Shown here piece after piece: positions 1-52,451 of a DNA stretch of 52,451 bases. The notes beneath the pieces are model-generated. The model was not told the origin of the DNA and did not search any database. It worked only from the letters and a program-made list of their open reading frames with translations. The stretch's first letter is position 1. Every line of letters begins with the position of its first letter. The position numbers and the translations under genes were made by a program. Source of the DNA: Bacteroidales bacterium (GTDB lineage: Bacteria; Bacteroidota; Bacteroidia; Bacteroidales; UBA932); the NCBI GenBank assembly GCA_017544265.1, contig JAFYEM010000037.1:1-52451 (forward strand). The letters run 5' to 3'.

Positions 1-57
1 CTTCTCGGGGGTCTGCCAAGCGGCAGGGGCCGACAAGCCCCTGAGAGCGTTCTTCAT
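1..57 (-). CDS. N-terminal fragment of a gene running off the left edge
   Basis: Nineteen in-frame codons run from an ATG at 57-55 to the window edge on the minus strand, beginning MKNALRGLSAPAAW. A TATGTTTG promoter box sits at 66-73, only 8 nt upstream of the ATG. This supports a real gene start with almost no leader. Too little is present to recognise a family. The alternative is that the stretch is non-coding: it also contains two small hairpins (CTGCC/GGCAG at 15-28 and AGGGGC/GCCCCT at 25-42). Confidence 0.4.
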   Translation of the reverse strand, partial: MKNALRGLSAPAAWQTPEK

Positions 58-65
58 TTGGATTA

Positions 66-73
66 CAAACATA
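66..73 (-). promoter_or_regulatory. -7 box for the left-edge gene
   Basis: TATGTTTG on the minus strand matches the Bacteroidota -7 consensus TAnnTTTG. No clear TTTG lies 19 bp upstream. It is 8 nt from the candidate ATG at 57. Confidence 0.45.
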
Positions 74-196
74 GTTACTTTATCGAACTGAATGCCTGCA
101 AAAGAGTCTGTTAAATTCCTGTTTATCGGTCTCTTTGGTTCTTTGGTCTGAAAGAAAAAAGTGACCAAAAGTGACCAAATTTGGGGGATACAAGAA

Positions 197-244
197 ACAA
201 GACTTTGTAAAGTGTTTGAAAATCAACAACTTACAAAGTCTTGT
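197..244 (-). terminator. Stem-loop terminator downstream of tRNA-Leu(TAA)
   Basis: A perfect 14-bp inverted repeat (197-210 and 231-244, core CAAGACTTTGTAA) encloses a 20-nt loop, starting 2 nt after the tRNA 3' end. On the minus strand it is followed by TTTCTTGT. The position right behind the tRNA suggests an intrinsic terminator. The loop is long for a terminator, so a processing hairpin is also possible. Confidence 0.55.
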
Positions 245-246
245 CG

Positions 247-331
247 TGCCTCGGGGGGGAATCGAACCCCCACGGCCGTTTCGGGCCAAGGGATTTTAAG
301 TCCCTCGTGTCTACCATTTCACCACCAAGGC
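247..331 (-). tRNA. tRNA-Leu, anticodon TAA
   Basis: The 85-nt sequence folds as a class II tRNA. The acceptor GCCTTGG at 325-331 pairs with CCGAGGC, followed by discriminator A. The anticodon loop is CTTAAAA (anticodon TAA), and there is a long variable arm and a GGTTCGATT T-loop. It decodes UUA/UUG leucine codons. The 3' CCA is not encoded, so it must be added enzymatically. It has its own promoter box at 360-367. Confidence 0.95.
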
Positions 332-359
332 GGTGGAGGCCGGGGCAGCGGCCGGGTTG

Positions 360-367
360 CAAAGGTA
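360..367 (-). promoter_or_regulatory. -7 box of tRNA-Leu(TAA)
   Basis: TACCTTTG on the minus strand, 28 nt upstream of the mature tRNA 5' end, fits TAnnTTTG and the usual distance for a short tRNA leader. Confidence 0.6.
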
Positions 368-429
368 CGGAATTTTTTGAAATAACAGTCAATTCGCCCC
401 CCGCAGACACAAAATTAACAAATTATTCC

Positions 430-437
430 TATATTTA
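430..437 (+). promoter_or_regulatory. Near-consensus -7 box before the Sel1/TPR gene
   Basis: TATATTTA differs from TAnnTTTG only at the last base. It lies 23 nt upstream of the ATG at 461. Confidence 0.35.
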
Positions 438-460
438 TCGCTGTCTATAACGAATCGACC

Positions 461-1012
461 ATGACTGAAGAAGAATTCAACGAACTGCGGGTCCTGGACC
501 TGAAAGAGGCCATAGAAGAGGCTGAAAGGGAGGGAACGCCCGAAATGCTTGCCTATGCACGCAAGCAGCTGGCGGACCTGTATATGGAAAACGACGACAC
601 GGAAAAAGCCCTGGAGCAGTACGAAATGGCGCTGAAGGAGGGAGCGGACGACGTACTTGAAAATCTGGGTCTATGCTATTACGCCGCCGGCGACGAAAGG
701 AAGGCGATGAAGACGTGGAAGAGGGGCGCGGAAAACGGTGACCAGATGTGCATCCTCCGTTACGGACTCGCGCTGGTGGAGGCCCGGGAGGAAGACGAAG
801 ACATCATCCGGAAACTGACCGGACTTGCCGAAAAGGAGGAAGAAGCCGCGGGCGACGCCTCGGCGGTGCTGTATCTCCACTACATCCGGGAGGGAGACGA
901 GGATTCCGCCGAAGCCTGGCGGGAAAGAGCCATGGAGATGGGCAGCAACTTGATGGAAGCCCTTGAACAAGAGAACAGTGAGGCGGAAAACGGGGAGGAT
1001 GACTGGAGCTAA
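461..1012 (+). CDS. Small acidic TPR/Sel1-repeat-like protein
   Basis: A 183-residue protein without a signal peptide, so probably cytoplasmic. It is strongly acidic and helical. Residues from about 40 to 160 show successive helix pairs with TPR/Sel1-type spacing, for example a pair around 'EKALEQYEMALKEGADD' followed by 'ENLGLCYYAAGDERKAMKTW' (Gly-Ala-Tyr pattern). Such repeats normally mediate protein-protein contacts; no enzymatic motif is visible. It lies between a divergent tRNA and the rpsL operon and is followed within 3 nt by the -33 element of the rpsL promoter, so it ends as its own unit. The partner and process are unknown. Confidence 0.8.
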   Translation: MTEEEFNELRVLDLKEAIEEAEREGTPEMLAYARKQLADLYMENDDTEKALEQYEMALKEGADDVLENLGLCYYAAGDERKAMKTWKRGAENGDQMCILRYGLALVEAREEDEDIIRKLTGLAEKEEEAAGDASAVLYLHYIREGDEDSAEAWRERAMEMGSNLMEALEQENSEAENGEDDWS

Positions 1013-1014
1013 AA

Positions 1015-1045
1015 TTTGTATTTTGCAAAAATTTTACTATCTTTG
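1015..1045 (+). promoter_or_regulatory. Promoter of the rpsL-rpsG-fusA-rpsJ operon
   Basis: TTTG at 1015-1018, a 19-bp spacer and TATCTTTG at 1038-1045 match the Bacteroidota -33/-7 promoter exactly. Transcription should begin near 1049-1052, giving a leader of about 45 nt before rpsL. It directly abuts the stop codon of the preceding gene. Confidence 0.85.
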
Positions 1046-1096
1046 CGGTCCCCTAAATGGGGACCATTTTTATAACTTATTTATTAACAAACATTT

Positions 1097-1480
1097 ATGC
1101 CCACAATTCAACAACTTGTCCGCAAAGGACGCGAGGCACTTGTCGTAAAAAGCAAGTCTCGTGCGTTGGATGCTTGTCCTCAGAAGCGTGGTGTGTGTCT
1201 TCGTGTATACACGACGACCCCTAAGAAACCGAACTCGGCGATGCGTAAAGTCGCCCGTGTCCGTCTTTCCAACGCCAAAGAGGTCAACGCCTACATCCCG
1301 GGTGAGGGCCACAACCTCCAGGAGCACTCCATCGTGCTCGTTCGCGGAGGCCGTGTAAAGGACCTTCCGGGTGTACGTTACCACATCCTTAGAGGAGCTT
1401 TGGATACCGCCGGCGTAGATGGCAGGACCCAGTCCCGTTCCCTCTACGGCGCGAAGAGGCCGAAGAAATCTAAGAAGTAA
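1097..1480 (+). CDS. rpsL: 30S ribosomal protein S12
   Basis: At 127 residues this matches the family length. It contains the decoding-centre loop [10 protein letters not shown] (about residues 40-49), whose lysines are the classic streptomycin-resistance positions, and the second conserved loop [11 protein letters not shown] near residues 88-98. The C-terminus is the usual basic tail. S12 lies at the A-site of the small subunit and monitors codon-anticodon pairing. It is the first gene of the str-type operon, with rpsG starting 28 nt downstream. The ATG is the only start consistent with the conserved N-terminus [12 protein letters not shown]. Confidence 0.98.
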
Positions 1481-1508
1481 TCACCTAACTGTTTAATTCA
1501 CTTTCAAA

Positions 1509-1985
1509 ATGAGAAAAGCGAAGCCTAAAAAGAGGATTCTACTTCCGGATCCCAAGTATCACGACGTGCAGGTTACACGTTTCGTGAACAATCTTATGCT
1601 CCAGGGTAAGAAGAGTATCGCGTATTCTATTTTTTACGATGCCATCGACATGGTAGGCGAGAAGATGAAAGATTCTGACAAGGCTCCACTCGATATTTGG
1701 AAGAAAGCACTCGAGAACGTGACTCCTCAGATCGAGGTCAAGTCCCGTCGTATCGGTGGTGCCAACTTCCAGGTGCCGACTGAGTTGCGTCCTGAGAGGA
1801 AAGTCTCCGTCTCCATGAAGAACCTCATCGCGTTTGCACGCAAGCGCTCAGGCCACTCAATGGCAGAAAAGCTTTGCGCCGAAATCATTGCTGCATACAA
1901 CAATGAGGGCGGTGCATTCAAGCGTAAAGAAGATATGCACAGGATGGCAGAGGCCAACAAGGCATTTGCACATTTCCGCTTCTAA
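1509..1985 (+). CDS. rpsG: 30S ribosomal protein S7
   Basis: A 158-residue S7. It shows the conserved N-terminal basic segment MRKAKPKKR, the [23 protein letters not shown]-like block (here [16 protein letters not shown] around residues 75-90) and the C-terminal helix with [16 protein letters not shown]7 nucleates assembly of the 30S head by binding the 3' domain of 16S rRNA, and in many bacteria feeds back on this operon's translation. It sits between rpsL and fusA, 21 nt before fusA. Confidence 0.98.
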
Positions 1986-2006
1986 TAATCGCGAGCAGGC
2001 AAGGCA

Positions 2007-4118
2007 ATGAGAGACCTTAAGTTCACACGGAACATCGGAATCATGGCCCACATCGACGCGGGCAAGACGACCACATCCGAGAGGATTCTCTTCTATACGG
2101 GCAAGACCCATAAGATAGGAGAGGTCCATGAAGGTGCGGCCACCATGGACTGGATGGTGCAGGAGCAGGAGAGGGGTATCACCATCACCTCTGCCGCCAC
2201 CACCGCCTTCTGGCCCTACGGGGGAAAGACCTATCAGATCAACCTGATAGACACTCCCGGACACGTGGACTTCACCGTGGAGGTGGAGCGTTCGCTGCGC
2301 GTTCTGGACGGGACTATCGCGACCTTCTGCGCCGTCGGGCGCGTGCAGCCGCAGTCTGAGACCGTCTGGCGCCAGGCCGACAAATACGGCGTTCCGAAAA
2401 TTGCCTATGTGAACAAGATGGACCGGGTCGGTGCCGACTTCCTCGCCTGTGTCGAGGAAATCCACACCAAGCTCGGTGCCAATGCCGTCCCTATCTGCCT
2501 CCCCATAGGAGCTGAGGATAAATTCGAGGGCATCATAGACCTCATCGGCATGAAGGCCATTTACTACGACTCATCGGAAGAACTCATCAATTTCGAGGTC
2601 AGGGAAATTCCCGCCTCGATGAAAGATGAGGCCCTGCAGCACAGGGAGAAACTTCTGGAAGCCGCGGCCGAGTGCGACGAGAACCTGATGGAGAAATATT
2701 TCGACGACCCTGACACCGTCACAGACGAGGAAATAATCGCGGCGCTCCGCAAGGGCACCATCGCGATGAAAATTGTCCCCGCCTGCTGCGGTTCTTCCTT
2801 CAAGAACAAGGGCGTCCAGTTCCTCCTCGACGCTGTGATGCGTTATCTCCCCTCCCCTCTGGACAAGGGAGCTGTAGTAGGGACAAACCCGAGAACCGGT
2901 GCCGAGATAGAGCGCAAGCCGTCTGCCGACGAGCCTTTCTGCGCCCTGGTCTTCAAGATTGCGACGGATCCTTTCGTGGGCCGTCTGGCGTTCCTGAGGG
3001 CTTATTCCGGCCGGCTGGACTCGGGTTCTTATGTCTATAACACCCGTACGGCCCAGAAAGAAAGGGTGTCCCGGCTGTATCAGATGCACTCCAACCACCA
3101 GAACCCTATCGAGTTCGTGGAGGCGGGGGACATCTGCGCGGCAGTGGGATTCAAGGACCTGCGCACCGGCGACACCGTGTGCGTGGAGAACCACCCTATC
3201 ACCCTCGAGTCCATGGAATTCCCGGATCCCGTTATCGGAATCGCCGTGGAGCCCAAGACACAGAAGGATCTGGACAAACTCTCCCTCGCGCTGGCAAAGC
3301 TCGCGGAAGAGGACCCGACCTTCACGGTCAAGTCGGACGTCGAGACCGGCCAGACCGTCATCAGCGGTATGGGTGAGCTTCATCTGGACATCATCGTGGA
3401 CCGCCTGCGCCGTGAATTCGGCGTGGACATCAACCAGGGTGCCCCCCAGGTCAACTACAAGGAGGCCATCACTTCCAGCGTGGAGTGGAGGGAAGTGTTC
3501 AAGAAGCAGACCGGCGGCCGCGGCAAGTTCGCGGATATCATCGTAAGAATCTCTCCTGCCGACGAAGGCACACAAGGCCTTCAATTCGAAAATGTGGTCA
3601 AGGGCGGCAACGTCCCGAAGGAATTCGTTCCCTCGGTGGAGAAAGGCTTCAAGAGCGCAATGGCAAACGGCGTCCTCGCCGGTTACGAAGTGCCTTCGCT
3701 CAAAGTCGAGCTCCTGGACGGAAGTTACCATCCCGTGGATTCGGACCAGCTCTCTTTCGAGCTTGCCGCACGGATGGCCTTCCGCCACGCCTGCCCCAAG
3801 TGCCACCCCGTCCTGATGGAGCCCATCATGTCCCTGGAGGTCGTCACCCCCGAGGACTATATGGGCGACATTGTGGGCGATCTGAACCGCCGCCGCGGAC
3901 AGATTGTCGCAATGGACTCGACGGGAAACGGCGCCCGCATCGTCAAAGCTTTCGTTCCGCTGTCCGAGCAATTCGGCTATGTAACGGTGCTCCGCACGCT
4001 GTCCTCCGGACGCGCGACCAGCACAATGACCTTCGACCACTATGCTGAAGTTCCGGCATCTCTGGCAAAGGATATAGTTGAAAAGAGCGGATACCGGGCG
4101 GGCAGCTTTGATGAGTAA
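2007..4118 (+). CDS. fusA: Elongation factor G
   Basis: At 703 residues this is a full-length EF-G with all GTPase motifs: AHIDAGKT (14-21), the switch I/II elements [10 protein letters not shown] and DTPGH, NKMD (G4) and CGSSFKNKG (G5). The later domains II-V end with the [12 protein letters not shown] loop and a YAEVP segment of domain V. It catalyses GTP-driven translocation of tRNA-mRNA. Its place between rpsG and rpsJ in the str operon marks it as the housekeeping copy rather than an accessory EF-G2 paralogue. Only the otherwise usual AVGGVQPQ segment differs slightly (AVGRVQPQ). Confidence 0.97.
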
Positions 4119-4145
4119 GTTTTAAAAAAAGTAATCGTAATTAAT

Positions 4146-4451
4146 ATGAGCCAGAAAATCAGAATCAAACTGAAATCCTTCGATCACATGCTCGTGGACA
4201 AATCCGCGGCTAAGATTGTTGAGACAGTGAAATCGACCGGCGCAAAGGTCAATGCCCCCATTCCCCTTCCTACGCATAAGAAGATCTTCACTGTGAACCG
4301 CTCGACCTTCGTCAACAAGAAGTCACGCGAGCAGTTCGAGCTCGATTCCTATGTCCGTCTGCTGGACATCGACGACAGCAATGCTAAGACCGTCGATGCT
4401 CTTATGAAGCTTGAGCTTCCTTCGGGCGTGGAAGTCGAAATCAAGGTCTGA
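4146..4451 (+). CDS. rpsJ: 30S ribosomal protein S10
   Basis: At 101 residues this is the normal size. It begins [13 protein letters not shown] and contains the [20 protein letters not shown]-type central strand and the [15 protein letters not shown] loop. S10 is part of the 30S head and is also the NusE subunit of antitermination complexes. It starts 27 nt after fusA. Normally rpsJ leads into rplC-rplD-rplW, but here it is followed by a terminator and a tRNA on the other strand, so the S10 ribosomal cluster is interrupted. Confidence 0.98.
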
Positions 4452-4473
4452 GACTAAGACCTGAATCGAAAAC

Positions 4474-4504
4474 GCGGCGACCGGGAACGGTCGCCGCTAT
4501 TTAT
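4474..4504 (+). terminator. Intrinsic terminator of the str operon
   Basis: A perfect 10-bp GC-rich stem (4474-4483 with 4488-4497) is capped by a GGAA tetraloop of GNRA type and followed by TATTTAT. It begins 23 nt after the rpsJ stop, and ends the operon there. Confidence 0.85.
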
Positions 4505-4525
4505 ATAGTTAATAACAGGTTTTTG

Positions 4526-4598
4526 TGGCCCCTGCAGGATTTGAACCTGCGACCCACGGATTATGAGTCCGCTGCTCTGACCGCTGAGCTAAGGGGCC
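4526..4598 (-). tRNA. tRNA with CAT anticodon, best fit tRNA-Ile2 (lysidine type)
   Basis: A 73-nt class I tRNA. The acceptor GGCCCCT pairs with AGGGGCC, with discriminator A; the anticodon loop is CTCATAA. The acceptor and D-arm (GGCCCCTTAGCTCAG) match the recalled bacterial tRNA-Ile2 that reads AUA after TilS converts C34 to lysidine, rather than elongator tRNA-Met. This identification rests on sequence resemblance; elongator Met cannot be excluded without a profile search. CCA is not encoded. Confidence 0.85.
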
Positions 4599-4615
4599 GC
4601 GCTGAAAGCGGACCG

Positions 4616-4623
4616 CAAAAATA
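4616..4623 (-). promoter_or_regulatory. -7 box of the CAT-anticodon tRNA
   Basis: TATTTTTG on the minus strand, 17 nt upstream of the mature tRNA 5' end, fits TAnnTTTG. Confidence 0.6.
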
Positions 4624-4646
4624 GCATAAATTTTCCAAATATTCAG

Positions 4647-4654
4647 TATTTTTG
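4647..4654 (+). promoter_or_regulatory. -7 box of the CobW-type gene
   Basis: TATTTTTG followed by C fits TAnnTTTG and ends 16 nt before the ATG at 4671, so the leader would be about 12 nt. It is 23 bp from the divergent tRNA box at 4616-4623. Confidence 0.6.
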
Positions 4655-4670
4655 CGTAAAATTTAGAAAA

Positions 4671-5816
4671 ATGACAATAGAACTTGAAAGAAGACAGATT
4701 CCGGTACTGCTGCTGACCGGATATCTCGGGAGCGGAAAGACCACTCTGCTGAACAGAATCCTCAAGAACCGCAAGGGTATCAAATTCGCCGTAATAGTGA
4801 ATGACATAGGCGAAGTGAACATAGACGCGGACCTCATAGAAAAAGGCGGAATAGCGTCAAAGACCGACGACAGCCTGGTGGCCCTCCAGAACGGCTGTAT
4901 CTGCTGCACTCTGAAGATGGACCTCGTGGCCCAGGTGGCCGAGCTCACATCGGCCCGCAAGTTCGACTACATTGTAATCGAAGCCAGCGGCATCTGCGAG
5001 CCCGCCCCGATTGCGCAGACACTCTCGACCATCCCCCAGCTCGCGCCTTCGCAGGTGCTCGGCGACATTCCCTATGTCGATGCCGTCGTAACGGTCGTGG
5101 ACGCGCTCCGGATGAAGGACGAATTCGGCTGCGGAGACGCCCTCGCGAGGGAAGACATAGACGATGAAGACCTGGAAAGGCTGGTAATAGAGCAGATCGA
5201 ATTCTGCAATATCGTGCTGCTGAACAAGGCTTCCGAGATTTCTCCCGAGGAACTCGCCAGACTGCGCGCCATCGTGGGCAGCATAAACCCCGGCGCGAAG
5301 ATTCTCAACTGCGACTACGGCGACATAGACCTCGATGAAATTATCTATACCGGGATGTTCGATTTCGACGCCGTTGCGACTTCGGCGGCATGGATAGCCG
5401 CGATAGAGGGCGAAGAGGATGAGGACGAAGCCGAAGGAGAGGCACTGGAATACGGTATTGAAACCTTTGTATGGTATCGACGGGAACCGCTGGACCTGAA
5501 CAAATTCGACCATTTCGCAGCCAAGCTATGGCCTGCGGAAATCATCCGCTCGAAGGGCATCTGCTATTTTGCGGGAGACGAGGACAAGTGCTATCTCTTC
5601 GAACAGGCGGGTCGCCAGAAGAGCATCAAAGGAGTCGGACAGTGGTTCGCGACCATGCCGGAGGAAGAGCTCCGCAATATGATGGAACGCGACCGCAATC
5701 TCCGCCGCGACTGGGACCCCGTCTATGGCGACAGGATGCAGAAAATCGTATTCATCGGACGCAACCTCGACCGGGAAGCCCTCGAAGCGGCCCTGGACGC
5801 CTGTCTAAGCCGATAG
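4671..5816 (+). CDS. CobW/COG0523 G3E-family GTPase (metallochaperone type)
   Basis: A 381-residue cytoplasmic GTPase. The P-loop is GYLGSGKTT (17-25), the metal-binding CxCC motif is CICC (76-79) inside NGCICCTLKMDL, and the switch element is VIEASGICEPAPI. A NKAS guanine-recognition motif follows, and then a CobW C-terminal domain (about 285-381, starting GIETFVWYRR). COG0523 proteins use GTP to load Zn, Co or Ni into client enzymes. The acidic linker EGEEDEDEAEGEALE around residue 250 is longer than in the minimal family. No client metalloenzyme or Zur-like site is adjacent, so the metal is undetermined. Its 3' end overlaps the convergent alkyltransferase gene by 12 bp. Confidence 0.9.
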   Translation: MTIELERRQIPVLLLTGYLGSGKTTLLNRILKNRKGIKFAVIVNDIGEVNIDADLIEKGGIASKTDDSLVALQNGCICCTLKMDLVAQVAELTSARKFDYIVIEASGICEPAPIAQTLSTIPQLAPSQVLGDIPYVDAVVTVVDALRMKDEFGCGDALAREDIDDEDLERLVIEQIEFCNIVLLNKASEISPEELARLRAIVGSINPGAKILNCDYGDIDLDEIIYTGMFDFDAVATSAAWIAAIEGEEDEDEAEGEALEYGIETFVWYRREPLDLNKFDHFAAKLWPAEIIRSKGICYFAGDEDKCYLFEQAGRQKSIKGVGQWFATMPEEELRNMMERDRNLRRDWDPVYGDRMQKIVFIGRNLDREALEAALDACLSR

Positions 5817-6350
5817 CGAGCGTTTTATCATCTCCCGCTTCACATCCGGCCCCCAGGCGTAGTCACCCACGTCCACAGTGTCCAGAAGATAAAGGTCCGC
5901 GCCTTTGAAAAGCGTGGTCCTGAGGGCTGTGGAACGTATTTCTGCAGCCCTGTCCATTGCCTCCTTGGGAACTATGAGATGGCAGGGAATTACCACTGAA
6001 ACCGGATTTATCGCCACGGCGTGGGCGACGGGACGCACACCCTGGGGATTTCCGCAGAGCTCTGCGAATTCAGTATAGCTCATGAGCCGGGGCGGCTCGG
6101 CAGAATGGGTAAGGCCAAAGAGGGTCTTCCACACCTTTTTCTGGAAGTCGGTGCCGAAGAGCCTCAGGTCCTCCCACTTGAGGGACGAGGCGAGGGCGAG
6201 CAGATCCTCCGTGGATATTTTCCTTGTGGAAATCTCCCCGAAAGCATCCGGTGAGGCTGCGGCCACGGCTTTTGCAATCGCCGCGAAATGGCGGTAATCG
6301 CCTGCTATGGACGCGATTTTCCCGTCCACGGTGGTTACAATCCAGTTCAT
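5805..6350 (-). CDS. O6-alkylguanine-DNA alkyltransferase-like protein with PCHL active site
   Basis: A 181-residue protein of the Ogt/MGMT fold. GTDFQKKVWKTL (66-77) matches the winged-helix entry; SYTEFAEL and GVRPVAHAVAINP (about 104-116) carry the Arg finger region; VVIPCHLIVP (119-128) holds the acceptor Cys123. Such proteins move alkyl groups from O6-guanine to that cysteine once. Here the near-invariant PCHR is PCHL, so activity may be altered. A C-terminal tail of about 25 residues (DTVDVGDYAWGPDV...) extends past the usual end. The start at 6350 was chosen because its ATG overlaps the GH2 stop as ATGA; longer readings would run inside the GH2 gene in another frame. It is probably translated from the GH2 transcript. 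Confidence 0.85.
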   Translation of the reverse strand: MNWIVTTVDGKIASIAGDYRHFAAIAKAVAAASPDAFGEISTRKISTEDLLALASSLKWEDLRLFGTDFQKKVWKTLFGLTHSAEPPRLMSYTEFAELCGNPQGVRPVAHAVAINPVSVVIPCHLIVPKEAMDRAAEIRSTALRTTLFKGADLYLLDTVDVGDYAWGPDVKREMIKRSLSA

Positions 6351-8803
6351 CTTATACTGAGAAATTTGGTTTCCCCTCCATCCATTTCCACTTTGAGAGT
6401 TATCCGGCCCTTCTGCGGGAGCGGTTCTATTATCGCCATTGCCTTCCCGTGGAAAGCCCTTATTGAAGTCAGGAAGAAAGGACTGTGCGAAGTCGGGTCG
6501 CCGGCATCGGTGGCGATGATCTTCGCAGGACCTTCCACGCTGAATTTCAGGAGGTTGTCCGCATCGGGAACTTCCACTCCGGAAGCATCCAGAAGGCTGG
6601 CCTCCACAATCACCCATTCCCGGGTAGGGCACTCGCGAAGGGATACCACAGCCTCAGGTACGGGACGTATCGAAAGCGACACTCCAACGGCGTCGCCTGC
6701 GGTCCTGACGCAGTCGCGGGCCCACTCGGCGCCGTCCTTATAGACCACTACCTCCACGCTGCCGGGAGAATAGACCACATCGTCCCAGACGAGGCGGTAC
6801 TCACCGGGGGCCTTTTCGCGGCGGCCCTGCGACACTCCGTTGACGAAGAGCTCCCCGCTGTCACCGCTGGTATAGACATGCACGGGGGTTGTTTCGCCTT
6901 CCCGGCCGCTCCAGCTCCAGTGCGGAAGGATATGGGCCATCGGGAGGTCCGGCCTCCAGCGGGCCTGATAGAGCCAGAAACGGTCCTTGGGGAAGCCTGC
7001 AAGGTCGAAAATACCGAAATACGAACTGCGGGAGGGAGGAGCGTTGCGGGATAGTTCCTCGAGTTCTGCCCGCGCCTTTTCCAGAGACTCTTCATCATGG
7101 AAATTAGTCAGCACGGTGGGGTCGAAATTGTACGGGGTGGGCTCGCCGAGATAGTCGAAACCTGTCCAGACGAACTCTCCAGCGAGGAAAGGACAGGCAT
7201 CCTCATAGCGCCACTCATAGTCCGGGCAGGAAGCCCACCAGGGAGCATACAGGTCGTAGGAGGACATCTGGAAATCCGCCTGCCCGCCGCTCTGCTCCTG
7301 CTCCACCGGGAACTTGTAAAAGCCCCGGGTGGAGATGGTTGAAGCGGTTTCGGAGCCATAGACAGGCTGCTCCGGGAAGGCCTCGTGGAACTGCGCGTAC
7401 AGATGGGGCTTGTAGTTGAAGCCATAGACATCCACGGTCTCGTGATAGGGCTGGAAGGCGCCCCAGGGATTGTCGTTTCCGGAGGTTGTGGGGCGCGTCG
7501 GATCCTCGCGGTGACATATTTCGCTCAGACGTGCGGGGATGTCCCATTTGTCCGGATAGCCCTGCTCGCCGCACTCGTTACCTATCGACCAGGCTATTAC
7601 GGAGGGGTGGTTGCGGTCACGGCGTATCATGCCCGCGAGGTCGGTCTCCGCCCACTCGTCGAAGAGCGAGGCGTAGCCGTTAGGTTTTTTCGGGCAGGTC
7701 CATGTGTCTGTGAATTCGTCAATTACAAGAAATCCCATTTCGTCGCAGAGGTCCAGAAGGCCGGGTGCAGGAGGGTTGTGTGTCATGCGTATCGCGTTGC
7801 AGCCCATTTCCTTAAGCTGCCCGAGGCGCGAGCGCCACAGGCTTTCGTTCCACACCGCGCCGACGGCTCCTCCATCATGATGTACGCACACTCCGCGAAG
7901 GAAGGTCTTTTCTCCGTTGAGATAGAATCCGTCGGGACGGAATTCGGCCGTACGCAGACCTATGTTGAACATTCTCGCATCGCTTCCGCCCACTGTTGTG
8001 ACCATCCCGACGAAGGCATAGAGAGCAGGATTTTCAGGACTCCAGAGCTGCGCCTTCGGCACAACCAGCTGCTGAACTATTGTTTCGCCGCCGCGCACTG
8101 AATCCACCTGCGTCATGGACATCTTGTTGCCGAGAATGGCGGAAACGGATGCCTGCGGGGTGCCGGAAGTGCGGTTCTTAAGCGTAATCGCCGCGCGGAC
8201 ATAGACCTTGCCGCTGCTGATACTGTCTATCGTGACGGCCACGCCGTCTTCCGCGATACCGACTTTCGGCGACTTGCGGAGCCACACCGGGCGGTAGATT
8301 CCGCCGCCGGGATACCAGCGCGATGAATTGGGCTTGTTGTCTATATGGACCGCTATGAGGTTCCTCCCAACGCGTGCAGCATCGCCGAGAAGCACGCTGA
8401 AAGATGAATATCCGTAGGGGCGGCCTCCCAGATTCACTCCGTTGCACCAGACCTCCGCACCAGACATGACTCCTTCGAATTCGATGGATATGTCTTTCAT
8501 AAGGTCGTCTTCGCTGAGTTCGATACCCTTCCGGTACCATCCTTCGCCCCACCATGTGAGTTTACCGGTCTCTCCCGGATTGGACTGCAGGAATTCTCCC
8601 TCGACACCCCAGTCGTGAGGGAGATTCACCGACCGCCAGGCGGAGTCGTCGAAATCCTCAGAAGAGGCATCCCCGGATGTCAGGGCGAATTTCCATTCTT
8701 CATTCAGGGACGTCCTTCCTCCAGAGAGTATTTCCCTTGTGCCGCAGGAGCTTACTATTGCGGCAAGACCCAGAATCAGCGCTGCTTTCAGTAATTTTTT
8801 CAT
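6347..8803 (-). CDS. GH2-family beta-galactosidase/glycosidase lipoprotein
   Basis: An 818-residue exported lipoprotein; the signal MKKLLKAALILGLAAIVSSC ends in a lipobox Cys. The sugar-binding jelly-roll domain begins near NEEWKFAL and includes SVNLPHDWGVEGEF. It is followed by an immunoglobulin-like domain and the TIM barrel (FLRGVCVHHDGG, then the acid/base in WSIGNECGEQGY at Glu410 and the nucleophile in VYGSETAST at Glu485), and C-terminal beta domains. GH2 enzymes of this type remove terminal beta-linked sugars, often galactose. It has its own promoter at 8825-8832 and shares it with no SusCD pair. The substrate cannot be set from sequence. Confidence 0.93.
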   Translation of the reverse strand: MKKLLKAALILGLAAIVSSCGTREILSGGRTSLNEEWKFALTSGDASSEDFDDSAWRSVNLPHDWGVEGEFLQSNPGETGKLTWWGEGWYRKGIELSEDDLMKDISIEFEGVMSGAEVWCNGVNLGGRPYGYSSFSVLLGDAARVGRNLIAVHIDNKPNSSRWYPGGGIYRPVWLRKSPKVGIAEDGVAVTIDSISSGKVYVRAAITLKNRTSGTPQASVSAILGNKMSMTQVDSVRGGETIVQQLVVPKAQLWSPENPALYAFVGMVTTVGGSDARMFNIGLRTAEFRPDGFYLNGEKTFLRGVCVHHDGGAVGAVWNESLWRSRLGQLKEMGCNAIRMTHNPPAPGLLDLCDEMGFLVIDEFTDTWTCPKKPNGYASLFDEWAETDLAGMIRRDRNHPSVIAWSIGNECGEQGYPDKWDIPARLSEICHREDPTRPTTSGNDNPWGAFQPYHETVDVYGFNYKPHLYAQFHEAFPEQPVYGSETASTISTRGFYKFPVEQEQSGGQADFQMSSYDLYAPWWASCPDYEWRYEDACPFLAGEFVWTGFDYLGEPTPYNFDPTVLTNFHDEESLEKARAELEELSRNAPPSRSSYFGIFDLAGFPKDRFWLYQARWRPDLPMAHILPHWSWSGREGETTPVHVYTSGDSGELFVNGVSQGRREKAPGEYRLVWDDVVYSPGSVEVVVYKDGAEWARDCVRTAGDAVGVSLSIRPVPEAVVSLRECPTREWVIVEASLLDASGVEVPDADNLLKFSVEGPAKIIATDAGDPTSHSPFFLTSIRAFHGKAMAIIEPLPQKGRITLKVEMDGGETKFLSIR

Positions 8804-8824
8804 CAGTTTATCGTGCTACTCTCG

Positions 8825-8832
8825 CAAAAATA
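8825..8832 (-). promoter_or_regulatory. -7 box of the GH2-alkyltransferase operon
   Basis: TATTTTTG on the minus strand, 21 nt before the GH2 ATG. A TTG (8853-8855 on the complement) lies 20 bp upstream. It is 12 bp away from the divergent box at 8845-8852, so the two promoters overlap. Confidence 0.65.
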
Positions 8833-8844
8833 ACTCATAATTAG

Positions 8845-8852
8845 TATATTTG
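8845..8852 (+). promoter_or_regulatory. -7 box of the lipoprotein gene at 8878
   Basis: TATATTTG followed by C fits TAnnTTTG and ends 25 nt before the ATG at 8878. It rules out the in-frame TTG at 8857, which would lie at or before the transcript start. Confidence 0.65.
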
Positions 8853-8877
8853 CAAGTTGACCATTTATAGATTTGTT

Positions 8878-9579
8878 ATGAAGAAAGTTATTTTCGCACT
8901 TGTCCTCTCTCTTCTGGTTTCATGTACGACCAAGATTAACGAGCAGATTATTTCCGACGACAACGTAGAATTTTCCGGCAATGGCTTCAAACTGTTCTCC
9001 GTTTCCGGCGATGTAAAAATCTTCGCCGTGGAAGGCGCCGACAAACTGTGGACAATGAAGGCGAGCGTTCCGCTGAAGAAAAACGACAACACGAAAATCG
9101 CATCCGCAGAAATATCCATGGACCTGCTGGACAGCAACAATGCTCCCGTGCACGGCTCCGAGAAAATGTCGGCCGTCGGCCTTTCGGACATTATTCCGGT
9201 GTTCAACTCTGCGCAGGGCACCGAAAAGAATGTGATTTTCGCGGCTGAAATAGCTCTTCAGCCAAAAGCAGTGGCCTCCATTCTGGAAAAGACCGTGGCC
9301 CTGAATCTTTCCGTGTCCACCGATGACAAGGCCGCCAAAGGCACCCCGGACACCCCCACTCTTTCTTCCCTGCTGGAGAAATACGGCTGCTGGGGCCTCT
9401 TCGCCCAGTACGACAGGGCCTGCCGGGACGATGACGAAGACCGTCAGGACCGTATCGAAGACAAGTTCGACGAGATAATCAAGATGGTCAAGAAAGATCC
9501 CGCCATAAGCGAAAAACTGGCCGACCGCTTCGACGATTACATCGACGACAAGCTCGACCAGATAGAGGATAAATATTAG
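8878..9579 (+). CDS. Lipoprotein of unknown function with acidic C-terminal tail
   Basis: A 233-residue protein starting MKKVIFALVLSLLVSC, a clear lipoprotein signal. The mature N-terminal region (about 20-150) is predicted as beta-rich and contains alternating hydrophobic strands; residues 160-233 switch to a highly charged helix rich in Asp, Glu, Lys and Arg, with repeated DR/DK pairs. No enzymatic motif is recognised. It is transcribed divergently from GH2 from overlapping promoters and converges on the OmpA-type gene with a 10-bp gap. The start at 8878 is fixed by the promoter and the signal peptide. Confidence 0.75.
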   Translation: MKKVIFALVLSLLVSCTTKINEQIISDDNVEFSGNGFKLFSVSGDVKIFAVEGADKLWTMKASVPLKKNDNTKIASAEISMDLLDSNNAPVHGSEKMSAVGLSDIIPVFNSAQGTEKNVIFAAEIALQPKAVASILEKTVALNLSVSTDDKAAKGTPDTPTLSSLLEKYGCWGLFAQYDRACRDDDEDRQDRIEDKFDEIIKMVKKDPAISEKLADRFDDYIDDKLDQIEDKY

Positions 9580-9589
9580 TTATTTCCTG

Positions 9590-10273
9590 TCAGTTCTTGG
9601 CTTCAGCCTCCGCTGCCTTGATCATATCTTCGTTGGCGGAGATGAAGATTTCGACACGGCGGTTCTGGGCACGGCCCTCCGCGGTGGCGTTGTCGGCGAT
9701 AGGCTCGTTGAAGGAATGTCCTTCCACATGCATACGCTCGGCAACAATTCCGTTCTCATTGAGGTATTTTGCAACTGACTCAGCCCTCTTGACGGAAAGT
9801 CTGTCATTGACCTCCGGTTTGCCGGTGTTGTCCGTGTGGCCATGGACAGCGATGTCGGTGTCCGGCAGGTCGGCCATTTCGGAGGCGAACTTTGCGAGGT
9901 CAGCTTTGGCAGCCTTGGAAAGAGTGGAACCATTGGTAGGGAAAAGGATACCGCTGGAGAAGGTCACCTTGATGGCCTTGTAGCCGTTGGCGTCCTCGAT
10001 GGTTTCAATCTGGGCATCCTCGAGAGCTTTGAGCTCCGCAGCCTTCTTGTCCATCTTGTTTCCGATGATAGCACCGGTACCGCCGCCGACAGCTGTTCCG
10101 GCTGCCGCACCGATGGCCGCACCTTTGGCGTCTCCTGTGACGAGGTAGCCGATGAGACCGCCCACAACTGCACCTGAACCTGCACCGATAAGGGCACCGG
10201 AGCCTGTCTTGCTAATACCGCAACTGTTGAAAAGCATTGCTGCTGCAAGGAAAATTGGAACGAGTTTTTTCAT
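9590..10273 (-). CDS. OmpA-family peptidoglycan-binding lipoprotein with glycine zipper
   Basis: At 227 residues, it has a lipoprotein signal (MKKLVPIFLAAAMLFNSC), then a Gly/Ala-rich zipper (about 25-75, alternating GxGxG segments like GSGALIGAGSGAVVGG). The OmpA C-terminal domain (about 105-215) carries TDNTGKPEVNDRLSVKRAESV and the GRAQNRRVEIFI signature, whose Asp and Arg bind diaminopimelate. Such proteins tether the outer membrane to the cell wall. It is monocistronic, with a promoter box at 10307-10314, 33 nt upstream of the ATG. Confidence 0.93.
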   Translation of the reverse strand: MKKLVPIFLAAAMLFNSCGISKTGSGALIGAGSGAVVGGLIGYLVTGDAKGAAIGAAAGTAVGGGTGAIIGNKMDKKAAELKALEDAQIETIEDANGYKAIKVTFSSGILFPTNGSTLSKAAKADLAKFASEMADLPDTDIAVHGHTDNTGKPEVNDRLSVKRAESVAKYLNENGIVAERMHVEGHSFNEPIADNATAEGRAQNRRVEIFISANEDMIKAAEAEAKN

Positions 10274-10306
10274 GATTTTTTATTTGGTTTAAGGTTTTTC
10301 AACTCA

Positions 10307-10314
10307 CAAATATA
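10307..10314 (-). promoter_or_regulatory. -7 box of the OmpA-type gene
   Basis: TATATTTG on the minus strand, 33 nt from the ATG at 10273; matches TAnnTTTG. Confidence 0.6.
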
Positions 10315-10335
10315 AGATTATTTTAGAATTGTTGC

Positions 10336-10343
10336 TACCTTTG
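10336..10343 (+). promoter_or_regulatory. -7 box of the 10.4-15.4 kb gene run
   Basis: TACCTTTG matches TAnnTTTG, ending 22 nt before the ATG at 10366. It is the only convincing promoter seen before the closely packed genes up to pnuC. Confidence 0.6.
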
Positions 10344-10365
10344 TTATCCTGAAAAACCAAGAGCT

Positions 10366-10617
10366 ATGCAAAAGAAGGATTTGGAAATATGGTGGTCGTC
10401 CCTGTCCATCAAACAGAAAGAAAGAATTGCCCGCAAAGGCATGTCCAAGACCTCTCCTGACGGAAGCGTTGATGAGGACAAAGTACGCTATCCCGCCTGC
10501 ACCCAGTGGTGGAACTCGCTGGATATGGATAAACAGAACAGCATCCACGACCACTGCGTGGACCGTCACGGCTACATTCTGAACGAGTGGAACGAGGGAA
10601 ATCCCTACGGTGACTGA
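10366..10617 (+). CDS. Small conserved-looking protein upstream of tsaE
   Basis: An 83-residue soluble protein, rich in Trp (four, including two WW pairs), Lys and Asp; it ends NEWNEGNPYGD. There is no signal peptide, membrane segment or metal site beyond scattered His/Cys (HDHCVDRHG near residues 64-72). The family is not recognised. It has its own promoter and overlaps the tsaE start by 8 bp, which implies translational coupling with tsaE. Confidence 0.7.
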   Translation: MQKKDLEIWWSSLSIKQKERIARKGMSKTSPDGSVDEDKVRYPACTQWWNSLDMDKQNSIHDHCVDRHGYILNEWNEGNPYGD

Positions 10618-11035
10618 AGAACTCATCATAAAAGACCTGGAGTCTCTCCCGTCTGCCGCCGAGAAATTTCTCTCCTTGACCGGCGGACACAGCCTGATTG
10701 CCTTCTACGGGTGTATGGGAGCAGGAAAGACCACATTCATCAGTGCTCTCTGCCGCGCCCTTGGCGTGAGGGAAAGCGAAGTGGCGTCCCCGACCTTCGC
10801 GATAGTGAACGAGTACGCCACAGACTCCCGGGACACTGTCTATCATTTTGATTTCTACAGGATAACGGACCCGCGCGAAGCCCTGGATATAGGCCTGTAC
10901 GACTATCTGGACAGCGGCTGCCTCTGCCTTATGGAATGGCCGGAAAACATTGAAGCGCTGCTTCCGGAAGAAACGCTTAAGGTCTATATCGACGTCCTTC
11001 CCGACGGAGAGCGAAAAATCCACTGGGAGCAATGA
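10610..11035 (+). CDS. tsaE: tRNA threonylcarbamoyladenosine biosynthesis ATPase TsaE
   Basis: At 141 residues this is the normal length. The Walker A is GCMGAGKTT (about 34-42), with conserved SPTFAIVNEY and YHFDFYRI, and a C-terminal LMEWPENI. TsaE works with TsaB and TsaD to place t6A at position 37 of ANN-decoding tRNAs. Translation probably starts at GTG 10610, inside the 3' end of the preceding gene. The stop overlaps the patatin start as ATGA. TsaB and TsaD are not in the window. Confidence 0.94.
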   Translation: MTEELIIKDLESLPSAAEKFLSLTGGHSLIAFYGCMGAGKTTFISALCRALGVRESEVASPTFAIVNEYATDSRDTVYHFDFYRITDPREALDIGLYDYLDSGCLCLMEWPENIEALLPEETLKVYIDVLPDGERKIHWEQ

Positions 11036-13290
11036 ACAAGCTGAAATTCATATTTTTATCTGCCGCGCTGTCGATAAGTTTTGCGGCAACGGCCCAGGAG
11101 CCGCTGAGCTACGGCCTTGACGCGCAGCTGGATTCCGTGCATTTCGCAAAAATCCGCAGCCACATGGACAGTATACGCCTCCACAGGCCCGCGGTTGCGG
11201 TCGTTTTCAGCGGAGGCGGAGCAAAAAGTGCGGCACAGGTGGGCGCGATCAAGCTTCTGCAGCAGAAGGGCGTGCCCATAGACCTTGTCCTGGGGTCCAG
11301 CATGGGCGGATTCACAGCGGGTATTTTCGCGCTCGGCTACGACGGCAATGACGTGGAGAGAATCATGGGCGGAATGGACTGGGAAAGCGCCGTGATAGAG
11401 CTCCAGAAGCGAAACGAACTGCGCATGGACCGCAAACTCTACCGCGACCGCTTCCAGGTTTCCCTTCCCTTCGGAAAGGACTGGAAGGGAGAGCAGCATC
11501 CCCTGATTCCGCTCGGAGTTTTCCACGCCCAGGTCATACGCAACACCATCAATTCCATTTCGGTCGGCTACGGCCAGGATATTGATTTCCTGGATCTTCC
11601 GACTCCTCTGGTGACGCTTTCCACAGATATTGTCACGGCGCATCCCAAATACTGGATGAGCGGCAGCGTCGCGGATGCGATGATATCGACCTTCAGCGTG
11701 CCGGGACTGTTCGTTCCCACGCGGCGTCACGGAATGATCCTCTCCGACGGGGCCTTCACCAACAACTATCCCGCCCAGACCGCCGAGGACCTCGGCGCGG
11801 ACATAATCATAGGCCTAGATGTCGCTGCACCGCGGGCCAAATACGACGAAATCAAGACCGGCACTGGGGTATTCTCGCAGATATTCGACATGCTCGGCAT
11901 GGACCCTTTCCGCGAGAGCTATTCGCACCTGGACCTCAACATAAGGGCGAATCTGGAGGGCTACGACATGCTCAGTTTCGACCGGAAGAGCGTGGACACG
12001 CTGTTTCGCCGGGGCAATGAGTCGATGGCTGTATATGCCGGCGCGGTGGATTCGCTCGCGGCTCTTATAGGAGCCGTCGCGGAGCCCCGGAAGGACAGGG
12101 CCATAGACCTTTCCCTTGAGAAAGTCGCGGTTACGGGAGTGGAGCTCCGGGGCGTCAGAGATGCTGAAGGGACACTCCGGAAACTGCGCATAGACCCGTC
12201 ATTGGAAATGATTGTCGGAAAGGCGGAACTTGACGAAATCGCCGCCAGGCTGCGCGGGACAAGGGAATACGTATCCGTCGTGTACCGGCTCACAGGCGAA
12301 AAGGCGCCTTATAAACTGATTTTCGACTGCATCCCGAACCCGCGCAATCTAATCGGCGTCGGGCTCAGGGTGGACACTGAGGAATACGCTTCGGCGCTGC
12401 TGAATTTCGGAATCGGGACAATAGGTGTCGGACACAGCCTGGACGTCAATGCCCGTTTCGGCCTCAACACGGCGCTCGGAGTGGAGTATTCCTACCGGAC
12501 ACCCGTCGGAATTGATCCGTTCGCAAGGATGCGTATCGGCTATTACGCCCACTGCAAGCTGCACGGCCAGGCTTCAGGCGGAATCAATGAACTGAACTTC
12601 GTGAATGCCGGAGCCGCCTTCGGAGTGATTTCGCGCTTCTCCAGATGGGCCGAAGTGGAACTCGCCGCCGCGACGGAATATTATTCAGTCGGCCGCAACC
12701 GCATGCCTTCCGCAAAGGTCTATGCCTTCGCCCGCGGGGACAATTTCGACAATGCGGCCTTCCCGACGCGGGGAATCAAATATTCAGTCCGCTACGACCA
12801 CTATCTCAGCGACTACTCCAGAGTCTATAACATGTACTCCGCAGTCGGCGCGGACCTGGAGGCGGCCGTGACTGCCGGGAAGATTTTCACCTTCCATCCT
12901 CACGCCAGCGCGAGGTACATTTTCTCCAACGGGGAACGGATGCCATTCTACTTCGCCAATTCCCTTTCCGTCGGCTACGACAGCAGGACATTCGAGCACC
13001 AGAGGGCGTTCATAGGCCTTAACGACGCATATCTGCTGGACGGGAATTTCCTGGTGACGGCAGGGCTGAACCTTCAGCTGAGAGTAGCTAAGGGGCATTA
13101 TATTTCCATGCTCTCCTCCTTCGGGGACAATTCCTACAGTATCGGCGACTTCCGGAACGGGCTGCTGTTCGCCGGCGCCGGCGTTCAGTACGGCATGGAC
13201 TTCGTGCTAGGCAGCGTGATTCGAGCGGATGTACACTGGTCCACCCTGTCCGGCCCGGGCGCCTACCTTGCCCTCGGTCTTGATTTTTAG
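11032..13290 (+). CDS. Type Vd patatin-like outer membrane phospholipase
   Basis: A 752-residue exported protein. The signal peptide ends at ATAQE (about 22). The patatin domain (about 52-330) has the oxyanion-hole SGGGAKS (60-66), nucleophile elbow GSSMG with Ser90, and the DGA dyad Asp239. A POTRA-like segment (about 365-430) and a C-terminal beta-barrel of the Omp85/BamA surface-antigen type finish with a terminal Phe. Patatin-POTRA-barrel in one chain is the architecture of type Vd (PlpD/FplA) proteins, which expose or secrete a phospholipase A. It sits between tsaE and sufB with minimal spacing. Substrate and surface exposure are inferred from the family. Confidence 0.9.
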   Translation: MNKLKFIFLSAALSISFAATAQEPLSYGLDAQLDSVHFAKIRSHMDSIRLHRPAVAVVFSGGGAKSAAQVGAIKLLQQKGVPIDLVLGSSMGGFTAGIFALGYDGNDVERIMGGMDWESAVIELQKRNELRMDRKLYRDRFQVSLPFGKDWKGEQHPLIPLGVFHAQVIRNTINSISVGYGQDIDFLDLPTPLVTLSTDIVTAHPKYWMSGSVADAMISTFSVPGLFVPTRRHGMILSDGAFTNNYPAQTAEDLGADIIIGLDVAAPRAKYDEIKTGTGVFSQIFDMLGMDPFRESYSHLDLNIRANLEGYDMLSFDRKSVDTLFRRGNESMAVYAGAVDSLAALIGAVAEPRKDRAIDLSLEKVAVTGVELRGVRDAEGTLRKLRIDPSLEMIVGKAELDEIAARLRGTREYVSVVYRLTGEKAPYKLIFDCIPNPRNLIGVGLRVDTEEYASALLNFGIGTIGVGHSLDVNARFGLNTALGVEYSYRTPVGIDPFARMRIGYYAHCKLHGQASGGINELNFVNAGAAFGVISRFSRWAEVELAAATEYYSVGRNRMPSAKVYAFARGDNFDNAAFPTRGIKYSVRYDHYLSDYSRVYNMYSAVGADLEAAVTAGKIFTFHPHASARYIFSNGERMPFYFANSLSVGYDSRTFEHQRAFIGLNDAYLLDGNFLVTAGLNLQLRVAKGHYISMLSSFGDNSYSIGDFRNGLLFAGAGVQYGMDFVLGSVIRADVHWSTLSGPGAYLALGLDF

Positions 13291-13293
13291 GAT

Positions 13294-14748
13294 ATGCCTT
13301 CTGACGATAACAAAATAATAAGCGAGTTCACCTCCCAGGAATACAAGGAAGGCTTTGTTACCAGGGTGGAGGAAGACCGCGTCCGGAAAGGCCTCACGGA
13401 AGATATTATCAGGGAGATTTCCGCCCGCAAGGATGAACCTTCCTGGCTGCTGGAATTCCGTCTGGAGGCTTTCCGCAAATGGTGTTCCATGCCGCAGCCC
13501 CAGTGGGCGCAGCTGGACCTTCCTGAAATTGATTTTCAGGATATTGTCTATTATAGCGCGCCCAAAAAGTCCAGGCCAGGCGAGATAGACCCCGAACTGG
13601 AAAAAACCTTCGACAAACTCGGCATTCCGCTCCGTGAAAGAAAAATCCTCGCGGGAGTTGAAGATCCCGGCGCAGTGGCCGTGGACGCTGTTTTCGACTC
13701 GGTTTCCGTGACCACCACCTTCCGAAAGACTCTCTCCGAAAAAGGTATTATTTTCTGCTCTTTCTCGGAGGCTGTCCGCGAACATCCGGATCTTGTGCGG
13801 AAATATCTTGCGAGCGTTGTTCCGGTCGGGGACAATTTCTATGCAGCCCTGAACAGCGCAGTGTTTTCCGACGGCTCGTTTTGCTATATCCCGAAGGGAG
13901 TGCGCTGCCCGATGGAACTGTCCAGCTACTTCCGCATCAACGCCCGCGGCACCGGTCAGTTCGAGCGCACCCTGATAGTTGCGGATGAAGGGTCGTACGT
14001 GAGTTACATGGAAGGCTGCACGGCCCCTATGAGGGACGAACATCAGCTCCATGCCGCCGTTGTGGAGATTGTGGTGGAAAAAGATGCGGACGTGAAGTAT
14101 TCCACGGTTCAGAACTGGTATCCCGGAGACGCTTCCGGACGAGGAGGAATTCTGAATCTGGTTACCAAGAGGGGCATCTGCAAGGGTGCCCGTTCACATC
14201 TGAGCTGGACCCAGGTGGAGACCGGATCCGCCATTACCTGGAAGTACCCTTCCACAGTTCTGAAGGGAGATTACTCTTCTTCGGAGTTCTACTCCGTGGC
14301 CCTCACGAATAATTTCCAGCAGGCGGACACCGGCACGAAGATGATTCATCTCGGACGCGGAACCCGCAGCCGGATAGTGTCCAAGGGCATTTCCGCAGGG
14401 CACAGCCAGAACAGTTACCGGGGACTTGTGCGCATGGGTCGCGGTGCTGCCGGTGCGAGGAATTACTCCCAGTGCGACAGCCTTCTGATAGGTTCTCAGT
14501 GCGGAGCGCATACTTTTCCGCGCATAATCGGAATGAATCCCTCCGCCGTTGTTGAGCACGAGGCCACTACATCCAAAATCAGCGAGGACCAGTTATTTTA
14601 TCTGCAGCAGAGGGGTGTTTCAGAGGAAGACGCCGTGGGGCTCATAGTCGGAGGATATGCCCGCGAGGTACTCTCCCGGCTTCCTATGGAATTTGCCGTG
14701 GAAGCCCGCAAACTGCTTTCCGTTTCACTTGAAGGAGCCGTAGGATGA
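13294..14748 (+). CDS. sufB: Fe-S cluster assembly scaffold SufB
   Basis: At 484 residues this is full length. Conserved stretches include [57 protein letters not shown] and the C-terminal [28 protein letters not shown]. It is the scaffold subunit of SufBC2D, on which Fe-S clusters are built. It starts 4 nt after the patatin stop and overlaps pnuC as ATGA. Unusually, sufC, sufD and sufS do not follow; pnuC does. Confidence 0.95.
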
Positions 14749-15380
14749 TGGACTGGATAAATTATACTCTATTTACCTTCGCGGGAGACCGTCCGGTACT
14801 GCTGATTGATTTGATTACGTCGGTGCTGGGACTGACCTGCGTGCTGCTGGCCGGAAGGAATTCCAAGTACAATTTCTGGGTGGGATACCTGTACACCACG
14901 GCCCTGTTCCTTATGTTCTGGAACAAGAATCTCTACGCAAGCCTTATGCTTCAGCCGGTGTCCCTTGCCATAAACATTCTGGGGCATTACCGCTGGACGC
15001 ATCCACGGGAAGGAGAGCGGAGCGCCGCGGACTCCACTGCACTGAAGGTCAGCATGATGTCCTGGAGCGAAAGGGTGCTTGCAATTGCTGCGGTGTTTAT
15101 TGTGGCATTCTGCTGGGGGCTTCTTCTGGACAGGATTTTCCCGGCGGACCCGCATCCCTATCTGGACTCATGCGTTACGGTGCTGATACTTATGGCCCAG
15201 TTGCTGTCGGCCCTGAAGAAGTGGGACTGCTGGGTGGCATGGCTGCTGGTGAACGTTACCCAGATTGCCCTGCACCTGAGCGTGGGCCATGTTTTCATGC
15301 CTATAGTCTGCGCCCTCTACCTCGGCAACGGTATATGGTCCATGGTAACCTGGTCTAAATTGTATAAGAAGAATGATTAA
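14745..15380 (+). CDS. pnuC: Nicotinamide riboside transporter PnuC
   Basis: A 211-residue inner membrane protein with about seven hydrophobic segments. Family features include the [14 protein letters not shown] loop, [11 protein letters not shown] near residue 80, the [15 protein letters not shown] segment and the GNGIW end. PnuC moves nicotinamide riboside by facilitated diffusion, trapped by NadR phosphorylation. The start overlaps the sufB stop (ATGA); a second ATG follows immediately. No NAD-linked gene is adjacent, so its placement after sufB is notable. Confidence 0.9.
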
Positions 15381-15393
15381 TACCTTCGCCCGA

Positions 15394-15430
15394 GATGACA
15401 TTGAAAAAAGAACGGGATGACATTGAAAAA
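15394..15430 (+). repeat. 15-bp direct repeat between pnuC and aroB
   Basis: GATGACATTGAAAAA occurs at 15394-15408 and again at 15416-15430, 22 bp apart. It lies in the only gap of this gene run and just before an imperfect -7 box (AATATTTG, 15429-15436). It may be a regulator site, or only a small local duplication. Confidence 0.5.
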
Positions 15431-15437
15431 TATTTGA

Positions 15438-16430
15438 ATGAAGTGCATTGATGAAATAAGCAAGATTTTCGCCGGAAGTACAGTGGCCGAAGCCGCTTCG
15501 CTGGTGAAAGGCGAAGAATTATTCCTTGTCTATGATGCCGCGGCCGGGGTCTATGCCGGAGAGTTTATCGACGCGTTGACTGGCGATGCAAAAGTACTCG
15601 GGACAGTGGCGCTGGAGGTCTCGGAGGAGATGAAAAACATGGACACAGTGCTCTCCATTGCAAGGTCCATGCTCTCGGCGGGCGTGTCGCGCCAGGCCCT
15701 TGTGGTGTCTATCGGCGGCGGTATCACCTCCGACATAGCCGGATTCACCGCATCGATTTACAAGCGCGGCATCCGCTATGCCAATATCCCCACCACCCTG
15801 CTCTCGCAGGTCGATGCCGCCATCGGCGGAAAGACAGGCGTGAACCTGGACGATTATAAAAATATGCTCGGGGTGATTGTACAGCCGGAGTTTACTTTCA
15901 TCTGCCCTTCCGTGCTCAGCACCCTTCCCCGACGCGACTTCCTTTCCGGCGCCGCCGAACTGCTGAAGACTTTGATTATAGACAATTCCGCGGGGCTGTA
16001 CGAAAAGGCTGTGGAAGTTTTGTCCATGCCGCCCTCCGGCGACCTGCTGCCGCTTATTTCCGCAGCCGCTTCCGTCAAGGCGGGCATAGTCTCCCGCGAT
16101 ATGTATGAGGCCGGGGAAAGGAAGAAACTTAATCTCGGACACACATGGGCCCACGCAATCGAGCATGAAGCCCTTCTTCGCGGTGACGACATAACCCACG
16201 GGGAGGCTGTCGCAATGGGCATAATTATCGCCGCCGAGCGTTCCGATTCTGCACTTGCAACGCGCCTGAAGGCCGATTTTCTTAAGGTCGGGCTTCCGCT
16301 TGAGTGTCCGTATCCGCTTGAGGCTCTTACCGATGCGGTCCGCCGCGACAAAAAAGCCGGAGACGGCTGGATAGACCTTATTGTTCCGCACGGAATCGGG
16401 GATGTCCGTATCGAGAGGACTGCGCTATGA
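15438..16430 (+). CDS. aroB: 3-dehydroquinate synthase
   Basis: At 330 residues it is slightly short for the family. The NAD-binding SIGGGITSDIAGFTAS and the conserved YANIPTTLLSQVDAAIGGKTGVN block are present. Metal ligands are the Glu of GAAELLKT, the His of LNLGHTWAHAIEH and the His of HGEAVAMG. It converts DAHP to 3-dehydroquinate, the second shikimate step. The stop overlaps the aroD-aroA start (ATGA), so steps two, three and six are made from one transcript. Confidence 0.95.
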   Translation: MKCIDEISKIFAGSTVAEAASLVKGEELFLVYDAAAGVYAGEFIDALTGDAKVLGTVALEVSEEMKNMDTVLSIARSMLSAGVSRQALVVSIGGGITSDIAGFTASIYKRGIRYANIPTTLLSQVDAAIGGKTGVNLDDYKNMLGVIVQPEFTFICPSVLSTLPRRDFLSGAAELLKTLIIDNSAGLYEKAVEVLSMPPSGDLLPLISAAASVKAGIVSRDMYEAGERKKLNLGHTWAHAIEHEALLRGDDITHGEAVAMGIIIAAERSDSALATRLKADFLKVGLPLECPYPLEALTDAVRRDKKAGDGWIDLIVPHGIGDVRIERTAL

Positions 16431-18475
16431 TCGCAACTTCACTGCAAGGGCTCGGCCTGGAGGAACTCTTTGAGATTCTGGACGGCGGCGATATCGAGAT
16501 GGCCGAAATCCGGCTGGACCTCTGTCCTTTGGGGCTCGATGACATTTCAGAGCTGTTTTCTTCCGTGGACGTGCCGCTGATTGCGACATGCCGCGGTGGT
16601 TCCCGCGAGGCCGAGGAGAAACTGCTCGCCGCAATTTCCGCCGGGGCTCCATTCATAGACCTTGAAATCGAGGCGCCGCCGCAGATTGGGAAAAGGCTTC
16701 GCCGCGCCTGCTCAGAGAACGGCTGCGCTATGGTGCGTTCCTTCCACGACTTTTCCTCAACGCCGCCGCTGCCGGTTCTTCTGAGCACTCTCGAAAAGGC
16801 CCGCGCCTTCGGAGGTGAAATAGTCAAAATCGTCACCACAGCGCAGTCAGAGGCCGATGTCGATACGGTTATGGGGCTGTACCGCTCTGCCGCGCCGGGA
16901 ACTTTGGTGGCTTTCGCAATGGGGGCTTCAGGTGCGGAGTCCCGTATCAAATGCCTTGCAATGGGGGCGCCATGGACTTATGCGGCCCTCTCTTCCGGCA
17001 GCGAAACCGCACCAGGACAATTCACGCTCGGCGAAATGAAGGAGAAGGTCTATGGCTCTTTCCGCCTGATCCGCCCCTCCAGTCCGCTGCCCATGCCCTC
17101 GTCCAAGAGTTTCGCCCAGAGGGCTATCCTCTGCGCCGCGCTCGCGGACGGTGTTTCACATCTTGAGGGCTACTCCCACTGCGGCGACAACGAGTCCGCG
17201 ATTGCGCTTGCGAGGCGGCTCGGCTCCTCCGTATCGATTGAGGGTTCTTCGCTGGCCATCAATGGAATCGGGGCCGTCCCGGGGTGCCTCGATGCTGCGG
17301 CTTCGGGGACTGACGGGGCCATCGTCCATACCGGCGAATCGGGCTTCCTTACAAGGATGGCCATACCCGTGCTTTCTGCTATTTCACGAGGTCCCGTGAC
17401 TGTGACCGGCGAGAAAACCCTTCTCGGACGGCCGCTTTCGGGGGCCCATGACATAATGGCCGCGTTCGGGGTCCGTCTGACTCCGCTGGGAGAGACCTCG
17501 GCCCCGCGAAAAATTGACTGCTATCTGCCCCTGAGCGTTACCGGGCCGCTGATTCCCGGACGGGCCGATGTCTCCGGAAAGGATGGTTCGCAGCTTATTT
17601 CGGGTCTTCTCGCAGCACTTCCGCTATGCTCCGGGAATTCTGAACTTCACGTTTCAAACCCCAAAAGCATTCCCTACCTGTTCATCACCCTTGATGTACT
17701 GAAGCAATTCGGCATCACCGCAGGAAGTGAGATGGAAGGGGACGAGGATTTCATGGAAGAAGGGGACTGGAACCTCTGCACCGGCATCTCTTTCAAAATC
17801 CGGGGAGGTCAGAGATACCATTCTGCCGATTTCCGTATCGAGGCGGACTGGTCCGGAGCCGCAGCTTTCCTTGTCGCCGGAGCCATTTTCGGAGATGTCA
17901 CAGTGACAGGTCTTGACACCAAATCCCTTCAGGCGGATTTGTCCATACTGGATATAATGACCGCCGCCGGGGCCTCTGTTTCCGAAGGTGCTGAAGGTGA
18001 CTTGCACGTATGCCGAGCACCACTACGCGCCTTCGATACAGACCTCAACAACTGCCCTGACCTCTTCCCTGTGGTAGCAGTCCTGGCTGCATTCTGCGAA
18101 GGCGAAAGCCATATTCTCGGCACAGGAAGGCTTGCCCACAAGGAAACCGACCGCGGCGCAGCCATTGTCTCGATGCTCACCCAAATGGGAGTGCCGGCCC
18201 GCGTCGAGGAGGACTGCCTGATAATCTCCGGAATGTCCCTCTGCCACCGCCTGCTGACCGGTAAACTCCTTCGGGGAGGGGCCTACACCAGCCACTCCGA
18301 CCACCGCATGGTAATGGCGCTCTCCATCGCCTCCCTCGGCACTGCCGCCACATCCACCTCCTGCCCTGCCCCCTCCGACAGCACTCCCGCCGGTCCCATA
18401 GACATAGACGACACCGCCTGCGTCGCCAAATCCTTCCCCGGATTCCCCGAACTCTTCAAAAAGCTTTACTCCTGA
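16427..18475 (+). CDS. Bifunctional type I 3-dehydroquinate dehydratase / EPSP synthase fusion
   Basis: A 682-residue fusion. Residues 1-212 are a type I dehydroquinase (AroD): EIRLD (27-31), catalytic His107 in SFHDF, Schiff-base Lys134 in VKIVT, and FAMGASGAESRI. Residues 213-682 are EPSP synthase (AroA): PMPSSKSFAQRA (PEP/S3P lysine loop), GESGFLTRM in place of the common GNAGTxxR, DGSQLISGLLAALP, DWSGAAAF, AHKETDRG and SDHRMVMAL. It performs the dehydration of dehydroquinate and the enolpyruvyl transfer to shikimate-3-phosphate. Shikimate dehydrogenase and kinase are not nearby. The two halves are joined without an obvious long linker. Confidence 0.93.
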   Translation: MIATSLQGLGLEELFEILDGGDIEMAEIRLDLCPLGLDDISELFSSVDVPLIATCRGGSREAEEKLLAAISAGAPFIDLEIEAPPQIGKRLRRACSENGCAMVRSFHDFSSTPPLPVLLSTLEKARAFGGEIVKIVTTAQSEADVDTVMGLYRSAAPGTLVAFAMGASGAESRIKCLAMGAPWTYAALSSGSETAPGQFTLGEMKEKVYGSFRLIRPSSPLPMPSSKSFAQRAILCAALADGVSHLEGYSHCGDNESAIALARRLGSSVSIEGSSLAINGIGAVPGCLDAAASGTDGAIVHTGESGFLTRMAIPVLSAISRGPVTVTGEKTLLGRPLSGAHDIMAAFGVRLTPLGETSAPRKIDCYLPLSVTGPLIPGRADVSGKDGSQLISGLLAALPLCSGNSELHVSNPKSIPYLFITLDVLKQFGITAGSEMEGDEDFMEEGDWNLCTGISFKIRGGQRYHSADFRIEADWSGAAAFLVAGAIFGDVTVTGLDTKSLQADLSILDIMTAAGASVSEGAEGDLHVCRAPLRAFDTDLNNCPDLFPVVAVLAAFCEGESHILGTGRLAHKETDRGAAIVSMLTQMGVPARVEEDCLIISGMSLCHRLLTGKLLRGGAYTSHSDHRMVMALSIASLGTAATSTSCPAPSDSTPAGPIDIDDTACVAKSFPGFPELFKKLYS

Positions 18476-18479
18476 CCTA

Positions 18480-18570
18480 CCGTGTGCCACCTGCTGAAAT
18501 TAAGCAGGTGAGTGTCAAAATTCCCCCGAAACCGTCCTCCTCCAGCCGTTTTTCAGCAGACGGCACACGG
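18480..18570. repeat. Nested, competing inverted repeats downstream of aroD-aroA
   Basis: A small hairpin pairs 18488-18495 with 18503-18510 (CACCTGCT/AGCAGGTG). A larger dyad pairs 18480-18499 with 18551-18570 (18 of 20 positions complementary: CCGTGTGCC and CTGCTGAAA arms). They share the 5' arm, so only one can form at a time. No U-run follows the small hairpin. It may be a 3' processing or termination structure, or a mobile palindromic element. Confidence 0.6.
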
Positions 18571-18595
18571 GTGCAATTATTTGGGAGAAATTTCA

Positions 18596-18603
18596 TACCT
18601 TTG
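18596..18603 (+). promoter_or_regulatory. -7 box of the arylsulfotransferase-like gene
   Basis: TACCTTTG matches TAnnTTTG and ends only 4 nt before the ATG at 18608, implying a leaderless message or use of the ATG at 18626. Confidence 0.55.
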
Positions 18604-18607
18604 AGAG

Positions 18608-19984
18608 ATGAAAAATCTGAACTGGATGAAAAACCGAAGAATATTGATATTGGCAATTGTGCTCGGGGCAGCGGTCTCCTGCAAACCCTTCACTCCGGAT
18701 AAGTTCTCGGACTATGTTTCAGAGGTGACTGTAGTGCCGACCGACAACGCCTTAAGATATACTGTGAAGATAGACAAAAGGAAGGATTGCAGCAGCCAGG
18801 TCTATTACCGTCCGGCCGGGGAAACCGATTGGATGCTCACGGATGAAACCATGATTTTCCTGAGGCCCGATACCGAGTATGAGTATATGGTTCTTGCGGG
18901 AAGTGATTATTTGGTGGCATCGGACATCCAGACCTTCACAACGGGCAGCATTCCTCCTGAGGTTCCCGTATATACCGTAGATTTGGATTCAGGATCCCCG
19001 TCAAAAGGGTATTTGATGCAGTGGCAGGCGACAAATCCCGGATGGCTGACTTTCTGCGACATGAAGGGCCGTGTGGTATGGTATGAGAAATTCGACCAGG
19101 CTGTCCGTCATGTTTACTGCGATCGGGAAAAAGGGAAGATCGCCCTTCTGACCGGCTTCCGCGAGGGTGTAAACTCCCCGAAATTCCAGCGGCTGTGCGA
19201 TAAGATTATTGAAATAGACATGCTGGGGAACAGGCTTCTGGAATGGACCGCATCGGAAGAGAACGTTCCATATCCGCACCATGATATCAAAATTATGCCC
19301 GATGGAAACCTTTTGATTTTCAATGCGGTAGTTAAGAAATTCGACCTGAGCCCAATTGGCGGAGAGGCGGATACGGATGTCTGGGGCGACGGATTCACCA
19401 TCATCAGCCCCAAGGGTGAGATCAAGAAAAAGTGGGACGTATTCGGGGCCATAGACCCTGTAAAAGACGATTACCTTAATGCGGTCGAACTCAGCTACGA
19501 CCTGCTTCACGGAAATTCGGTCGCATGGGACTCCAACGGCGATTTTTACATAACGCTTAACCGCCTGAACGAACTTTGGAAAATCGACGGAAAGACATCC
19601 CTGGTGCTTTACCGCCTGGGAGAGCACGGAAATTTAGAATTTTCAGGCGATTATCCCGTGGGAGGCCTTCACAGCGCCGTTCCGCTGGAGCCGGACAGGG
19701 TGCTCTGCTACAACAACGGCGGCGGCGAGAATCCCCGATCAAGAGCTCAGATTTATAAAATCGACCCCGGGGCAAAGACCGCCCTGTTCGAACTTGACGT
19801 CGCCATAGACCCGCAGTACAGCAGCGCGGACCGTTCCAATGTGGAACTTCTGCCTGACGGTCAGACACTTATGTTCGCTTCTACGCTTGCCCGCAAGTGC
19901 GTTTTCACCGACCTTTCCGGCCGCCCGCTTAAAGTTATTTCCCGCACTGGTATTTCCTACCGGTCGCATTACTTTGAAAAATAG
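18608..19984 (+). CDS. Arylsulfotransferase (ASST)-family lipoprotein
   Basis: 458 residues from the first ATG. The ATG at 18626 gives a cleaner lipoprotein signal (MKNRRILILAIVLGAAVSC) and, with the promoter box ending at 18603, is equally plausible. An N-terminal fibronectin-like domain (about 35-115) is followed by a beta-propeller with ASST features: HHDIKIMPDGNLL, LLHGNSVAWDSNGDFYITLN, a YRLGEHGNLEF strand, GLHSAVPL and CYNNGGG. In the family a propeller His forms a sulfo-His intermediate and moves sulfate between phenols; the His of HGNSV is the likely counterpart, by inference. It could instead be a non-catalytic propeller lipoprotein. It ends 3 nt before rmuC. Confidence 0.82.
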   Translation: MKNLNWMKNRRILILAIVLGAAVSCKPFTPDKFSDYVSEVTVVPTDNALRYTVKIDKRKDCSSQVYYRPAGETDWMLTDETMIFLRPDTEYEYMVLAGSDYLVASDIQTFTTGSIPPEVPVYTVDLDSGSPSKGYLMQWQATNPGWLTFCDMKGRVVWYEKFDQAVRHVYCDREKGKIALLTGFREGVNSPKFQRLCDKIIEIDMLGNRLLEWTASEENVPYPHHDIKIMPDGNLLIFNAVVKKFDLSPIGGEADTDVWGDGFTIISPKGEIKKKWDVFGAIDPVKDDYLNAVELSYDLLHGNSVAWDSNGDFYITLNRLNELWKIDGKTSLVLYRLGEHGNLEFSGDYPVGGLHSAVPLEPDRVLCYNNGGGENPRSRAQIYKIDPGAKTALFELDVAIDPQYSSADRSNVELLPDGQTLMFASTLARKCVFTDLSGRPLKVISRTGISYRSHYFEK

Positions 19985-19987
19985 ATT

Positions 19988-21307
19988 ATGGAGATTCTGT
20001 TATATTTTCTCGGAGGCGTGGTCCTCAGTGCTTTGGTAGCTTTCTTTATTGCAAGGGGCCTGCTTAAGTCTGAACGGAAGCATGCCCGGGAGCGGCTCGA
20101 TGAAGCTGTTGCAGCCCGCGAAGCGACTATGGCGGTGCGTGAAGAGGCACATAAGGAAGCAATGGCAGCCCGCGAGGAGGCACACAAAGAGTCTATGGCG
20201 GCTCTTCAGAAGCAGTTCGAGGAGACAATTGCAAAGGTCAGCGCGCAGGTCAAGTCAGATACTTCCGAGATGCTTAAGGCCCGTCAGAAAGAATTTACCG
20301 AGAGCAGCCATCAGAGCCTTGGGCAGATAGTGGACCCGCTGAAAGAAAACATTGCCGAGCTTCGCAAGGCCATGGAGGAAGGGAATAAGGAGCAGGCCGT
20401 GCGTAACGGAGAGATGCGGGAACGCATCAAGAACCTTCTTGAGCACAGTGATGCTGCCCGTAAGAGCGCCGATGAACTTGCGGCGGCATTAAGGCATGAA
20501 AGCAAGAAGCAGGGCGACTGGGGCGAGACCATCCTGAAGGAACTTCTGTCCTCCCAGGGCCTCACGGAAGGCATCCACTTCGACATTCAGCCTGTCATCA
20601 CCGGCCCTGACGGAAAACCCGTGAAAAACGAGTCCGGCGGCATTATGAGGCCTGATGTCATACTCCATCTGGACGAATCCCGCGAGGTTATCATAGACTC
20701 GAAAATGTCCATTACGGCATACGTCGATTACGTCAACGCCGAGGACGAAGCCGCGCGCGAGAGGTATCTGAAAGAGCACATAGACAGTATTAAAAAGCAT
20801 GTCAAGGAGCTCGCGGCGAAGGATTATTCTTCATATATCAAGCCCCCGAAAGTCTCCGTCGGATATGTAATAATGTTCGTGCCGAACGTCGGAGCGCTGT
20901 GGACCGCCCTTAACGCGGAGCCGGACCTGTGGCGCAAGGCCGCGGACATGAATGTCTATATCGCTGATGAGCAGAGCCTGTACGGGGCGCTGAAAATAGT
21001 GAGCCTGATATGGACCCAGATTGCGCAGGCGCAGAACCATGAGAAGGTCTATGAACTCGCCGCTGAAATGATAGACCGCGTCGGGATGTTCATGGAAAGG
21101 TATGAGGCCGTTGGAAAAGCGCTCCGGAAAGCCGGTGAAGAATATGAGGAGGGCCTTAAGAAACTGGATCCGAAGGGGCAGAGCATAATAGGCACTTCCC
21201 AGAAACTCCTTAAACTCGGTGCCAGGAACAGCTCCAAGCATCCTTTAAAAACAATTTCTGACACGGACGGCATTCCCGCACTGCCCTTAGACAGTGACAT
21301 ACAATGA
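19988..21307 (+). CDS. rmuC: RmuC-family DNA recombination protein
   Basis: 439 residues: one N-terminal membrane helix (about 3-22), a long coiled coil (about 25-170) rich in Ala/Glu/Arg with a short repeated HKEAMAAREEA-type unit, then the RmuC domain with GDWGETILKELLSSQGL, RPDVILHL, VIIDSKMS, a FVPNVGAL strand and IYADEQ-like YIADEQSLYGAL. RmuC proteins have a PD-(D/E)xK-like fold and limit inversion and other rearrangements at repeats; the biochemical role is not settled. The stop overlaps the following small gene (ATGA). Confidence 0.93.
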   Translation: MEILLYFLGGVVLSALVAFFIARGLLKSERKHARERLDEAVAAREATMAVREEAHKEAMAAREEAHKESMAALQKQFEETIAKVSAQVKSDTSEMLKARQKEFTESSHQSLGQIVDPLKENIAELRKAMEEGNKEQAVRNGEMRERIKNLLEHSDAARKSADELAAALRHESKKQGDWGETILKELLSSQGLTEGIHFDIQPVITGPDGKPVKNESGGIMRPDVILHLDESREVIIDSKMSITAYVDYVNAEDEAARERYLKEHIDSIKKHVKELAAKDYSSYIKPPKVSVGYVIMFVPNVGALWTALNAEPDLWRKAADMNVYIADEQSLYGALKIVSLIWTQIAQAQNHEKVYELAAEMIDRVGMFMERYEAVGKALRKAGEEYEEGLKKLDPKGQSIIGTSQKLLKLGARNSSKHPLKTISDTDGIPALPLDSDIQ

Positions 21308-21531
21308 AGAAACTCATAGTCTTTCTGTTATTTGCGTTCCTCCCTATGATCGCCGTGGGTGTGTTCATGCACATGAACGGTGCCGGCCTCGCAGGTTTCA
21401 TCGCCATGCTCCTGGTCAATGTGGTTCTGTTCTGTCTCGACAGGTACGTTTTCAAGGAAAATATCTACACCTCGTTGACATCCACCTGCTCGATTTCGGC
21501 AGTTGGCACACGGCGGGGGCGGCGGGGCTGA
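21304..21531 (+). CDS. Small two-helix membrane protein coupled to rmuC
   Basis: 75 residues: two hydrophobic helices (about 3-20 and 27-45) and a short basic tail ending RRGRRG. No family recognised. ATGA overlap with rmuC indicates coupled translation, which supports it being real. It converges on the guanylyltransferase gene with 11 bp between stops. Confidence 0.55.
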   Translation: MKKLIVFLLFAFLPMIAVGVFMHMNGAGLAGFIAMLLVNVVLFCLDRYVFKENIYTSLTSTCSISAVGTRRGRRG

Positions 21532-21542
21532 GCGCGCGGAAT

Positions 21543-22634
21543 CTATCTGAACAAATCGAAACCCGGCAGGGCGGTGCCGGCAAGGAAGTCCCGGAAGGTG
21601 TCGTCATCTTTGGGACATATCATAAGGACATCGCCGGTATCCACGACTATGTAGTTGTGAAGACCCTTGACGGCCATGAGTTTTCCGCTGCTGCGGGAAA
21701 AGACAATGCTGCCGCGGCAGTCTTCCAGATAACGGGCACCTGCGACTACGGCGTTGCCGGAGGAGTCCTTGTCCGGTATATTCTGGTAGAGGGCGCCCCA
21801 GCTGCCCACGTCCGACCATTCGAATTTGGCGGGGAAGAGGCAGGCCCTGTCGGTTTTTTCCATCACACCGTGGTCCAGGGACACTTTGGGGCAGTCTCCA
21901 TAGGCCCTTTCGATGAAGGCTCTTTCATCTGGGGTACCCACATTCTGTTCCCAGCCAACGAAAAGGCGCACGACCTCGGGAGTATGGCGGGACATTTCGG
22001 CAAGTATCGTAGTCGCCTCCCAGATAAAGATACCGCTGTTCCAGAAGAATTCGCCGCTGTGAAGGAAAATCTTAGCAAGTTCCAGATTCGGCTTCTCCAC
22101 GAAAGTCTTGACGGGGAGAGGTTTACTGGAAGAGTAGGCGTTCTTGCCGCCACGCACCTGGATATACCCGTAATTGGGGTCGGGCGAATGCGGGACAATG
22201 CCGAGAGTCATCAGCACGTGATTCTCTTCCACGTACTTAAAGGCGTCCGAAATGGTCCTTGCAAACTGGTTCTCATCCCGTATAAGAAGGTCGGAGGGGG
22301 TAGCCACCATAAGGGCATCGGGACAGCGGGAAAGAACAGAGGCTGCGGCATAGACCATGCACGGTGCCGTTCCGCGTGCAAAGGGCTCAAGCAGCAGGTT
22401 CCGGGAAGGCAGCTCCGGAATAATACTCGCCACGTGACTGCTGTAGCGGTCCAGGGTGACAACGAGAATATTTTCGGGCGGAAGGATTCTTGAAAACCGC
22501 TCATAGGTCTGCCTGAGGAAAGACTTTCCCTCTCCCAGAAGGTCCAGAAACTGCTCGGGTGTATTATCCCTTGAAATAGGCCAGAAACGGTTTCCGGCAC
22601 CGCCGGCCATTATTACACAATACCGCTTGTCCAT
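21543..22634 (-). CDS. manC: Mannose-1-phosphate guanylyltransferase
   Basis: At 363 residues this is the GDP-mannose pyrophosphorylase type without the isomerase domain. It shows the nucleotide-binding MAGGAGNRFWPISR, VTLDRYSSHV, LLEPFARGTAPC, ATPSDLLI and the FVEKPNLELAKIFL loop, and FEWSDVGSWGALY near the C-terminus. It forms GDP-mannose from mannose-1-phosphate and GTP for mannan, fucose or glycan synthesis. It has its own promoter at 22654-22661 and no sugar-nucleotide neighbours. Confidence 0.93.
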   Translation of the reverse strand: MDKRYCVIMAGGAGNRFWPISRDNTPEQFLDLLGEGKSFLRQTYERFSRILPPENILVVTLDRYSSHVASIIPELPSRNLLLEPFARGTAPCMVYAAASVLSRCPDALMVATPSDLLIRDENQFARTISDAFKYVEENHVLMTLGIVPHSPDPNYGYIQVRGGKNAYSSSKPLPVKTFVEKPNLELAKIFLHSGEFFWNSGIFIWEATTILAEMSRHTPEVVRLFVGWEQNVGTPDERAFIERAYGDCPKVSLDHGVMEKTDRACLFPAKFEWSDVGSWGALYQNIPDKDSSGNAVVAGARYLEDCRGSIVFSRSSGKLMAVKGLHNYIVVDTGDVLMICPKDDDTFRDFLAGTALPGFDLFR

Positions 22635-22645
22635 AATTATGTGGT

Positions 22646-22661
22646 TATCTTTGCAAAGTTA
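22646..22661. promoter_or_regulatory. Back-to-back -7 boxes upstream of manC
   Basis: The minus strand carries TAACTTTG (22654-22661), 19 nt before manC, with TTTG 21 bp further upstream. The plus strand carries TATCTTTG (22646-22653), abutting it and pointing into the 22.66-22.95 kb gap. Only the manC box has an obvious gene. Confidence 0.55.
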
Positions 22662-22938
22662 CAAAAATCACCGGGATATGGACAAATTTATCGGCCTATT
22701 TTGAAATCCGCACAGACGGGGAAATGGACTGACGCATACTTTCCGCCGTAACGGGCGCGCAGCAGCTTGAGGCACCCGGCCCTGCGGGACAGAAATTGAA
22801 TAAAGTCCCTCAGCGTCGGTCGATTTTCCGCACTGGAAAATAAACAAGGCTAATTAAAATGTTTTCAAAAAGTTAATATTTTGAAAAATAAATAGTTATT
22901 ATAAAATTGTAAAAGTTAAAAAACAAGAAAAAATTAAC
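22662..22938. other. Gene-free gap with a GC-rich, structured core
   Basis: The gap between manC and the DUF6377 gene holds no credible reading frame. About 22745-22840 is much more GC-rich than its AT-rich flanks and contains small stems: GGGAC/GTCCC near 22788-22810 and TTTTCC/GGAAAA near 22833-22850. With the plus-strand -7 box at 22646-22653 it could express a small RNA, but no known RNA family is recognised. Confidence 0.3.
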
Positions 22939-22946
22939 TATATTTG
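22939..22946 (+). promoter_or_regulatory. -7 box of the DUF6377 regulator
   Basis: TATATTTG followed by C matches TAnnTTTG and ends 4 nt before the ATG at 22951; the mRNA would be essentially leaderless. Confidence 0.6.
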
Positions 22947-22950
22947 CAGC

Positions 22951-24462
22951 ATGAAGAACACTTGTCTTATTGCTTTCGCACTGTTTCTCGCACTGAGTTC
23001 CTGCCGGGGTGTCCACAATGGCGCCTACTCCGTACTCGACAAAGCGATAGAGATGAAACCGGCCTTCGACGCAAGGCATGAACGCAAGCAGGACTCCCTG
23101 AGGCTCCGCCTTCTGGAAGCCTCGGACTGGCGCCGGAAATGGGAAACCTCATACGAATTGGAGAAGATATTCCTCTACCACGACGTGGACTCCTGCTACA
23201 GCTATATCCAGGATATGCTCCGACTTCACGGCGGCGATCCGGAGAGGAAAGCCATCAGCGAGGCCTGCTATGCCAATATCCTGTATAAAATGGATTCGCT
23301 CACCCTAGCCCTGCGCGTGCTGGAGGGAATAGACACCCGGAATCTTTCCCGCGAGGGCCTCAGGACCTACAGTTATGCCGGCTATCATATCTACGACCGA
23401 CTCTGCTCGGGAAAACCAGAGTGCCGGCGCAGATGCCGCGAAATCATAGACAATTGGTGGGAATGGGACAGTAGCGGCATCGAATGCACCTACTATCACA
23501 ATCAGGAGCTGCGACGGGAAGGTCTGCTTTTCAACGGCATCGAAAGGCTTGCCGCCTGCAACCTGACCAGCCCCAACGACTCCGCGAAAGCAAATTACTT
23601 CTATGCGAACGAATATTTGCATGGCGGCAATACAGACAAGGCTATCGAGCACTATGCAAAAGCGGCGGTCTATGACCTCAGGGTATCAGCCAAGGCCTCT
23701 GCCGCCCTGTACGAGCTGGCTAAGATTCTTTTCCGCAGGGGGGATATCAGGCGGGCTGACAGATATATGCGAATGACTCTTGAGGACGCGTCATCTTCGA
23801 ACTACGCCATAAAATACAACGATATAGTCCTTTCGGAATTCGAAATCATGAACGCCCTTCTGCGGCAGCAGCAGAAGCAGAAATGGACCTATTTCATCAT
23901 GAGTATTTCGGTGGCTCTGATGCTGATTATTGCGATAGTTTCGCTCATCCTTCTCATCAAATATTCTTCACGGCTCAGCCTTTCACGCAAGAAGCTCAAC
24001 GAAGAGTCCAGCATCAAGGACGGATTCCTCGCCAATTACATGGAAAAGTGTGTAGACTATCTGAACAAGGTGGATGAATACAGGTCCTCGCTGCGCCATA
24101 CCCTGAAACTTGAAGGGGAGGATGCAGCGAGGGCCATGCTCCGGAAACCCTCATTCGCCGCCGGGGAATTCGACGGACTGCTGTCTTCGCTGGATTCCAC
24201 CTTCCTCGGAATTTTCCCTGATTTCGTGGAAAAGGTAAATGAACACATGCAGGAGGAATATGCCCTTTCGCTCCCTTCCAGAGGCACTTTGTCCACCGAG
24301 CTGCGAATTCTGGCGCTGATAAAGATGGGAATATCAAAGCGGGGGAGAATCGCAAAAATCCTGAATATGTCAGTTGCGACAGTCTATTCCTACCACAGCA
24401 ACCTGCAGAAGCATTCCCTTCATCCTGACGGCTCCTTCGACAAGATAATCGCTTCTCTGTAG
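22951..24462 (+). CDS. DUF6377-type membrane-bound transcriptional regulator with TPRs
   Basis: 503 residues. An N-terminal lipoprotein-like signal (MKNTCLIAFALFLALSSC), a periplasmic TPR region (about 55-300), one membrane helix (about 312-337), a coiled coil (about 340-375), and a cytoplasmic C-terminal LuxR-type helix-turn-helix (about 450-490: STELRILALIKMGISKRGRIAKILNMS...). This is the layout of Bacteroidales DUF6377 proteins, thought to sense envelope or glycan cues and regulate DNA directly. The target is unknown; the neighbours converge or are unrelated. Loss of the signal by cleavage at the lipobox would give an anchored N-terminus as well as the TM. Confidence 0.88.
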   Translation: MKNTCLIAFALFLALSSCRGVHNGAYSVLDKAIEMKPAFDARHERKQDSLRLRLLEASDWRRKWETSYELEKIFLYHDVDSCYSYIQDMLRLHGGDPERKAISEACYANILYKMDSLTLALRVLEGIDTRNLSREGLRTYSYAGYHIYDRLCSGKPECRRRCREIIDNWWEWDSSGIECTYYHNQELRREGLLFNGIERLAACNLTSPNDSAKANYFYANEYLHGGNTDKAIEHYAKAAVYDLRVSAKASAALYELAKILFRRGDIRRADRYMRMTLEDASSSNYAIKYNDIVLSEFEIMNALLRQQQKQKWTYFIMSISVALMLIIAIVSLILLIKYSSRLSLSRKKLNEESSIKDGFLANYMEKCVDYLNKVDEYRSSLRHTLKLEGEDAARAMLRKPSFAAGEFDGLLSSLDSTFLGIFPDFVEKVNEHMQEEYALSLPSRGTLSTELRILALIKMGISKRGRIAKILNMSVATVYSYHSNLQKHSLHPDGSFDKIIASL

Positions 24463-24496
24463 CTAAGTGACTGATGAAAAAATAAACAGCTTCTAA

Positions 24497-26365
24497 CTAA
24501 CGGAGCGCGCGGATAGCGTTCAGAACGCAGAGGAAAGTAACACCGACATCGGCAAAGACCGCCATTCCCATGGTGGCGAGCCCGGCGGCGGCAAGAGCGA
24601 GGACTGCGAATTTGATCCCTATCGCAAACCAGATGTTTTCCCGGGCGATGCGTACTGTCCGGCGGGCAAGTTTCACCGCAAGCGCCACTTTGGACGGCTT
24701 GTCGTCCATTATAACCACATCGGCCGCCTCGATAGCTGCATCTGAGCCTATCGCGCCCATCGCAATTCCGACGTCAGACCTGGTAAGCACCGGTGCGTCG
24801 TTTATTCCGTCGCCCACGAAGGCGGTCACGCCTTGGGGAATCAGCTTTTCGAGCTCTTCGACTTTCGCGGCAGGCAGCAGTTCAGATCTATAGACATCCA
24901 CTCCGACGGCCTTTGCGACCGCTGCGGCCACTGCGTCGCGGTCACCTGTCAGCATAACTGTCTTCGCCACTCCCTGAGCCTTCAGGTCCGAAACCGCATC
25001 TTTCGCATCGGCTTTGATCCTGTCCGAAATGACTATATGTCCGGCATATTCACCGTCTATGGAGACATGGACTATCGTTCCGCCGTGATGGCAATCTCTC
25101 CAGGCCGCTCCTTCATCATCCATCAGCCGGGTGTTACCGACAGCCACTTTTTTACCATTGACCAGAGCAGTGACACCCTTTCCGGAAACTTCGCTTACCT
25201 CCTGGATGCTGCAATCGTCCTCTCCGCCATCCCAGGCCGCACGCAGGGCTGCGGCAATAGGATGGGTGGAATGGTGCTCCACATGCGAGGCAAGATGCAG
25301 AAGCTGCCTTTCATCTATCTTGTCGGGATGGACGGCGGTGACCTCGAAAACGCCTTCAGTAAGGGTGCCGGTCTTGTCGAAAACCACATTGCGCACCCTC
25401 GAGAGGGCTTCCATATAGTTGGAACCTTTGACCAGGATGCCGTGGCGGGAAGCGCCTCCTATTCCTCCGAAGAATGACAGCGGAACCGATATCACAAGCG
25501 CGCAGGGGCAGGAGACGACAAGGAACAGCAGTCCCCGGTAGAGCCAGGTGGGGAAGGCGGTGGAAAAACTCCCTGAAAACAGCGGGGGCAGGAAAGCAAT
25601 CAGCAGGGCAGCACCCACTACCACAGGGGTATAGACCTTTGCGAAACGGGTGATGAAAGCCTCGCTGCGGGACTTGTGCGTCGCGGAATTCTCCACAAGT
25701 TCCAGGATTTTCGATGCGGTGGACTCGCTGAAAGCCTTCTCGCAACGCACACGGAGCAGCCCTCCGCCATTGATGCTTCCGGAGAGAATCCTGTCTCCCG
25801 GACGGAGAGCCACCGGCAGGCTTTCTCCGGTGAGAGCTTTCATGTCCACCGAGGATTCTCCCTCCAGGACAATCCCGTCCACTGGGACACGGTCCCCGGG
25901 ACGGAGCAGGACAGTGTCTCCGATGACAATCTCTTCGCATTTGACTTCGGCTTCCTCACCATTCCTCAGAACGGAAGCGGTATCCGGCCTGAGTTCAGTC
26001 AGATGAGCTATCGATCGGCGGCTACGGTCCTCTGCCAGACCCTCGAAAAGTTCTCCGAGCTGGAAGAACAGCATCACGAACACCGCCTCGGCGAACTGCG
26101 CCTCAGCCCCAGGCAGAAAACCAATGGCCAGAGCCCCGACGGTAGCTATAGCCATTAAAAAATTCTCGTTCAGCGCTTCCCCTTCGGCGATTCCCTCCGC
26201 CGCTTCCTTAAGGGTATCGTAACCCGTCACAAGATAGGGAACAAGATAAATCAGCAGCAGCTGCCAGGTTGCCAGGCTGCAGGTCTTCTCTATTACAATC
26301 GCGGCCGCGAGGAGCACCGTCCCCGCCACAATGCGGATAATACCTTCTTTTACTTCAGATTCCAT
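24497..26365 (-). CDS. Zn/Cd/Pb-type P1B heavy-metal translocating ATPase
   Basis: 622 residues, without the usual N-terminal HMA metal-binding domain. Motifs: ALTGES actuator, SCPCALVIS in the membrane, phosphorylated Asp330 in DKTGTLT, HSTHPIA nucleotide-binding His-Pro, GDGINDAP hinge. The last helices carry IGIKFAVLALAAAGL...MAVFADVGVT, whose Lys and Asp are the ZntA/CadA metal ligands, arguing for Zn, Cd or Pb export rather than Cu. It is monocistronic, with a promoter at 26388-26395 and no MerR or ArsR regulator next to it. Confidence 0.93.
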   Translation of the reverse strand: MESEVKEGIIRIVAGTVLLAAAIVIEKTCSLATWQLLLIYLVPYLVTGYDTLKEAAEGIAEGEALNENFLMAIATVGALAIGFLPGAEAQFAEAVFVMLFFQLGELFEGLAEDRSRRSIAHLTELRPDTASVLRNGEEAEVKCEEIVIGDTVLLRPGDRVPVDGIVLEGESSVDMKALTGESLPVALRPGDRILSGSINGGGLLRVRCEKAFSESTASKILELVENSATHKSRSEAFITRFAKVYTPVVVGAALLIAFLPPLFSGSFSTAFPTWLYRGLLFLVVSCPCALVISVPLSFFGGIGGASRHGILVKGSNYMEALSRVRNVVFDKTGTLTEGVFEVTAVHPDKIDERQLLHLASHVEHHSTHPIAAALRAAWDGGEDDCSIQEVSEVSGKGVTALVNGKKVAVGNTRLMDDEGAAWRDCHHGGTIVHVSIDGEYAGHIVISDRIKADAKDAVSDLKAQGVAKTVMLTGDRDAVAAAVAKAVGVDVYRSELLPAAKVEELEKLIPQGVTAFVGDGINDAPVLTRSDVGIAMGAIGSDAAIEAADVVIMDDKPSKVALAVKLARRTVRIARENIWFAIGIKFAVLALAAAGLATMGMAVFADVGVTFLCVLNAIRALR

Positions 26366-26387
26366 AACTTTGGCTTGATAACAGGGG

Positions 26388-26395
26388 CAAAGTTA
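26388..26395 (-). promoter_or_regulatory. -7 box of the P-type ATPase gene
   Basis: TAACTTTG on the minus strand, 22 nt upstream of the ATG at 26365; matches TAnnTTTG. Confidence 0.6.
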
Positions 26396-26425
26396 CAGCA
26401 TCCTTCTTGCAACAGAGTTGCAATT

Positions 26426-27982
26426 TTACATGTCAAGGATATTCCGCCTGTCCAGAAAACGGTATGAAGAGGCCTCAGTTATGTGTGCGGGAGAGAGAGG
26501 AAGCGGCTCCGAAGAATTGCCGGAAGAGAGATCCGCAATGGTCCTTGCGATTTTGATTATGCGCGTATAGGCCCTGGCGGAAAGAGACAGCCGCTCCATA
26601 AGTTTTTCCGTCAGTTCGCTGCAGGCCGCATCCAGAGGGCAGTATTTTTCTATAAGCCTCGATGACATCTCCGCATTTGTCTGGATTCCCTCTCCCGCGA
26701 AACGCCGCGCCTGGATTTCCCGGGCACGGAGCACCCTTGCGGCAACCGCCGCCGAGGATTCCGACTTCTGCCGGTTCACCAGAGCAGACGGAGGCACTGG
26801 GTGAAGCCATACCTGAAGGTCTATCCTGTCCATAACCGGTCCTGAAAGTTTGGAAAGATATCCGGAACGCATTCCGGCAGTGCAGGTGCATCTGTCCCCT
26901 TCGCCGTAATAGCCGCAGGGACAGGGATTGGATGCGGCCACCAGCATGAAAGAAGCGGGATAGCTCACCTTGGCCTTCAGCCGGGATATGGTCACCATCC
27001 TGTCTTCAAGCGGCGAACGAAGTGCTTCCAGCACATTTTTCGGCGCTTCACAGTATTCGTCCAGAAAAAGCACGCCAGCATTTGCCAGAGAAACCTCCCC
27101 GGGGATAATATTATCGCCGCTGCCGCCGCCGAGCATCGCGGACATGGATGCGCTGATATGTGGACAGCGGAACGGCCTGGAAGTCATCACACCATGCCTG
27201 GAGCCGCCTTTCCCGGCGACAGAATAAATCTTGCTCGTCACGAGTGTCTCCTTTTCCGTCATTGGAGGGAGAATCCCCGCCAGAGCTTTTGCAAGCGAAC
27301 TTTTCCCCGAGCCCGGAGGACCGATCATGCAGATATTGTGTCCCCCTGCTGCAGCTATCTCCATTGCCCTTTTAGCCCCTTCCTGGCCTATTATTTCAGA
27401 AAAGTCCATATACTCCCGGGGCGGAACTTCAGCAGGGACCTGACAGCGCTCCGCCAGCAGTTCAGGCGGCGGACCATCCTCCGAAAGTATCCTCAGCACG
27501 TCATTGATATTGTCGGCCGCATAGACAGGAATGTCTATCAATCCTGCCGCCTCGACCGCCGATTCGCGGGGAAAGATACAGCCGCCTAAACCGGCATTGG
27601 CCGCATATTCCGCAAGCGGCAGCGCCCCGCTGACATAGCGCAGCCCCCCGTCCAGGCCAAGTTCCCCCGCGAGCAGGAACCTGTCCAGATTGCATATCTG
27701 CGCCTGCGAAGATGCCGCGATTATCCCTATGGCTATCGGAAGGTCATAGGCAGTACCCTGCTTGTGCATATCCGCGGGAGCCAGATTTATGACAATCTTA
27801 CGTCCAGGAATACGGAATCCGCACGACTGCATCGCCGTGACCGTCCTCAGCAGGCTTTCCTTTACCGCCACATCCGCCAGCCCCACGAGATGCAGCCCCA
27901 CTCCATTGTCTATATCGACTTCGACCGTCACGCCGACGGCATCTATTCCCACGCACTTGGCGCAATGCACATAAACTATCAT
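26426..27982 (-). CDS. comM: ComM/YifB-family AAA+ ATPase (Mg-chelatase-like)
   Basis: At 518 residues this is normal length. N-terminal Lon-type fold (VGLADVAVKESLLRTVTAM, GRKIVINLAPADMHKQG), AAA+ core with Walker A GPPGSGKS, Walker B VLFLDEYCEAP, zinc/CPCGYYG and CTCTAGM region, and the C-terminal SARAYTRIIKIARTIADL. ComM is a hexameric helicase that promotes branch migration during natural transformation. Its start overlaps the stop of the upstream lipoprotein gene (ATGA at 27979-27982). Confidence 0.93.
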   Translation of the reverse strand: MIVYVHCAKCVGIDAVGVTVEVDIDNGVGLHLVGLADVAVKESLLRTVTAMQSCGFRIPGRKIVINLAPADMHKQGTAYDLPIAIGIIAASSQAQICNLDRFLLAGELGLDGGLRYVSGALPLAEYAANAGLGGCIFPRESAVEAAGLIDIPVYAADNINDVLRILSEDGPPPELLAERCQVPAEVPPREYMDFSEIIGQEGAKRAMEIAAAGGHNICMIGPPGSGKSSLAKALAGILPPMTEKETLVTSKIYSVAGKGGSRHGVMTSRPFRCPHISASMSAMLGGGSGDNIIPGEVSLANAGVLFLDEYCEAPKNVLEALRSPLEDRMVTISRLKAKVSYPASFMLVAASNPCPCGYYGEGDRCTCTAGMRSGYLSKLSGPVMDRIDLQVWLHPVPPSALVNRQKSESSAAVAARVLRAREIQARRFAGEGIQTNAEMSSRLIEKYCPLDAACSELTEKLMERLSLSARAYTRIIKIARTIADLSSGNSSEPLPLSPAHITEASSYRFLDRRNILDM

Positions 27983-29235
27983 AGACCTATTTTGATTGAC
28001 ATCGGATATCCATATAAATCATAGCTCCTGGACTCTCCGCCGCTATATACGACAAGTTTTCCATCAGGGTCCGAAAGTGCCAGGGAAAGGTCTCCGCCTG
28101 AAAAGGCGGCGCAATTGTTGAAAGGCAGCGACAATGCTCCCAGCGCATCCACCGAAGGCGAATCTCCGCCCCAGCTCCTCACGATGGAGAGTATTCCTTC
28201 TCTCTTTTGCAGCACATACCTCTCTCCGGAAGAGACCCAGACATCATAGGCGTCCGTCCCCGGAATTGTCATGCTCACGCCCCTGCGGTTCCACAGCACG
28301 AACAGTTTCCCGCCATCGGAAGTCTCATACCATCCTTTGATATATAAGTCAGGACCGTCGAAAAAAATGCGGCAGATATGGGGCCTGGCATACATATAAG
28401 GAGTATCCCCGAGAGAATACGAAGAGTCTCCGTCCACAAGCACCGGATTCGTGCTGAAATCCGACCGCCTCGCGGTGTAGTACAGCGACCCTCCGTAAAT
28501 TACCACGTCAAAAACTTCCAAAACGGCAGAACTTGTGTCTATGAGTTTGTCGGACCCGCCCTGGAAAATATGATACTCCCACTTTGTCCCTTCATAAGTC
28601 TTGTGCGGGATACCATAGGAAAAATACACTTCAGCGGCACCTTCGGCGGCTTCATCCAGCCGTAGCGCACCCCCTCCGGGCAGCGGATAACTCATGTCCC
28701 CGAGTATGTACCCCTCCTTTCGGCTGAACACCAGTTCCCCGTCTATCCGGTAGCTGAATCCCCCTCCGTCGCGGCTCTGGCCGAGAGTATGCACTTTTCC
28801 GTCCAAAAGCATGAAACCCCTGAGCGCCTCCCTTCCCTCATAGCGGAAAAGCAGCTCTCCGTCGCAATGCAAGAAGGTTCCCGTCGCATCCACGCCGTCT
28901 GTGTAAAGATGCCCGCCGCGGCAGCGGTGCATATCCGGGTCTATGCTGAATTGGGAACCGGGACCGGCCGGCAGCGTCAGAACCCTTTTTCCGTCTTCGA
29001 ACATCACCAGAGTTGCCTCCACAGAGCCGTAATCCGGATCCGTATGATAGTCATATCCCTCAGGAAACTCCGCACATATTATATATGTAGCGTCGGGCAG
29101 AGGTTCCCGCGGCCCCGGCTCTGCAATCTGGGGAAGAGTCTGGAAACGGTACTTTCTGGGCTTGAAATCATAGTCCCCGCTGCAGGCGGAAAGTGCAGCG
29201 AGAACGGCCGCCGGTATGAGCAGTTTCATTTTCAT
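27979..29235 (-). CDS. Lipoprotein of unknown function, probably beta-propeller-like
   Basis: 418 residues with a lipoprotein signal (MKMKLLIPAAVLAALSAC). The mature part is a run of short strands with many Gly/Tyr/Ser turns and recurring patterns like 'GELLFRYEGR', 'GELVFSRKEG' and 'GKLVVYSGGES', which suggests a repeated beta-sheet fold. No catalytic motif or named family is recognised. It is translationally coupled to comM downstream (ATGA) and has its own promoter at 29285-29292. Confidence 0.75.
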   Translation of the reverse strand: MKMKLLIPAAVLAALSACSGDYDFKPRKYRFQTLPQIAEPGPREPLPDATYIICAEFPEGYDYHTDPDYGSVEATLVMFEDGKRVLTLPAGPGSQFSIDPDMHRCRGGHLYTDGVDATGTFLHCDGELLFRYEGREALRGFMLLDGKVHTLGQSRDGGGFSYRIDGELVFSRKEGYILGDMSYPLPGGGALRLDEAAEGAAEVYFSYGIPHKTYEGTKWEYHIFQGGSDKLIDTSSAVLEVFDVVIYGGSLYYTARRSDFSTNPVLVDGDSSYSLGDTPYMYARPHICRIFFDGPDLYIKGWYETSDGGKLFVLWNRRGVSMTIPGTDAYDVWVSSGERYVLQKREGILSIVRSWGGDSPSVDALGALSLPFNNCAAFSGGDLSLALSDPDGKLVVYSGGESRSYDLYGYPMSIKIGL

Positions 29236-29252
29236 TCCGGGGCCAAGTTATG

Positions 29253-29285
29253 CAAAAAAGAAGCACCCGTAAAGACCGCGGGTGC
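29253..29285 (-). terminator. Terminator of the sigma/anti-sigma operon
   Basis: A 7-bp stem (GCACCCG 29263-29269 with CGGGTGC 29279-29285) with a 9-nt loop, followed on the minus strand by TTCTTTTTT. It ends transcripts coming from 31.2-29.36 kb. The next promoter's -7 box starts at its edge (29285-29292). Confidence 0.7.
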
Positions 29286-29292
29286 AAAAATA
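29285..29292 (-). promoter_or_regulatory. -7 box of the lipoprotein-comM pair
   Basis: TATTTTTG on the minus strand, 49 nt before the ATG at 29235. It overlaps the terminator stem by one base. Confidence 0.5.
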
Positions 29293-29354
29293 CGTGTTGT
29301 TGCAAATAATTTAAGTTATAGTAAATTTTTGGGACAAATTGTTAGTTTTTGTCC

Positions 29355-30623
29355 CTAAAGATCCACTCTCAGACCGGCCTCGAGATTGAACATGAAGGGC
29401 TGGACCGTACGTATGGAGGCGGGCTGGGCGCAGTTGAAATAGTAGCGCACGCCGGGATCCAGATAGATACCCAGATGGCGGGTGATTTTAATCTCCATGC
29501 CGATACCTCCGCCAACGCTCCACTGAAGACCCCTGGCTCCCTCGCTGTAGTTTATCGGAGAAGCTCCCTCGCGGGTAATGGTGAAATTGCGTGAAATCAG
29601 CTTCTCACCCTCGCCGCCGGCGAAAACATGGAAGGCGAAGTGTTTGGTGGACACCACCTCATAGAATATATTGAGTGGAATTCCAATGAAATGCTGACGT
29701 TCATTGATGTCTGCCTCGAAACCCTCTCCGTCTTCAGGGTTATAGGTGCCTCGGAAAGTCCTCGGCAGCAGGGAGTAATTCACTCCCGTGCCTATTCCGA
29801 GCCCCGAAGGGAAAGTCTTTATGACCCCGACGCCGAAGGTGAGCGGAATGCCGAAATTCTTGTCTCCGAGATCGTTCACCACAGAGCCGTTGTCGGAATT
29901 GGACGCAGAGCGCATCGCGCCGGAAGCTGAGCCCTCGGACTTGTTGTTCTGGATATTTCCGGAAGCGGTTATGGCCCATGACGACGCGCGGCGGGGCTTC
30001 GCAAAGGGCTCCGAAGGAATAAACACATCCACCGGCTCTGCTTCGGCTGAATTTTCGGCTGCGGACGTGACAGCGGAATCACCGGAAGCTGCTGAAAGGT
30101 CGAATACGTCATCAGCAGCTGACGGAACAAGGACGTTTTCGGCTGCGGGCGTAACGGGCGCGGTTTCATCTGCGACAGGGGCTGCCGTTTCGGAATCTGC
30201 ACTTTCCGCAGCGACCGCCTCCTGACGGGCTGTTTCGGCCATGGCAATCAAAGACCTGCGGGGAGACGCGACCACGTGTACCGGCTCCGCCTTTGCGGCG
30301 GGAATCTCCGCAGGCAGAGTCTCCGCCTGCACGGCCGGCGGCAAAGTCTCCTCGACGGACACAACAGAAACATCTGCAAGTTTGCCGGGAACCGGCTCCC
30401 TTATCTGCCCGGGCCTCATAAGGAATACTCCGAGAGCCACGGCAGCGGCGGCCGAAAGGCCTATTGCGCCGCGGCGCCACCACAGCACCGCCACCTTGCG
30501 GCGGGCGGCCGCGGCACGGCGCTCAAGCACACCGGCCCATAGTCCCTCACCCACAGGTTCGACGCCGCCAAGCAGTTTGGCGCGCAGCTCCCTGTCGAAA
30601 TTTATGTCAGCTTTATCAGCCAT
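29355..30623 (-). CDS. Anti-sigma-like membrane protein fused to an outer-membrane beta-barrel domain
   Basis: 422 residues. A cytoplasmic N-terminus (about 1-45, with the GEGLWAGVLER motif seen in proteins that follow Bacteroidota ECF sigma factors), one membrane helix (about 54-71), a long Ala/Glu/Val/Pro-rich linker (about 75-210), and a C-terminal region (about 215-422) of the outer-membrane beta-barrel type (FGIPLTFGVGVIKTFPSGLGIGTGVNYS; ending GLRVDL). Hence one chain may span both membranes. It likely holds the sigma factor and senses envelope state. The ATG at 30623 overlaps the sigma gene stop by 8 bp; the TTG at 30632 is a less likely start. Confidence 0.82.
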   Translation of the reverse strand: MADKADINFDRELRAKLLGGVEPVGEGLWAGVLERRAAAARRKVAVLWWRRGAIGLSAAAAVALGVFLMRPGQIREPVPGKLADVSVVSVEETLPPAVQAETLPAEIPAAKAEPVHVVASPRRSLIAMAETARQEAVAAESADSETAAPVADETAPVTPAAENVLVPSAADDVFDLSAASGDSAVTSAAENSAEAEPVDVFIPSEPFAKPRRASSWAITASGNIQNNKSEGSASGAMRSASNSDNGSVVNDLGDKNFGIPLTFGVGVIKTFPSGLGIGTGVNYSLLPRTFRGTYNPEDGEGFEADINERQHFIGIPLNIFYEVVSTKHFAFHVFAGGEGEKLISRNFTITREGASPINYSEGARGLQWSVGGGIGMEIKITRHLGIYLDPGVRYYFNCAQPASIRTVQPFMFNLEAGLRVDL

Positions 30624-31212
30624 TCTCTGCAATCATTTCCTGGAGCCTTATGCGTGCGCGCTGGAGCTTGGACCTGGAGGTCGCTTCTGTCATTCCGAGG
30701 GCCTCAGCGATTTCCTTGTGCGAATAGCCTTCGACGACATACATGTTGAAGACCGTCCGGTAGTCCGCCGGAAGACTTGCTATCATTTTCATCAACTCCT
30801 TGTAGCTGATTTTCTCCACGGCCGAAGAGTCTCCCGACGAGAGGCTCCGCGCCTCGGCAATGTCATCCGTGTCTTTCAACGCGTCCTTCTTGCGAAGGTA
30901 CATAAGGGCAGTGTTTACAAATATCTTTCGCGCCCATCCCTCGAACGAGCCGGAACCCGTGTAGGAATCCAGGTGGGTGAAGAGTGTCACGAATCCGTCC
31001 TGAAGCAGGTCTTCCGCAACCATCCTGTCACCTGTGTAGCGCAGGCAGACGGAAAGCATCCTGGGCGCGAGAATATCGAAAAGGCGCCGCTCTGCAGCGG
31101 CATCTCCATCGACACACTTACCGGCAAGTTCCTCAAGCGTCGAAGAACCGCCCGCGGATGCGTCTTCCGCAAACCGTATAATAAGATGCAATCTGAGCCA
31201 AAAATGTTTCAC
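30616..31212 (-). CDS. ECF sigma-70 factor (RpoE-like)
   Basis: 198 residues. Region 2 with CLRYTGDRMVAEDLLQDGFVTLFTHLDSYTGSGSFEGWARKI-type sequence (about 57-96; core VAEDLLQD), and region 4 (about 140-195) with LPADYRTVFNMYVVEGYSHKEIAEALG and a recognition helix TEATSRSKLQRARIRLQ. It is the first gene of the pair with the anti-sigma/barrel protein. The first 25 residues precede the usual family start. No TAnnTTTG box is seen in front, so it may be driven by a different promoter. Confidence 0.93.
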   Translation of the reverse strand: MKHFWLRLHLIIRFAEDASAGGSSTLEELAGKCVDGDAAAERRLFDILAPRMLSVCLRYTGDRMVAEDLLQDGFVTLFTHLDSYTGSGSFEGWARKIFVNTALMYLRKKDALKDTDDIAEARSLSSGDSSAVEKISYKELMKMIASLPADYRTVFNMYVVEGYSHKEIAEALGMTEATSRSKLQRARIRLQEMIAENG

Positions 31213-31239
31213 TACGGCACAAATTTCGTAAAAAATCTC

Positions 31240-31247
31240 TATTTTTG
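31240..31247 (+). promoter_or_regulatory. -7 box of the TPR-envC-dacB operon
   Basis: TATTTTTG, 22 nt before the ATG at 31270, matches TAnnTTTG and drives the three overlapping genes that follow. Confidence 0.65.
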
Positions 31248-31269
31248 TGCAATTACGCCCGCAAGACTT

Positions 31270-32970
31270 ATGTCCGTTTACACCATATTGCTGACTCTCG
31301 CGCTGCTCGTTTCCTCTCCTTCGGCAGAAGCCGCTTCCATAGCCGACGGAAATCCCGCCATAGACGCGCTGTATGTGGATGCAGTGCAGCTCTATTCAGA
31401 GAGGAATTACGAAAAAGCCCGGCCGCTGTTCGAATCCATAGTCGGCAAAGAGCCGAAACGCGACGGAGCGTGGTACTATCTGGGCCTGTGTTATGCTTTC
31501 GAGGGCAAGACGGACGCCTCCATAAAATGCCTGAAGAATTCCATCACCCTCGACAGCGGAAATTACTGGTACCGCAATGCACTTGCCGCCGTGTACCGCA
31601 CCCTGGGCGAGGAAGACCTCCTGATATCGACCTACGAGGACATAGTCAAGGACTTTCCGGAAAAGTCGGACGCGTTTTTCGACCTGCTTTCCCTCTATAT
31701 GAAGAAGGAAAAATATGACGATGCCCTGCTGGCGCTGGACGAAATCGAGTCCCGCAACGGCCCCACCGACGAAAGTGCCCGCACGCGTTACGACCTGCTC
31801 CGCCGCAAGGGCGAAACCGACGCCGCGCTGAAGGTGCTGACGGACTATAACGAGAAATTCTCATCGCCCTCCATACTGTCCTTAACCGGAGAATACTATC
31901 TTGAGGACTATGAGGACAGCCTCGCCCTCGCATATTTCAATGAGGCCCTGGAACTCGACGGAGACTACGTCCCGGCGCTGCTGGGCCGGGCCGAGGCCTA
32001 CAGGACCGCACGACGCTACAAAGATTATTTCAACGCAATCGGCGATTTCATGGACCGCGAAAATGTACCGCCGTCCATTAAAGGCGCCTATATGAAGAAT
32101 GTCACGCGTTCGCTCGACCCAAAGTTCATACGCACGCATCTGGCGGAGTTCGATACCGTCACCCAGAAAAGCCTTGCCGCGCATCCCGCAGACTCGTCGG
32201 TGCTTTCCGTCGCCGCCATTTACTATTACGCCTCCGACCGCAGGGAAAAGGCTCTGGAACTAATCAAGAAGGCTGCCGACGCCTATCCGGACAACCCCAG
32301 ATTCACCGCCAACAGGATTCAGCTGCTGTCTGAGGCCGGACGCTGGGAGGAAGCCAGGGCTGTTTCGGATTCTGCCTACAGGCATTTCCACGAAGTTGCG
32401 TTCCTGGAGTTTTCCAACAGCGCATCCTACCAGCTGAAAGACTTCGACGCAATTATCCGCAACTGCGAGAATCTGCTCATTCTTCGCAAGGACGACGACG
32501 AAATACGTACCGGCTGCTACTCTATAATCGGCGATGCCTACTATCAGAAAGGCGACTGGAGAAACGCCTTCAAGGCCTATGACAAGGCCCTGAAAATCAA
32601 TCCGGACTATGTTCCGGTGCTGAACAATTACGCCTATTACCTGAGCATCCGGGGGACTAAACTGAAGAAGGCCTACAATATGTCCAAAAAGACGGTGGAG
32701 GCCGAGCCGGACAACGCGACCTACCTGGACACCTTCGCCTGGATACTCCACCTGCAGGGCAAGAACCTGGAAGCCAAGCCGGTGCTCAAGCACGCGATGC
32801 TCTACGGCGGGAAGGAAAGCGCCGTGATTCTGGACCATTATGCCGAAGTTCTCTTCGCCCTCGGGGAAAAAGATCTCGCGGAGGTCTATTGGAATATGGC
32901 GAAAAACCGCAACCGTGGCGGCGAAATACCGGATCTGGATGAAAGAATCGCCAAACGCCTTGGAAAATGA
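31270..32970 (+). CDS. Exported TPR-repeat protein
   Basis: 566 residues. Signal peptide (MSVYTILLTLALLVSSPSAEAAS), then a chain of TPR helix pairs through most of the protein, e.g. 'AVQLYSERNYEKARPLFESI', 'AWYYLGLCYAFEGKTDASI', 'YYQKGDWRNAFKAYDKALKI' and 'EAKPVLKHAMLYGG'. No enzyme domain. The start at 31270 is fixed by the promoter at 31240-31247 and the signal peptide; longer frames run antisense through the sigma gene. The stop overlaps the EnvC-like start (ATGA). It probably is a periplasmic scaffold for the cell-wall proteins behind it. Confidence 0.88.
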   Translation: MSVYTILLTLALLVSSPSAEAASIADGNPAIDALYVDAVQLYSERNYEKARPLFESIVGKEPKRDGAWYYLGLCYAFEGKTDASIKCLKNSITLDSGNYWYRNALAAVYRTLGEEDLLISTYEDIVKDFPEKSDAFFDLLSLYMKKEKYDDALLALDEIESRNGPTDESARTRYDLLRRKGETDAALKVLTDYNEKFSSPSILSLTGEYYLEDYEDSLALAYFNEALELDGDYVPALLGRAEAYRTARRYKDYFNAIGDFMDRENVPPSIKGAYMKNVTRSLDPKFIRTHLAEFDTVTQKSLAAHPADSSVLSVAAIYYYASDRREKALELIKKAADAYPDNPRFTANRIQLLSEAGRWEEARAVSDSAYRHFHEVAFLEFSNSASYQLKDFDAIIRNCENLLILRKDDDEIRTGCYSIIGDAYYQKGDWRNAFKAYDKALKINPDYVPVLNNYAYYLSIRGTKLKKAYNMSKKTVEAEPDNATYLDTFAWILHLQGKNLEAKPVLKHAMLYGGKESAVILDHYAEVLFALGEKDLAEVYWNMAKNRNRGGEIPDLDERIAKRLGK

Positions 32971-34151
32971 AACGCGCCGCCCTCATATTGCTTCTGGCCC
33001 TGGTGTCTATGGCGCCTGTCTTTTCGCAGTCCACCAAAAAACAGGAGAACCGCAGGGCGCAGCTTAAAAAGGAAATAGAAATCATCAACGGCCAGCTGAG
33101 GGAAAACGCCAAAGGCTCGTCGAAAGCCCTGTCCGACCTCAACCTCACCCGTAAGAAAATAGGCCTCAGAAAAGACCTGATAGCGGAAAATGAAAGGGAA
33201 ATCCGGATGCTGAACGACTCCATCCGCTTCAAGGAAAACGAAATCGGAAAGCTGCAGCGCCGCCTGGACACACTCAATGTCTATTATGAGCGCCTGGTCC
33301 GCAGCGCCTACCGCAACCGCGACACCCGCCTGTGGTACCTGTACATACTCTCGGGCAAGAATATCGCTCAGAGCATGCGCCGCTTCGCCTATCTGAGAAA
33401 CTTTTCCACCGAAATCTCCCGCCAGGCGAATGACATCCGGGAGACATCTGACCGGCTGGAAATCGAAAAGGAGCAGCTGGAAGTGCTGAAAGCGGACGCT
33501 CGCAAGTCCCAGATAAAGCTTCAGGAAGATATGGCCTCACTGAAAGAAGAAGAGGGAAAGAGCGAAGAAATTATCGCCAGGCTGAAGAAAGACGAGAAGA
33601 AGTACCGGGCGGAACTGGACAAGAAGAGCAAGCAGGTCGAAGCCCTCAACCGGGAAATCGCCGAGATTATCCGGAAAACGAAGAAGGGCTCCGGAGGCAA
33701 GGCGGAAGGAGGGAAGAAAACATCGACAGAGGTGGATACGAAACTGTCTTCCGAGTTTGCCGCAAACCGGGGAAAACTCCCATGGCCGGTGGAGGGTTCC
33801 GTGACCGAGACCTACGGGCAGCACTATCATCCGACCTACAAGAACATAAAACTGCCGTTCAGCAACGGCGTCACCATAACCACCCAGAAGAGCGCCCCCG
33901 TGCGGGCAGTCTTCAACGGCAAGGTCGTGCAGGTGGTGGTGCTTTCGGGTTACAACCAGTGCATAATCGTACAGCACGGCAGCTACTTCACCTTCTACTG
34001 CCGGGTCCGCGGAATCACCGTTAAGGCCGGCGACAAAGTCACTACCGGCCAGGTTATCGGCTACGTGGACACCATCGGAGACGAAACTTCGCTGCATTTC
34101 CAGCTCTGGAAGGATTCCGCCTCCGAAGACCCTGAAAATTGGCTCAAGTAA
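32967..34151 (+). CDS. EnvC-like murein hydrolase activator (degenerate LytM/M23)
   Basis: 394 residues: signal peptide ending PVFSQ, long coiled coil (about 22-245, charged heptads), a basic linker, and a C-terminal LytM/M23 domain (about 270-394). The metal-binding residues are replaced (the usual HxxxD and HxH read as NGVTITT...VQHGSYFTFY and LHFQLW), as in EnvC, which activates amidases rather than cutting itself. Septal amidase partner not in window. It overlaps the TPR gene and is followed 2 nt later by dacB. Confidence 0.88.
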   Translation: MKRAALILLLALVSMAPVFSQSTKKQENRRAQLKKEIEIINGQLRENAKGSSKALSDLNLTRKKIGLRKDLIAENEREIRMLNDSIRFKENEIGKLQRRLDTLNVYYERLVRSAYRNRDTRLWYLYILSGKNIAQSMRRFAYLRNFSTEISRQANDIRETSDRLEIEKEQLEVLKADARKSQIKLQEDMASLKEEEGKSEEIIARLKKDEKKYRAELDKKSKQVEALNREIAEIIRKTKKGSGGKAEGGKKTSTEVDTKLSSEFAANRGKLPWPVEGSVTETYGQHYHPTYKNIKLPFSNGVTITTQKSAPVRAVFNGKVVQVVVLSGYNQCIIVQHGSYFTFYCRVRGITVKAGDKVTTGQVIGYVDTIGDETSLHFQLWKDSASEDPENWLK

Positions 34152-34153
34152 TT

Positions 34154-35613
34154 ATGAAGGCATTTGTTCCAGCACTTATACTGCTCAGTCTGCTGTCGGC
34201 CCCGGCCCCTGCGCAGACACTCCAGAAGGCGCTCGACGCCGCTTCGAAAAGCCGTGCGCTGAAAAACGCCAACTGGGGCTTTTTCGCCGTGGATTCCCTC
34301 GGCCGGACCATCGCCTCCCGCAATCCCTCGGCCCGGCTGATCCCGGCATCGAACCAGAAACTCGTGACAACCGGCACCGCCCTCGTAGCCCTCGGCGGCG
34401 ACTTCACCTTCCCCACCGAAATCCAATACAGCGGCACAATTACCGACGGCGTGCTGGACGGGAATGTCTATATAGTCGGCGGCGGCGACCCGACTACGGC
34501 GGCGCGAGATTCCATCGCCATGAAGAAAGAATCCCTTTTTTGGAAATGGAAATCCATGCTCCGTTCGGCCGGAATCAATGCAATCAACGGACGCATAATC
34601 GCCGACGGGACCGCCTATGAGGGCTATCCGGAAGACGGATCCTGGAACTGGGAAGACATAGGAACATATTATGGCACAGGCGCTTACGCCATCAATTACT
34701 ATGGCAATTCCCAGGATTATTACGTTTCTGCAGGCGCCCTCGGGGAGAGCGTGAACGTGACGGTGTCAGGCCCCCTCACCCCCTGGATGCATTTTGTGAA
34801 CAGGGGAATCACCGGCCCCGCCGGCAGCGGGAACAGCCTCTATCTTTTCACTACCGACCTCGCCCCCGAGAGCGAACTCCGCGGGTCCTTCGCCATAGAC
34901 CGAAAGCCCAAAACCGAGCACTTCGCCAACAAGTATCCCGAACTGACCTGTGCCTACGCCTTCTACCGCAATCTTCTGGACACAGGCTGGATAGTCCGCG
35001 GATACGGCTATATAGACAGGGACGGAAACGTGTCGGACATTGCGACAAAGGAGCCTCTCGCATCGGCAGAACGCCGGCTTGCCGGGACCACGCGTTCGGC
35101 CCGCCTTGCGGATATCGTCCGTTCGGCCAACGTCCGCAGCGACAACCTCTATGCTGATGCGATTTTCCGCCGAATGGGTGAAGAAGCCTGCGGGGTATGC
35201 GTGCCCGACAGCTGCAGGGCGGCACTTTCCGACGTTCTTTCCGCGCTTGGAGTCGGAAGCGGAGCGGTAATTGTCGATGGCAGCGGGCTTTCCCGGAAAA
35301 ACGCCCTTTCGCCGCAGTGGATGGTATCTTTTTTAAGGTCTATGGCCTCCTCGAAGGCCTCCGCCGATTTATCGCCTCGCTGCCTTCACCCGGCGAAGGG
35401 ACCCTGGTCGGAGTGCTGAAAGATGTCCCCGGAGCAGGACGCATCCGCATGAAGAGCGGCTCCATGGAAGGAGTGCTCTGCTACAGCGGCTATGTGCTTT
35501 CTGCTGACGGAGCTTCGGTCAAAACGACCTTTTCCATTATGGTCAACGGCGCTTCCGCAAAATATTCTGAAATTCGCGCCGCGCTTTTGCCTGTCCTTTC
35601 GGCTATGCTGTAG
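34154..35613 (+). pseudogene. dacB: D-alanyl-D-alanine carboxypeptidase/endopeptidase PBP4 split by a -1 frameshift
   Basis: Read through, a 486-residue-scale PBP4 (S13). Signal peptide MKAFVPALILLSLLSAPAPA, SxxK in SNQK (66-69), SxN in SDN (329-331), and KSG at 35452-35460 in RMKSGSMEG. The frame 34154-35419 ends before KSG; the frame holding KSG (35197-35613) is -1 to it. The homologous helix fits frame 1 to about 35368 and the -1 frame after, consistent with one lost T at 35368-35370. Yet an in-frame T TTT TTA (35329-35335), 8-nt spacer and GGCCT/AGGCC hairpin (35344-35359) resembles a programmed -1 site. So either broken, an assembly error, or recoded. ATG at 34154 preferred to the TTG at 34139. 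Confidence 0.8.
35329..35359 (+). promoter_or_regulatory. Candidate -1 ribosomal frameshift signal in dacB
   Basis: The codons TCT TTT TTA at 35327-35335 contain the slippery heptamer T TTT TTA in the zero frame. Eight nt later a 5-bp stem (GGCCT 35344-35348, AGGCC 35355-35359) with a six-base loop could act as stimulator. A -1 shift here leads directly into the frame with the KSG motif. Confidence 0.4.
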
Positions 35614-35637
35614 AACACGCGGGGACGGAAAATTTCA

Positions 35638-36732
35638 TTAGGGCAGGCTGGCGAGGGCTATTGCAGTCATGGCCTCGACTATTACCGGAGTGCGAAGGGC
35701 AAAACAGCAGTCGTGGCGCCCGGGAATGCCGGCCTTGGCAATGCTGGAAGTGGGTTTGAAAGCTACGCGGAACACCAGGGGATTGCCGTTGGTAATGCCT
35801 CCGTTGACTCCTCCCGCATGGTTTGTAAGCGGAATCAGAGGTTTGCGGTGACGCCCGCAGCATCCTCCCTCATGATGGCCCTCGCCTCCGTGGCAGCACT
35901 CGTGGCCGTCCTCATGTCCTCCGTGGCAGCATTCATGCTCTCCTTCTTCTTCGTGATGGCAGCACTCGTGGCCTTCTTCGTGTTCGCCGTGGCAGCACTT
36001 GTGCTCCCCCTCTTCCGGATAGGGATCGTTGTGCTCGGAACCTTTCATTGCAGCAGCTGCGAAACCATCCCCGAACTCTATTCCCCGGACTCCCGGAATG
36101 GAGAAAACAGCATGCGATACCGTGGATTCCACGCTGTTCCAGAAAGGCTCGCCGAGACCTATCGGAAGGCCCTCGGTGACACAGGTTACTATTCCCCCGA
36201 GAGAATCGCCCTCTTCCATCGCCTTGCCAAGGACCTCGCTCCATTTGGAACTGTCCTTTTCTCCGCCGATTTCGGTAAGTGTGGCGCGGATGCTGGCGAA
36301 ATAGAGCATTTTCTTGGCCACTACCCCGGCAGCCACTATCGGAAGCGTCATCCGTCCTGAAAAATGGCCTCCTCCACGCGGGTCGTTGAAACCGCCGGAT
36401 TTGATTTTTGCAGTGTAATCCGCATGCCCCGGACGGGGATTCTCCGCGAAGGAGGCATACTCCCCCGAACGGGTGTTCTCGTTTTGAAAGAGGATGGTCA
36501 GCGGCGCGCCCGTGGTGAATCCGTTATAGACCCCGCTGACAATCGACGCTTTGTCCGTCTCCTGCCTCGGCGTGGTGCCTTTCGCGCCCGGGCGGCGGCG
36601 CATCAAATCCTCGGAGAAATCTTCTTCCGAGAGAGGAATTCCGGGGAAAACCCCGTCCAGAGTCACTCCTATGAGGCTTCCGTGCGACTCGCCGAAAATC
36701 TCGACCTTGAAATTATTGCCGAATACGTTCAT
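35638..36732 (-). CDS. aroC: Chorismate synthase with a Cys/His-rich repeat insertion
   Basis: 364 residues. All core motifs: FGESHG (13-18), RRRPG...TTPRQETDK, SGVYNGFTTGAPL, DPRGGGHFSGR (117-127), GIEFGDGF, GSEHNDP (231-237), NHAGGVNGGITNGNPL (304-319). It uses reduced FMN to turn EPSP into chorismate, the last shikimate step. Between GSEHNDP and NHAGG lies an insert (about 239-298) with 14 His and 10 Cys in residues 244-295, and CCH cores at 246, 257, 268, 279 plus CC at 291. It is in frame and the C-terminus is intact, so the protein looks functional. Bound metal, heme or redox role is unknown. Promoter at 36785-36792; the gene converges on dacB with a 24-bp gap. Confidence 0.95.
   Translation of the reverse strand: MNVFGNNFKVEIFGESHGSLIGVTLDGVFPGIPLSEEDFSEDLMRRRPGAKGTTPRQETDKASIVSGVYNGFTTGAPLTILFQNENTRSGEYASFAENPRPGHADYTAKIKSGGFNDPRGGGHFSGRMTLPIVAAGVVAKKMLYFASIRATLTEIGGEKDSSKWSEVLGKAMEEGDSLGGIVTCVTEGLPIGLGEPFWNSVESTVSHAVFSIPGVRGIEFGDGFAAAAMKGSEHNDPYPEEGEHKCCHGEHEEGHECCHHEEEGEHECCHGGHEDGHECCHGGEGHHEGGCCGRHRKPLIPLTNHAGGVNGGITNGNPLVFRVAFKPTSSIAKAGIPGRHDCCFALRTPVIVEAMTAIALASLP
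35853..36009 (-). repeat. 33-bp tandem repeat inside aroC coding the 11-residue CCH units
   Basis: The sequence TGGCAGCA recurs at 35891, 35924, 35957 and 35990, exactly 33 bp apart, with a diverged fifth copy 36 bp further on near 35855. On the coding strand each copy encodes Cys-Cys-His plus an acidic/His linker. The period is a multiple of three, so expansion or contraction by slippage keeps the frame. Confidence 0.85.
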
Positions 36733-36784
36733 GTTTCTGTATCAAGCCTGCGCTTGGTTTCTTTCAGGCAGACAAAGTAACTGA

Positions 36785-36792
36785 CAAAGATA
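36785..36792 (-). promoter_or_regulatory. -7 box of aroC
   Basis: TATCTTTG on the minus strand, 52 nt upstream of the aroC ATG, matches TAnnTTTG. Confidence 0.55.
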
Positions 36793-36794
36793 TA

Positions 36795-36834
36795 AAATGT
36801 TTCAGTAATTTCCTGAAACAATCCTGAAACATTT
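36795..36834 (-). promoter_or_regulatory. Repeat cluster upstream of aroC, possible operator
   Basis: An 11-bp inverted repeat (AAATGTTTCAG at 36795-36805, CTGAAACATTT at 36824-36834) encloses a direct repeat TCCTGAAACA (36811-36820 and 36822-36831). It sits immediately upstream of the -7 box, where the -33 element would be. The arrangement suggests binding of a dimeric regulator, though no such protein is identified. Confidence 0.4.
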
Positions 36835-36913
36835 CTGTCTTTCTATGTCTTTCTGTGCCTTTTTTGAATCTGACAGAAATGCCATTATATGGCACCCTAA
36901 AGCGTATTAAACA

Positions 36914-36940
36914 GAAAAAGGATGCCACAGAATGACATCC
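36914..36940 (-). terminator. Intrinsic terminator after tRNA-Leu(CAA)
   Basis: An 8-bp stem with one G-U pair (36920-36927 with 36933-36940), loop of five, followed on the minus strand by TTTTTC. It begins 4 nt after the tRNA. Confidence 0.75.
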
Positions 36941-36944
36941 TTCG

Positions 36945-37029
36945 TGCCCAGAGCGGGAATCGAACCCGCACGTCTTTAAGGGACACTGGATTTTGAGTCC
37001 AGCGCGTCTACCAATTCCGCCATCCGGGC
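36945..37029 (-). tRNA. tRNA-Leu, anticodon CAA
   Basis: 85 nt, class II with a long variable arm. Acceptor GCCCGGA pairs with TCTGGGC (one G-U), discriminator A, anticodon loop CTCAAAA (anticodon CAA), T-loop GGTTCGATT. It reads UUG. CCA is not encoded. Flanked by a consensus promoter and a terminator, so it is a complete independent unit. Confidence 0.95.
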
Positions 37030-37048
37030 TGGTTTGCTGGCAGGGGTG

Positions 37049-37079
37049 CAAAGTTATGCTAAAATACGCAATTCACAAA
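37049..37079 (-). promoter_or_regulatory. Promoter of tRNA-Leu(CAA)
   Basis: On the minus strand TTTG (37079-37076), a 19-bp spacer and TAACTTTG (37056-37049) match the full Bacteroidota promoter. Confidence 0.8.
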
Positions 37080-37137
37080 ATTTTTGTCTCTGCGGCGGCG
37101 ATGTGCTGTTGCAACCGAAAGTGTGTTATTGCCGGTA

Positions 37138-38529
37138 TTAAAGGCGGGAATAAAACTTCAGTCCGTCAAGCTTGTCCCATTCGCCGCGGGTGAAATCGGG
37201 CATTACGACTGGCTTGGAGCCGTGGGTGATGGAAACCTCCGTGAGTTCCACGAGAGAGCTCCACTCCGCCGCGTCATAGACGTCCTGGTCGAGCGGAAGG
37301 CCGTTATGGAGACAATAAATCAGGCGGTAGTCCATGATGAAGTCCATCCCGCCGTGCCCGCCGACCTTGCGGGCAAGCCCCTCTATCTCCCTGGCAATAG
37401 GATGTTTGAAGGCGGTGAGGATGGAATCCCTCTTCTCGTCGCTCATATACTTCTCGGCATTCAGGTCGTCTGAAGAAAGTATCTCCGCGGCATCGCTCCC
37501 GAGAGCCAGGCCCGGGGAGGGGTATTTATTGGCATAGCCATTTGTCCCGACAATCTGGTACATTCTGTTGTAGGGGCGCGGGGTCACGACGTCGTGCTCG
37601 ACGAGGATGGTCTTGCCGTTATGGGTGCGGATCATGGTCGAAGTAAGGTCGCCGTTTTCATATTTCACGGCGCCCTTGCCGTAGCGCTCGTCGGCCTTGG
37701 CTTGGCCGGCGAAGGCCCCGGTATCCATCGACACCAGTTCCTCCATGCGGTCGCCGCGGTGGATGCCCAGCACCTGGCAGACGGGGCCGATGCCGTGGGT
37801 CGGGTACACGTCGCCGTGGTGATCCTTGTTGTAGGTCATGCGCCAGTCGCCCTGGTAGTTGTCCCACCAGGGATCGAGGTTGTGGTGATAGGACCCCTCA
37901 ACGTGGACGACATCCCCGAATAGTCCCTGCTGTGCCATGTTCAGGCAAGTGAGTTCGAAAAAGTCGTAGCAGCAGTTCTCCAGCATCATACAGTGCCTGC
38001 GGGTCCTCTCGGAGGTGTTCACGAGCGCCCAGCACTCTTCAATGCTGGTCGCGGCGGGTACTTCGACGGCAACGTGCTTGCCGTGCTCCATGGCATATAC
38101 GGCCATCGTCGTGTGCAGCTGCCAGGGAACTGCAAGATAGACAAGGTCAATGTCGTTCAACGCGCAGAGCTCCTTCCAGCCGTCCTCGCCGGTGAACTCG
38201 TGGATTGCCCGCGGAGCACCGCGCTTGACAAGGCTTTTCTGGGCCCGTTCGATTCTCTCGGGCATGAGGTCGCAGAGCGCCCTGATGGAGGCGTGCTCGA
38301 TATAGGCCATACGCTTCGGAACGTCCTTGCCGCGGTCTCCAAGGCCGATGACGCCGATGCGGACCGTGTCGATCGGATCGCAGGCGAAGCCGAGCATACT
38401 CTGCTGTCCGGAGGGCCTCGGCGGAGTATTGTACACTATCCTGCCGTCTCTGATTTTGTAGCCGTAATCGCTTGTGCAGGCACAAATGCCAAGTGTGAGT
38501 GCCGCCAGAAGGAGAATTCTCTTTATCAT
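37138..38529 (-). CDS. GH109-type alpha-N-acetylgalactosaminidase (Gfo/Idh/MocA fold), lipoprotein
   Basis: 463 residues. Lipoprotein signal (MIKRILLLAALTLGICAC), then NAD-binding Rossmann motif GVIGLGDRG (about 59-67), AVEVPAATSIEECW, YPTHGIGPVCQVLGIHRGDRM (catalytic-region His), and VGGHGGMDFIMDYRL, all typical of GH109. These enzymes use bound NAD+ in an oxidation-elimination mechanism to cleave alpha-GalNAc, for instance from mucin or blood-group A glycans. It overlaps the NagX-like gene (ATGA), so the two are made together. The specificity is by family inference. Confidence 0.9.
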   Translation of the reverse strand: MIKRILLLAALTLGICACTSDYGYKIRDGRIVYNTPPRPSGQQSMLGFACDPIDTVRIGVIGLGDRGKDVPKRMAYIEHASIRALCDLMPERIERAQKSLVKRGAPRAIHEFTGEDGWKELCALNDIDLVYLAVPWQLHTTMAVYAMEHGKHVAVEVPAATSIEECWALVNTSERTRRHCMMLENCCYDFFELTCLNMAQQGLFGDVVHVEGSYHHNLDPWWDNYQGDWRMTYNKDHHGDVYPTHGIGPVCQVLGIHRGDRMEELVSMDTGAFAGQAKADERYGKGAVKYENGDLTSTMIRTHNGKTILVEHDVVTPRPYNRMYQIVGTNGYANKYPSPGLALGSDAAEILSSDDLNAEKYMSDEKRDSILTAFKHPIAREIEGLARKVGGHGGMDFIMDYRLIYCLHNGLPLDQDVYDAAEWSSLVELTEVSITHGSKPVVMPDFTRGEWDKLDGLKFYSRL

Positions 38530-39632
38530 ACTTTGAGGAATAGCTTGTTTTTGTACATGAGAGCGAGTATGCCGAAAAGTATCGCCGCGTTGGAGAAAGC
38601 GATGATGACAGGGTAGCAGCCAAGGCCGCTGAATCCGTGGAGCAGGGACTCCGACACTGAGGTGAAACTGACGACTTCGCCGATGAAGTAGGCCGTGATG
38701 GCGTTCATCCCGTATATCTTAAGCCAGTCTGCGCCTTTGTGATGTCCGCGGACATCCACGATATAATATGTGAAAGCCGTCAGCAGGAAGCATATCCCGC
38801 CGGAGTACAGAGTCATGCTGCTGCTCCATATCTTCTTGATAATAGGGAAGATGGGAGATATGGCAAGGCCTGCGCCGACAAGGGCTGCGCCCGATAGCGC
38901 GAGCAGCAGCGCCCGCCGCGCCGGAGTATGCCGTCCGCTCTTCAACAACTGCCCGGCAAAGCAGCCGAGAAGCACCGTCACGGCGAAGTTGAGGCTGGAA
39001 AGTATCCAGGTGTACTGGTAGCTCTTGCCGAAACGCCAGCTTCCGTCGAGGGCCCAGCGGACGCCGTCGCGGTGGGACCCCAGCACTGCTTTATCCACCA
39101 CCATGGCGATATTGTCCTGAGGGTCGAGATTCATTCCCGTGCAGGCGAAGGCAATCCAGTAGGCGGCGAAAAGGACGACCCCGGCCACAATCTGCCACCG
39201 CGGTTTAAGGTACACGAAAAGCAGCGCCGTGACAACATAGCCGACGGCTATGGCCTGCAGCGTGTTGGCGTATGGGTGGAAATCCTTCCAGCTGAATTCC
39301 AGCAGGTTCCCCTGCACTATCCATCCAAGGAGAAACAGCAGGAAGAAGCGCCTAAGCAGTTTAAGGTAAAATTTCCCATCCGGCCTGGCGCGTCCGTCCC
39401 TGTAGGCGGCCATCGAAAATGGAATCGTGATTCCGGACATAAACAGGAACAGCGGCATAATGATATCCCAAAGCACGAAGCCCTCCCAGCTCACGTGTTC
39501 GATCTGGCGGGCAAGCCAGGCCGTCCCGTCCGGGTATAGTCTGCAGATGCTTTTCATTACAGGCCCCAAGGCAAGCAGCAGGAACATATCTGCCCCTCGC
39601 AGGATGTCAAGTGATGCCAGTCTTTCTTTCAT
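38526..39632 (-). CDS. NagX/DUF5009-like membrane acyltransferase
   Basis: 368 residues with about ten membrane helices. It begins MKERLASLDILRGADM, the family's SLDxLRG signature, with a catalytic-site-like His in helical loops (e.g. IEHVSWEGFVLWDIIMPLFLF). Relatives include heparan alpha-glucosaminide N-acetyltransferase (HGSNAT) and bacterial NagX, which handle amino sugars at the inner membrane. The start at 39632 follows a -7 box by 6 nt; the upstream extension of the frame crosses that box and is rejected. The pairing with GH109 suggests amino-sugar handling. Confidence 0.85.
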   Translation of the reverse strand: MKERLASLDILRGADMFLLLALGPVMKSICRLYPDGTAWLARQIEHVSWEGFVLWDIIMPLFLFMSGITIPFSMAAYRDGRARPDGKFYLKLLRRFFLLFLLGWIVQGNLLEFSWKDFHPYANTLQAIAVGYVVTALLFVYLKPRWQIVAGVVLFAAYWIAFACTGMNLDPQDNIAMVVDKAVLGSHRDGVRWALDGSWRFGKSYQYTWILSSLNFAVTVLLGCFAGQLLKSGRHTPARRALLLALSGAALVGAGLAISPIFPIIKKIWSSSMTLYSGGICFLLTAFTYYIVDVRGHHKGADWLKIYGMNAITAYFIGEVVSFTSVSESLLHGFSGLGCYPVIIAFSNAAILFGILALMYKNKLFLKV

Positions 39633-39638
39633 ACAGCG

Positions 39639-39646
39639 CAAATATA
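39639..39646 (-). promoter_or_regulatory. -7 box of the NagX-GH109 operon
   Basis: TATATTTG on the minus strand, 6 nt before the ATG at 39632, so the leader would be only a few nucleotides. Confidence 0.6.
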
Positions 39647-39789
39647 CATAAAATCTGCCAGTCGTCCCGTCGCTTATTCTGAAAACTAAAATACTCTCAT
39701 TCTGCCAAAGTTTTGTTTGCACTATTGTTTGCCGCCCTGCGATAGGAGCCAGACGTACATCCCTTCAATCAAAAGGTTCAAGAACAGAA

Positions 39790-39827
39790 CGGTTACGGGG
39801 CCTGGGTCCAATACTAATCCGTAACCG
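39790..39827 (-). terminator. Stem-loop at the 3' end of the FISUMP gene
   Basis: A 9-bp inverted repeat (CGGTTACGG 39790-39798, CCGTAACCG 39819-39827) encloses 20 nt and spans the stop codon. On the minus strand it is followed by TTCTGTTCTTG, only moderately U-rich, so termination is plausible but not certain. Confidence 0.4.
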
Positions 39828-40515
39828 GGCGGACAGAGAACCCGTGGTAACGAATGGAGTTGCACCGGCACACGATTTTTGATCTTTCGTATGAATTGAA
39901 ATACACGCGCCAAGCGTTGTAGGGGAAGCCCGTATCAAGGGAAGAAGACCAGTAGTACCCGCCGTTTTCGTCACCACTGAGTGATCTGCCTTCGCGATAT
40001 CCTGCGCAGGGGAGGAAGATGCTGTTGCCGTTAGACTTTCCTGTAACCTTGTATCCAACCACCCCGTTTTGGGTTGTCGCAGTCCACGTGCATTCGGTCC
40101 GCAGTTCTGTCCACTCTGCATCTGTCGGGATGCGCCAGCTGCCGCCAAGCTTCACTCGGGCAACATCATCCGCTTCGTCAAGAACCGTCTTATTGTCAAC
40201 GATGCCATATTTGCTGTCGGTGTTATATTTATTTAGAGAAGTATGGCTGTCGTCGGACCACTTGTAAGAAGACCATTTGTAACCATCGTCCTTGCCGTCT
40301 TTCCAAGTCACCGGTTCCAGACTTTCGTAATACGGCTCTGTTTCGCCCCAGGCGTAATAATCCCCATATCCCTCCGGCTTAGATGCGCCAAGGTTACAAG
40401 TCGCCCATTTTACAGATACGCCCAAATCGACATACTCCGGTTTAGGACCATCATTCTCTGCGCGCATCGTCAATGCCATCAGGCACATCGTGCAAATAAA
40501 TAATAATTTTTTCAT
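39814..40515 (-). CDS. Secreted FISUMP-domain protein
   Basis: 233 residues. Signal peptide (MKKLLFICTMCLMALTMRA), then the FISUMP (Fibrobacter succinogenes major paralogous) domain nearly from end to end: PEYVDLGVSVKWATCNLGA, GDYYAWGETEP, SWRIPTDAEWTELRTECTW, NGNSIFLPCAGYREG, YYWSSS and the terminal HGFSVRPV. The domain is common in exported proteins of gut and rumen Bacteroidota and Fibrobacter; its role is not established. Composition is more AT-rich than the neighbours. Promoter at 40557-40564. Confidence 0.93.
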   Translation of the reverse strand: MKKLLFICTMCLMALTMRAENDGPKPEYVDLGVSVKWATCNLGASKPEGYGDYYAWGETEPYYESLEPVTWKDGKDDGYKWSSYKWSDDSHTSLNKYNTDSKYGIVDNKTVLDEADDVARVKLGGSWRIPTDAEWTELRTECTWTATTQNGVVGYKVTGKSNGNSIFLPCAGYREGRSLSGDENGGYYWSSSLDTGFPYNAWRVYFNSYERSKIVCRCNSIRYHGFSVRPVTD

Positions 40516-40556
40516 AATTTTTATGTTTGATGTCTATGTTTCTTTCACTCTGACTA

Positions 40557-40564
40557 CAAATATA
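40557..40564 (-). promoter_or_regulatory. -7 box of the FISUMP gene
   Basis: TATATTTG on the minus strand, 41 nt before the ATG at 40515. Confidence 0.55.
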
Positions 40565-40750
40565 ATATTATTCTCTTAACGATGAAATTCCGCCACCGGC
40601 CGAAGAAGCGGTCATAGACTATTCAAAGTCCCTATTATGTATTCTCGGGCGAAGTCGTTATCTTTGAAGGAGTTCTTTGTGTCTATGGTATTGGAATAGT
40701 GATTTTTTTCGTATATTCGCAACGGAAGAAACTATAGATAAATGATGATA

Positions 40751-41521
40751 ATGAAAAAACTTCTGCTTATCGCCGCAACGGCAGCGCTGTTTTCGATGGT
40801 TTCATGTAAACCCGAACATCACTACTACAAGGGTTATTCTTATAAGATTGAGTATAACAGCCTTGTATCATACCGGGTAATGGATGAATACAACGATGTC
40901 TATGCCGAGTTATGCGCCGCCGCTAATTATAAACCCGGACAGCCCTACAATAATGCCCCCTCTCCATCCGACGAAGCCCGCAAGGCCGCCTGTAAGGCTG
41001 TTCAGGACAAGTATGCAAACAAGGAGATGCGCAGCCCTTACATGTTATTCAACCTCTATAAACTCACTTCTGATTCTTCTCCTGACGGCGGTGACACTTC
41101 AGAACTCATAGGCACATATTATTTTGGCGACGCCCTGAAAAAGAAGTATGTATTTATCAAGTACACTTCCAACTATGACGAAGCGTATGCCGGTTTCAAA
41201 CAGGCGATAGACAGGGAAACCCAACATGATCTGTATGTAGAATGCGGACAGACTTATGTTGCAATCAAGCAGGCTTGGGCAGACTGGCTGGACAAACCCG
41301 AGAATGGATCCCCTGCCATCACCGCGTTTGCATGGAAGGACTCAAAGGAGAACACAGACTGGCTTATTGAAGGCTGCAACATCATCTATGATAACAATAA
41401 GGACCGCAAACACCCTACTGACCTCACATACACCTTAACCAAGACCGACTTCTTCGACGAAAACGAGAAATCGGTTATCTGGGAGAAGACCTTCGAGGCC
41501 AACATGGGCGATCCGGAATAA
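40751..41521 (+). CDS. Lipoprotein of unknown function
   Basis: 256 residues from the ATG at 40751, which gives MKKLLLIAATAALFSMVSC, a strong lipoprotein signal; ATGs at 40742 and 40745 only lengthen it by three or two residues. The mature part is rich in Tyr, Asn and Lys with paired helices; no motif is recognised. A near-consensus box TATATTCG lies at 40711-40718. The segment is AT-rich like the adjacent FISUMP gene, so both may share an origin. Confidence 0.75.
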   Translation: MKKLLLIAATAALFSMVSCKPEHHYYKGYSYKIEYNSLVSYRVMDEYNDVYAELCAAANYKPGQPYNNAPSPSDEARKAACKAVQDKYANKEMRSPYMLFNLYKLTSDSSPDGGDTSELIGTYYFGDALKKKYVFIKYTSNYDEAYAGFKQAIDRETQHDLYVECGQTYVAIKQAWADWLDKPENGSPAITAFAWKDSKENTDWLIEGCNIIYDNNKDRKHPTDLTYTLTKTDFFDENEKSVIWEKTFEANMGDPE

Positions 41522-41602
41522 TTACGAGTCTTAGAGGTATTAAGACGACTACTGGCAGGACGGATTAGCGGCCATTTGAACAAAGTATAAACGCAAACAG
41601 CA

Positions 41603-43300
41603 ATGTCACATATGCTCACTTACCCCGGGTTTTCCGTGGTTTTCATCCAGACTTTCTCCGTGCATCATACCAAGGAGTTCATCCTGCCGCAAACAGCCCC
41701 CTCCGTCCATGACAATGACTATGAGGAGTACGATGAGGGCCGTTGCGTGTACATTGAAAAGGCGGATGCCCTGAAGGTGCCTATCGCCATGGTGGAGCGT
41801 GACATAGAAAACCAAATCTTTGTCCTGCCGCAAAAAGAATCGGCCCGGGAGAATGTGCGCCGATACAGTCTCCGGGGCTTCGACTTTACCATGCCCATCG
41901 TCCCCGCCCCGGACGAATCCATCTATGAGGCCACCCTCAAAGGCCACTGCAACGTGGAGATGAACCTGTTCTTTGGCCACACTGCGAGCATCACCTACCG
42001 CTTCCTCTTCGACGGCCACGCCTGCCGGCTTTCCCGTCCGGTTACCACAGATCACATCATCGCCTTCCTGAGCAACTGGCTCAGCGCAGAATTCTGGTCC
42101 AAGGAAGAAGGCAGCGACAAAACCGCCATCGACTATGAAACCCATTTTGCGATAGATGCCATCTGGCTGGATTCCTTGGGAAACCCGCTGGACGAGCCGG
42201 AAGCCATTGCTAACCTGGGCACCGGCCGCAGCTTTGACGCCGTGGCCCTGCGCTACAAAAACTTCATCTACCAGCATTGCTCCCGCTTCAAGAAAGACAC
42301 CCCGCTCACAGAACGCAAGCGTCTCCTGCGCCAGTGGACGCCCGGTTCATTCTCCGTCGATAACGACCTCCGCTACGCCATGGTGGACGTATGGGAAAAC
42401 ATCCAGCATCTGGAACCGGACGGCACTGACCTCTTTGACCCGGACCGCCCTGTCCGTCTCACGGAAGCTGAGATTATCGACCATATCCGGGAGGAACACA
42501 AGAACGAACTCATCGGCCTGCTGTCCCTGTACCCTGAAGAATGGCCCTACCGGGACCCGGCCGCCTATGATGAAGTTTGCGGGGAGAACATTGCCATCGA
42601 CACGGACGACCTGGTCCTGGCCGGGAGCAGCTTGTGTGTGGTTATCGGGACCTACGGCCGCCGGGGCGCCGGCGAGGAAGGCGTCAACTGGGTGGAGCAC
42701 CTCAAGGAACGCGCCCACTACCATGTTTCCTGGCCGGAATACCTCCTTATCCTGCAAATGATTCTGGCCAAAAAGTATGTCATCGGCCTGGCTACGGATA
42801 CGGTGGTGATGTCCTCCCTCAACGCGGAGAAAAAGTCGTCGCAGGACCTGATCGGAGCCAACGCTGCCCTTTCCATGCGCCTCACGCGAATGGTCACCCA
42901 ACTGGATGTGGTCAAGTACTCCAAGTTCCCCTCGCACAAGGTGATGTTCGACCGCACCACCGCACGCCTGGGACTGGGGGACGACTACGAGCGCCTGGGC
43001 TCCCTTATGGAAAATGTAGACAACAGCCTGCACAACCTGTCTGACTACAAGTCCATGCGCAGCGAGTTCCTCCTGAACATCATCCTGGCCATCATTTCCG
43101 TAGCCTCTACCTTCGAGCTGTTTTTCCAGGAAGATGAAATGCCTTTCCTCACCTACTTCGGATTCGAGAGCAGCCGGCTGTCAGCCATTGTGCTGGCCGT
43201 GGTAGCCTGCATCACCATTTTTGCCCTGCTGATGGTGGTCACCAATTCCATCAGAAGCATTTGGGAACGAATCAAATCACTTTTAAACTATGAAGATTGA
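41603..43300 (+). CDS. Large protein with C-terminal two-helix membrane anchor, family not recognised
   Basis: 565 residues with no signal peptide. A long soluble part (1 to about 480) ends in a charged helical stretch (about 440-485: DDYERLGSLMENVDNSLHNLSDYKS), then two membrane helices (about 489-508 and 528-548) separated by a short loop and a short basic tail. This topology, a soluble head and helix before two C-terminal TMs, recalls CorA-type channels, but no GMN motif is seen. Several His/Asp/Glu-rich patches occur but no known catalytic motif. The GNAT gene starts within its last 11 bp, so they are co-expressed. Confidence 0.75.
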   Translation: MSHMLTYPGFSVVFIQTFSVHHTKEFILPQTAPSVHDNDYEEYDEGRCVYIEKADALKVPIAMVERDIENQIFVLPQKESARENVRRYSLRGFDFTMPIVPAPDESIYEATLKGHCNVEMNLFFGHTASITYRFLFDGHACRLSRPVTTDHIIAFLSNWLSAEFWSKEEGSDKTAIDYETHFAIDAIWLDSLGNPLDEPEAIANLGTGRSFDAVALRYKNFIYQHCSRFKKDTPLTERKRLLRQWTPGSFSVDNDLRYAMVDVWENIQHLEPDGTDLFDPDRPVRLTEAEIIDHIREEHKNELIGLLSLYPEEWPYRDPAAYDEVCGENIAIDTDDLVLAGSSLCVVIGTYGRRGAGEEGVNWVEHLKERAHYHVSWPEYLLILQMILAKKYVIGLATDTVVMSSLNAEKKSSQDLIGANAALSMRLTRMVTQLDVVKYSKFPSHKVMFDRTTARLGLGDDYERLGSLMENVDNSLHNLSDYKSMRSEFLLNIILAIISVASTFELFFQEDEMPFLTYFGFESSRLSAIVLAVVACITIFALLMVVTNSIRSIWERIKSLLNYED

Positions 43301-43799
43301 GTTTGCCACGGCACAGGACGCTCCCGAGCTTGCCGATATTTTCTTTGGCCATCTGGCCGCCCATCCGGAATACATCTCCCATGGAGAGATGCAGATGGGT
43401 GTGGGTGAAGGAGTTGTCCGGGACGGCGTACTGGTAGCGAAAACCGCCCCAGACGGCCGCGAAAAATGGATGCCCTACATCCTGGCACACATTGAGAATG
43501 ACGCAATTGCCAAGGTTTGGAAGGCTGTCTCGGACAAGAGAGAAATTGTGGGTTTTGTAGTGGCCGATATTGAGGAGGATGGAGATGCCCCCTATGGGAT
43601 GGTCTGCGACATTCTGGTCAAAGAAGAGTGCCGTGGCTGCGGCGCCGGAGAGGCATTGCTGCAGACCGCCATCGCCTGGCTCCGAACACGCGGCGTGAGC
43701 GGCATCTACCTGGAATCCGGCAAAAACAACCACGCCGCCCACCGCTTCTTCGAAAAGCGCGGCTTCACCCACATCTCCGAAATCTACAAGCTCGCCTAG
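43290..43799 (+). CDS. GNAT-family N-acetyltransferase
   Basis: 169 residues. The acetyl-CoA pyrophosphate loop is ECRGCGAGEALL (R/QxxGxG/A type, about 113-124), followed by VSGIYLESGKNNHAAHRFFEKRGF, the usual last strand-helix. Substrate unknown. It starts 11 bp before the stop of the two-TM protein, implying coupled translation. Confidence 0.9.
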   Translation: MKIEFATAQDAPELADIFFGHLAAHPEYISHGEMQMGVGEGVVRDGVLVAKTAPDGREKWMPYILAHIENDAIAKVWKAVSDKREIVGFVVADIEEDGDAPYGMVCDILVKEECRGCGAGEALLQTAIAWLRTRGVSGIYLESGKNNHAAHRFFEKRGFTHISEIYKLA

Positions 43800-43865
43800 A
43801 ATTCATTCGCCTGTTTGACGCTGCACACATAGAGTATTCACGCGCGCGCCCCTGTCGAGAAAATT

Positions 43866-43896
43866 TTTGACGGAGCGCCTTTTTTATTTAAATTTG
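43866..43896 (+). promoter_or_regulatory. Promoter of the metallophosphoesterase-GDPD gene
   Basis: TTTG at 43866-43869, 19-bp spacer, TAAATTTG at 43889-43896: full Bacteroidota consensus. The leader is about 17 nt. Confidence 0.85.
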
Positions 43897-43916
43897 CGTG
43901 AAGCAAATGTTATGTT

Positions 43917-46178
43917 ATGAAAAGGATTCTTGTTTCTTTCCTGTCATTAATCGTTATTGTCAATATCCTGCAGGCGAAGACCGTCAAGGGAAGGGTCTCC
44001 AGTGAAGGCAAGTCGCTTTCCGGAATCATTGTGAGCGACGGCTACCGTTTCACCCGGACCGATGCCAAAGGGGCGTTCAAGTTAAGCACCCATAAGGATG
44101 CGCGTTTCGTATTTGTGGTCACCCCGTCGGGCTATGTGGCCGATTTTTCTTCCGGCGCCCCCGCATTTTACCTTCCGATAAAAGGCACCAGGTCTTTCGA
44201 TTTCGTATTGCAGAAGTTTTCCGACTCTCCGGACTATACCATATTCTCCGTTTCGGACCCGCAGATGCAGAACGATATGCATCTGAAGCGTTTCCGCGAA
44301 GCGCCTCTCGGTGACCTTCGCGGGATGGCCGCCCGCTGCAAAGCAGAGTGCCAGACGGTCGGAATCGCCCTCGGCGACATCGGCTGGAATGTATTGGAAA
44401 TTCACTCCGACTATAAGAAGGCCATCGCCACGACCGGGATTCCGTTCTATAGCGTCATAGGCAATCACGATTTTATCCAGACTCGTTCCGGGATCGCCGC
44501 CGGAGAGGCCTATGAGTCATCCTTCGGTCCGTATAACTATGCATTCTTCCTTGGCGGCGACCTGGTGATCGGCCTCAATAACATAGAGTTCGCAGCCAGC
44601 GGGAATCCCGATCCGTCAAAGTCTTCAAATGAGTATCGGGAAGGCTATCCCCGCGAGACTCTGGATTTCCTGAAAGGCCTTCTGGCCATGGTCCCGAAAG
44701 GGACTCATCTGCTGATCGCCCAGCACAGTCCGGCCTTTGAATATGGCTCCAAGAGCGGGGTTAACCGCCTGGATGAATTCATCTCCATCCTCGACGGTTA
44801 CAATGTCGACATTCTTTCCGGCCATTCACATATAATGCACAACAGGCAGCTCACCCCTAATATCCTTGACCATAACGCTGCGGCTATCGGCGGAGCCTGG
44901 TGGGCCACCGACTGGTGCCGCGACGGTACCCCGAGAGGCTATGAGATATTTATGAAGAGAAGGGGTGATTTCACATGGCGCTGGCATAATATCGACTATC
45001 CGGACGAATTCCAGGTCGAATTCATTCCAATGGGCAAGGCGGTTTGTCATCCCAACGACATACTGGCCAATGTCTGGGATTCCGACAGTAACTGGAACGT
45101 CAGCTGGAGCGAAGACGGAAGTGAGTGGCAGAAAGCTGAACTTGTCGCAGACGTATCGCCAAAGTATGTTTCTGAAATAATGGAGGTCTATAAGGGCGAT
45201 TTCGACAAGATTCCAGGCTATAAGAAACCCTTCCCCACGCCGCATTACTATGCCGCAAGCCCTTCGCAGTATGCAAGGGTGGTCATGATGAAGGTCCAGG
45301 CCCCTGACGGCAGGCAGTGGAGCCAGAGTTTCACCCTGGACGGATACATCGACCTTCAGGCCCACCGTGGCGGCGCCGGACTGATGCCGGAGAATACCAT
45401 CTCTTCCATGAAAAAGGCCATGGACCTGCGGGTCAACACTTTGGAGTTCGACCTACATGTCAGCGGCGACGGACAGGTTGTCGTCTCTCACGACAGTTAT
45501 TTCCATCCGCGCTATTCCACGCGTCCGGACGGCAGTCTCGTCAAGAAAGACGACCCGAAAGAATATCTCTATAAAATGCCTTACGACAGCATCGCGAAAT
45601 ACGATGTGGGCTTGAAATTCGTGGACCGCTGGCCAACTCAGCAAAAACTGTCCGAGCACAAGCCTCTCGCTTCCGACCTGATTGATTTCGCGGAAAGGTA
45701 CGCCAAGGAAAAAGGCCTGTCCCCGATGCGCTATAATATTGAGATTAAGTCACTTGAGGGCAAGGGAGAAGGCGAAAACTGGCCCGAGTACCACGAATTC
45801 GTGGATAAGTGCCTCCCCGTTTTGCTCTCCAAGAACCTCGGCGACAGGCTGGTGGTCCAGAGTTTTGACCGCAGGGCCCTCGAGTATATACATTCCAAGT
45901 ACCCGCAGGTGAGGCTTTCCCTGCTGACCGATGATGACGAGAAAGAAATAGCCGAGATCCTTTCCAAGATGAGCTTCCTTCCCGACTGGTGGTCGCCCCA
46001 TTTCAGCGTGGTCACAAAGGAAAATGTGGCTTACTGCCACGCTCTCGGCCTCAAGGTTGTCCCATGGACTGTCGACGAAGAGGAAGACATCCTGAGAATT
46101 GCCGGCTGCTCCGTGGACGCAATCATTTCGAACTATCCCGACAGGCTGATAAAGCTGCTCCGCGAGCTCGGCATCTGA
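43917..46178 (+). CDS. Calcineurin-type metallophosphoesterase / glycerophosphodiester phosphodiesterase fusion
   Basis: 753 residues, exported (signal ends near LQAKT). A beta-sandwich N-terminal domain (about 22-100) precedes a metallophosphoesterase with metal ligands SDPQM (Asp114), ALGDIGW, GNHD (182-185), AQHSP and GHSH (302-305), plus its C-terminal associated domain (to about 475). Residues 478-753 are GDPD: HRGG (His483), MPENT, LEFDLHVSGDGQVVVSHD and PWTVDEEEDIL. GDPDs release glycerol-3-phosphate from glycerophosphodiesters; the first domain likely removes a phosphate. The two together could strip phospholipid headgroups stepwise, by inference. The ATG at 43912 leads to a stop after one codon and is not used. 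Confidence 0.93.
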   Translation: MKRILVSFLSLIVIVNILQAKTVKGRVSSEGKSLSGIIVSDGYRFTRTDAKGAFKLSTHKDARFVFVVTPSGYVADFSSGAPAFYLPIKGTRSFDFVLQKFSDSPDYTIFSVSDPQMQNDMHLKRFREAPLGDLRGMAARCKAECQTVGIALGDIGWNVLEIHSDYKKAIATTGIPFYSVIGNHDFIQTRSGIAAGEAYESSFGPYNYAFFLGGDLVIGLNNIEFAASGNPDPSKSSNEYREGYPRETLDFLKGLLAMVPKGTHLLIAQHSPAFEYGSKSGVNRLDEFISILDGYNVDILSGHSHIMHNRQLTPNILDHNAAAIGGAWWATDWCRDGTPRGYEIFMKRRGDFTWRWHNIDYPDEFQVEFIPMGKAVCHPNDILANVWDSDSNWNVSWSEDGSEWQKAELVADVSPKYVSEIMEVYKGDFDKIPGYKKPFPTPHYYAASPSQYARVVMMKVQAPDGRQWSQSFTLDGYIDLQAHRGGAGLMPENTISSMKKAMDLRVNTLEFDLHVSGDGQVVVSHDSYFHPRYSTRPDGSLVKKDDPKEYLYKMPYDSIAKYDVGLKFVDRWPTQQKLSEHKPLASDLIDFAERYAKEKGLSPMRYNIEIKSLEGKGEGENWPEYHEFVDKCLPVLLSKNLGDRLVVQSFDRRALEYIHSKYPQVRLSLLTDDDEKEIAEILSKMSFLPDWWSPHFSVVTKENVAYCHALGLKVVPWTVDEEEDILRIAGCSVDAIISNYPDRLIKLLRELGI

Positions 46179-46207
46179 AATCTGATTTAAATGCAGCGGA
46201 AAATTCA

Positions 46208-46215
46208 TATATTTA
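46208..46215 (+). promoter_or_regulatory. Near-consensus -7 box of the small lipoprotein gene
   Basis: TATATTTA differs from the consensus only in its last base and lies 23 nt before the ATG at 46239. Confidence 0.4.
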
Positions 46216-46238
46216 CGCGGCTTTTAAAACTATTGACT

Positions 46239-46610
46239 ATGAAAAAAACGCTGATTTTTGCCCTCATTGCTGTCGCGGCGGTCATATCGTCCTGCAATAA
46301 GAAGACCGAGAATGAAGATGAATACTATATCCGCTATGAAGGAAGTGTCTCCACTCTCCCGATTGTCGAACGGAGCTACACCGTCGCGACTGAAGGCGGG
46401 AAGCAGACCTTCAAGACAAGGGAAAACAGCTTCACGAGGACATTCGGCCCGGTGGGAAAGGGCTTTGATGCAAGCATATCCATCAGTTACAGTGATGATG
46501 TGGTCAATCTCAAGACCCCGTCGGTCCATATTGAAGTGAGCAAGAACAACGGCCCGTTCGCATTGAAGGCAAGTGGAAGCAAAGAAGCATCGTACCAAAT
46601 TGATTTCTAG
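46239..46610 (+). CDS. Small lipoprotein of unknown function
   Basis: 123 residues from the ATG at 46239: MKKTLIFALIAVAAVISSC is a clear lipoprotein signal, and the frame upstream of it lacks one. The mature chain is mostly beta strands with alternating hydrophobics (YYIRYEGSVS, RSYTVATEGG, ISISYSDD) and resembles an Ig-like sandwich; no family is named. Located between the MPE-GDPD and nitroreductase genes, each with its own promoter. Confidence 0.7.
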   Translation: MKKTLIFALIAVAAVISSCNKKTENEDEYYIRYEGSVSTLPIVERSYTVATEGGKQTFKTRENSFTRTFGPVGKGFDASISISYSDDVVNLKTPSVHIEVSKNNGPFALKASGSKEASYQIDF

Positions 46611-46619
46611 TTTTTTCGC

Positions 46620-46627
46620 TATATTTG
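46620..46627 (+). promoter_or_regulatory. -7 box of the nitroreductase gene
   Basis: TATATTTG ends 24 nt before the ATG at 46652. The TTG at 46625 falls inside the box and is therefore not the start. Confidence 0.65.
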
Positions 46628-46651
46628 GAAGCAATAAAAACCCAATTCAAG

Positions 46652-47269
46652 ATGAGCAAGAGTATCCTCAGCCGCTTCGGCGACGTAACCAAGATTCTGA
46701 ACAGGGCTTCATTCGCCGACATCAAAGAAAAAATCACCAAGTACGAGTACGGCTCAGATGCATTCATGCAGATTCTTAAAAGCCGCTACTCCTGCCACTC
46801 CTTCACGAATTACCCTGTCTCGGATTCCAAGCTGGGCATGATTCTCGAAGCCGGACGCCTGGCGCCATCGGCAAAGAATCTGCAGCCCACGCGGATCTGG
46901 GTCGTGAAGAGTGAAGAAGCGCTCGCTCGCCTGAGGACTGTCCATCCCTGTTATGGCGCGCCGGTGGTCCTTATCGTAGGCTGCCGCAATGAAGAAGCCT
47001 GGGTCCGCGAAAGCGACGGTATCAATTCAGCCAAGACGGACGCCGCCATAGTCCTGACTCATCTGATGCTGACAGCGACCGACGCCGGGCTGGCGAATAT
47101 GTGGATCTGGGATTTCAGCCCCGGCAAGATAAGGGAGGCGTTCCCGGAAATGCGCGAGCACGGAATCTATGGCATGCTGGCCATAGGCTACCCCGCCGAG
47201 GGCGAAGGCAATCCCACTGAACTCCACAACATGCGCAAATCCATCGAAGAAATAGTGACTACCCTGTAA
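46652..47269 (+). CDS. Nitroreductase-family flavoprotein
   Basis: 205 residues from the ATG at 46652. ILKSRYSCHSFTNYPVSDSKL matches the FMN-binding RRSxRxF entry; LAPSAKNLQPTRIWVV is the SAxNxQPW motif; later GINSAKTDAAIVLTHLMLTATDAGLANMWI and AIGYPAEG close the fold. Such NAD(P)H-FMN enzymes reduce nitro compounds, quinones or flavins; the real substrate is unknown. Monocistronic. Confidence 0.9.
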   Translation: MSKSILSRFGDVTKILNRASFADIKEKITKYEYGSDAFMQILKSRYSCHSFTNYPVSDSKLGMILEAGRLAPSAKNLQPTRIWVVKSEEALARLRTVHPCYGAPVVLIVGCRNEEAWVRESDGINSAKTDAAIVLTHLMLTATDAGLANMWIWDFSPGKIREAFPEMREHGIYGMLAIGYPAEGEGNPTELHNMRKSIEEIVTTL

Positions 47270-47292
47270 AGAATTGATTTAACTCTGTCAAG

Positions 47293-48300
47293 ATGAAACG
47301 TTTCTTATTTCTGACCCTTGTAATAGCGCTCTCTCTGGCAGGAACGCGCGCGCCGAAAAACAAAGTAAAGCCCCAGGAGAATTTCCGTCTGTTGTACTGG
47401 AACATTCAGAACGGCATGTGGGACGGACAGGAGGACAATTACACCCGGTTCACGGACTGGGTGAAGGGCAAAAACCCAGACATCTGCGTCTGGTGCGAAG
47501 CCCAGCCCATATACAAAACCGGCACCGGCGACAAACTGGACGATATTGACATCTGGCAGAAAGATTCGGCGCTGCTCGCTTTCTGGAGGGACATGGCGCC
47601 CCGTTACGGCCACCAGTATATCTTCCTAGGCGGGCACCGGGACAATTATCCACAGGTGATAACCTCCCGCTTTCCAATAGACTCCGTCGCCAGGATTACC
47701 GGGGACAAGGCGGACACCCTGGTCTCACACGGCGCAGGATGGGCCAGAATCACCCTTGAAGGGCAGACAATCAACCTTGTCACGCTCCACACCTGGCCGC
47801 ATAAATATGGCTACAACATAGCGAAACCAGACCGCGAGAAAGACGGCAAAGCCCACGGCGGAGACATCTTCAGGGCCAAGGAGATGGAATACATCTGCCG
47901 GCACACAATTCTCGGCGCCGACCCGGAAGGCAGGCAGCTGTGGATGATGATGGGCGATTTCAATTCCATCACCCGCCGAGAAAACTGGGTCTATCACCGC
48001 GATGACGACAGTCCCGCCTTCCTTGTCCATGATTTCATAGACAAACAGACGCCATACATAGACGTAATCGCTGAACGCGAGCCCAACAACTTCCATAGCA
48101 CCACGCCGCACCGCCGCAGAATTGACTTTGTCTATGCCACCGCGCCGATGCTGGCAAAAATCAAGGCGGCCGACGTTATCTTCGACGATTACACCCGGCA
48201 GCAGAAAGCCATGAAGGACGGCAAGAGAGTGTCGAAATTCTTCCGCCCCTCCGACCATCTGCCGATAATAATCGATTTCAACCCCAATCTGGCGCCTTAG
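47293..48300 (+). CDS. Endonuclease/exonuclease/phosphatase (EEP)-family secreted protein
   Basis: 335 residues with a signal peptide (MKRFLFLTLVIALSLAGTRA). EEP motifs: LLYWNIQNG (metal-site Asn), CEAQPI (Glu), LHTWPHKYG, MMGDFNS (Asp/Asn pair), RIDFVY and SDHLPIIIDF (His). It may act as a phosphodiesterase or sphingomyelinase-like phosphatase. Its last codons are duplicated at 50166-50213. A terminator follows. Confidence 0.9.
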   Translation: MKRFLFLTLVIALSLAGTRAPKNKVKPQENFRLLYWNIQNGMWDGQEDNYTRFTDWVKGKNPDICVWCEAQPIYKTGTGDKLDDIDIWQKDSALLAFWRDMAPRYGHQYIFLGGHRDNYPQVITSRFPIDSVARITGDKADTLVSHGAGWARITLEGQTINLVTLHTWPHKYGYNIAKPDREKDGKAHGGDIFRAKEMEYICRHTILGADPEGRQLWMMMGDFNSITRRENWVYHRDDDSPAFLVHDFIDKQTPYIDVIAEREPNNFHSTTPHRRRIDFVYATAPMLAKIKAADVIFDDYTRQQKAMKDGKRVSKFFRPSDHLPIIIDFNPNLAP

Positions 48301-48341
48301 CGCTGACCTGGAAGCGAGGAAGGCAATAGCATCCCTTCCCC

Positions 48342-48376
48342 GGTTTTCGACACCCTTGGAAAACCAGTTTTATTTG
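48342..48376 (+). terminator. Intrinsic terminator of the EEP gene
   Basis: A 7-bp stem (GGTTTTC 48342-48348, GAAAACC 48359-48365), loop of 10, then AGTTTTATTTG. It overlaps the stop of the convergent gene. Confidence 0.6.
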
Positions 48377-50052
48377 TAGTGTTCTTTGAGGGCTGCCACA
48401 TCGGCCTCGGAGAGTACGTCGGAGGTCATGATGAACTCGTCCATCTGGGCGGGAAGACTGTATTCCAGGTCACCGGTGCCGTCCTGGCCGATGTTCATGG
48501 ACAGGGAGTCAAATGACTTCGAGGCGAGCGCAGAGGGGATTTCCGCCTCGTCTCCATTGAAGGTAAAGTCATAGTATATCCTGACTTTGCGGTTTTCGCG
48601 GTCCACGGTCAGGATTACGTGCATCCAGCCCTTGTCATAATTGGATGGAAGTCTGCTTTCCAAATCAAATCTGTTCGTTCCGTCACCAACGTTGAACTTG
48701 AGGTCATTTGCCCGGTACGACAGGATGAAGCCCTTGTACGTACCTTGCTGCCAGTTTTTGTTGGAGATAAGTCCAGGATCGGCCTTCTCCGGCGTTACGG
48801 GAGAACCTTTGAGCCAGAAGGCCACAGAGAATGAACCGGTTCCGACCGTCACGTCCTTGAGCGTCACATATCCGTTATCCAGTGCTATACCCTTTCCAAA
48901 GTAGGCGTTGAAGTACTGGAGCGTACCGGACTCTGATGTCTGGATCTTGTCGAAGGCGTCGTCAATGCTCCCGTCAAAAGGAAGGTAAGCAACCACATTG
49001 TGACCGGAGAGAAGTGTCTGCATATTGCTGAGGGCCGGAGTGGGCACAGTCTGATGGTTACGGTACTCTTCGCCCGGAAGAAGCGTTTCTTTACGCTCTC
49101 CGACCTCGGTGACATCTTTGAATACGCCCTCCGGGACGTGTCCGCTCCAGGTTTCGGGGCATTCCAGTCCCAGCGCGTAGGCTGCGATTGCCGGGACGTC
49201 ACGCCCTTGCGCTTCCACGATAGTGCCGCTCGCCACAGTCTTTCCGGCTACTCCAAGGAAGACATACTTTTCTTCATCCGAATCGCCTCCGTGAGCCTTG
49301 TTTTTTCCGCCGTGATCCGCCGTGACCATGAACAGTGTCTCATCCAGAAGGCCACCGAGCTTAAGCTGGTCATATATCCTTCCGATAAGCGCATCGGCAG
49401 TACTCACTGTGGACAGATATATGTCGGTGCCGAAGCCGTATTTCTCGCCGATGTCGTCCGGAGACGAAAACTGGACGAACATCAGTGTGGGCGTCTTGCT
49501 TCTGAGGTAAGTGAGAATCTTGCCGGTTACTTCTGCATCATCTTCCCCGGTCCCTTTCTCGACATTGAGATTGTTCTCAACTATGCCGATGTTGATAGGG
49601 TTCCACTCAACAAAGGAAGCCAGCTCCGCATCCGGCATAGCCTGCCTCACAACCCTGAAGATGGACGGATAACGGCTGTTCACCGGATAGGGTGTTTTCT
49701 CGATGATGGCATTGGTCAGTCCATGGAACTCCGGAAGGACTCCGTGAAGGATGGAACCCCAGCCTTGTGCGCTCATAGTCGGGAGGGCCATCAGGGACTT
49801 GTATGTGGTCGCCTGGTCCTTGAAAATCTCATCACAACGCGGAGTGTCGGTGTCCCTGAAGGACGCACCGGCCCCGTCCACGCCTATAATCACCACGTGC
49901 TTGTAGGCGCCTTTTGAGACTACCTCTTCCGGAACCACGTGATCTGTCCCGGGCTCATCCGTATTCTTATCGTTGTCTATAGTCTCCTTCGCTGCGCAAG
50001 ACGCCAGAATGCACAGAACAAAAGTGAAAAATGTGCCGGATATTTTTTTCAT
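48370..50052 (-). CDS. Type I phosphodiesterase/alkaline phosphatase-like lipoprotein with LamG domain
   Basis: 560 residues; lipoprotein signal (MKKISGTFFTFVLCILASC). The catalytic domain (about 50-320) has VIIGVDGAG (metal Asp), the nucleophile region LPTMSAQGWGSILHG (likely Thr), SPDDIGEKYGFG, and TADHGGKNKAHGG (metal ligands). A C-terminal concanavalin/LamG-like jelly roll (about 350-555: VAYLPFDGSIDDAF, FSVAFWLKG, WMHVILTVD, MDEFIMTSD) follows. Probably a surface phosphodiesterase or phosphatase that also binds glycans. Promoter at 50081-50088. Confidence 0.9.
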   Translation of the reverse strand: MKKISGTFFTFVLCILASCAAKETIDNDKNTDEPGTDHVVPEEVVSKGAYKHVVIIGVDGAGASFRDTDTPRCDEIFKDQATTYKSLMALPTMSAQGWGSILHGVLPEFHGLTNAIIEKTPYPVNSRYPSIFRVVRQAMPDAELASFVEWNPINIGIVENNLNVEKGTGEDDAEVTGKILTYLRSKTPTLMFVQFSSPDDIGEKYGFGTDIYLSTVSTADALIGRIYDQLKLGGLLDETLFMVTADHGGKNKAHGGDSDEEKYVFLGVAGKTVASGTIVEAQGRDVPAIAAYALGLECPETWSGHVPEGVFKDVTEVGERKETLLPGEEYRNHQTVPTPALSNMQTLLSGHNVVAYLPFDGSIDDAFDKIQTSESGTLQYFNAYFGKGIALDNGYVTLKDVTVGTGSFSVAFWLKGSPVTPEKADPGLISNKNWQQGTYKGFILSYRANDLKFNVGDGTNRFDLESRLPSNYDKGWMHVILTVDRENRKVRIYYDFTFNGDEAEIPSALASKSFDSLSMNIGQDGTGDLEYSLPAQMDEFIMTSDVLSEADVAALKEHYK

Positions 50053-50080
50053 AATGCATAGATTTTTAGCGAACCACAGA

Positions 50081-50111
50081 CAAAAATAATTGAAAATTCA
50101 TTACCTTGCAA
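50081..50111 (-). promoter_or_regulatory. Promoter of the phosphodiesterase-LamG gene
   Basis: On the minus strand TATTTTTG (50088-50081) with TTG 20 bp upstream (50111-50109). It lies 28 nt before the ATG at 50052. Confidence 0.65.
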
Positions 50112-50165
50112 TAGATGACACGAAGAAACAATGCGGCATGGAAGCTTCTTGCAATTATCGAAAAA

Positions 50166-50213
50166 ACCTGCCGATCATAATCGATTTCAACCCCAATCTG
50201 ACGCCGGAGCACT
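50166..50213 (+). pseudogene. 3' remnant of a second EEP-family gene
   Basis: The plus strand reads LPIIIDFNPNLTPEH-stop (with one base difference changing a codon), nearly identical to the final codons of the EEP gene at 48257-48300. Nothing coding remains upstream of it. It is a scar of a lost or duplicated paralogue. Confidence 0.7.
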
Positions 50214-50225
50214 GATATCCGTTCA

Positions 50226-50788
50226 TTATATTGGGCCATTATTGATTTTCAAACACCTTTTTTCCTTCGAAGTAAGTCGCCTCGGGCCTGGCTTCGTGAA
50301 TCTGGTTCTCCGGGCAGCCTTGAAGAAGTTGTCGTTATTGAAATAGTTGCCCCAGCCGTCTATATACATGGTGTAACCCTCGGACAGCAGGTGCTCCTGG
50401 ACTTTTTGGATGACCCTTTTCGCTACGTCAACGGGATAGAGGCTCTCGTTGTCCAGGCAGAAACGTGTGTACGTGCCGGCTTGTTCTTTCAGAAAACCGG
50501 TAGGGGTACCGTCGGGGCCCATCACGATTTCTCCGCCACGGATATCCTTGTCCTTTTTGAGGACGGTACCGTCCGCCTTCATGATGCCGGCATTGACCAG
50601 GCACAGGGTATTGGCCAGTCCCTTGTGGCCTTCGTCATCGGCAAAATAAATGCCTCGGCACCTTCCTTATCGCCAACATAGACATACTTGCCGTCCTTCA
50701 CGGCGAAAGCTTCTACAAGCTGATTTCCTTCGGAAGTAAAAATCTTCCCATAGACCACAAGGTCTGCTATAATCTTTTCCATAATCAT
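50226..50788 (-). pseudogene. Degraded YtcJ-type amidohydrolase
   Basis: The first part (from ATG 50788 or 50782) encodes MEKIIADLVVYGKIFTSEG, AFAVKDGKYVYVGDKEGAE, the N-terminus of the amidohydrolase family. At about 50645 the sequence jumps, with a change of frame, to DDEGHKGLANTLCLVNAGIM and on through KDIRGGEIVMGPDGTPTGFLKE, a middle part of the same family. The metal-site region HxH and about 100 residues are gone, and the C-terminus is missing. It starts with ATGA overlap after the intact amidohydrolase gene, so it was once a tandem paralogue. Confidence 0.85.
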
Positions 50789-52451
50789 TTAAATTTCTTT
50801 CCGCCCATAGACACATCAGCCGGGGCGTTGTAGCTGAAGCCTTCTTTCTCCGCTGTCAGGAGGTCCTGGTCAAACACCAGGAAGTCGGCATCCTTGCCCA
50901 CTTCGACGGAGCCCTTGGCATTCTCAATGCCCAACTGTCTGGCGCCGTTGATGGTATAGCCCAGAATCATTTCTTCAATGTCCATTCTCTCGCATGCAGG
51001 AGGGAAAGGAGCAACGGTCCTGCTGTATTCGTCGAACCGGGTCTTCTCATTGATCCAGCGGGTCATTCCGATTTCCATGGCCAGGTAGGGGCTCCAGTTC
51101 CTGAAATCGCCGAAGAAGACCTCGTCGCTGGACCAGGTTACCAGGGCGCCGCTGTTCCACATGGTCTTGCAACGGAACATGGAATGGGCACGTTTTTCGC
51201 CGATGAACGTGGGCCAGTACGCAATGGGGTTGCCGCCCACGTTGCCGCTGTGCCACCAGGGCGTAAAATTGGCAATTACACCCAGCTTGGCAAAACGGTC
51301 CAGATCAGCGTCGTCCTGGACCCACAGATGGGCACAGGTAACCTTCACGCGGTACTTGTCTCCCAGTTCCTTTCTGGCCAGTTCCACACCGTCCAGCACC
51401 ACGCGGGACGAAGCTTCGCCCACGGTGTGAACATGAAGGTCCAGTCCTTCCTCATTGAGTTCTTTCAGTATTTCGGCCATTTGCCGTGCATTGAAAGCCG
51501 AAGCGCCCTTCACGCCGGTATCTACGTAAGGCGTTACCATGGCCGCCGTTTCAATCTTCAAGGTGCCGTCCATAAAGATTTTCAGCGTATGTACCTTCAT
51601 GTGCTCCGTGTCGAACTCTCTCCTGAAGCGTTTCACCCCGTCCAGGGCTTCACGCATCTTTCCGGGCTGCGTAAGCACATAGCATCCGTCCACATAAACC
51701 GGAAGCTTCCCCTGCCTGTCCAGCTCCTGCAGACACGCGTAAATCCGCTCATTGACTCCATTATGCTCCGGGAACCCGGCATCAAATACAGCGCTTACGC
51801 CATACGCGATGGAACTGTCTAACCAGCGCAGGACGGCCGTTTTAATCTGTTCGTCCGTCAGTTGGCTTATTCCGTCAAAGAGCATGGGCCAGCTGGCGGT
51901 CTCGAACGAGTTCCCCGTCAGGTGGCCGTCCTTGCGGACGAAATAGGCCAGCCCCGGCACGGGATCCGGCGTTTCGTCCGTCAATCCGTGCGCCGCCAAA
52001 ATCTTGGAGTTCACCCAGTTGCTGTGCACTTCGCCCTCCAGGACCAGCATCTCCGCATCCGGGCATATCGCGTCCAGGTCTTCCTTTGTTAGTTCCTCTC
52101 CACCCAGGCATGTCCGTTCCATCATGAAGCGGTAACGCTCCAGTCCGGGATTTTTGGCGATATAATCGGCCATGAAGTCCAGGCAGTCTTTTTTGGTGTC
52201 GCACATGACGGGAACTCCCAAATCCGTGTATTCAAACCCTACGCCCGTGGTCACATGGACATGGCTGTCGATGATGCCGGGCATGATGAATTTTCCGCCC
52301 AGGTCCGTGACTTCTCCCTCATAGGCTGAAAGGCCGGCCTCGTCTCCCACATAGACGAATTTGCCGTCTTTTACCGCCAGTGCAGTCGCCTGCGGCCGGT
52401 TTTTGTCCGCCGTAAAGATTTTGGCGTTTTTTATGATTTTGTCTGCTTTCA
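50785..52451 (-). CDS. YtcJ-type amidohydrolase, start codon one base outside the window
   Basis: The frame is open to the right edge: the last bases read TG-AAA-GCA-GAC (KADKIIKNAKIF...), so the ATG lies at 52452, one base beyond; the GTG at 52350 is internal. About 556 residues. Motifs: FIMPGIIDSHVHV (metal HxH), DGHLTGNSFE, a FMDGTLKIETAAM segment, LDLHVHTVGEASSRV, a TCAHLWVQDD, WSSDEVFFGDFR and the C-terminal GYTINGARQLGIENAKGSVEVGKDADFLVFD. COG1574 enzymes hydrolyse amide or related bonds with one or two metals; the substrate is unknown. It is followed by its own degraded paralogue. Confidence 0.9.
   Translation of the reverse strand, partial: KADKIIKNAKIFTADKNRPQATALAVKDGKFVYVGDEAGLSAYEGEVTDLGGKFIMPGIIDSHVHVTTGVGFEYTDLGVPVMCDTKKDCLDFMADYIAKNPGLERYRFMMERTCLGGEELTKEDLDAICPDAEMLVLEGEVHSNWVNSKILAAHGLTDETPDPVPGLAYFVRKDGHLTGNSFETASWPMLFDGISQLTDEQIKTAVLRWLDSSIAYGVSAVFDAGFPEHNGVNERIYACLQELDRQGKLPVYVDGCYVLTQPGKMREALDGVKRFRREFDTEHMKVHTLKIFMDGTLKIETAAMVTPYVDTGVKGASAFNARQMAEILKELNEEGLDLHVHTVGEASSRVVLDGVELARKELGDKYRVKVTCAHLWVQDDADLDRFAKLGVIANFTPWWHSGNVGGNPIAYWPTFIGEKRAHSMFRCKTMWNSGALVTWSSDEVFFGDFRNWSPYLAMEIGMTRWINEKTRFDEYSRTVAPFPPACERMDIEEMILGYTINGARQLGIENAKGSVEVGKDADFLVFDQDLLTAEKEGFSYNAPADVSMGGKKFK

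What the first reader, a model, noticed from the sequence alone, without database searches (positions are those of the whole stretch)
35839..36018. Chorismate synthase carrying an 11-residue Cys-Cys-His repeat insertion
All catalytic motifs of AroC are intact, yet between GSEHNDP and NHAGG an in-frame block of about 60 residues holds 14 His and 10 Cys (residues 244-295), with CCH cores exactly 11 residues apart (246, 257, 268, 279). The DNA shows 33-bp tandem repeats, so the array can vary in copy number without breaking the frame. The insertion falls in a loop of the active-site half. Such a composition is typical of metal storage or metal-sensing tails, but in a shikimate enzyme it is unexpected; it could link aromatic synthesis to metal or redox state. 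Metal binding is inference.
Basis: partly seen in the sequence, partly recalled or inferred. Interest (0 to 1): 0.85.

Follow-up and report, generated by a model that had tools for sequence, protein, structure and literature searches.

The report
Histidine-cysteine insert in chorismate synthase
A housekeeping enzyme that makes aromatic amino-acid precursors carries a conserved, disordered histidine-and-cysteine block like the metal-binding tail of the nickel chaperone SlyD, and among the genomes read it was seen only where SlyD was not detected, so the metal-holding tail may have moved to a new host protein.

Summary
In detail: the window's chorismate synthase (AroC, 35638-36732, minus strand) has an extra loop with 14 His and 10 Cys in 52 residues, CCH at residues 246/257/268/279 and a 33-bp period. 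It is not an artefact: 53 of 400 same-genus genomes (window included) show it; 51 inserts were read in full (19-93 aa). The loop is predicted disordered. In 74 close pairs its pN/pS is 0.17, near the core's 0.13, so its protein sequence is under selection. The best clue lies outside the gene. SlyD, the nickel metallochaperone, has the same kind of tail in this genus. None of the 53 insert genomes has a detectable SlyD, and none of 77 SlyD-positive genomes whose loop was read has the insert. In SlyD-negative genomes without a seen insert, similar tails sit on a PatB lyase (2 genomes) and a ketosynthase-cluster protein (1). HypB is present in 29 of 34 insert genomes tested. I read it as a portable SlyD-like metal reservoir. 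Metal binding is untested, and the correlation rests on only 2-3 independent gains.

The parts
35638..36732 (-). aroC, chorismate synthase, 364 aa, only copy found in this genome
35824..36024 (-). extra loop, residues 237-303, between GSEHND and NHAGG; insert-less relatives mostly have 6-24 residues here
35848..36003 (-). His/Cys-rich block, residues 244-295 (14 His, 10 Cys); residues 253-256 and 258-295 predicted disordered
35885..36015 (-). 33-bp (66-bp) tandem repeat encoding the 11-residue CCH units
   Evidence: lag-33 identity
35722..35739 (-). second loop (KPTSSI-AKAGIP-GRHD), 6 residues where most relatives have 20; shortened in the main insert clade, in G208/G245 and in some insert-less SlyD-negative relatives

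Best explanation
The insert is a disordered, multi-site metal-binding reservoir of the SlyD-tail kind, carried by AroC in lineages without detectable SlyD. Shown: the insert is present in 53 of 400 same-genus genomes, is under purifying selection, and was found only where SlyD is not detected; tails of the same kind occur on SlyD in SlyD-positive relatives and on PatB and a ketosynthase-cluster protein in three SlyD-negative genomes. Inferred: it binds Ni(II), or Zn(II)/Cu(I), through CC-H clusters, buffers metal in the cytosol and can hand nickel to HypB/HypA, while AroC goes on making chorismate. Copy number drifts by slippage of the 33-bp units. The loop is a permissive site, also hit by dispersed DNA repeats, one of which reads CHSERSEES and so supplies Cys and His.
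For: Selection: insert pN/pS 0.174 against core 0.130 in 74 close, not independent pairs; in 10 gap-free pairs of the L004 group insert pS is 0.22-0.46 and pN 0-0.024. Distribution: 0 of 53 insert genomes have SlyD, against 284 of the other 347; 0 of 77 SlyD+ genomes with the loop read have the insert, against 51 of 75 SlyD- genomes; in genomes at least 90% complete and at most 5% contaminated, 0 of 17 against 114 of 133 (the 17 counted by me from the rounded values). Second contrast: the L004 group (6 genomes, insert+, SlyD-) beside seven insert- genomes, 6 of which are SlyD+. Same-kind tails on SlyD, PatB in G081 and G276 and the G211 protein. HypB over cut-off in 29 of 34 insert genomes, 6 of 6 other SlyD- and 14 of 40 SlyD+; HypB and HypA reading frames lie on one contig of the window's genome (HypA named by eye). 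Disorder fits E. coli SlyD, whose unstructured tail binds up to 7 Ni and is called essential for hydrogenase maturation (passages of PMC7055735).
Against: No metal binding or transfer was measured. On the AroC tree the insert arose only 2-3 times and the phylogeny-aware pair test has 2-3 pairs (median p 0.5), so shared ancestry could explain the link with SlyD absence. Of 63 SlyD-negative genomes without a seen insert (some incomplete or without AroC), I found a tail on another protein in 3, so a replacement is not obligatory, though my tail searches missed about half of the known positives. One of the three, G211, is only 76% complete and its AroC loop was not read. Insert and SlyD tails differ in composition (H .24 C .14 G .15 against H .14 C .19 G .27, K .09) and show no clear DNA kinship beyond their peptides, so descent from the SlyD tail is not shown. 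No nickel enzyme was searched for. HypB is missing in 5 of 34 insert genomes.
Confidence: 0.6

Rival explanations
1. Metal storage or detoxification in general (zinc or copper), with the absence of SlyD only a clade coincidence.
For: His/Cys tails bind several metals (PMC7055735 passages: H. pylori SlyD binds Ni or Zn). Only 2-3 independent gains. SlyD absence extends beyond the insert.
Against: Zero overlap in 53 genomes and again in the separate L004 group. Similar tails on two other proteins were seen in SlyD-negative genomes and not in the SlyD-positive ones searched (9, 5, 17), but those searches were insensitive. HypB frequent in insert genomes.
Confidence: 0.2
2. The insert senses metal or redox state and regulates chorismate synthase activity.
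For: It lies in the enzyme itself, beside the conserved GSEHND and NHAGG stretches; a second loop is shortened in the main clade, perhaps a structural adjustment.
Against: Copy number and sequence vary widely (19-93 aa); the loop is predicted disordered; the same kind of tail occurs on unrelated proteins; the L004 group keeps the second loop at 20 residues.
Confidence: 0.1
3. A tolerated repeat insertion without function: the loop is a landing site for dispersed repeats, as palindromic elements insert in frame in Rickettsia proteins.
For: 10 of 51 inserts contain the peptide of a dispersed repeat that also lies outside AroC; another insert sits in the same loop of SlyD-positive relatives, as a clean 126-bp insertion against an insert-less neighbour. 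In-frame RPE in Rickettsia: passage of PMC3733652.
Against: Purifying selection on the insert nearly as strong as on the core; His/Cys kept while copy number changes; the other inserts, with at most two His/Cys in four read ones, show the loop need not be metal-rich.
Confidence: 0.08

Closest known systems
C-terminal metal-binding tail of SlyD (FKBP-type PPIase, nickel metallochaperone)
   Same: Disordered, rich in His, Cys, Glu and Asp, variable in length, CC-H clusters; SlyD tails read in this genus look much like the insert.
   Different: Here inside a loop of an enzyme, not at the C-terminus; no FKBP domain; more His and less Gly/Lys; seen only where SlyD is not detected.
HspA, the GroES of Helicobacter pylori with a His/Cys-rich C-terminal extension
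   Same: A housekeeping protein with an added His/Cys extension that sequesters nickel and serves hydrogenase maturation (passages of PMC4671568).
   Different: Different host, terminal rather than internal; shown by experiment there, only inferred here. No sequence comparison was made.
Rickettsia palindromic elements in protein-coding genes
   Same: Small dispersed DNA repeats inserted in frame into proteins (passage of PMC3733652); 10 of 51 AroC inserts contain the peptide of a dispersed repeat.
   Different: Most of the insert is a tandem array under protein-level selection; relation of the repeat families not tested.
Ordinary chorismate synthase (Bacteroidota)
   Same: Complete PF01264 core, one copy found.
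   Different: Long His/Cys loop and, in the main clade, a second loop of 6 instead of 20 residues.

Membership tests
Chorismate synthase (PF01264 / TIGR00033) | Profile match over the whole core and over the curated cut-off | tested here: met
   PF01264 320 bits against 27, residues 8-362; TIGR00033 284 against 212; the sister model NF003793 falls short, 305 against 321
Chorismate synthase (PF01264 / TIGR00033) | Catalytic activity with reduced FMN | not testable with these tools
   Only sequence conservation seen
SlyD | FKBP/SlyD PPIase core | tested here: not met
   AroC matches only PF01264 in Pfam; no SlyD found in the window's genome; that genome has four FKBP_C matches, none hit by the SlyD search, and the C-terminal ends printed show no His/Cys tail (for L150 the frames shown may not be the FKBP)
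SlyD-tail-like metal reservoir (works like) | Disordered stretch rich in His and Cys with several CC-H clusters | tested here: met
SlyD-tail-like metal reservoir (works like) | Binds several Ni(II) or Zn(II) ions and supports nickel enzymes | not testable with these tools
   HypB presence is only circumstantial
SlyD-tail-like metal reservoir (works like) | Common descent with the SlyD tail at DNA level | tested here: inconclusive
   6 inserts against 16 tails (SlyD, PatB, G211): best codon match reached by 4, 2, 30, 2, 12 and 19 of 30 synonymous recodings
In-frame dispersed repeat (RPE-like) | Same DNA repeat elsewhere in the genomes | tested here: inconclusive
   Repeat peptide in 10 of 51 inserts, its DNA also outside AroC; not in the window, 0 copies

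The most novel reading that the evidence does not exclude
A metal-storage tail is a portable module that changes host proteins when its usual carrier SlyD is lost: a loop of chorismate synthase (2-3 times), the C-terminus of a PatB C-S lyase, the C-terminus of a protein of a ketosynthase cluster. In these gut bacteria the nickel donor to HypB/HypA is a shikimate-pathway enzyme.
Probability: 0.33. Interest if true: 0.9.

Novelty: new variant of a known kind. Interest (0 to 1): 0.76.

Why it matters
If right, a metallochaperone function can be uncoupled from its protein and carried by unrelated enzymes. That would mean metal-handling capacity cannot be read from the presence of SlyD alone, and that a disordered repeat, which can be gained by slippage or repeat insertion, is the transferable unit. 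It also gives a direct test: insert and insert-less AroC from close relatives form a natural pair.

Tried and rejected
Assembly artefact: rejected, because inserts of different sequence occur in 53 of 400 genomes. Named records show them too, but at least some are the same genomes as the unnamed ones (equal contig lengths for G115, G393 and G406), so they are not independent proof. Chance composition: rejected. Descent of the insert from the SlyD tail by DNA: no clear support. A census of tails on other proteins failed as a negative test. The insert alone as protein query found 2 of 76 genomes and missed insert genomes G061 and G088 and the SlyD tails. A composite tail query gave matches at E up to 10 in 17 of 31 genomes, most of them weak, and hit the known tail in 5 of 10 genomes known to have one (missed G061, G081, G088, G208, G036). 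The G211 tail as query found only itself clearly in 80 genomes and missed the PatB tails of G081 and G276. The pattern GARTGYTGYCAYGGN hit 23 of 76 genomes, most of them chance; it found the tails of 4 of 9 SlyD+ controls and 3 of 4 insert controls (four listed places had no locus of their own). DNA search in plasmids: no match. Origin from the CHSERSEES repeat: the peptides look alike (CHGEH-EEGHE and CHSERSEESHE), but the window's insert has no copy of the repeat; left as an idea. Comparing the model with solved folds was not possible. No report of such an insert was found in the paper library: searches (chorismate synthase + histidine-rich, 3 papers; 7; 4; 5; 0), of which I saw the listings only; PMC7055735, PMC4671568 and PMC3733652 were seen as passages.

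Full report
The observation. The AroC gene lies at 35638-36732 on the minus strand and encodes 364 residues, a chorismate synthase by Pfam PF01264 (E 1.6e-95). Residues 244-295 hold 14 His and 10 Cys; CCH starts at 246, 257, 268 and 279. The DNA has a 33-bp period (lag-33 identity 0.52). The density is far above chance: 24 H+C in 52 residues, against at most 15 in 2000 shuffles of the same protein and at most 14 in any other six-frame reading frame of 60 or more codons in the window. AroC gave one match in this genome, which is 90.5% complete.

Relatives. In 400 same-genus genomes, the window's own included, 374 have an AroC match, and 53 carry the His/Cys insert at the same place by alignment and inspection. 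Fifty-one inserts could be read in full; of the other two, one (G203) has a TAG inside and one (G406) a run of N. Lengths are 19-93 aa, median 60, median 23 H+C. I read the loop directly in 152 genomes of the genus (77 SlyD+, 75 SlyD-), so for the other AroC-positive genomes the absence of an insert rests on the alignments alone, whose list of matches was cut. Named records show the same inserts in uncultured Bacteroidales/Bacteroidia genomes, several labelled RUG and one sheep reticulum; at least some of them are the same genomes as the unnamed ones. The genus is not named by the tools; Candidatus Cryptobacteroides is my guess. No insert of this kind was seen outside the genus among the loops read there (seven and some).

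Tree. A tree of the AroC core with both loops removed (126 rows, quick method) needs 3 changes for the insert, at least 2 forced by starred branches: the L004 group (G003, G382, G172, G088, G418, G389), the main clade of 42 with the window (support 93, not starred), and the pair G208/G245. The main clade lies in a group of 60 rows (support 90) that is SlyD-negative except G377. The pair G081/G276, next to the main clade (support 83), has lost the loop altogether. Left out of the tree: G203, G406, G345 (insert+) and G262, and G164 and G342, whose AroC my script did not parse.

Selection. In 74 close pairs (inserts with at least 8 H+C, core identity at least 0.88; not independent) the insert shows pS 0.533 and pN 0.093 (ratio 0.174), the preceding core 0.384 and 0.050 (0.130). 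Protein-guided alignment of inserts of unequal length could lower pN. In ten pairs of the L004 group with no length difference, insert pS is 0.22-0.46 and pN 0-0.024. The insert is therefore maintained as protein.

Structure. AlphaFold2 (35 sequences) gives mean pLDDT 80 and pTM 0.81; residues 253-256 and 258-295 fall under 50 without secondary structure, and so do 118-124 in the core. The insert is predicted to be a floppy loop. I did not measure its distance to the active site.

The link with SlyD. A weak hit of the first search (G008) was a SlyD-type FKBP with a tail of the same kind. It matches E. coli SlyD 2kfw at E 8.5e-25 but falls short of the curated cut-off of NCBI's model NF008008. 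A search with the SlyD core finds it in 284 of 400 genus genomes and in none of the 53 insert genomes (Fisher 8e-34, not corrected for ancestry). In genomes at least 90% complete and at most 5% contaminated the counts are 0 of 17 and 114 of 133 (the 17 from rounded values). Of genomes with the loop read, the insert occurs in 0 of 77 SlyD+ and 51 of 75 SlyD-. In the L004 group SlyD was not found in any of the six insert genomes (G382 is only 56% complete), and of the seven insert-less neighbours six have it; the seventh, G330, is 73% complete. The phylogeny-aware pair test has only 2-3 pairs and cannot be significant.

Other hosts. Among SlyD-negative genomes without the insert, G081 (94% complete) and G276 (97%) carry a long His/Cys tail on a PatB-family C-S lyase (G081: TIGR04350 E 4.4e-121; G276 94% identical; tails). 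Of the 30 lyase loci fetched, my motif printed 16, and only these two have such a tail. G211 (76% complete, AroC loop not read) carries one on a protein of unknown family lying between ketosynthase-like genes, named by eye. In the other SlyD-negative genomes searched no tail was found, with searches that missed about half of the known positives.

Nickel. HypB exceeds its cut-off in 29 of 34 insert genomes, 6 of 6 other SlyD-negative genomes and 14 of 40 SlyD+ genomes; all 80 were chosen by me, the SlyD+ ones mostly for completeness (Fisher 1.5e-5 for 29/34 against 14/40, not corrected for ancestry). In the window's genome HypB lies at G000:C42 with a 941-residue oxidoreductase-like protein and HypA, the last two named by eye. 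In E. coli and H. pylori HypB forms a complex with SlyD; the E. coli tail is reported to bind up to 7 Ni(II) and to be essential for hydrogenase maturation (PMC7055735 passages). H. pylori GroES is a precedent for a housekeeping protein with such a tail (PMC4671568 passages).

Origin. The loop is permissive. In SlyD+ relatives G017, G096, G212 and G073 it holds other long inserts with at most two His/Cys. G212 against its near neighbour G066 (95.6% identical elsewhere) shows a clean 126-bp insertion. Ten of 51 His/Cys inserts contain the peptide of a dispersed repeat (CHSERSEES and near forms); copies of that DNA lie outside AroC, once as 33-bp tandems in G113. The window's insert does not contain it. 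No clear DNA kinship with SlyD tails is seen.

Conclusion. The likeliest reading is a SlyD-like metal reservoir that has moved onto AroC in SlyD-less lineages. What is shown is conservation, selection and distribution; metal binding, nickel transfer and causation are inferred.

Noticed in passing
L329 (G000:C42:1-4590): HypB, a 941-residue FAD/Fe-S oxidoreductase-like protein and HypA lie in a row; the nickel enzyme they would serve was not seen on this 4.6-kb contig.
   Followed up: partly
L088 (G212), L104 (G066), L005 (G017), L083 (G096), L253 (G073): A different insert, poor in His/Cys, in the same AroC loop of SlyD-positive relatives, with a clean 126-bp insertion in G212 against G066.
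   Followed up: partly
L300 (G113), L271, L328, L039, L332, L362: Dispersed repeat TGTCATTCTGAGCGCAGCGAAGAATCT (or one base different) outside AroC, in L300 as 33-bp tandem copies; in one frame it reads CHSERSEES. L039 and L332 are probably the same genome.
   Followed up: partly
L227 (G081), L235 (G276): AroC loop deleted altogether (GSENTHKGG) in the two genomes whose PatB has the His/Cys tail.
   Followed up: partly
window 35722-35739: Second AroC loop of 6 instead of 20 residues in the main insert clade and some insert-less SlyD-negative relatives.
   Followed up: partly
L036 (G203): In-frame TAG inside the AroC insert of one genome: sequencing error or broken gene.
   Followed up: no
G001, G004, G008, G011, G015, G023, G027: A second group of AroC, only about 48% identical, within the same genus.
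   Followed up: no
G045:C159, G046:C248: slyD lies next to aroC in two other families of the order.
   Followed up: no
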